Shown here: positions 1 through 33,058 of the stretch, in pieces
Layout of the letters: each line of letters starts with the position of its first letter
Numbering within the stretch: position 1 is the stretch's first letter
NCBI GenBank assembly: GCA_013001145.1
Contig: JABDND010000131.1
Span: 1-33,058, forward strand
Direction of reading: 5' to 3'
Source: Croceitalea sp.
GTDB taxonomy: Bacteria > Bacteroidota > Bacteroidia > Flavobacteriales > Flavobacteriaceae
Length of the DNA: 33,058 nucleotides
Translations under genes and position numbers: made by a program
The notes under the pieces: generated by a model
Told to the model about the DNA's origin: nothing
Database searches by the model: none
What the model saw: only the letters and a program-made list of their open reading frames with translations

Positions 1-892
1 TTCTGCCACCAAAATCAATGGCAACTTGCGCTAGACAGTCATCCATGGGCAAACAGAAACCATAACGTTCAATACCCAATTTATCGCTTAGGGCCGTTTG
101 AAAAACTTCGCCCAAAGCAATGGCCGTATCTTCAATAGTATGGTGTTCATCTACCTCTAGGTCTCCATTTACTTTAATAGATAGGTCCATTTGACCATGG
201 CGCGCTAGCTGATCCAACATATGATCAAAAAATGCAAGTCCCGTATGAATATCACTTTGGCCTTTTCCATCAAGATTCAATTCAATCTGAATATTCGTTT
301 CATTTGTTTTTCTATGGATGCCCGCCTTGCGTTGTTTTAATTTTAAAAATTCATAAATGCATTCCCAATCGTTGGACTGCAGGGTTATATGTACAGACAA
401 GTCATTCTCTGATATAGTGATTTCATCAGTTCCTAATTGCGTTTTATCATCAATAAATATTCCTTTTGCCCCTAAATTTTTAGCCAGCTCAATATCGGTT
501 AGTCGATCGCCAATAACAAAAGAGTTTTTTAAATCAAACTGATCGGTGAAATACCTCGTCAAAAGACCTGTGCCCGGTTTTCTGGTATTTGCCTTTTCTG
601 ACGGAAAAGTTTTATCTATCAATACCTCGCTAAATACAACGCCTTCGTTCTCAAAAGCAGCTAGTATAAAGTTATGTACTGGCCAAAAGGTATCTTCTGG
701 GAAGACATCCGTGCCCATACCGTCTTGATTGGTGATCATCACCAACTCGTAATCCAACTCTTTTGCAATTTTACCTAGATAAGTAAAAACCTTGGGGTAA
801 AATTCCAATTTATCGAAGGCGTCAATTTGCTCGTCTGCCGGTTCTTTAATCAACGTACCATCACGATCAATAAATAATACTTTTTTTGCCAT
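1..892 (-). CDS. hisB: Bifunctional histidinol-phosphatase / imidazoleglycerol-phosphate dehydratase (3' end outside window)
   Basis: Minus-strand translation from ATG at 892 gives MAKKVLFIDRDGTLIKEPADEQIDA (HAD phosphatase motif DxDGT); translation near position 1 gives LPMDDCLAQVAIDFGGR (IGPD). Start overlaps hisC stop as TGATG. Confidence 0.93.
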   Translation of the reverse strand, partial: MAKKVLFIDRDGTLIKEPADEQIDAFDKLEFYPKVFTYLGKIAKELDYELVMITNQDGMGTDVFPEDTFWPVHNFILAAFENEGVVFSEVLIDKTFPSEKANTRKPGTGLLTRYFTDQFDLKNSFVIGDRLTDIELAKNLGAKGIFIDDKTQLGTDEITISENDLSVHITLQSNDWECIYEFLKLKQRKAGIHRKTNETNIQIELNLDGKGQSDIHTGLAFFDHMLDQLARHGQMDLSIKVNGDLEVDEHHTIEDTAIALGEVFQTALSDKLGIERYGFCLPMDDCLAQVAIDFGGR

Positions 893-1980
893 CAGATTAA
901 ATTCTTTAATGCGTCGATGAGTTTCTCATTTTCTTCCTGTTTGCCTACTGTTAGGCGTAATGTGTTATCACATAGCGGTTGGCTGCTTCTATTGCGCACC
1001 ACAATCCCTTGCTGTAGCAATTGTACATAGCGTAAATTGGCATCGTCAACCTTAACCAAAATAAAGTTGGCATCACTTTTATAAATGTGTTTTATACATG
1101 AAACTTGGGCTAGCTCATTTACCAAATAAGTGCGGTGTGCCAGTATTTCATTTATTTCGTTTTGGACCATGGTCATTTTTGACAATTTATCCAAAGCTTG
1201 TTTTTGCGTGAGTTCATTTACGTTATAGGGTGGCTTAATTTTTTTGAGGACATCAACAATTGTCTTTGAGGCATAACAGATGCCCAATCTTATAGCTGCC
1301 AGACCATAAGCTTTTGATAGGGTTTGGGTAACAATCAAGTTGGGAAATTCCGATAAACGCACAACCCATGATTCACTGGCGGCAAAATCAATGTACGCTT
1401 CATCAATGACCACGATTCCATTAAATTCATTGAGCAAGATTTCAATACGCCCCATTTCTAAACTATTACCTGTTGGGTTATTGGGAGAGCAAATAAAAAT
1501 CAATTTGGTTTGCTCATTGACAACCTGAAGTACTTGGTCGACATCAATTTCAAAATTGGGCAGCAGTAGCACGTCTTTATTGGCAATGGCGTTTGTTGCT
1601 GCCAATACCCCGTACATACCATAAGTGGGCGGCATGGTGATGACATTATCTACATTTGGTTCACAAAATGCCCTAAAAATGAGGTCCAAGACTTCATCAC
1701 TTCCATTGCCCAGCAATATTTGATCTACAGATATTTCTTTATTAATGGACAGGACCTTTTTCACCGCTCGCTGATGTGGGTCTGGATATCGATTAAGGCC
1801 ATTATCGAAGGGGTTTTCGTTGGCATCAATATAAACCATATCACCCTCTTGGGATATAAATTCATCCCTAGCTGAGGAATAAGGCTTCATGTTTTTCACA
1901 TTATCCCTAATGAGCTTATCAATATCAAACGGTGCTTTTTTTAACTGTTGTCCCATGATTTGATTATGAATTCTCTTCAA
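892..1980 (-). CDS. hisC: Histidinol-phosphate aminotransferase
   Basis: ORF 362 aa with PLP aminotransferase motifs (CSPNNPTGN, VIDEAYIDF, TLSKAYGLAAIRLG); position in his operon. Confidence 0.96.
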   Translation of the reverse strand: MKRIHNQIMGQQLKKAPFDIDKLIRDNVKNMKPYSSARDEFISQEGDMVYIDANENPFDNGLNRYPDPHQRAVKKVLSINKEISVDQILLGNGSDEVLDLIFRAFCEPNVDNVITMPPTYGMYGVLAATNAIANKDVLLLPNFEIDVDQVLQVVNEQTKLIFICSPNNPTGNSLEMGRIEILLNEFNGIVVIDEAYIDFAASESWVVRLSEFPNLIVTQTLSKAYGLAAIRLGICYASKTIVDVLKKIKPPYNVNELTQKQALDKLSKMTMVQNEINEILAHRTYLVNELAQVSCIKHIYKSDANFILVKVDDANLRYVQLLQQGIVVRNRSSQPLCDNTLRLTVGKQEENEKLIDALKNLI

Positions 1981-3256
1981 TTTCCTTTAATCGCAAACTT
2001 ACAGCATTCTTATGGGCCTGAAGCCCTTCGGCCTCTGCCATGATTTCAATTGTGCGGCCCAATTTAAGCAGTCCTTGCTTATTTAGTTTTTGAAAGGTCA
2101 TTTGCTTTAAAAAACTATCTAAGTTTACCCCACTATATTGTTTGGCATAACCATTGGTCGGTAGGGTATGATTGGTGCCAGATGCATAATCACCAGCACT
2201 TTCCGGGGTGTAATTTCCTATAAATACCGAGCCTGCATTGATTGTATTTTCTACGTAAAAATCTTCGTTGTCAACACAGACAATATAATGTTCGGGGCCG
2301 TATTCATTGATTATTTCCAAGGCCAATGCATCATTCTCAACATAAATCAAACGGCTGTTGGCTATTGCTTTTTCTGCAATATCCCGTCTGGGCAAAGAAG
2401 CTATTTGGGCATAGATTTCAGTTTCTACCTTATCTATCAATGCTTTTGAGGTGCTCACCAAAATAACCTGGCTATCGGCCCCATGTTCGGCTTGACTCAG
2501 CAAATCGGATGCAACAAAGGCCGGATTGGCGGTATCATCGGCAACGACCAACAGTTCACTTGGGCCCGCAGGCATATCTATGGCGATGCCATATTTGGTC
2601 GCCATTTGCTTGGCAACAGTCACAAACTGATTTCCAGGACCAAATATTTTATACACTTTGGGCACAGAGGCCGTGCCAAATGTCATTGCGGCTATGGCCT
2701 GGATACCCCCTACTTTAAGCACTTTTGTCACTCCACATAATTTAGCGGTATACAGTATGGCATTGTTGAGTTGCCCTTTCTTATTGGGAGGACTGCAAAG
2801 TACAATTTCTTTGCACCCCGCAATTTTTGCAGGTATGCCTAACATCAATATGGTCGAAAACAAAGGTGCCGTACCACCAGGAATGTACAGCCCCACTTTT
2901 TCTATGGGTCTTTTTTCTTGCCAACAGCTTACCCCAGGCATGGTCTCTACCATGACCTTATCTGTTTTTTGTGCCAGGTGAAAGACTTCAATATTGGATT
3001 TGGCCTGTTGAATTGCATCTTTCAACTGGGGCGACAATTCATTTTCGGCAGTTTCAAATTCTTGCGGCTTTACCAATATGTCATCAAGATCAACCCCATC
3101 AAATTTTTTGGTAAAGGTTGCCACAGCGGAATCGCCTTCATTCTTAACCTTGTTAAAAACGGAGCTTACGGTTCCCTCGATGGCTTCAAACGATTGGGTT
3201 GGGCGCGACATTAATGATGACCAGGATGATTTTGGTGGATTAAATATTTTCTGCAT
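1964..3256 (-). CDS. hisD: Histidinol dehydrogenase
   Basis: ORF 430 aa with HisD motifs (GLYIPGGTAPLFSTILMLGIPAKIAGC, GPGNQFVTVAKQ, DMPAGPSELLV, LLSQAEHGADSQ, GDYASGTNHTLPT). Confidence 0.97.
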   Translation of the reverse strand: MQKIFNPPKSSWSSLMSRPTQSFEAIEGTVSSVFNKVKNEGDSAVATFTKKFDGVDLDDILVKPQEFETAENELSPQLKDAIQQAKSNIEVFHLAQKTDKVMVETMPGVSCWQEKRPIEKVGLYIPGGTAPLFSTILMLGIPAKIAGCKEIVLCSPPNKKGQLNNAILYTAKLCGVTKVLKVGGIQAIAAMTFGTASVPKVYKIFGPGNQFVTVAKQMATKYGIAIDMPAGPSELLVVADDTANPAFVASDLLSQAEHGADSQVILVSTSKALIDKVETEIYAQIASLPRRDIAEKAIANSRLIYVENDALALEIINEYGPEHYIVCVDNEDFYVENTINAGSVFIGNYTPESAGDYASGTNHTLPTNGYAKQYSGVNLDSFLKQMTFQKLNKQGLLKLGRTIEIMAEAEGLQAHKNAVSLRLKEIEENS

Positions 3257-4113
3257 TACATAACCATTTTTTCTATTGGACAGACCAAAATTCCCTCAGC
3301 ACCAGCCAACTTCAATTCATCAATAACCTCCCAGAACTTATCTTTATTGATGACCGTATGAACAGAGCTCCAGCCTTCTTCTGCCAAGGGTAAAACTGTA
3401 GGACTGCGCATGCCTGGTAAAACAGCTATGATTTCTTTCAATTTGTCATTAGGGGCGTTCATCAATACATATTTGTTTTGCCTTGCCTGTAAAACAGATT
3501 TAATTCGAAATTGAAGTTTGGCAAGTATTTTTATACGCTCTGCTGTAATTTTTGGCGAGACGGCCAATACAGCTTCGCTTTTCAAAAGCACTTCAACCTC
3601 TTTTAAATTATTCTTGAACAAAGTGCTTCCGCTGGAAACAATATCGCAAATAGCATCTGCAAGACCTATGTTAGGAGCAATCTCTACCGATCCATTAATA
3701 ATGTGCAAATCGGCATTAATACCTTTTTTCTTTAAATATTTATTTACCGTATTCGGATAAGACGTCGCGATACGCTTGCCTTCAAAGTCTTTAAAGGAAT
3801 TATATTTAAAAGCCTTGGGTACGGCCATGGATACTTTGCATTTTGAAAAATTAAGTTTTTCGGTGATTGTGATACCCTCTCCTTTCTCAAATAATACATT
3901 CTCACCTATTATGGCCACATCGACGACGCCGTCCAACAAATATTGGGGAATATCGCCATTGCGCAGATAAAACAATTCCAATGGAAAGTTTCGTGAATTG
4001 GCCTTTAATTGATCTTTACCATTATCGATGGCAATACCGCATTCATTTAATATTTGCAAAGAGTCTTGGTTCAATCGGCCACTTTTTTGTACGGCAATTC
4101 TAATTTTAGTCAT
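3256..4113 (-). CDS. hisG: ATP phosphoribosyltransferase (start re-assigned from 4152 to 4113)
   Basis: HisG motifs (MTKIRIAVQKSGRLNQDSLQIL, GVVDVAIIGENVL, DAICDIVSSGSTL). The track start at 4152 lies inside the intrinsic terminator, so the internal ATG at 4113 is preferred. Confidence 0.94.
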   Translation of the reverse strand: MTKIRIAVQKSGRLNQDSLQILNECGIAIDNGKDQLKANSRNFPLELFYLRNGDIPQYLLDGVVDVAIIGENVLFEKGEGITITEKLNFSKCKVSMAVPKAFKYNSFKDFEGKRIATSYPNTVNKYLKKKGINADLHIINGSVEIAPNIGLADAICDIVSSGSTLFKNNLKEVEVLLKSEAVLAVSPKITAERIKILAKLQFRIKSVLQARQNKYVLMNAPNDKLKEIIAVLPGMRSPTVLPLAEEGWSSVHTVINKDKFWEVIDELKLAGAEGILVCPIEKMVM

Positions 4114-4129
4114 AGCACTTTGTTCAATT

Positions 4130-4158
4130 AAAAAACCCGTTTGATTGCTCAAACGGGT
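4130..4158 (-). terminator. Intrinsic terminator in hisG leader (attenuator)
   Basis: Minus strand ACCCGTTTGA-GCAA-TCAAACGGGT: perfect 10-bp stem with GCAA tetraloop, followed by a T run (TTTTTTAATT), located between the leader peptide and hisG. Confidence 0.9.
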
Positions 4159-4232
4159 CTAGAATTATTTTGAAATACACAAAATATCGTTACCTCGCCT
4201 GAGCGCAGTTATCGATATGATGATGTGTATTT
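4147..4232 (-). promoter_or_regulatory. Mutually exclusive RNA structures of the his attenuator
   Basis: Antiterminator: GCTCAGGCGAGGT (4192-4204) pairs with ACCCGTTTGAGC (4147-4158), 12 pairs with one bulged A. Upstream pairing AAATACACA (4224-4232) with TGTGTATTT (4173-4181), 9 bp, overlapping the first His codon. Confidence 0.8.
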
Positions 4233-4243
4233 AAAGTTCTCAT
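4190..4243 (-). CDS. his operon leader peptide MRTLNTHHHIDNCAQAR
   Basis: ATG AGA ACT TTA AAT ACA CAT CAT CAT ATC GAT AAC TGC GCT CAG GCG AGG TAA; three consecutive His codons just upstream of an intrinsic terminator and hisG. Confidence 0.88.
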   Translation of the reverse strand: MRTLNTHHHIDNCAQAR

Positions 4244-4257
4244 TAAGTCGTAAAATT

Positions 4258-4265
4258 AAAATATA
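4258..4265 (-). promoter_or_regulatory. Candidate -7 element for the his operon (TATATTTT)
   Basis: 7/8 match to TAnnTTTG about 15 bp upstream of the leader peptide ATG; -33 element not convincing. Confidence 0.35.
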
Positions 4266-4288
4266 ATTATTAGACAAAAAAGTAATTT

Positions 4289-5104
4289 TTAGTTATTTCC
4301 CAAAATAAGAGGCAGACCAGCATCACCCGAACCAACCACCACCACTTTAGCATTGGGTGATTTGGCAAGTTCCAAGGTGGCTTCTATACCTTTGTCTTGA
4401 AGTATTTTGTCGGTTAATGAAGCACTCAGAATTTTGTTGGCATCGGCCTTACCTTGTGCCTCAATAATTTGGCGCTGTGCTTCTTTATCGGCAGTGATAA
4501 GTCTAAACTCGTATTCCAACGACTCTTGTTCTTGTTTCAATTTACGTTCAATAGCTTCTTTGATGGTTGGAGGCAATGTAACATCCCTTACCAGCACTTC
4601 ATTGAGTTGAATGTATTGACCGTCAACGATTTTCTTGGTTTCCTCATAAATTTCTGCCTGGATGGCATCGCGCTTGCTTGAATATAATTGTTCGGGCGTA
4701 TATCTACCTACAACGCTTCGGGCGGCTGACCTTATGGTCGGCAATAATACCCTTTGTACATAGGCCTCCCCTTTTTCTTGGTGTAGTTTGCCCAAAGATT
4801 CATATTTGGGCTCAAACCATGCAGAGGCATCTAATTTGATTTCAAGGCCATTTGAAGATAGCACTTGCATTTTCTCGAACACCTCTTGTTGCCTTACTTC
4901 ATATACAAAGACTTTGTTCCAAGGTGCCACAATATGAAAACCTTCACCTAAAGGTGGCGCATCTGTAACCACTCCGCCCCCAAAGGTTTTGTATAAAACG
5001 CCAGCCTCACCGGAACCGATGGTAACTGCTGATTTTGAAATTAAAATAACCAATACGATAATAATGAAAATTGCGGGTAGCGCAATTTTGGGTAATCTGT
5101 CCAT
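4289..5104 (-). CDS. SPFH/Band 7 (prohibitin-like) membrane protein
   Basis: N-terminal TM segment, then GEAGVLYKTFGGGV, IKLDASAWFEPKYESL, RSAARSVVGRYTPEQLYSSKRDAIQAEI, EAQGKADANKIL typical of prohibitin-family proteins. Confidence 0.87.
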   Translation of the reverse strand: MDRLPKIALPAIFIIIVLVILISKSAVTIGSGEAGVLYKTFGGGVVTDAPPLGEGFHIVAPWNKVFVYEVRQQEVFEKMQVLSSNGLEIKLDASAWFEPKYESLGKLHQEKGEAYVQRVLLPTIRSAARSVVGRYTPEQLYSSKRDAIQAEIYEETKKIVDGQYIQLNEVLVRDVTLPPTIKEAIERKLKQEQESLEYEFRLITADKEAQRQIIEAQGKADANKILSASLTDKILQDKGIEATLELAKSPNAKVVVVGSGDAGLPLILGNN

Positions 5105-5116
5105 AAATTCTCTTTT

Positions 5117-7147
5117 TTATAATAATCCGTTATACTTTCTGATAAACCACTCTGCGGCCAAGCTCAAGGCCATAAAAGCCAACAAAATGCGAAAATCTAT
5201 TAAAGATACTACATTTTCCTTGCTTTTTTCCACTGGAGTGAACCTATTGTCTTTCATTAAAAAATCTACCATACCAGAAGCATTGTCAGGATAAAAAACC
5301 TGACCACCGGTTCTTGCTGCCAAACGTTCCAATTTTTGATAATTGGCAGAAAGAAACTGTTTTTCCAAATCATAATCCAAGATCAGAAAACTTCCAGATT
5401 TAGAGCGCTTGTCTTTCTTTGACATTACCGTAAAGGAATAGTTGCCCGCTGGCAAATCACTTAAATCCACTTCATAATAATTGTTTTGCAACAACATGGG
5501 AATTTCACGCACGAAGCCATTATCCGCTTTTCTAATCGTACAAAACAAGGTTGCATTGGTATCAAAATTGTAAAGCTCGTCAAAATAGGAGGCTCTAATA
5601 TTTGCTTCAGAGCTATTTTGATAAACAGTGCTATAGGTAAGTGTCAATCGCTCCTTCTGTTGGTCCTCGGACAAAAAGAATAGAATCTTACCCATAAATG
5701 AATCAAATGATTCAAAACTTTGCTCATTTCGGTATGCTTGCAATCGCCATTTCCAGCTATTTTCTCCCAAAAGAACCACTTCTTGCGCACCTTTTTTATT
5801 GATCAGAAACATTAGTGGGTCATCAAGTGACACCCCTTTAATCTCTTGTGTTATCAAAACTTCATGAGGCAGGGTAACCAAAACATCCCCCAGATGGCTA
5901 TCGAGCGGTGGATAATTTTCCATTCCAAAGCCGCCCAAATCAAAGAGGTCAAATCCTTTATTCAATTGTGGTAAAATTTCTTCCGTTTGATCAAAAACTT
6001 CTTTGGAAAAACTGGATTGGATATTGTTGAGAAATTCCCAATCCGTTTGGGTACCCGTAATCGTGAACCTATTGGAACCTCTTTTCTCTAAAATTTCATA
6101 TAAAGAAGCAAATGAGGTATTGGGTTGGTACAAAATAAATATATCTGTGGCGTCCAATAATTGGTTATTAATATTAGGGGAGGTCAATGTCACTTTACGT
6201 TGTTCATTGGCTTCAATTGATTTTTTAAGCATACCCAAATCAGGATGGTTAATTGATGATACCAAGGTGACATTTGTTTTTTCATCAATCACTTCGATGG
6301 CGACAAGTTTTGAATTATTGCTTGTGTTCTTTTCGTTTTTCAGAGGACTCAATTCTACCTTAAGTGTATTTATCCCTACATCAGTCGCTTCCAATAAAGT
6401 ATTAATGGTTGCATTATTACTGCTTTTTCCCAGAGCTACGGTTTTTCTAAATAATACACGACCCTTACTCGAGATTTTCAAAAGTGTACTAATGTTTTGG
6501 TCACCGTAATAAGATAGGTTTACCTCTATTGGAAATTTGTTTTTTAAGAAGGCATATTTGTTTAAATTGATTTCCCCTAAATTTATGTCCTCATAAGCTG
6601 TTGTGTCGCCTACAACAATCGGAAAAACAGTTATGTTATCACTTAAACTTTTGAATTCATAATCCGTTCCCAAGGTTTGGTTACCATCAGTAATAAGGGC
6701 CACAGCAGTTTTGGTCGTACCATATATTTCATTGACGGTTTGTAATGCATTGGCAATATTGGAGGTTTCGGCAGTGAAGTCTATGCTGTCGTTCACTTCC
6801 AATCTTTGGCCAAACGTATAGGAATTCAATTTGAATGAATTTGATAGTCGGTTATTTTGAACCAATTGACCACTCGCCGATTGAGCCTCGTCACCACCTA
6901 ATAAGACGGGAACCGATTTAGAATTATCCACCAGTAGCACCAAGTTTGGTTTTTCGAGAATAAATTCCTTTTTGGAAAATTTAGGGTTGATCAATAGCAA
7001 GATGCCTGCAAAAATCGTTAGAAAGCGAATTACACCCAACAGTGCATTTAACTTGGTCCTTTTTGCCTTAAAATAGTACTGAAATAGCATAAGGCCAAGC
7101 GAAATAATGGCCGCTAATAAAATTAACAAAAACGTGTTTGTTTGCAT
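5117..7147 (-). CDS. Large membrane protein with VWA-like extracytoplasmic region
   Basis: 676 aa; two N-terminal TM segments, VWA-like LVLLVDNSKSV / TAVALITDGNQTLGTDY (MIDAS-like DxSxS), C-terminal TM (FRILLAFMALSLAAEWFIRKY). Confidence 0.7.
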   Translation of the reverse strand: MQTNTFLLILLAAIISLGLMLFQYYFKAKRTKLNALLGVIRFLTIFAGILLLINPKFSKKEFILEKPNLVLLVDNSKSVPVLLGGDEAQSASGQLVQNNRLSNSFKLNSYTFGQRLEVNDSIDFTAETSNIANALQTVNEIYGTTKTAVALITDGNQTLGTDYEFKSLSDNITVFPIVVGDTTAYEDINLGEINLNKYAFLKNKFPIEVNLSYYGDQNISTLLKISSKGRVLFRKTVALGKSSNNATINTLLEATDVGINTLKVELSPLKNEKNTSNNSKLVAIEVIDEKTNVTLVSSINHPDLGMLKKSIEANEQRKVTLTSPNINNQLLDATDIFILYQPNTSFASLYEILEKRGSNRFTITGTQTDWEFLNNIQSSFSKEVFDQTEEILPQLNKGFDLFDLGGFGMENYPPLDSHLGDVLVTLPHEVLITQEIKGVSLDDPLMFLINKKGAQEVVLLGENSWKWRLQAYRNEQSFESFDSFMGKILFFLSEDQQKERLTLTYSTVYQNSSEANIRASYFDELYNFDTNATLFCTIRKADNGFVREIPMLLQNNYYEVDLSDLPAGNYSFTVMSKKDKRSKSGSFLILDYDLEKQFLSANYQKLERLAARTGGQVFYPDNASGMVDFLMKDNRFTPVEKSKENVVSLIDFRILLAFMALSLAAEWFIRKYNGLL

Positions 7148-7175
7148 ATTCGCTTATCGATGGGCCATGTTGGGT

Positions 7176-7922
7176 TTAGGTCAACATTCCCCCGTCAACA
7201 TTGAGTACCTGACCGGTTATGTAGGCCGACAAGTCGGAAGCCAAGAATAGACAGGCATTGGCCACATCTTCAGGCGAACCGCCTCTTTTTAATGGAATAC
7301 CATCTCGCCAGCCCTGTACTGTTTTTTCATCCAATTTATCGGTCATTTCAGTTTCAATAAATCCAGGTGCAATGGCATTGCAGCGAATGTTTCTTGAACC
7401 GAGTTCCAAAGCTACAGATTTTGTAAAGCCAATCATACCTGCCTTTGAAGCGGCATAGTTGGTTTGGCCCGCATTGCCCTTTACGCCTACCACACTGCTC
7501 ATATTGATAATGGATCCTTTTCGTTGTTTTAAAAGGGTGCGCTGTACCGCTTTGGTCATATTGAAGACGGATTTCAAATTGGTTTCGATTACCTGGTCAA
7601 AGTCATCTTCACCCATCCGCATCAGTAGATTGTCTTTGGTTATTCCTGCATTATTGATTAGTACATCTATACCACCAAAATCTTCGAGAACGGCGGCAAC
7701 CAATTTCTCTGACTCTTCAAAACTTGCCGCATTGCTTTTATACGCCTTGGCTTTCACACCTAAGGCGGTTAATTCCTTTTCGAGGGCAATAGCTGGGGCT
7801 TCACTTGAACTGTAAGTAAATGCTACATTGGCACCGTGTTTTGCAAATACTTCGGCAATGCCTTTGCCTATTCCGCGGCTTGCACCGGTAATGATGACGT
7901 TCTTATTTTCGAGTAGTTTCAT
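7176..7922 (-). CDS. fabG: 3-oxoacyl-[acyl-carrier-protein] reductase
   Basis: SDR motifs TGASRGIGKGIA, NNAGITKDNLLMRM, YAASKAGMIGFTKS, GFIETEMTDKL, VDGGM. Confidence 0.94.
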   Translation of the reverse strand: MKLLENKNVIITGASRGIGKGIAEVFAKHGANVAFTYSSSEAPAIALEKELTALGVKAKAYKSNAASFEESEKLVAAVLEDFGGIDVLINNAGITKDNLLMRMGEDDFDQVIETNLKSVFNMTKAVQRTLLKQRKGSIINMSSVVGVKGNAGQTNYAASKAGMIGFTKSVALELGSRNIRCNAIAPGFIETEMTDKLDEKTVQGWRDGIPLKRGGSPEDVANACLFLASDLSAYITGQVLNVDGGMLT

Positions 7923-7946
7923 TTAAATGATTTTATTGGCTTCTTT

Positions 7947-7954
7947 CAAATATA
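7947..7954 (-). promoter_or_regulatory. Candidate -7 promoter element for fabG (TATATTTG)
   Basis: Exact match to TAnnTTTG 25 bp upstream of fabG ATG. Confidence 0.5.
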
Positions 7955-7974
7955 CGTGTTGTGTGGATTTTTAA

Positions 7975-8004
7975 AATAAAAAAATCCCGATTGTATCGGG
8001 ATTT
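7975..8004 (-). terminator. Intrinsic terminator downstream of sucD
   Basis: Minus strand AAATCCCGAT-ACA-ATCGGGATTT perfect 10-bp stem followed by a T-rich tract, about 20 bp after the sucD stop. Confidence 0.9.
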
Positions 8005-8024
8005 ATAAAAGATTTAACTGAAAT

Positions 8025-8897
8025 CTAAGCCAAAACTTCTTTGACTTTGATTCCTATTTCAGCAGGGGAATCGACTACATTGATGCCACAATTCCTCATA
8101 ATTCGTTTTTTGGCCTGAGCAGTGTCGTCACTGCCACCTACAATCGCCCCGGCATGCCCCATAGTTCTACCTGCGGGTGCAGTCTCACCGGCGATAAAGC
8201 CAACTATAGGTTTTTTACTGCCACTAGCTTTATACCACTGAGCAGCATCAGCTTCCAATTGGCCTCCTATTTCACCAATCATCACTACGCATTCCGTTTC
8301 TGGGTCGTTTATCAATAATTCAACTGCTTCTTTTGTTGTTGTTCCAATAATGGGATCACCACCTATTCCTATTGCTGTAGTTATACCCAAGCCCTGTCTA
8401 ACAACTTGATCAGCCGCTTCGTAGGTCAACGTTCCAGATTTTGAAACTATGCCGACCTTGCCTTTTTTGAAAACAAAACCTGGCATGATACCCACTTTGG
8501 CTTCACCTGGTGTGATGACACCGGGACAGTTGGGGCCAATTAGGGTACAGTCACGATCTTTGATATAGTTGTTGGCCTTAACCATATCTGCCACAGGTAT
8601 ACCTTCTGTAATGGTTATGATTACTTTTATTCCTGCATTTGCAGCTTCCATAATCGCGTCTGCAGCAAATGCTGGCGGCACGAAAATTATGGACGTATCG
8701 GCTCCTACTTGCTGAACCGCTTCATCCACGGTATTGAATACGGGTTTGTTCAAGTGTTTTTGTCCACCCTTACCTGGGGTAACCCCTCCAACGATATTGG
8801 TTCCATACTCAATCATTTGCTCGGCATGAAAAGTACCTTCACTGCCCGTAAATCCTTGAACAATAATTTTGGAATCCTTATTTACTAAAACGCTCAT
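8025..8897 (-). CDS. sucD: Succinyl-CoA synthetase (ADP-forming) subunit alpha
   Basis: [85 protein letters not shown]. Confidence 0.97.
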
Positions 8898-8920
8898 AGA
8901 ATTAAGTTTGTTAGCCTTGA

Positions 8921-8928
8921 CAAAAATA
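8921..8928 (-). promoter_or_regulatory. Candidate -7 promoter element for sucD (TATTTTTG)
   Basis: Exact TAnnTTTG match about 24 bp upstream of sucD ATG, with a TTG trinucleotide roughly 15-17 bp further upstream. Confidence 0.5.
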
Positions 8929-8963
8929 GCCTTTTGAATATCAATATTAAAAGAATTGGATGG

Positions 8964-9899
8964 CTATTTGTCCTTCATTTTATTGAGTATTGAGGGAATA
9001 CTGCGTATACTCGCCATTTCTCTCATTTTTAAAGGTGCCTCATCGGCAGGACTCCCAAAATATGTTTTACCTGATTCCAATGATTTGCCCACTCCAGATT
9101 GCGCGTAAACCACGGCGCCTTTACCTATGGTAATGCCACTAATGACACCCACTTGGCCCCAAAGAGTCACTTCATCTTCAACAATTACACAGCCCGCTAT
9201 ACCTGTATGTGAGGCAATCAAACACTTTTTACCAATAACGGTATCATGACCTATTTGTATTTGATTATCCAATTTGGTGCCTTCTTTAATTGTGGTATCA
9301 CCGGTGACTCCACGGTCAATTGTGCAGCTCGCTCCTATGTCTACATTGTTCTCGATAATCACCCTGCCACCAGATATTAATCTGTCAAACCCTTCAGGTC
9401 TTTTTTTATAATAGAAAGCATCGGCCCCTAAAATGGTACCGGCATGAATGGTGACATTGTCGCCGATAATTGTATTGTCATAGATGGATACGTTGGAATG
9501 AATGAGGCAATTCTTACCTATTTTAACATTGTTTCCAACAAATGTATTGGGCTGTATATGTGTTCCTTGCCCTACTTTAGCTGAACTTGAAATTGAAGTA
9601 TTGGCGTTTTGAAATGGATTGAAATGAAGCGTTAGTTTATTAAAATCACGAAAAGGGTCATCGCTGATCAACAAAGCCTTGCCTTTTGGGCACTCAACGT
9701 TTTTGTTGATCAATACTACAGAGGCCTTTGATTTCAATGCTTTGTCATAATACTTTGGATGGTCAACAAAAACGATGTCGCCTTTTTCGACTACATGAAT
9801 TTCATTCATTCCAAGCACTTCAAAATCATCAGCTCCAACAAATTGTGCTCCAATAATTTGGGCGATATTCTTTAGGTGATATGGTTTATGAAATTTCAT
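8964..9899 (-). CDS. LpxD-like UDP-3-O-acylglucosamine N-acyltransferase paralog (left-handed beta-helix acyltransferase)
   Basis: Hexapeptide repeats; [43 protein letters not shown] resembling LpxD, including the active-site-like His. Confidence 0.85.
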   Translation of the reverse strand: MKFHKPYHLKNIAQIIGAQFVGADDFEVLGMNEIHVVEKGDIVFVDHPKYYDKALKSKASVVLINKNVECPKGKALLISDDPFRDFNKLTLHFNPFQNANTSISSSAKVGQGTHIQPNTFVGNNVKIGKNCLIHSNVSIYDNTIIGDNVTIHAGTILGADAFYYKKRPEGFDRLISGGRVIIENNVDIGASCTIDRGVTGDTTIKEGTKLDNQIQIGHDTVIGKKCLIASHTGIAGCVIVEDEVTLWGQVGVISGITIGKGAVVYAQSGVGKSLESGKTYFGSPADEAPLKMREMASIRSIPSILNKMKDK

Positions 9900-9907
9900 T
9901 GGCCAAT

Positions 9908-10474
9908 CTATTCTTTGGCCCGCTCCATATAAGCGCCTTTTTCGGTGTCAATCTTAATCTTGTCGCCTTCATTGATAAACAGGGGAACATTGATTCTAGC
10001 CCCCGTCTCAACGGTTGCAGGCTTTGTCGCATTGGTGGCCGTATTGCCTTTTACGCCGGGCTCCGTATGTGAAACTTCCAAAACTACGCTCGCTGGCATA
10101 TCTACTGATAATGGCATACTGTCTTCTGTATTGAAAAGAATGGTAACAACTTCACCCTCTTTTAATAAATCGGGGGCATCTAAAGTTTCCTTTTGTAATG
10201 TAATCTGATTGTAATCGTCTGTGTTCATGAAGTGAAAAGTGTCTCCTTCCGCATATAAAAACTGATATGACCTTGTTTCCACACGAACATCTTCAATCTT
10301 ATGTCCGGAAGAGAAGGTGTTATCAATAACCTTACCCGTAGTCACACTTTTTAATTTGGTTCTTACGAACGCGGGTCCTTTGCCAGGCTTGACATGTAAG
10401 AATTCAATAATTTTAAAAATGTCGTTGTTGTACTTGATGCACAAACCCTTTCTGATATCTGATGTACTTGCCAT
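9908..10474 (-). CDS. efp: Translation elongation factor P
   Basis: 188 aa; MASTSDIRKGLCIKYNNDIFKIIEFLHVKPGKGPAFVRTKLKSVTTGKVIDNTF ... TEPGVKGNTATNATKPATVETGARINVPLFINEGDKIKIDTEKGAYMERAKE. Confidence 0.97.
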   Translation of the reverse strand: MASTSDIRKGLCIKYNNDIFKIIEFLHVKPGKGPAFVRTKLKSVTTGKVIDNTFSSGHKIEDVRVETRSYQFLYAEGDTFHFMNTDDYNQITLQKETLDAPDLLKEGEVVTILFNTEDSMPLSVDMPASVVLEVSHTEPGVKGNTATNATKPATVETGARINVPLFINEGDKIKIDTEKGAYMERAKE

Positions 10475-10478
10475 AAGT

Positions 10479-11264
10479 TTAATTGCTGCTAAAATAACCT
10501 TTCATTATACCGCGCTGTGAATCTCTAATAAACTGGAGAATCTCATCACGTTCCGGTGTTGCTTCCATTTCAGCTTCTATGATTGAAGCTGCCTGCGAAT
10601 TATTGTAATTTTTTTGATAAAGAATTCTATATATATTCTGTATTTCCCTGATCTTATCTGATTCAAATCCACGACGTCTTAACCCAATGGAGTTGATTCC
10701 CACATAGGACAAAGGTTCCCGAGCCGCCTTAACAAATGGGGGCACATCTTTACGGACCAAAGAGCCACCGGTAACAAAAGCGTGATTGCCAATAGATACA
10801 AATTGATGCACCGCGACCATACCTGCCAATACCACATTTTGACCTATGGTTACATGACCGGCCAAAGTAGAATCATTACTAAAAATACAGCCATCACCAA
10901 CGAAACAATCATGGGCCACATGGCAATATGCCATTATTAAACAATTGTTGCCTATAACGGTTTTCATACGGTCTGCAGTACCCTTGTTGATGGTAGCACA
11001 TTCACGGATGGTTGTATTGTCCCCTATTTGCACAATGGTTTCTTCACCTTGGTATTTTAAATCTTGGGGAGGAGCCGAAATGACGGCACCGGGAAAAATA
11101 TTACAATTCTTACCTATACGGGCGCCTTCCATAATGGTTACGTTCGATCCTATCCAAGTACCTTCACCAATAATTACGTTATTGTGAATGGTGGTAAAGG
11201 GTTCAATGACCACATTCTTGGCGATTTTTGCACCTGGATGCACATAAGCTAAAGGCTGGTTCAT
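10479..11264 (-). CDS. lpxA: UDP-N-acetylglucosamine O-acyltransferase
   Basis: VHPGAKIAKNVVIEPF, ISAPPQDLKYQGEET, TINKGTADRMKTVIGNNCLIMAYCHVAHDCFVGDGCI, NSIGLRRRGF. Confidence 0.96.
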   Translation of the reverse strand: MNQPLAYVHPGAKIAKNVVIEPFTTIHNNVIIGEGTWIGSNVTIMEGARIGKNCNIFPGAVISAPPQDLKYQGEETIVQIGDNTTIRECATINKGTADRMKTVIGNNCLIMAYCHVAHDCFVGDGCIFSNDSTLAGHVTIGQNVVLAGMVAVHQFVSIGNHAFVTGGSLVRKDVPPFVKAAREPLSYVGINSIGLRRRGFESDKIREIQNIYRILYQKNYNNSQAASIIEAEMEATPERDEILQFIRDSQRGIMKGYFSSN

Positions 11265-11268
11265 AATC

Positions 11269-12675
11269 TTACCCTTTTGATTTTACGATCTGTGCCATTA
11301 ATTCTGCCTCTGAGACCAATTTACCATTGGCATATGCGTATGCCTGCATGTGACAAATACCTCGCCTAATGGGCGTGATCAAGTCACATTTAAAAATAAG
11401 TGTATCGCCTGGCACTACTTGTTGTTTGAATTTGACATTGTCGATCTTCATAAAAAATGTCAAGTAATTCTCTGGATCTGGCACGGTGCTCAAAACCAAA
11501 ATTCCACCGGTCTGGGCCATGGCCTCTACCTGTAAAACACCGGGCATTACCGGTGCCCCTGGAAAATGCCCAACAAAAAAGGGTTCATTCATGGTTACGT
11601 TCTTGACGCCCACTACGTGGGTATCGGACAACTCCAATATCTTATCGACCAATAAAAATGGAGGCCTGTGCGGAAGCATGTTCATGATTTGGGTGACATC
11701 CATTAAAGGAGTTTGGTTCAAATCATAACTGGGCACTTTGTTGCGCTTCTCAATCTTTATGATTTTTGATAGCTTTTTAGCAAATTGGGTGTTAACATAA
11801 TGCCCAGGTTTATTGGCAATTACTTTGCCCCTAATACGTGTTCCTGTCAAAGCCAAATCGCCGATAACATCCAATAATTTATGCCGTGCCGCCTCATTGG
11901 GCTGGTGTAAGGTTAAATTATCCAATATCCCATTGGGCTTAACCGAGAGTTTCTTTTTATCAAATGCTTTTTCAAGCTTTTTCATAGTTGATTCAGAAAT
12001 CTCCTTGTCTACATAAACAATGGCATTGTTTAGGTCGCCACCTTTTATCAATCCATTTTCCAATAGCATTTCCAATTCATGCAAAAAACTAAAAGTTCTT
12101 GCGTTCGCAATTTCATCTTTGAAATCGCAAATTTGTTCAAGGGTGGCATTTTGGGTGCCCAAAACCTTCGTGCCAAAATCGACCATGGTGGTGACTTGGT
12201 ATTCATCGGAAGGGATGACCGTGATTTCGCTGCCAGTAGCCTCATCTTTAAAAGAAATCACATCTTTGACTATGTACTCTTCCCTGTCTTCTTCTTGAGT
12301 TACAATTCCTGCCTTTTCCAAGGCTTCAACAAAATATTTGGAAGAGCCGTCCATAATTGGAGGTTCAGGGGAGTCCAATTCAATGAGTACGTTATCCACA
12401 TCCATGCCCACCAAGGCGGCCAAAACATGTTCAGAGGTCTGTATTTTGACACCGTTCTTTTCAAGATTGGTGCCCCGCTGTGTGTTGATGACATAATTGG
12501 CATCAGCTTCAATAATAGGTTCGCCTTCCAAGTCTACCCTTTTAAATGCAAAACCATGATTTGCAGGAGCCGGAACAAAGGTCATAGTCACATTTTCACC
12601 AGTATGCAGACCTACCCCTTTTAGGGTAACCTCTTTAGCTATAGTTTTTTGTTTATTACTGCTTTCCATTGTCAA
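11269..12675 (-). CDS. lpxC-fabZ: Bifunctional UDP-3-O-acyl-N-acetylglucosamine deacetylase / 3-hydroxyacyl-ACP dehydratase fusion
   Basis: N-terminal LpxC ([46 protein letters not shown]) fused to FabZ ([37 protein letters not shown]). Alternative start MESSNKQK at 12669. Confidence 0.95.
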
Positions 12676-13687
12676 TTTTCTTATGTAAATCTGAAATATT
12701 GCTCACTATTTTGGGCAAATTTTTAAAATGAACATACGATTTGTTATAATCACCGTAGTTGAGTGCAGGTGAACCTTGTAAAACTTCGTCATCTTTTACA
12801 TTTCTTCCAATACCTGATTGTGCCTGAATTTTCACCCTATCACCAATTGTGATATGCCCAACGATACCTACCTGTCCACCAATTAAACAATGCTTGCCTA
12901 TTTTAGTTGACCCAGCTACGCCTGTTTGAGCGGCTATTGCGGTATGCTCGCCAATTTCAACATTATGGGCTATTTGTATTTGATTGTCAAGTTTGACTCC
13001 TTTGCGCAAAACTGTTGATCCCAAGGTGGCCCTATCGATGGTGGTTCCAGCTCCAATATCTACCCTATCCTCCAATATTACGTTGCCGGTTTGAGGAACT
13101 TTACTGTACTCTCCTTTTTCATTGGGGGTAAAACCAAAACCATCGGCACCTATGATTGCGCCGCTATGAATTACACAATCATTACCAATTATGGATTCTG
13201 AATAAATTTTAGCACCAGCGAAAATGATACAATTATCCCCTATTTTCACATTGTCACCAATATAAACATTGGGGTATATTTTCACATCCTTGCCAATTTT
13301 AACGTTCTCGCCCAAGTAAGAAAAAGCGCCTAAATAGAAACCCTCTCCATATTCTGTGGTTTGTGAAACAAAAGAAGGATTTTCAATGCCAACCTTATTA
13401 TTCTTCACTTGGTTGTAATATTCGAGTAATTTTGAAAAAGACTTATAGGCATCATCTACTTTGATCAGTGTGGTAGAGATTTCCTGTTCAGGAACAAAGT
13501 CTCGGTTCACTATGGTTATGGACGCTTTGGTGGAATATATATAGGATGTGTATTTCGGATTTGCCAAAAAGGTCAATGACCCTTGCTCCCCTTCTTCAAT
13601 TTTAGAAAGTTTATGAACCGCAGTCTGAGGATTTCCCTCAACTTCCCCTTCTAAAATTCCGGCAATCTGGGTAGCTGTAAATTTCAT
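12656..13687 (-). CDS. lpxD: UDP-3-O-acylglucosamine N-acyltransferase (start re-assigned from 13714 to 13687)
   Basis: [127 protein letters not shown]. Confidence 0.95.
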
Positions 13688-13692
13688 TTGGG

Positions 13693-13700
13693 CAAAAGTA
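13693..13700 (-). promoter_or_regulatory. Candidate -7 promoter element upstream of lpxD (TACTTTTG)
   Basis: TAnnTTTG match ending 6 nt before the lpxD ATG. Confidence 0.4.
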
Positions 13701-13710
13701 AGAAAATTTG

Positions 13711-14937
13711 TCAAACGCTATCCTTTGGATAGCATGCATAATATTTTGTCACGGGCGTTGAGAGTGCCTTTAAATTAAAATGATCGGATGCCGTTGCGAC
13801 ATCGGTCAACTTACCATTTTTATGTAAAATATTGATATTTCCCTTTATTTCATCATACGCTTGGTTACTAATGACCCCCTCAAAAACAAAATAGGATGCC
13901 TCATGATCGGTAAGTTGAAAGTGTTTTTTGACCCATTCTTTTTTGCCAGCTATTTTTGTCTTTGACAGGGGTTTATTCTTTATTTTGATATGTAACAGCT
14001 CCCGGTTCAACAACATGGTTGAGAGTTTTGCCAATATGATATCGTTATTATTCTGCCAGATTTTGAGGGCCGAAATAATGTCTATATCATCCAAAAGAGC
14101 AAAGGTGTTAAGGCTTTCTAATGTAAATTCAGAATGACCATCGGCTTTTAAGAAATAGAGTAAGGTTGGACTGGCCTCAATTTCTTTACCACTTTTCATT
14201 AGTCCTTTGGCCCTATCAATGACCTTGATCAATAATTGCTCGGCAACCAAGCTGGTTTTGTGCAAGTACACCTGCCAGTACATAAATCGACGCGCCATCA
14301 AAAATTTCTCAACGGAATATAGCCCTTTTTCTTCTATGACCAGCTCGTTGTTGCTTACATTGAGCATGGTCAGCAATCTTTCAGAATTGATGTTGCCTTC
14401 ATGCACACCAGTGAAAAAACTGTCGCGCTTTAGATAATCCAAACGGTCCATATCCAACTGGCTGGACACTAACTGATTTAAGAAAAGTTTTGGGTGTTTA
14501 CCCTTATAAATATCAATGGCCATTCGCAAACTACCGCTAAATTCTTCGTCCAAGGCTTCCATAAAACGAAGCGAAATGGTCTCATGATTTAGTGAAGGCA
14601 CAATTTTAAATTCAAGGGCATGGGAAAAGGGTCCATGCCCTATATCATGCAAAAGAATGGCACAAAGCAGGGCATTTTCTTCATCGTTGGTGATTTGAAC
14701 TTGCTTGTATCTCAATATTTCAATGGCCTTTCGCATTAAATGCATACTGCCAAGAGCATGATGAAATCTGGTGTGGTGTGCCCCGGGATATACTAAGTAT
14801 GAAAGTCCCATCTGCGAGATGCGCCGCAAACGTTGAAAGTAAGGATGGGCAATAAGATTAAAAATTAGTTCATTGGGTGTTCCAATAAAACCGTAGATTG
14901 GATCGTTGAATATTTTAAGCTTGTTGGTCTGGGCCAA
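13711..14937 (-). CDS. HD-superfamily phosphohydrolase (dNTPase-like), probable TTG start at 14937
   Basis: [61 protein letters not shown] ... [18 protein letters not shown] (H...HD motif). The track start at 14982 lies upstream of a TATCTTTG promoter-like element and overlaps porX. Confidence 0.88.
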
Positions 14938-14957
14938 TGCGTTTAAATTTATTCCCG

Positions 14958-14965
14958 CAAAGATA
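14958..14965 (-). promoter_or_regulatory. Candidate -7 promoter element for the HD-domain gene (TATCTTTG)
   Basis: Exact TAnnTTTG match 20 bp upstream of the likely TTG start. Confidence 0.5.
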
Positions 14966-14973
14966 GTCACTAT

Positions 14974-16518
14974 ATGAAACAAATCTCAATACTTTGGGTG
15001 GACGATGAAATCGACCTCTTAAAACCACATATTTTATTTCTGCAAAACAAAGGGTACGATGTTACTACGGCCCAGAGTGGCCAAGATGCCCTTGAGGAAA
15101 TTGACAAATCGTCTTTTGACATTGTTTTTTTAGATGAGAACATGCCCGGTCTAACGGGTTTGGAAACTTTGGGAGAAATCAAACAAGTGGATGCTACTTT
15201 GCCTGTAGTGATGATCACCAAAAGTGAAGAGGAATATATTATGGATGAGGCCATTGGAAATAAAATCGCCGATTATTTGATCAAGCCCGTGAACCCTAAT
15301 CAAATTCTGCTTTCGCTCAAAAAAAGCTTGGACAATTCGCGTCTGGTTTCTGAAAAAACAACCGCCAGTTACCAACAAGAGTTTCGAAAGATTGCCATGG
15401 ACCTTTCTATGGTCAACACTTATGAAGAATGGGTTGACCTTTATAAAAAATTGATTTACTGGGAACTGCAACTAGAGGAAATTGAAGACTCGAGTATGTT
15501 TGAAATTTTGGAATCGCAAAAAGTGGAGGCCAACAGTCAATTCAGTAAATTCATCGAAAAGAATTATCGTGATTGGTTTGATGGCGGCGAAGGTCCTACC
15601 CTATCACATCAATTGTTTAAAAAGAAGGTGGTGCCAGAATTGGAAGATTCCAAGGTGCTTTTTGTAGTCATCGACAATCTAAGATATGACCAATGGCTCT
15701 CTTTTGAAGATACGATATCAAATTTTTACAAGAAAAAAATTGAAGAGCCTTATTTTAGTATTCTCCCTACGGCAACCCAATATGCCCGTAATGCCATTTT
15801 TTCTGGATTAACCCCATTGGACATGGAAAAAAAGTATCCGGATTGGTGGAAAAATGATACCGATGAAGGAGGTAAAAATATGTTTGAGAAAGAATTTTTG
15901 GGTTCTCAATTGAAACGCTTGGGATTGGACCTAAAGTGGGATTATCATAAAATAAGCAGCTTAAAACAAGGGAAGCACTTAAGTCAAAACTTTAGGACGC
16001 ACAAAGACAATGACCTTACTGTAATTGTCTACAATTTTGTTGATATGCTTTCCCATTCAAAGACCGAAATGGAAGTCATCAAAGAACTCGCCAGTAATGA
16101 CAAGGCATATCGTTCATTGACCCAAAGTTGGTTCAAAAATTCACCTTTGCTAGATATTATACAGCAAGCACAACAACTGGGATTCAAATTGATTTTGACC
16201 ACGGATCATGGCACCATAAATGTAAAGCAGCCCTCAAAAGTAGTTGGCGATCGCGAGACCAGTGCCAATTTACGCTATAAAACGGGTCGTAGCCTTACCT
16301 ATCAAGACAAAGAAGTATTGGCCGTTAAAGATCCCAAAGAAATTTATCTGCCTATTATCAATGTGAGCAGCTCGTTTATTTTTGCCAAAAATGATATGTT
16401 CTTTGCCTACCCCAACAACTATAACCACTATGTAAGCTATTATAGAAATACATATCAACATGGTGGTATATCATTGGAAGAAATGGTAGTTCCTTTTGTA
16501 GTTTTGGAGCCCAAATAG
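14974..16518 (+). CDS. porX: Response regulator with PglZ (alkaline phosphatase-like) domain, PorX
   Basis: 514 aa: receiver domain (ILWVDDEIDLLKPHI, VFLDENMPGL, PVVMITKSEEEYIMDEAI, YLIKPVNP) followed by PglZ-type domain (LFVVIDNLRYDQW, YSILPTATQYARNAIFSGLTP-like, LILTTDHGTINVKQPS). Confidence 0.95.
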   Translation: MKQISILWVDDEIDLLKPHILFLQNKGYDVTTAQSGQDALEEIDKSSFDIVFLDENMPGLTGLETLGEIKQVDATLPVVMITKSEEEYIMDEAIGNKIADYLIKPVNPNQILLSLKKSLDNSRLVSEKTTASYQQEFRKIAMDLSMVNTYEEWVDLYKKLIYWELQLEEIEDSSMFEILESQKVEANSQFSKFIEKNYRDWFDGGEGPTLSHQLFKKKVVPELEDSKVLFVVIDNLRYDQWLSFEDTISNFYKKKIEEPYFSILPTATQYARNAIFSGLTPLDMEKKYPDWWKNDTDEGGKNMFEKEFLGSQLKRLGLDLKWDYHKISSLKQGKHLSQNFRTHKDNDLTVIVYNFVDMLSHSKTEMEVIKELASNDKAYRSLTQSWFKNSPLLDIIQQAQQLGFKLILTTDHGTINVKQPSKVVGDRETSANLRYKTGRSLTYQDKEVLAVKDPKEIYLPIINVSSSFIFAKNDMFFAYPNNYNHYVSYYRNTYQHGGISLEEMVVPFVVLEPK

Positions 16519-16524
16519 AAAATC

Positions 16525-16941
16525 ATGATTTCAAAGCAGTTTCAATTAAAGCAGATAGATGATGTTGCCAATGAACTGCTGCAAACACAAAAGAGTAAAA
16601 CATTTTGCTTTTTTGGTCAAATGGGAGCGGGTAAAACAACTTTGATTAAGGCACTTGTAAAGAAATTGGGAAGTGCCGATGAAGTGAGCAGCCCAACCTT
16701 TGGATTGGTCAATGAATATCATTCTCCAAAAGGCGAGGTATTGGCTTACCACTTTGATTTTTATAGAATCAATGACGAAACAGAAGCCATGGACATTGGC
16801 TTTGAAGAATATTTGGCCAGCAATACCCACGTGTTTATTGAATGGCCTGAACTTATCCCCAATTTATTGCCAGATGATGTGAATCAAGTTCACATTGATA
16901 TTCAAGATGAAAATACCCGTCACATTAGGTTTAGCTCATAA
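16525..16941 (+). CDS. tsaE: tRNA threonylcarbamoyladenosine biosynthesis ATPase TsaE
   Basis: FFGQMGAGKTTLIKALVKKLGSADEVSSPTFGLVNEY ... HFDFYRI ... GFEEYLASNTHVFIEWPELI. Confidence 0.95.
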   Translation: MISKQFQLKQIDDVANELLQTQKSKTFCFFGQMGAGKTTLIKALVKKLGSADEVSSPTFGLVNEYHSPKGEVLAYHFDFYRINDETEAMDIGFEEYLASNTHVFIEWPELIPNLLPDDVNQVHIDIQDENTRHIRFSS

Positions 16942-17013
16942 ACCACTAAACTTTAACATTTTATTATCTGCTGATAATTAAGAGGTTAATACGATGAACG
17001 GTCAATAAGAGCG

Positions 17014-17045
17014 GATGAAATGCATATTTTATCGATGAAATGCAT
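17014..17045 (+). repeat. 12-bp direct repeat GATGAAATGCAT x2 (17014-17025, 17034-17045)
   Basis: Exact repeat with 20-bp periodicity, just upstream of the TACATTTG promoter-like element. Confidence 0.8.
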
Positions 17046-17065
17046 TTAATGGCGATATATTTTCC

Positions 17066-17073
17066 TACATTTG
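17066..17073 (+). promoter_or_regulatory. Candidate -7 promoter element (TACATTTG) of small peptide gene
   Basis: Exact TAnnTTTG match 38 bp upstream of the ATG at 17112. Confidence 0.6.
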
Positions 17074-17111
17074 AGTTAATGAATTTTTTATTAACCCAAA
17101 ATTTTAGTACG

Positions 17112-17246
17112 ATGAACACTAAAAGATTGATTTTTGGACTCTTGGCCGTGGTGATGTTAGCTACTACTGCAGTATCGACCATTACCCTTGATGACCAAGA
17201 CAATGGAGTTAGGAAAAGCGCGGTTAAAATTTCTCCGAAACGTTAA
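17112..17246 (+). CDS. Small secreted/membrane peptide, 44 aa (MNTKRLIFGLLAVVMLATTAVSTITLDDQDNGVRKSAVKISPKR)
   Basis: Signal-peptide-like N-terminus; flanked by a promoter-like element and a strong intrinsic terminator. The track start at 17040 precedes the promoter element, so the internal ATG is preferred. Confidence 0.75.
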   Translation: MNTKRLIFGLLAVVMLATTAVSTITLDDQDNGVRKSAVKISPKR

Positions 17247-17269
17247 CCAAAGCTTTTTTATTCATTATT

Positions 17270-17298
17270 AAAGGGCAATACTATTATTGCCCTTTTTT
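17270..17298 (+). terminator. Intrinsic terminator after small peptide gene
   Basis: GGGCAATA-CTAT-TATTGCCC followed by TTTTTT. Confidence 0.9.
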
Positions 17299-17327
17299 CG
17301 TTGTCAATACTGACAACTCGACAATCA

Positions 17328-17885
17328 ATGCAGCTGAAGAACAAGACCAACAAAAAAGCCAGGAAGAGAATCATTATCGAATCCGTTGTCGCCGTTTTGA
17401 TAATTTTGTCCCCCTTCATTTTCAAAATCCATGAATATCTACCCAATGATCCTGAAGCCACAGTACAATTTCTATGGTTTGAGATTGATAATAACGGCTT
17501 TAGGGATGTGGAGACCTACATTTGGTTCTTATTGACCAAGCTTGTACCCTTTTATTTGTTGCTCATATGGTTTTTGACCTGTAAACACTGGTGGTACCAT
17601 ACCATCTTGATTCCCTTGATGATGTATGCATTTCAACTTTTTGAATTGTATTTTTCTGAAGACGAATATATAGACACCGATAATTTGCTATGGTTATTGC
17701 CGGTATGTATTGTTATCATACCTTTTGTATATTTCATTAGATTAAAATTATATGACAAACATGTACATGGTATTGACTTGGAAGCCATGGATGCCGAACT
17801 AAAAATACTGAAAGAAAAGGAAGAGTTGCGCAAAGAACGAGCGAAGCTTGATGAGCGCAAAAAAAACCTTGCAAAAAAAATGTAA
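17328..17885 (+). CDS. Hypothetical multi-TM membrane protein with charged C-terminal coiled coil
   Basis: MQLKNKTNKKARKRIIIESVVAVLIILSPFIFKI..., several hydrophobic segments, then KEKEELRKERAKLDERKKNLAKK. ATG at 17328 preferred over the track TTG at 17301, which sits next to the terminator. Confidence 0.7.
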   Translation: MQLKNKTNKKARKRIIIESVVAVLIILSPFIFKIHEYLPNDPEATVQFLWFEIDNNGFRDVETYIWFLLTKLVPFYLLLIWFLTCKHWWYHTILIPLMMYAFQLFELYFSEDEYIDTDNLLWLLPVCIVIIPFVYFIRLKLYDKHVHGIDLEAMDAELKILKEKEELRKERAKLDERKKNLAKKM

Positions 17886-17913
17886 ATTTGAATAAGTTTC
17901 TTATTTACAAGGT

Positions 17914-19113
17914 ATGAACCAACCCTCTTCACCATTTAGCAAACAACAGCTACTTCCTCAAGAAGAAACGTTGGAAATTCTTAAACAAAAGGGCGACCTC
18001 TTCATTGGCCTTCCCAAAGAAAACCTTTATCAAGAAAAGCGTATTTGCCTTACCCCAGATGCCGTGAATGCCATAACAGCCCATGGCCATCGCGTAATGA
18101 TAGAAGCAGGTGCTGGTGAAGGAGCCAATTATTCGGACAAAGAATACTCCGATGCCGGTGGCACCATTACCAAAGACACGAAAAAAGTATTTGGATGTCC
18201 GCTGATTTTAAAAGTTGAGCCCCCTACCCTAACTGAAATTGAAATGGTCAATCCGCAGACCATAATGATTTCGGCGCTGCAAATTAAGACCCAATCCAAA
18301 AAATACTTTGAGCAATTGGCCAGAAAACGATTGACTGCCATTGCCTTTGAATATATTCGTGATGATGATGGCAAATACCCTGCGGTAAGGTCATTAAGTG
18401 AAATTGCCGGTATCTCTTCGATTTTGGTGGCGGCCGAGATCATGGCGACGACCAACAATGGTAATGGGCTTATGTTTGGCAATATAAGTGGGGTGCCCCC
18501 GGTTGAGGTGGTTATTATTGGCGCAGGTACGGTAGGTGAATTTGCCGCTAGATCGGCATTGGGACTAGGCGCCAACATTAAAATATTTGACAACTCCATT
18601 ACCAAACTAAGAAACATTCAAACCCGTTTAAGACAGACGGTGTATACATCGACAATTCAGCCGAAAAACCTTTTGAAATCCTTAAAACGCTGTGATGTTG
18701 CCATTGGGGCCATAAGGGGCCAAGACCGTTCTCCAGTGGTAGTTTCCACTTCAATGGTTGAGAATATGAAAAAAGGTGCTGTAATCATTGACGTGAGTAT
18801 TGACATGGGCGGGTGTTTTGAGTCTTCAGAGATTACCAGCCATGAAAAACCAACAATAGAAAAATATGGCGTTTTGCATTATGGGGTTCCCAACATTCCT
18901 TCGCGCTACCCAAGAACATCTTCGATTTCAATAAGCAATATATTCACTCCCTATCTATTGAAGATTGGTGAAGATGGCGGTCTTGAAAATTCTTTGCGTT
19001 TTGACAAAGGCCTGCGTAATGGCCTGTATATGTACCATGGTATTTTAACCAATAAATCGGTAGGTGAATGGTTCAATCTATCTTATAACGATATTAATTT
19101 CTTGATTTTTTAA
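17914..19113 (+). CDS. ald: Alanine dehydrogenase
   Basis: GLPKENLYQEKRICLTPDAVNAITAHGHRVMIEAGAGEGANYSDKEY, VVIIGAGTVGEFAARSALGLGANIKIFD, VIIDVSIDMGGCFESS, HYGVPNIPSRYPRTSS. Confidence 0.92.
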   Translation: MNQPSSPFSKQQLLPQEETLEILKQKGDLFIGLPKENLYQEKRICLTPDAVNAITAHGHRVMIEAGAGEGANYSDKEYSDAGGTITKDTKKVFGCPLILKVEPPTLTEIEMVNPQTIMISALQIKTQSKKYFEQLARKRLTAIAFEYIRDDDGKYPAVRSLSEIAGISSILVAAEIMATTNNGNGLMFGNISGVPPVEVVIIGAGTVGEFAARSALGLGANIKIFDNSITKLRNIQTRLRQTVYTSTIQPKNLLKSLKRCDVAIGAIRGQDRSPVVVSTSMVENMKKGAVIIDVSIDMGGCFESSEITSHEKPTIEKYGVLHYGVPNIPSRYPRTSSISISNIFTPYLLKIGEDGGLENSLRFDKGLRNGLYMYHGILTNKSVGEWFNLSYNDINFLIF

Positions 19114-19469
19114 TGGCTTTTCTAAAACGCTTAGGATGGTACCTTGTTGGGTTTTCCGTGGGTATTGTATTCTTGGTCTTTTTCCTCAAAAAGAAGGCTG
19201 ATGGCACAGGCACTGAATTTTGTTATTTTCCCAATTGCAGAGTACTCAAAGATTTAAGGGCCAAACCCATTCGCTATGAAAATGGCCTTGAAGCCCAATT
19301 TGAAACGGATTCCATTCTTTGGAGGTCGTTCTTCAAGGAAGGTGACATTGATTTTGGTCAGAGTGACACCAAATCAACCCCTTGTAAAACCTATTTTATA
19401 TCAAACGATACGCAAACCATGAAAGTAGAGAACTGCCCGGATGAAGTTGTCGTGATTTCCATTAATTAG
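19113..19469 (+). CDS. Hypothetical single-TM protein (DUF4258-like)
   Basis: 118 aa, N-terminal TM; start overlaps the ald stop (TAATG), suggesting translational coupling. Confidence 0.6.
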   Translation: MAFLKRLGWYLVGFSVGIVFLVFFLKKKADGTGTEFCYFPNCRVLKDLRAKPIRYENGLEAQFETDSILWRSFFKEGDIDFGQSDTKSTPCKTYFISNDTQTMKVENCPDEVVVISIN

Positions 19470-20632
19470 ATGCGTCGCCTAGCTTTCTCAGCTTTCAAGA
19501 GTTGTAACTCTCTGGATGTTTGCCCAGCTACCGAGGTGTTCTCTTCGGCTCTTCTTATCAAATATGGCATTACATCCCTTACCGGGCCATAGGGCAGGTA
19601 TTTGGCGACGTTGTAACCATGGGCGGCCAAATTGAAACTAATATGATCGCTCATGCCAAATAGTTGTCCAAACCAAATATTCTGGTCGTTAGGTTGTATA
19701 TTTTTGGCTTTCATGATATTCATTAATTTATAGCAACTTTCCTCATTGTGCGTGCCCGAGAAAATTGCGAAATGCCCCAAGTTTTCAGTCATAAGTTCAA
19801 TGGCGTCATCAAAATTTTGATCGGTTGCCATTTTTGAAGAACAAATGGGACTTTTTAATCCCTTTTCTTCCGCTCTATCATTTTCTTTTTCCATATATGC
19901 CCCGCGAACGGCCTTAATACCAATGATGATATCTTCTTGTATCGCGATGTTTTTTAATTGTTTCAGATAGTCCATCCGGTCCCAACGATACATTTGTGCC
20001 GTATTGAAGACAATGGCCTTTTTCTTGTTGTACTTGCGCATCATCTCAAGGGCCAAGTTATCTGCAGCTTCTTGCATCCAGCTTTCTTCAGCGTCGATCA
20101 AAAGGGCCACCTCCAAATCAAACGCCTTTTTGCAAACCTTATCATATCTACCAACAACACGTTGCCACTCGGCTTGCTCTTCTTCAGACAAAGATTTGCC
20201 ACTCCCTATTTTTTCAAACAAATAAAACCTACCAAAGGCACTTGGTTTGAAAACGGCAAAGGGGATAGCCTCTTTTTCTTTTACAAAATCAAGAACACGC
20301 AGCACTTTCGCCAAGGCATTGTCCAACAGGTTTTCTTGCTTCTTTCCTTCGACCGAATAATCAAGAATGGAACTTACCTTTTCTTGATACATTTTATCAA
20401 TTATCGGTAAACAGTCTTCCTCACTGGTTCCCCCACAAAAATGGTCAAATACAGTAGCTCTTATAAGTCCTTCAACAGGCAAGCGAGCATTGATGGCAAA
20501 ATTGGTCACGGCTGTTCCAATGCGAACCAAGGGTTCATTGGCTATGAGCTTGAATAAAAAATAGGCTCTTTCGAGCTCAGAGTCGCTTTTTAATTTAAAA
20601 GCAATTGAAGTATCCTCAAAAATTCGCTGCAT
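19466..20632 (-). CDS. Proline dehydrogenase family protein (start re-assigned from 20671 to 20632)
   Basis: Motifs LLIDAEESWMQEAADNLALEMMRKYNKKKAIVFNTAQMYRWDRMDYL, IKAVRGAYMEKENDRA, FSGTHNEESC, FGMSDHISFNLAAHGYNVAKYLPYGPVRDVMPYLIRRAEENTSV. Confidence 0.9.
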   Translation of the reverse strand: MQRIFEDTSIAFKLKSDSELERAYFLFKLIANEPLVRIGTAVTNFAINARLPVEGLIRATVFDHFCGGTSEEDCLPIIDKMYQEKVSSILDYSVEGKKQENLLDNALAKVLRVLDFVKEKEAIPFAVFKPSAFGRFYLFEKIGSGKSLSEEEQAEWQRVVGRYDKVCKKAFDLEVALLIDAEESWMQEAADNLALEMMRKYNKKKAIVFNTAQMYRWDRMDYLKQLKNIAIQEDIIIGIKAVRGAYMEKENDRAEEKGLKSPICSSKMATDQNFDDAIELMTENLGHFAIFSGTHNEESCYKLMNIMKAKNIQPNDQNIWFGQLFGMSDHISFNLAAHGYNVAKYLPYGPVRDVMPYLIRRAEENTSVAGQTSRELQLLKAEKARRRI

Positions 20633-20654
20633 AATTATCAAATTGTCAAAGAAG

Positions 20655-20662
20655 CAAATATA
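20655..20662 (-). promoter_or_regulatory. Candidate -7 promoter element for proline dehydrogenase gene (TATATTTG)
   Basis: Exact TAnnTTTG match 23 bp upstream of the re-assigned start. Confidence 0.5.
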
Positions 20663-20724
20663 AGCAGGCAAAGAATATCCTTTTCATTAAAATTTAGCTT
20701 TATTTTGCTTTTGGATAAGAACAA

Positions 20725-21783
20725 ATGAAATCAGTAAGCTCCGGTACACACGAAGTGCATTTTGAAGACTTGGCCCTCGCGGCTCTCAATCAGTTTCTAG
20801 GGCAAAAACGCTATTCAAAAGTATTTTTATTGGTCGATAAAAACACCAAAATACATTGCCTGCCTATTTTCAAAAAATTAATTGACCACCCCATAGATGC
20901 TACCATTGAAATTAAGCCAGGGGAAATCAATAAAACCATTGCCACCTGTGTAAAGGTCTGGCAAGAGCTTTCACAACAAGGCGGAGACCGCAAGAGCCTG
21001 CTCATCAATTTAGGTGGCGGGGTGGTTACCGATCTTGGAGGGTTTGTCGCATCCACTTTTAAAAGAGGCATTGATTTTATCAACATACCAACCTCTCTCT
21101 TGGCCATGGTGGATGCATCTATAGGTGGTAAAACGGGAGTAGATCTGGGCGCTCTCAAAAACCAGGTTGGCGTCATCAACCAACCAAAAATGGTTCTTAT
21201 TCTACCGCAGTTTTTAAAAACGCTTGAAGAGCGACAATTGACCAGTGGTTTTGCTGAAATGCTCAAACATGGCTTGATTGCTGACAAAAAATATTGGAAT
21301 GAATTGATTCAAGGTGTCGATTTTTTTAATGCAAAACATATACAATATTCAATTACCATCAAAAATACTATCGTAGAGCAAGACCCTACGGAACAATCCA
21401 TTCGCAAAAAGTTGAATTTTGGACATACCCTTGGCCATGCCATTGAATCTTATTTTCTGGAAAAACCTGGCCTTAAAACTTTATTGCACGGAGAGGCCAT
21501 AGCCATTGGAATGATCTTGGAAGGCTACCTCTCCCATGAGTTGACCGGACTTTCAAAATTGGAAAGGGATGAAATAAAGAAAGTAATGCTGACCCATTTC
21601 AATAAAATATCTTTTGAACCGGTGGATATTGAAATAATACTTGATTTATTACAGCACGACAAAAAAAATGAGCACGGTAATATAAATTTTGTGCTACTGC
21701 GAGAAATTGGAGATGCAGCCATTGACATCAAAGTACCCTTCGCGCTATTCGCCAAAGCATTTGCTTACTACAAAGAATCATAG
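20725..21783 (+). CDS. aroB: 3-dehydroquinate synthase
   Basis: LLINLGGGVVTDLGGFVASTFKRGIDFINIPTSLLAMVDASIGGKTGVDLGALKNQVGVINQPKMV, GFAEMLKHGLI, LNFGHTLGHAIE. Confidence 0.97.
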   Translation: MKSVSSGTHEVHFEDLALAALNQFLGQKRYSKVFLLVDKNTKIHCLPIFKKLIDHPIDATIEIKPGEINKTIATCVKVWQELSQQGGDRKSLLINLGGGVVTDLGGFVASTFKRGIDFINIPTSLLAMVDASIGGKTGVDLGALKNQVGVINQPKMVLILPQFLKTLEERQLTSGFAEMLKHGLIADKKYWNELIQGVDFFNAKHIQYSITIKNTIVEQDPTEQSIRKKLNFGHTLGHAIESYFLEKPGLKTLLHGEAIAIGMILEGYLSHELTGLSKLERDEIKKVMLTHFNKISFEPVDIEIILDLLQHDKKNEHGNINFVLLREIGDAAIDIKVPFALFAKAFAYYKES

Positions 21784-21875
21784 GTACATATACTAAAACT
21801 CGGCATTGACAACTCTTTGGGCAAGAGGCCCACAAAAATTCTTAGATTAGGTTAAAGAAATCATAACAACCTACT

Positions 21876-22208
21876 ATGAGACGTATTATTGTAGATTACA
21901 AAAAACTGGACCATGAGACGGCGGCTTTGCTTATTGATTTGTATCCACATGGCTATGGCGATGAAGACATAATTGTGCTTAAAAAACCAGATGGTGAACT
22001 TATAGAAGCAGTAGAAGTACGCACTGAAGACACTATTTATTTGGTCAAAATAAGTAAAAGCCTTGCAAACTTCATTTCAAACTTTGAAGAAACCATTGAA
22101 AAAGAACTGGACGATGATACCAAAGAACCGGTTCTTGAAGAGGAAAACCCCGACAATGAACTGGATATGGATTTAGAAGGTGATTTAGACTCGGACGATA
22201 ACTATTAA
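21876..22208 (+). CDS. Conserved hypothetical acidic protein
   Basis: 110 aa; folded-looking N-terminal part (MRRIIVDYKKLDHETAALLIDLYPHGYGDEDIIVLKKPDGELIEAVEV), very acidic C-terminal tail. Confidence 0.7.
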   Translation: MRRIIVDYKKLDHETAALLIDLYPHGYGDEDIIVLKKPDGELIEAVEVRTEDTIYLVKISKSLANFISNFEETIEKELDDDTKEPVLEEENPDNELDMDLEGDLDSDDNY

Positions 22209-22215
22209 ATACCGC

Positions 22216-22734
22216 TTAAATCAAGTAACGACTTTCCAGTATTTGTTTGTGGTGCCGCTCATGCCCGCAAATTAAAAAACCCAAGGCACGAACACTCATA
22301 AATGAGTTGCTTGCCATGCCTCCCCTACACATCATTTCATCATCAAATGACTCAAACAAGCTTATGGTAGCCTTTCTTACGGCTAAATACTCTTTTAAAA
22401 TTGAATCTAAATTTCGCTTATTGGCCTTGGAATGTGGTACATAGGCATCTTGGTCAAAGCCTGGTAAAGACGTTGCATCGTTTCTTGCAAAACGCAATGC
22501 TCTATATTGAAAAACCCTTTCTGTATCAATTAAATGTACCAAAACCTCCGCGACAGACCATTTGCCATCATCATAAGCAAATTGCAACTTATTAGTGGAA
22601 ATCGATTTCATAAAATCGACCATGAGTTCCGAGCCTTGCTGTAAACATCCTTTAAAAGAAGATTCACCAAGAATGGTTATGTATGGCTGATAGTATGGAT
22701 TATATTCTGCTTTGGGTAATTCTGATGCCAGCAT
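22216..22734 (-). CDS. DinB-like / DUF1569-type four-helix protein
   Basis: DDGKWSVAEVLVHLIDTERVFQYRALRFARNDATSLPGFDQDAYV ... LICGHERHHKQILESRY. Start at 22734 or 22755. Confidence 0.8.
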   Translation of the reverse strand: MLASELPKAEYNPYYQPYITILGESSFKGCLQQGSELMVDFMKSISTNKLQFAYDDGKWSVAEVLVHLIDTERVFQYRALRFARNDATSLPGFDQDAYVPHSKANKRNLDSILKEYLAVRKATISLFESFDDEMMCRGGMASNSFMSVRALGFLICGHERHHKQILESRYLI

Positions 22735-22744
22735 CAACCGTGAT

Positions 22745-23224
22745 TTAGAGTTCACCGAAAATTGTATGCATCAATCTCTTTTTGTCATTGATGCTCTCTT
22801 CAAGAGAAATCATGGTTTCTGTTCTACTTATGCCTTCTATGTCATCAATTTTAAAGATGATATTCTTGGCATGTGTGGTATCCTTGGCCCTTATTTTACA
22901 AAATATATTGAATTTGCCCGTAGTTATATGAGCCACTGTCACATATGGAATTTGGGCCAAGCGCTCCAAAACAAATTTGGTTTGATGAGTTTTCTCAAGA
23001 AAAATGCCGACGTATGCTATAAAGGAGTATCCCAATTTCACATAATCAAGTGTTAAAGAAGAACCTTTAATGATTCCACTTTCTTCCATCTTCTTTACCC
23101 GAACATGAACGGTACCTGCGGATATCAATAACTTCTTAGCAATATCTGTAAAAGGGGTTCTTGTATTGTCAATTAACATATCAAGAATCTGATGATCGAT
23201 TTCATCCAATTTTACTTTGCCCAT
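22745..23224 (-). CDS. Lrp/AsnC family transcriptional regulator (start re-assigned from 23281 to 23224)
   Basis: MGKVKLDEIDHQILDMLIDNTRTPFTDIAKKLLISAGTVHVRVKKMEESGIIKGSSLTLDYVKLGYSFIAYVGIFL typical of Lrp/AsnC. Confidence 0.92.
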   Translation of the reverse strand: MGKVKLDEIDHQILDMLIDNTRTPFTDIAKKLLISAGTVHVRVKKMEESGIIKGSSLTLDYVKLGYSFIAYVGIFLEKTHQTKFVLERLAQIPYVTVAHITTGKFNIFCKIRAKDTTHAKNIIFKIDDIEGISRTETMISLEESINDKKRLMHTIFGEL

Positions 23225-23241
23225 ATTAATGCTATTTTCAG

Positions 23242-23249
23242 CAAAACTA
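23242..23249 (-). promoter_or_regulatory. Candidate -7 promoter element for Lrp/AsnC gene (TAGTTTTG)
   Basis: TAnnTTTG match 18 bp upstream of the re-assigned start. Confidence 0.45.
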
Positions 23250-23423
23250 CTAAATAATCGAATATTGTATAACGAATTCAATATTTATTTGAAAATTATG
23301 TAATAAAGAACTTCAATAAAGTAGTTTTTTCCTTTAATGTTCATTTGCAATAATAAAAAAAGGAACAAAATCTAAACATTTTAGTTTACAACCAATAATA
23401 AACCAATTGGCATATTATAAATA

Positions 23424-23487
23424 TTACATTTGTAAACACATATCTCTTTAGAAATCCTGGAAAGCTTTTAGTTATTTACAAATGTAA
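23424..23487. repeat. 13-bp inverted repeat; each arm is a TTACA-ww-TGTAA palindrome
   Basis: TTACATTTGTAAA (23424-23436) and TTTACAAATGTAA (23475-23487), perfect reverse complements, 38-bp spacer, in an intergenic region between divergent regulators. Confidence 0.8.
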
Positions 23488-23625
23488 CGTAAATTTACAT
23501 ATTGAATCTATAAAGTAGGTTATATTACTGTATATCAATAATATAATAAACTATATTGAAACTATTAATTCTATTTAAAATGATAAAATTAACATCTTTT
23601 TCGATGAGTAATACGCCTTCTAATG

Positions 23626-23633
23626 TATCTTTG
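23626..23633 (+). promoter_or_regulatory. Candidate -7 promoter element for XRE gene (TATCTTTG)
   Basis: Exact TAnnTTTG match 20 bp upstream of the GTG start at 23654. Confidence 0.5.
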
Positions 23634-23653
23634 TGTAAATTAAATATACAATT

Positions 23654-24064
23654 GTGAATACTGATTTTGTTTCGAGGCTACAGCTTATTATCTCGCATTA
23701 TGAGATGAGCTCGGCTTCATTTGCCGACAAAATAGGTGTGCCGAGATCGAGCATATCCCACTTACTTTCTCAGCGTAATAAACCAAGTTTGGATTTTGTG
23801 ATGAAAGTCGTAAAAACATTTCCAGAAGTAAACCTCTATTGGTTATTAAATGGCAAAGGAAGTTTTCCAAGTGAAAAAAATATTTCTAGTGGTGTTGAGG
23901 CTGCCTCCTCTTCTTCTCATTCAGATTCCTTTTCCGAGCAACCTACTACTGCAAAAAACCATAGAAAACCTCCTTCTACTTCCATTTCATCGTTCAAACA
24001 GGCCATCAAGGTCATCGTCTTGTACAATGATGGTTCGTTTGACTCTTTTGATCCCCCGAAATAG
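23654..24064 (+). CDS. XRE-family helix-turn-helix transcriptional regulator
   Basis: FVSRLQLIISHYEMSSASFADKIGVPRSSISHLLSQRNKPSLDFVMKVVKTFPEVNLYWLLNGKG (HTH_3/XRE); GTG start; Ser-rich linker and C-terminal VIVLYNDGSFDSFDP. Confidence 0.88.
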   Translation: MNTDFVSRLQLIISHYEMSSASFADKIGVPRSSISHLLSQRNKPSLDFVMKVVKTFPEVNLYWLLNGKGSFPSEKNISSGVEAASSSSHSDSFSEQPTTAKNHRKPPSTSISSFKQAIKVIVLYNDGSFDSFDPPK

Positions 24065-24102
24065 ATTTCTAAGAAGAAAAGTATTTTTAGTATTTTTCGA
24101 CA

Positions 24103-24471
24103 ATGAATAAAACACTAGTCCCCTTAGTTATAATTATCTTGGTTTCATGCCAGTCGCCACAGCGAAATTGTGTAGATTTTAAGACTGGAACATTTGAATT
24201 TAGCTCTGAGATTGATGGCGAAGTGGCCACAACTACCTTCGTGCGTAATAATGACCATGAAATAGAATCTTTTAGAGGCTCAAAAGACACCTCGACTTTA
24301 CGCTGGATAAATGATTGTGAATACATATTAAAAAGAATCAATCCTACAAATAGGGACGAAGAAAAACCTATTCATATAAAAATTTTGACTACTTCGGATA
24401 GTTCTTATACATTTGAATTCAATGTGGTGGGAGAAACCAATAAATTAAGGGGCACTGCCTACAAAAAATAA
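24103..24471 (+). CDS. Predicted lipoprotein, hypothetical
   Basis: MNKTLVPLVIIILVSCQSPQRNC: signal sequence with lipobox-like LVSC. Confidence 0.7.
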   Translation: MNKTLVPLVIIILVSCQSPQRNCVDFKTGTFEFSSEIDGEVATTTFVRNNDHEIESFRGSKDTSTLRWINDCEYILKRINPTNRDEEKPIHIKILTTSDSSYTFEFNVVGETNKLRGTAYKK

Positions 24472-24476
24472 TTTCT

Positions 24477-25289
24477 ATGTTTGAAATATTTACCAGTCCT
24501 GATGCTTGGATAGCGTTATTGACCCTGACTTTTCTTGAAATCGTATTAGGTATTGACAACATTATTTTCATATCGATTGCGGCGGGTAAACTGGAACCCA
24601 AGGCCAGAAAAAAGGCCACGAACATAGGTTTGGTTTTGGCCATGGTCATGCGTATTGTACTACTTTTTGGCATCACTTGGTTGACCTCATTAAAAAAACC
24701 CTTTTTGGTTTTGACCGAATCTTGGATTAACGGGGGCATAAGTTGGCAAGCGCTCATTTTGTTTTTAGGAGGCTTGTTCCTACTCTATAAAAGCACTAAA
24801 GAAATACACGAAAAGGTTGAGGACCGAGGTCATGATGAACGCGAAGTTAAAAGTCAGCGATCTTCTTCATTAGGCAACGCCATTGTTCAAATAACGGTCA
24901 TCAATATTGTTTTTTCTTTTGACTCCATATTGACCGCAATTGGTATGACCAATGGTATTTCGCCCAATCCCAATGACGCTTTGATCCTGATGGTTGTTGC
25001 CGTGGTAATATCGGTAATTATAATGATGCTCTTTGCCAATCCTGTTGGTGAATTTGTAAACAAGCACCCATCCATTCAAGTATTGGGACTTTCTTTCTTG
25101 ATTTTGATTGGGTTTATGTTGATTGCCGAGGCCGCACACATTTCACATTTGGTAGTGTTCAACAATGAGGTTGGAAGCATTCCAAAGGGGTATCTCTATT
25201 TTGCCATTGCCTTCTCGCTCATGGTCGAATTCTTGGATATGCGCATGCGCAAAAACAAAAAGCCCGTAGATGAAGTTATTGAAGACTAA
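24477..25289 (+). CDS. TerC family integral membrane protein
   Basis: LTFLEIVLGIDNIIFISIAAGKLEPKARKKATNIGL, ITVINIVFSFDSILTAIGMTN, GLSFLILIGFMLIAEA, LYFAIAFSLMVEFLDMRMRK. Confidence 0.93.
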   Translation: MFEIFTSPDAWIALLTLTFLEIVLGIDNIIFISIAAGKLEPKARKKATNIGLVLAMVMRIVLLFGITWLTSLKKPFLVLTESWINGGISWQALILFLGGLFLLYKSTKEIHEKVEDRGHDEREVKSQRSSSLGNAIVQITVINIVFSFDSILTAIGMTNGISPNPNDALILMVVAVVISVIIMMLFANPVGEFVNKHPSIQVLGLSFLILIGFMLIAEAAHISHLVVFNNEVGSIPKGYLYFAIAFSLMVEFLDMRMRKNKKPVDEVIED

Positions 25290-26242
25290 TTGGGCCGCTG
25301 ATAGGCCAAGTTAGGATTCATTTGCTTCTGTTCCTTGAACAAGGCCTGCTGTTGTTTTACAGTCATGGTACTTCCATCATGGCTCCAGCCAGGAGGGCCG
25401 AAAATATACATCAGTTTATGTGAAAGCTTTTTAGATTTTTTCACATCGTTCCAAATGTCTTTGAACTCATGTGTCAAAATGACCATAGGATTATAGGAGT
25501 CAGGAGAATGGATAACACCGTATTTTACATCTATATCATCATCCAGCTCTTTCCAAGTGCCAAACATTTTGTCAAAGATGTTTAAAAAGCCCCCATGGTT
25601 TTTATCAAGGTACTCCACATTTTGTGCATGGTGAACTTGGTGCATGGTATGCGTATTGAATATTTTCTCAATAAAACCCATTTTGGGCACATAGACCGAG
25701 TGCAGTTGAAATTGCCATAAGGCTTCTATACCTAAACAAACGACCACCATTTCCGGAGGAAATCCAATAGCGGGCAACCACATATAGAATAAAGGTTTGT
25801 ACAAAATGGTAAACCATCCGTTTCTTACCGCTGTACCTAAATTAAAATTATCGGAAGAGTGGTGAACAATGTGTGCCGCCCAGAGAATCCTTATTTCATG
25901 ATTCGCCCTATGAAACCAATAATATGTAAAATCATCTGCAATTTGGCAAATGATCCAAACATACCAAGCGTAACCAAAAGACTCATAACCCAATACATTT
26001 TGACGGATGCCATCCACCATGGGATTACAGGTCTCATACACAAAATTAAAAAGTACTATAGCGAATATGACCTTAAACAAAGGGCCTAGAATTGCTGACC
26101 CTATTCCCATAAAACCACTGGCGGCCAAATCTTTCCAATTGTACAAATGATCATCACCATGGGCCTTACTATAGGTAAGTTCAAACAATATAAAAGCAAT
26201 AAAAACAGGCACTCCGTAAACTAACGGGTTGGTAAACTCCAT
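25286..26242 (-). CDS. Sterol desaturase / fatty acid hydroxylase superfamily protein
   Basis: His-box motifs HRANHEIRILWAAHIVHHSSDNFN, HTMHQVHHAQNVEYLDKNHGGFLNIFDKMFGTW with multiple TM segments. Confidence 0.92.
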   Translation of the reverse strand: MEFTNPLVYGVPVFIAFILFELTYSKAHGDDHLYNWKDLAASGFMGIGSAILGPLFKVIFAIVLFNFVYETCNPMVDGIRQNVLGYESFGYAWYVWIICQIADDFTYYWFHRANHEIRILWAAHIVHHSSDNFNLGTAVRNGWFTILYKPLFYMWLPAIGFPPEMVVVCLGIEALWQFQLHSVYVPKMGFIEKIFNTHTMHQVHHAQNVEYLDKNHGGFLNIFDKMFGTWKELDDDIDVKYGVIHSPDSYNPMVILTHEFKDIWNDVKKSKKLSHKLMYIFGPPGWSHDGSTMTVKQQQALFKEQKQMNPNLAYQRPN

Positions 26243-26309
26243 ATAAAAAAATTAAGAAAAGGGTTAGTGTGCATATTAAGAATAACGGGAAAATAAGTAG
26301 AATAATGCA

Positions 26310-28937
26310 TTAAAACAAAGTTGTTTGATCAGAACTGTTTTTTGGCTCATCACTGCTCCCTTTGTCGATGGCAACATCTTCTTCATCAATCACTTCAATT
26401 TCTTTGGGTGAAGGTGGTAAAGGCTCTTCGTAGGGCAAGGGGTCAAGGGCATTAATATTTTTTACTTTGAGCGATGTCAACTGGTTGCCCAAAGCTTTGA
26501 TTCCCTTAATCGAAATAAATTCTTCAACATCCACTATTTGATTTGGCTTTGCTTCTTTGCCTCTGGGTTTCACAAAATCCAATTCTACGACCGGTCGCCA
26601 ATCTGTGGATATTAATTCTAAATGGGATTTTGGATGTTCGGTAATTACCAATTCTTCTTTACCCGGGGTTTCAATCACAAACCGCTTGATGTAATATCGC
26701 TCCTTTTCACCATCATAGTAAATGGCAGATAGAGGTTTGTTCGGATTCCACTTTTCCAATACAATCATGTCGCTGTCAAAGCGGGTGTTCAAATCGGGTA
26801 AAATGGTTTTTACCATACCCTTCTGATTAACCACCAACAGCATATCGTCCGGCTTAAATTCCCCCAACAAATCGCCACGTTCATCTACATTGAGTCGCTG
26901 GACAATATCATCGAACCATATTTTTCTCGGTTTAAGGGTAGATAATCCTTTTTCTTTTAGTTCAATGCGTTTGACAGAGTATTTGGTGACAATATTCCCT
27001 TTTGATGCCCTTCCTTTTATAAGCACGTCGGCAAAATCAATATCCCACTTGAGCTTTTTTATACTGCCCGATTGCCTTAGGTGAACGGTGACCACTTCTG
27101 CCTCACCATTTGGATTGGCCGAAAAATAAAGCACTTCAGAACTGGCCTTGCCATTGGTGAGGTCATAAATTTTATCGCGGGTTATGCTGGTGACATTGAA
27201 ACGTTTGATGTAGCTGGGGCCGCCCCTGCCATCCTTGTATATCATATTGTAAATAGTGCGCTTATCCCGCTTTTTAAATATGGCGACATGCATTATGTTC
27301 TTACCTACAAAGGTTTTGGCATCTACCTTGGTTACTTGCATTTTACCGTCTTTGGTAAACACAATTATATCATCAATATCACTGCAATCTGCAACATATT
27401 CATCTTTGCGCAATGAAGTGCCCACAAAGCCTTCGTCACGGTTCACATAAAGTTTGGTGTTTCGAATCACCACTTTGGTAGCTTCTATATCATCAAAAAT
27501 TCGAATTTCCGATTTACGCTCCCGACCCTTACCGTATTTGCTTTTTAGCCCCTTGAAATAATCAATCGCAAAATCGATGAGATTGTTTAAGTAGTTCTTG
27601 GTTTCTAAAATCTTATCTTCAAGAGTCTCAATTTGTTGTTTGGCTTTATCAATATCAAATTTTGAAATACGTTTGATGCGGATTTCTGTCAAACGGACAA
27701 TATCCTCTTCGGTAACGGCCCTTTTTAAATGCTTGGTATGGGGTTTAAGCCCTTTGTCAATGGCCGCAATAACACCTTCCCAGGTATCTTCTTCTTCTAT
27801 ATCGCGATAAATACGGTTTTCGATAAAGATGCGCTCCAACGAAGCAAAGTGCCATTGTTCTTCAAGCTCATTTAACTGAATTTCCAACTCCGCTTTTAAC
27901 AACTCAACGGTATGGTCTGTTGAACGCTTGAGCATTTCGGTCATGCCCATAAAAATGGGTTTGTTGTCTTCAATAATGCACCCCAATGGTGAGATGGAAG
28001 ACTCACATGCCGTGAAAGCATAAAGGGCGTCTATGGTTTTATCGGGCGAGATACCGCTGGGTATATGAATCAATATTTCAACTTCGGCAGCCGTATTATC
28101 CTCTATTTTTTTGATTTTAATCTTCCCCTTATCATTGGCCTTTAAAATAGAATCGATCAAAGACGAAGTATTTGTGCCGTATGGTATCTCTCTAATGACC
28201 AAGGTATTTTTATCAAAATTCTCAATCTTGGCCCTAACTCTAATCTTACCACCTCTTAGACCATCATTGTAATTGGTCACATCAATAATCCCCGCGGTAG
28301 GAAAATCTGGAAAAATAGTAAACTTTTTACCTTTTAGGTGATTGATAGATGCATCGATCAGTTCATTGAAATTATGGGGCAAAATTTTGGTCGAAAGACC
28401 CACGGCGATTCCTTCGGCCCCTTGAGCCAATAATAGAGGAAATTTTACAGGAAGGTTTACAGGCTCTTTCTTTCGGCCGTCATAGCTTAATTGCCAATCG
28501 GTTATTTTGGGGCTAAAAACGACTTCGAGTGCAAACTTTGAGAGCCTGGCCTCAATATATCGGGAAGCTGCAGCGCCGTCACCGGTAAGAATGTTTCCCC
28601 AGTTACCCTGGGTGTCAATCAAAAGGTCTTTTTGACCTATTTGTACCATGGCGTCTCCAATACTTGCGTCTCCATGTGGATGGTATTGCATCGTATGCCC
28701 TACTACATTGGCGACCTTATTGTACCTGCCGTCATCCAATTCTTTTAAGGCATGCATGATACGTCTTTGAACTGGCTTAAAACCGTCTTCTATGGCAGGA
28801 ACTGCACGTTCTAAAATCACGTAAGAGGCGTAATCTAAAAACCAGTCTTTGTACATGCCCGTTACCCGGGTCAAGGCCTCGTCCGATCCTTCTTCTTCAT
28901 TGCCAGGCGCATTGTTCAATGCTTCATTCTCTTCCAT
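26310..28937 (-). CDS. parC: DNA topoisomerase IV subunit A (GyrA/ParC family)
   Basis: YASYVILERAVPAIEDGFKPVQRRIMHALKEL, HPHGDASIGDAMVQIGQ, RYIEARLSKFA; downstream of parE on the same strand. Confidence 0.93.
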   Translation of the reverse strand: MEENEALNNAPGNEEEGSDEALTRVTGMYKDWFLDYASYVILERAVPAIEDGFKPVQRRIMHALKELDDGRYNKVANVVGHTMQYHPHGDASIGDAMVQIGQKDLLIDTQGNWGNILTGDGAAASRYIEARLSKFALEVVFSPKITDWQLSYDGRKKEPVNLPVKFPLLLAQGAEGIAVGLSTKILPHNFNELIDASINHLKGKKFTIFPDFPTAGIIDVTNYNDGLRGGKIRVRAKIENFDKNTLVIREIPYGTNTSSLIDSILKANDKGKIKIKKIEDNTAAEVEILIHIPSGISPDKTIDALYAFTACESSISPLGCIIEDNKPIFMGMTEMLKRSTDHTVELLKAELEIQLNELEEQWHFASLERIFIENRIYRDIEEEDTWEGVIAAIDKGLKPHTKHLKRAVTEEDIVRLTEIRIKRISKFDIDKAKQQIETLEDKILETKNYLNNLIDFAIDYFKGLKSKYGKGRERKSEIRIFDDIEATKVVIRNTKLYVNRDEGFVGTSLRKDEYVADCSDIDDIIVFTKDGKMQVTKVDAKTFVGKNIMHVAIFKKRDKRTIYNMIYKDGRGGPSYIKRFNVTSITRDKIYDLTNGKASSEVLYFSANPNGEAEVVTVHLRQSGSIKKLKWDIDFADVLIKGRASKGNIVTKYSVKRIELKEKGLSTLKPRKIWFDDIVQRLNVDERGDLLGEFKPDDMLLVVNQKGMVKTILPDLNTRFDSDMIVLEKWNPNKPLSAIYYDGEKERYYIKRFVIETPGKEELVITEHPKSHLELISTDWRPVVELDFVKPRGKEAKPNQIVDVEEFISIKGIKALGNQLTSLKVKNINALDPLPYEEPLPPSPKEIEVIDEEDVAIDKGSSDEPKNSSDQTTLF

Positions 28938-28964
28938 GTATTTATTACGTATCTATCTAATTTA

Positions 28965-30818
28965 CTATTGGTTATCTTCAACCAAGTCAAGTTCTACTTT
29001 TAGGTTTTTAATAATAAATTCTTGGCGGTCTGGCGTGTTTTTTCCCATATAAAATTTGAGTAATTCTTCAATGGACATGGCTTTGTCTAGCATCACAGGT
29101 TCAAGACGTATGTCATCACCAATAAAGTGCTGAAACTCATCGGGTGAAATTTCACCCAATCCTTTAAATCGAGTAATTTCTGGTTTGCCACTTAATTTTT
29201 CAATGGCCTCCCTCCTCTCTTCATCGCTGTAACAATAGATGGTCTCTTTCTTGTTGCGGACCCTAAATAAGGGAGTTTGAAGAATATAGAGGTGATTTTC
29301 TTTAATCAATTCTGGAAAGAACTGCAGAAAAAACGTAATCAGCAACAATCTTATGTGCATACCATCAACATCGGCATCTGTGGCGATGACAATGTTATTG
29401 TACCGTAGATCTTCCATTGAATCTTCAATGTTGAGAGCGGCCTGCAAGAGATTGAACTCTTCATTCTCATAGACGATTTTTTTTGACATGCCGTATGAAT
29501 TAAGGGGCTTACCCCTTAAACTGAATACAGCCTGGGTATTCACATCTCGTGATTTCGTGATCGATCCTGACGCCGAATCGCCCTCTGTAATGAACAAGGT
29601 CGACTCTAATCGCCTGTCTTTGGACAGATCGCCCAGATGGACTCTACAATCCCTAAGTTTTTTATTGTGAAGACTGGCCTTTTTCGCACGTTCCCTAGCC
29701 AATTTTCGAATTCCTGACAGTTCTTTTCGTTCTTTTTCGGCCTGTACAATTTTCCGTTGTAAGGCCTCTGCCGTTGGCGGGTTTTTATGAAGGTAATTAT
29801 CTAGGTTGCGGCCTATGAAATCATTGATATAGGTGCGCACCGTGGGCAAATCGCCACCCATATCGGTAGATCCCAATTTTGTCTTGGTCTGGCTTTCGAA
29901 AACAGGCTCCATTACTTTTATCGCAATGGCCGAGATAATCGATTTACGAATATCTGAAGCATCATAGTTTTTACCGTAAAAATCTCGGACAGTTTTCACA
30001 ATGGCCTCGCGAAATGCAGATTGATGGGTGCCGCCTTGGGTGGTATGCTGGCCGTTCACAAAGGAATGGTACTCTTCGCTATATTGGGTTTTACTATGCG
30101 TTATGGCTACCTCGATGTCGTTTCCCTTTAAATGAATGATAGGGTACAACATGTCATCAACATTGTTGTTGTCTTCCAATAAATCTTTTAATCCGTTTTC
30201 TGAATGGAATTTTTCTCCATTGAAAACAATAGTCAGGCCTGGATTTAGATAAACATAGTTTTTGAGCATGCGTTCCACATACTCGTTGCGGTATTTGTAT
30301 TTTTTAAAAATAGCCTCGTCCGGCACAAAGCTGACCAAAGTTCCTTTGCGCTTGGTCGAATCCACTAAATCTTCATGAACCAGATTGCCAGCTTTGAATT
30401 CGGCCGCTTTGGCTTTACCATCTCTAATGGATTCAACTTTAAAATAATTGGAAAGGGCATTTACAGCTTTGGTACCCACCCCATTAAGTCCAACTGATTT
30501 TTTAAAGGCACGGGTATCGTACTTACCCCCAGTGTTCATTTTAGAAACCACGTCAACGACCTTGCCCAGTGGGATGCCGCGACCATAATCCCTTACATTT
30601 ACCGTGCTATCTTTGATTACAATTTCAATGGTCTTACCAGCGCCCATAACAAATTCATCAATGCAATTATCGATGACTTCTTTAAGTAAAATGTAGATAC
30701 CATCATCGGCCGAGGACCCATCGCCCAGTTTACCTATATACATACCGGGTCTCATTCGAATATGCTCTTTCCAATCGAGCGAACGAATATTGTCTTCGGT
30801 ATACTGGGTATTTGCCAT
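28965..30818 (-). CDS. parE: DNA topoisomerase IV subunit B
   Basis: [101 protein letters not shown]; lacks the long GyrB insertions. Confidence 0.95.
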
Positions 30819-30887
30819 CTGATAAAGGATTATCCTAGCTAATATAAAATTCTAAGGCAAAAATCAAAATGCACCCCTGATAAAGTA

Positions 30888-30916
30888 ATCAACAATTAAG
30901 AACCTCAATTGTTGAT
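30888..30916 (-). terminator. 10-bp inverted repeat after ychF; possible weak terminator
   Basis: ATCAACAATT (30888-30897) / AATTGTTGAT (30907-30916), 8 bp past the ychF stop; no proper T tract. Confidence 0.4.
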
Positions 30917-30923
30917 AGCTATT

Positions 30924-32018
30924 TTAGACGTTAAACCTAAAGTGCATTACATCACCATCTTTCACCACGTACTCTTTGCCTTCAACACGCATTTTGCCCG
31001 CCTCTTTGACTTTTGCTTCGCTACCATAATTTACATAGTCATTATAAGCAATAACTTCAGCACGTATAAATCCTTTTTCAAAATCGGTATGGATTACTCC
31101 CGCTGCTTGGGGAGCGGTCGCCCCCACAGGAATCGTCCATGCGCGAACCTCCTTTTCCCCTGCCGTGAAATAGGTTTCAAGATCTAATAATTTATAAGCG
31201 CCCCGGATAAGTTTTGCCGAGCCTGGTTCGGAAAGACCCAAGTCTTCAAGAAACATTTGTCTTTCTTCAAAAGTTTCCAATTCTGTAATGTCCGCTTCGG
31301 TTCCCACCGCCAAAAAAATAACCTCTGCATTTTCATTGGCAACTGCCGCCTTCACATTTTCAACATATTTGTTACCGTTTACAGCAGCATCTTCATCTAC
31401 ATTGCATACATACATTACGGGCTTATCGGTAATCAGTTGTAAGGGTTTCACAAATTCTTTACGGTCATCATCAGAAATCGACAATGCCCTTACCGATGTT
31501 CCGGTTTCCAGCCCTGCCTTAATAATGTTTAGTACGGCTTCTTCTTTTTGAGCTTCTTTATTGCCGGTTTTAGCAGCGCGTTTGACCTTGTCCAATTTTT
31601 TTTCAACACTTTCAAGATCTTTAAGCTGTAATTCCATATCAATGGTTTCCTTGTCGCGTATTGGATTTATGGAACCGTCAACATGAACAATGTTCTCATT
31701 GTCAAAACAACGCAATACGTGCAAAATGGCATCGGTTTCCCTGATATTACCCAAAAATTGATTGCCCAATCCTTCACCCTTGCTCGCACCCTTCACGAGT
31801 CCGGCAATATCGACAATTTCGACCGTTGCCGGTACCACCCTTTCTGGCTTGACCAAGCCTTCAAGTTGCTCTAAACGGGCATCTGGAACACTGACCACAC
31901 CTATATTGGGTTCAATGGTGCAAAAAGGAAAATTTGCACTTTGTGCTTTGGCATTGGACAGGCAATTAAAGAGCGTTGACTTACCTACATTTGGCAATCC
32001 TACAATTCCGGCTTTCAT
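30924..32018 (-). CDS. ychF: Redox-regulated/ribosome-associated ATPase YchF (Obg family)
   Basis: MKAGIVGLPNVGKSTLFNCLSNAKAQSANFPFCTIEPNIGVV, VDIAGLVKGASKGEGLGNQFL, TGEKEVRAWTIP-like AGEKEVRAWTI, IHTDFEKGFIRAEV. Confidence 0.97.
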   Translation of the reverse strand: MKAGIVGLPNVGKSTLFNCLSNAKAQSANFPFCTIEPNIGVVSVPDARLEQLEGLVKPERVVPATVEIVDIAGLVKGASKGEGLGNQFLGNIRETDAILHVLRCFDNENIVHVDGSINPIRDKETIDMELQLKDLESVEKKLDKVKRAAKTGNKEAQKEEAVLNIIKAGLETGTSVRALSISDDDRKEFVKPLQLITDKPVMYVCNVDEDAAVNGNKYVENVKAAVANENAEVIFLAVGTEADITELETFEERQMFLEDLGLSEPGSAKLIRGAYKLLDLETYFTAGEKEVRAWTIPVGATAPQAAGVIHTDFEKGFIRAEVIAYNDYVNYGSEAKVKEAGKMRVEGKEYVVKDGDVMHFRFNV

Positions 32019-32036
32019 GCTTTGTTTTTAGGGTTG

Positions 32037-32044
32037 CAAATATA
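32037..32044 (-). promoter_or_regulatory. Candidate -7 promoter element for ychF (TATATTTG)
   Basis: Exact TAnnTTTG match 19 bp upstream of ychF ATG. Confidence 0.5.
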
Positions 32045-32079
32045 AGTTGAAGTTTTGTATCCGTCGAAGACAAATTCAT

Positions 32080-32208
32080 CTAAAGGCCGCTCCATAAAAA
32101 ATAAAAGCCCATGATGATCATAGCCATAATGGTCAATATGGCAATGACGGAAAGGATGCATCCTGCCTGTTTCCATATACCATTATATTCTTTTTGCTTT
32201 TCGTGCAT
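32080..32208 (-). CDS. Small single-TM membrane protein, 42 aa (MHEKQKEYNGIWKQAGCILSVIAILTIMAMIIMGFYFLWSGL)
   Basis: Manual translation of the gap between ychF and the agmatinase-family gene; below the ORF-track length cut-off; charged N-terminus then one hydrophobic helix. Confidence 0.55.
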   Translation of the reverse strand: MHEKQKEYNGIWKQAGCILSVIAILTIMAMIIMGFYFLWSGL

Positions 32209-32289
32209 GTATCACCTTGACTGCGACAAAGATAAAACTTCTCATAGTTTTCCATGAGTGAATACCGCCGTTTTGGCTATTTTTAACGC

Positions 32290-33058
32290 ATGGGCAAAAT
32301 AGCTTTACAGGGAATTGTATATGATGAAAAATCATCTTATTTAGAAGGACCTGCCTTGGCACCGCCTTTGATCAGGTCGGCCTATCATAATGAATCGGCA
32401 AATTATTTTGCGGAAAGCGGCTTGAAGGTTGTTCCAGAATTATTTGAAGATTGTGGTGATTTTGCTATCAAAGACTATTTTGACATTGAAAGTATCACTT
32501 TAGATAATCTTGGCAAAAATTTGCCTTTGATAACGTTTGGTGGCGACCATTCCATTACTTTTCCCATAATAAAAGCGTTTCATTCATTATTTGGCGAAAT
32601 CGATATTTTGCACATTGATGCGCACAGTGATATGTACAATGATTTTGAAGGCGACCCCTATTCACATGCCTGTCCGTTCAACCAAATCATGCAAAATGGC
32701 TTGGCCAGTAGGTTGGTACAAGTTGGCATAAGAACACTAAGTGATGAACAAAGGGCCAATATTTCAAAATATAATGTGGAAGTCATCGATATGATAGATT
32801 TTGGTCATAAGCCAATACCGACATTTCAAAAGCCCATCTACCTATCAATGGACATTGACGCGCTTGATCCTGCATTTGCTCCGGGCGTTTCACATCATGA
32901 GCCAGGTGGTTTGACCACAAGAGAGGTTCTCAAAATCATTCAACAAATAAACGTTCCCATTATAGGCGCGGATATAGTTGAGTATAATCCAAAGCGGGAC
33001 CTTAATAACATGACAGCTATGGTCTGTGCCAAGTTATTTAGGGAAATAGCAGCAAAAA
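32290..33058 (+). CDS. Agmatinase / ureohydrolase (arginase) family protein, 3' end outside window
   Basis: Manual translation MGKIALQGIVYDEKSSYLEGPALAPPLIRSAYHNESANYF ..., GGDHSITFP, HIDAHSDMYNDFEGDPYSHACPF, MDIDALDPAFAPGVSHHEPGG (Mn-binding ureohydrolase motifs). Confidence 0.93.
   Translation, partial: MGKIALQGIVYDEKSSYLEGPALAPPLIRSAYHNESANYFAESGLKVVPELFEDCGDFAIKDYFDIESITLDNLGKNLPLITFGGDHSITFPIIKAFHSLFGEIDILHIDAHSDMYNDFEGDPYSHACPFNQIMQNGLASRLVQVGIRTLSDEQRANISKYNVEVIDMIDFGHKPIPTFQKPIYLSMDIDALDPAFAPGVSHHEPGGLTTREVLKIIQQINVPIIGADIVEYNPKRDLNNMTAMVCAKLFREIAAK

Follow-up and report, generated by a model that had tools for sequence, protein, structure and literature searches.

The window analyzed here is a 33,058-nucleotide stretch of DNA from Croceitalea sp. 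(contig JABDND010000131.1), and its minus strand carries a his operon in which a short leader ORF is followed by hisG, then by hisD and hisC. The features of this region are given below in window coordinates.

4275 to 4278, minus strand: tentative -33 element TTTG, identified by eye, 16 nt upstream of the -7 box
4251 to 4258, minus strand: putative -7 box for sigma-A, TAATTTTA (consensus TAnnTTTG), separated from the leader ATG by 7 nt
4190 to 4243, minus strand: his leader ORF, MRTLNTHHHIDNCAQAR and stop, with three CAT codons at 4225 to 4217
4224 to 4232, minus strand: segment A, AAATACACA, partner of B
4192 to 4204, minus strand: segment C, GCTCAGGCGAGGT, antiterminator 5' strand, in the 3' end of the leader
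4173 to 4181, minus strand: segment B, TGTGTATTT, partner of A in the pause hairpin or anti-antiterminator
4147 to 4158, minus strand: segment D, ACCCGTTTGAGC, 5' arm of the terminator and 3' strand of the antiterminator
4130 to 4159, minus strand: intrinsic terminator, stem GACCCGTTTGA/TCAAACGGGTT, loop GCAA, six T's
3256 to 4113, minus strand: hisG, ATP phosphoribosyltransferase (NCBIfam TIGR00070, E 7e-54)
1964 to 3256, minus strand: hisD, histidinol dehydrogenase (NCBIfam TIGR00069, E 2e-156)
892 to 1938, minus strand: hisC, histidinol-phosphate transaminase, putative start (NCBIfam TIGR01141, E 3e-103)

Going from 4243 to 4113 on the minus strand, the leader ORF is followed by a 30-nt linker, the GCAA hairpin with its six T's and hisG, and the intrinsic terminator thereby sits between the leader and the first structural gene. 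An earlier sequence-only reading had proposed a 17-codon ORF with CAT CAT CAT in front of hisG, and this ORF is present, with its ATG at 4243 and its stop codon TAA at 4192 to 4190. The start of hisG is ATG 4113, where the alignment of relatives begins. The mechanical ORF list offered TTG 4152 instead, and this candidate was rejected because it lies inside the terminator and relatives align from ATG 4113. A search of the genome for further copies of C and D showed that the complete leader/C/D module occurs in a single copy. Directly upstream of the leader lies an SPFH-type gene (4289 to 5104), whose matches to HflC/HflK are weak.

The hairpin had been described as a 10-bp stem with a GCAA loop and a T run, and it was found in this form (loop at 4148 to 4145, T run at 4135 to 4130, minus strand); the stem has at least 10 bp, and 11 to 12 bp in the predicted fold. 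The claimed pairing of the leader 3' end with the terminator 5' arm likewise holds, with C and D forming 12 pairs, two of them G-U, and one bulged A. The antiterminator C:D and the terminator D:E both use D and are therefore mutually exclusive. The 9-bp A:B pairing that had been noted as overlapping the first His codon is real, shares two bases with that codon and encloses C. The folding check suggested earlier was run on the region: the fold reached -37 kcal/mol, where shuffled sequences averaged -22.9 (z -4.2), and the predicted structure included both the terminator and the A:B helix. Rfam, searched at the gathering score and relaxed up to E 5, returned no credible family for the region; the enterobacterial-type his_leader model RF00514 did not match at either setting, and no T-box or riboswitch model in Rfam matched.

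Histidine attenuation with a His-run leader peptide is textbook knowledge for enterobacteria (hisL of Escherichia coli and Salmonella). The element in the window resembles hisL in placing such a peptide before the his operon, with ribosome stalling as the proposed read-out, and in having a pause/anti-antiterminator, an antiterminator and a terminator as alternative helices. It differs from hisL in having three consecutive His codons in a 17-residue peptide instead of seven, in carrying the antiterminator strand inside the leader ORF, in the lack of an Rfam match, and in a promoter from which a near-leaderless leader is predicted, in a lineage that lacks Shine-Dalgarno sites.

The position of C within the leader is central to the proposed switch. 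Counted from the initial base of the third CAT, the segment begins 15 nt further on, and its last base is the first of the stop codon. The edge of the ribosome footprint lies about 12 to 13 nt downstream of the A site, an established value that the geometry given here assumes, and from this and the position of C it follows that C is left free by a ribosome halted at the first, second or third His codon and is covered by one at the stop codon. When the RNA upstream of the stalled-ribosome edge was masked and the transcript was taken as far as D, the fold was the antiterminator, at -22.0 kcal/mol; with the ribosome placed at the stop codon, the terminator alone remained. Once E is transcribed, the full-length RNA folds as the terminator even with the upstream RNA masked. 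The terminator is thus the lower-energy state once E is present, and the antiterminator must win kinetically by forming first, as attenuators usually require.

These elements suggest the following sequence of events. RNA polymerase would transcribe the leader with a ribosome close behind. When charged tRNA-His is scarce, the ribosome would stall on one of the three CAT codons and cover A, leaving C free to pair with D immediately upon its synthesis, and polymerase would read through into hisGDC. With ample histidine, the ribosome would reach the stop codon and cover C, and the terminator D:E would form before hisG. In a transcript carrying no ribosome, A:B would close around C and termination would be favored. 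We infer translation of the leader and control of readthrough by histidine supply. The geometry of the textbook switch was borne out in all of its anatomical predictions, which supports the earlier reading, and on the basis of sequence and comparison we consider it highly probable that the element controls the his operon by ribosome-mediated transcription attenuation.

Upstream regions were read at 80 hisG loci of Flavobacteriaceae (Maribacter, Muricauda/Flagellimonas, Zobellia, Arenibacter, Cellulophaga and others), and a His-run leader precedes hisG in 79 of them. In the sole exception (L009), the first His codon has become the Tyr codon TAT, giving Tyr-His-His, and C and the terminator are intact. 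Among these close relatives almost no variation is seen in the leader end TCA(A/G)GCGAG or in the terminator CCCGTTTGAG..ATCAA(A/G)CGGG. In 81/81 sequences the first His base and C are 22, 25 or 19 nt apart, so that the frame is kept, whereas the linker between the stop codon and D differs in length by single bases. The His codons vary synonymously (CAT 241, CAC 23). This comparison, with its frame-preserving leader indels and synonymous His codon changes, is the sequence evidence that bears on translation of the leader. Unconserved His codons and pairing arms in relatives had been named as the result that would speak against an attenuator; this was looked for and the opposite was found, both being conserved.

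In Maribacter stanieri, Maribacter sp. 1_MG-2023 and Kriegella aquimaris (L039, L047 and L048), a CAG-to-TAG change makes the peptide three codons shorter. Segment C is retained in these three relatives despite the early stop, which indicates that the QAR end is conserved as RNA and not as peptide.

Genomes were also sampled across the order and class (Flavobacteriales/Bacteroidia, n = 99), and a short ORF counted as a leader when a stretch of 5 residues contained at least 3 His, with dinucleotide shuffles as the control. By this measure a His-rich leader stands before hisG in 91 of the 99 genomes, against 2.0 expected in shuffles, and with at least 4 His required it is found in 74, against 0.1 expected. 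Two of the genomes lacking a leader belong to family f15 and have a genome size of 0.6 Mb. On the evidence of these upstream regions, the leader is conserved across nearly all sampled Bacteroidia having hisG. In other Bacteroidota, outside the class, it was found in 20/38 genomes (1.2 expected), which cluster in families f75 and f82, whereas it was absent upstream of hisG in families f71, f72, f74 and f76; to judge from the sequences, this is a pattern of loss or gain within the phylum. Some leaders of f75 and f82 (L183 to L222, mostly outside Bacteroidia) carry long, spread-out His arrays, such as VHHAHHGHHHISVQ.

Between families the leader peptides are strongly divergent (for example MHHHHHFHVQAGR, MKPNFLTVHHYHHHLC, MKTTNTHHHSHHAHIV and MKRYVHHHAIRVSPGKPR), and the terminator sequences likewise differ widely. 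The variability of the peptide outside its His codons speaks against a different mode of control, in which expression would be set not by ribosome position but by a riboswitch or T-box, by a regulatory peptide or by masking of hisG translation. Conservation of the C end as RNA in the three relatives with shortened peptides would fit such a mode. It is nevertheless very improbable: conservation extends to the His codons, which vary synonymously, the Rfam searches gave no T-box or riboswitch, and neither the predicted terminator nor the predicted antiterminator includes the hisG start.

A further comparison concerned whether the pairing arms change together. Neither RNAalifold nor pair counting detected C:D covariation beyond shuffles in the 51 closest sequences, because C:D hardly varies there, and this near-invariance is the reason why wider sampling was used. 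The evidence for co-evolution accordingly stems from the wider set only, not from those 51 sequences. The pairing set comprised 82 genomes from 28 families, all with a detected terminator, and pairing energies of the leader 3' region were computed with the terminator 5' arm of the same genome or with arms from other families, using one genome per family. The mean C:D energy was -12.7 kcal/mol (sd 0.26) for own arms, compared with -9.5 (sd 0.54) for swapped arms, the lowest value in 300 swaps being -11.2. Own pairing is thus much better than swapped pairing across 28 families, which argues that the C and D arms co-evolve. Base composition is not the explanation, since the mean family z against shuffled leader regions was -2.3 and 27/28 families were below 0. 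When 300 nt upstream of the terminator arm were searched for its best partner, this partner fell between the His codons and 15 nt past the stop codon in 71/82 genomes, against 13.3 expected.

Matched changes can be seen within family f8, where TCCACGGTGAG occurs with CTCGCTGTGGA and CACCACGGC with GCTGTGGTG, and in family f6, where GCGGTAGGCT occurs with GGCTTACCGC and CTCAGGCGAGG with CCCGTCTGAG. Good C:D pairing is lacking in a few families (e.g., f24, f26, f51 and f28). The pause/anti-antiterminator helix A:B gains comparative support as well, with an own energy of -10.3 against -8.2 for swapped arms and 0/300 swaps as good; this support is weaker than that for C:D, with a mean per-family z of -1.2, and the helix is weak in the window itself (z -1.3). 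The comparison of upstream regions proposed in the sequence-only reading thus found both the His codons and the arms conserved, with the arms co-evolving across families.

Co-evolution of C with the terminator arm also speaks against a simpler account, in which the hairpin terminates the upstream SPFH-type gene and the His-rich ORF is incidental. That gene runs in the same direction, stops 45 nt short of the leader and lies near hisG in 80/80 close relatives. In the order and class set, however, it is near hisG in only 5/99 genomes, yet the leader is kept in 91/99, which argues that the attenuator follows hisG and not the upstream gene; a promoter-like box also stands between that gene and the leader. 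A simple terminator of the SPFH-type gene was rejected on the retention of the leader and the co-evolution of the arms, and it is still less probable than a different mode of control. That the element is genuine by descent and its regulation lost in this lineage is just as hard to credit: although the sequence comes from a fragmented draft assembly that is 88 percent complete, the window preserves the His codons, C, D and the terminator in full, and in close relatives these elements hardly vary.

For the attenuator itself, the promoter-like box makes a further prediction about the leader mRNA. Of the 80 close sequences scored, the window included, 75 have a sigma-A-like box TAnnTTT(G/A) whose end lies 7 to 8 nt upstream of the leader ATG, and the -33/-7 spacing, read by eye, is 16 to 19 nt in relatives. 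The box is placed at -12 to -5 relative to the transcription start in a Flavobacterium psychrophilum study (PMC9723704). From this position, transcription is predicted to start about 3 to 4 nt before the leader ATG, and the leader mRNA would be near-leaderless, with a 5'UTR of about 3 to 4 nt. The caveat of atypical ribosome binding in the sequence-only reading is made more specific by this predicted 5'UTR. In the wider class the box-to-ATG distance ranges from about 4 to over 30 nt, which suggests that the near-leaderless start is a trait of some lineages. Very short 5'UTRs or leaderless mRNAs make up 3.7 to 5.5 percent in two mapped Bacteroidetes, according to the figures given in PMC7366714 and PMC9723704, and the predicted start is unusual for the phylum. 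A precedent is the trpL attenuator of Sinorhizobium meliloti, whose leader ORF transcript starts at the ATG and is leaderless (PMC7298713); it senses Trp and is alphaproteobacterial, whereas the leader described here would sense His and its start site is predicted.

In the same genome, at L224:1333-1470, an ORF with three Trp codons, MKVETVNTWWWNTLRQIS, stands before trpE and is followed by the hairpin GGCTTGTC-ATCAC-GACAAGCC with a T run (region z -4.3); this upstream element is likely a Trp attenuator. The box of the trpE leader, TATATTTG, ends 5 nt before the ATG, and this leader would also be near-leaderless. Leader peptides were looked for before the ilvD and homoserine dehydrogenase genes and were not found there.

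Vitreschak et al. reportedly mentioned in 2004 candidate attenuators in some Bacteroidetes/Chlorobi. A computational attenuator survey by Lopatovskaya et al. (2010) appears as a citation in PMC4833913. The 2021 F. psychrophilum study described a structured 5' element at hisG that is conserved in other genera and has no Rfam match, and reported strong clues for leader-peptide attenuation at amino-acid operons of that species (PMC9723704). The F. psychrophilum element shares its gene, its bacterial family and its lack of an Rfam hit with the element in the window, and the two are very probably the same element; the main text of that study gives no leader sequence, pairing or mechanism for hisG (PMC9723704). 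Our literature search found no explicit description of a Bacteroidetes hisG leader peptide. The mechanism of his attenuation and, from the text of PMC9723704, a hisG 5' element in Flavobacteriaceae are already known. Added here are the phylum-wide extent, the co-evolving arms and the conserved sigma-A-like box predicting a near-leaderless mRNA.

The his attenuator would account for this conserved, unannotated hisG 5' element without an Rfam family. Ribosome-mediated attenuation needs tight coupling of transcription and translation, and to our knowledge the Bacteroidota are a phylum without Shine-Dalgarno sites. That almost all sampled hisG-bearing Bacteroidia have an attenuator in front of this gene therefore argues that coupling works without Shine-Dalgarno sites. 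We lean slightly toward the view that the leader of this clade is translated from a near-leaderless mRNA, with ribosomes loading at the 5' end behind polymerase without a Shine-Dalgarno site, and that the his attenuator shows kinetic coupling across Bacteroidia. The attenuator is a ready reporter for measuring transcription-translation coupling and, if the proposal is true, its near-universal occurrence would show that this coupling is kinetic across Bacteroidia.
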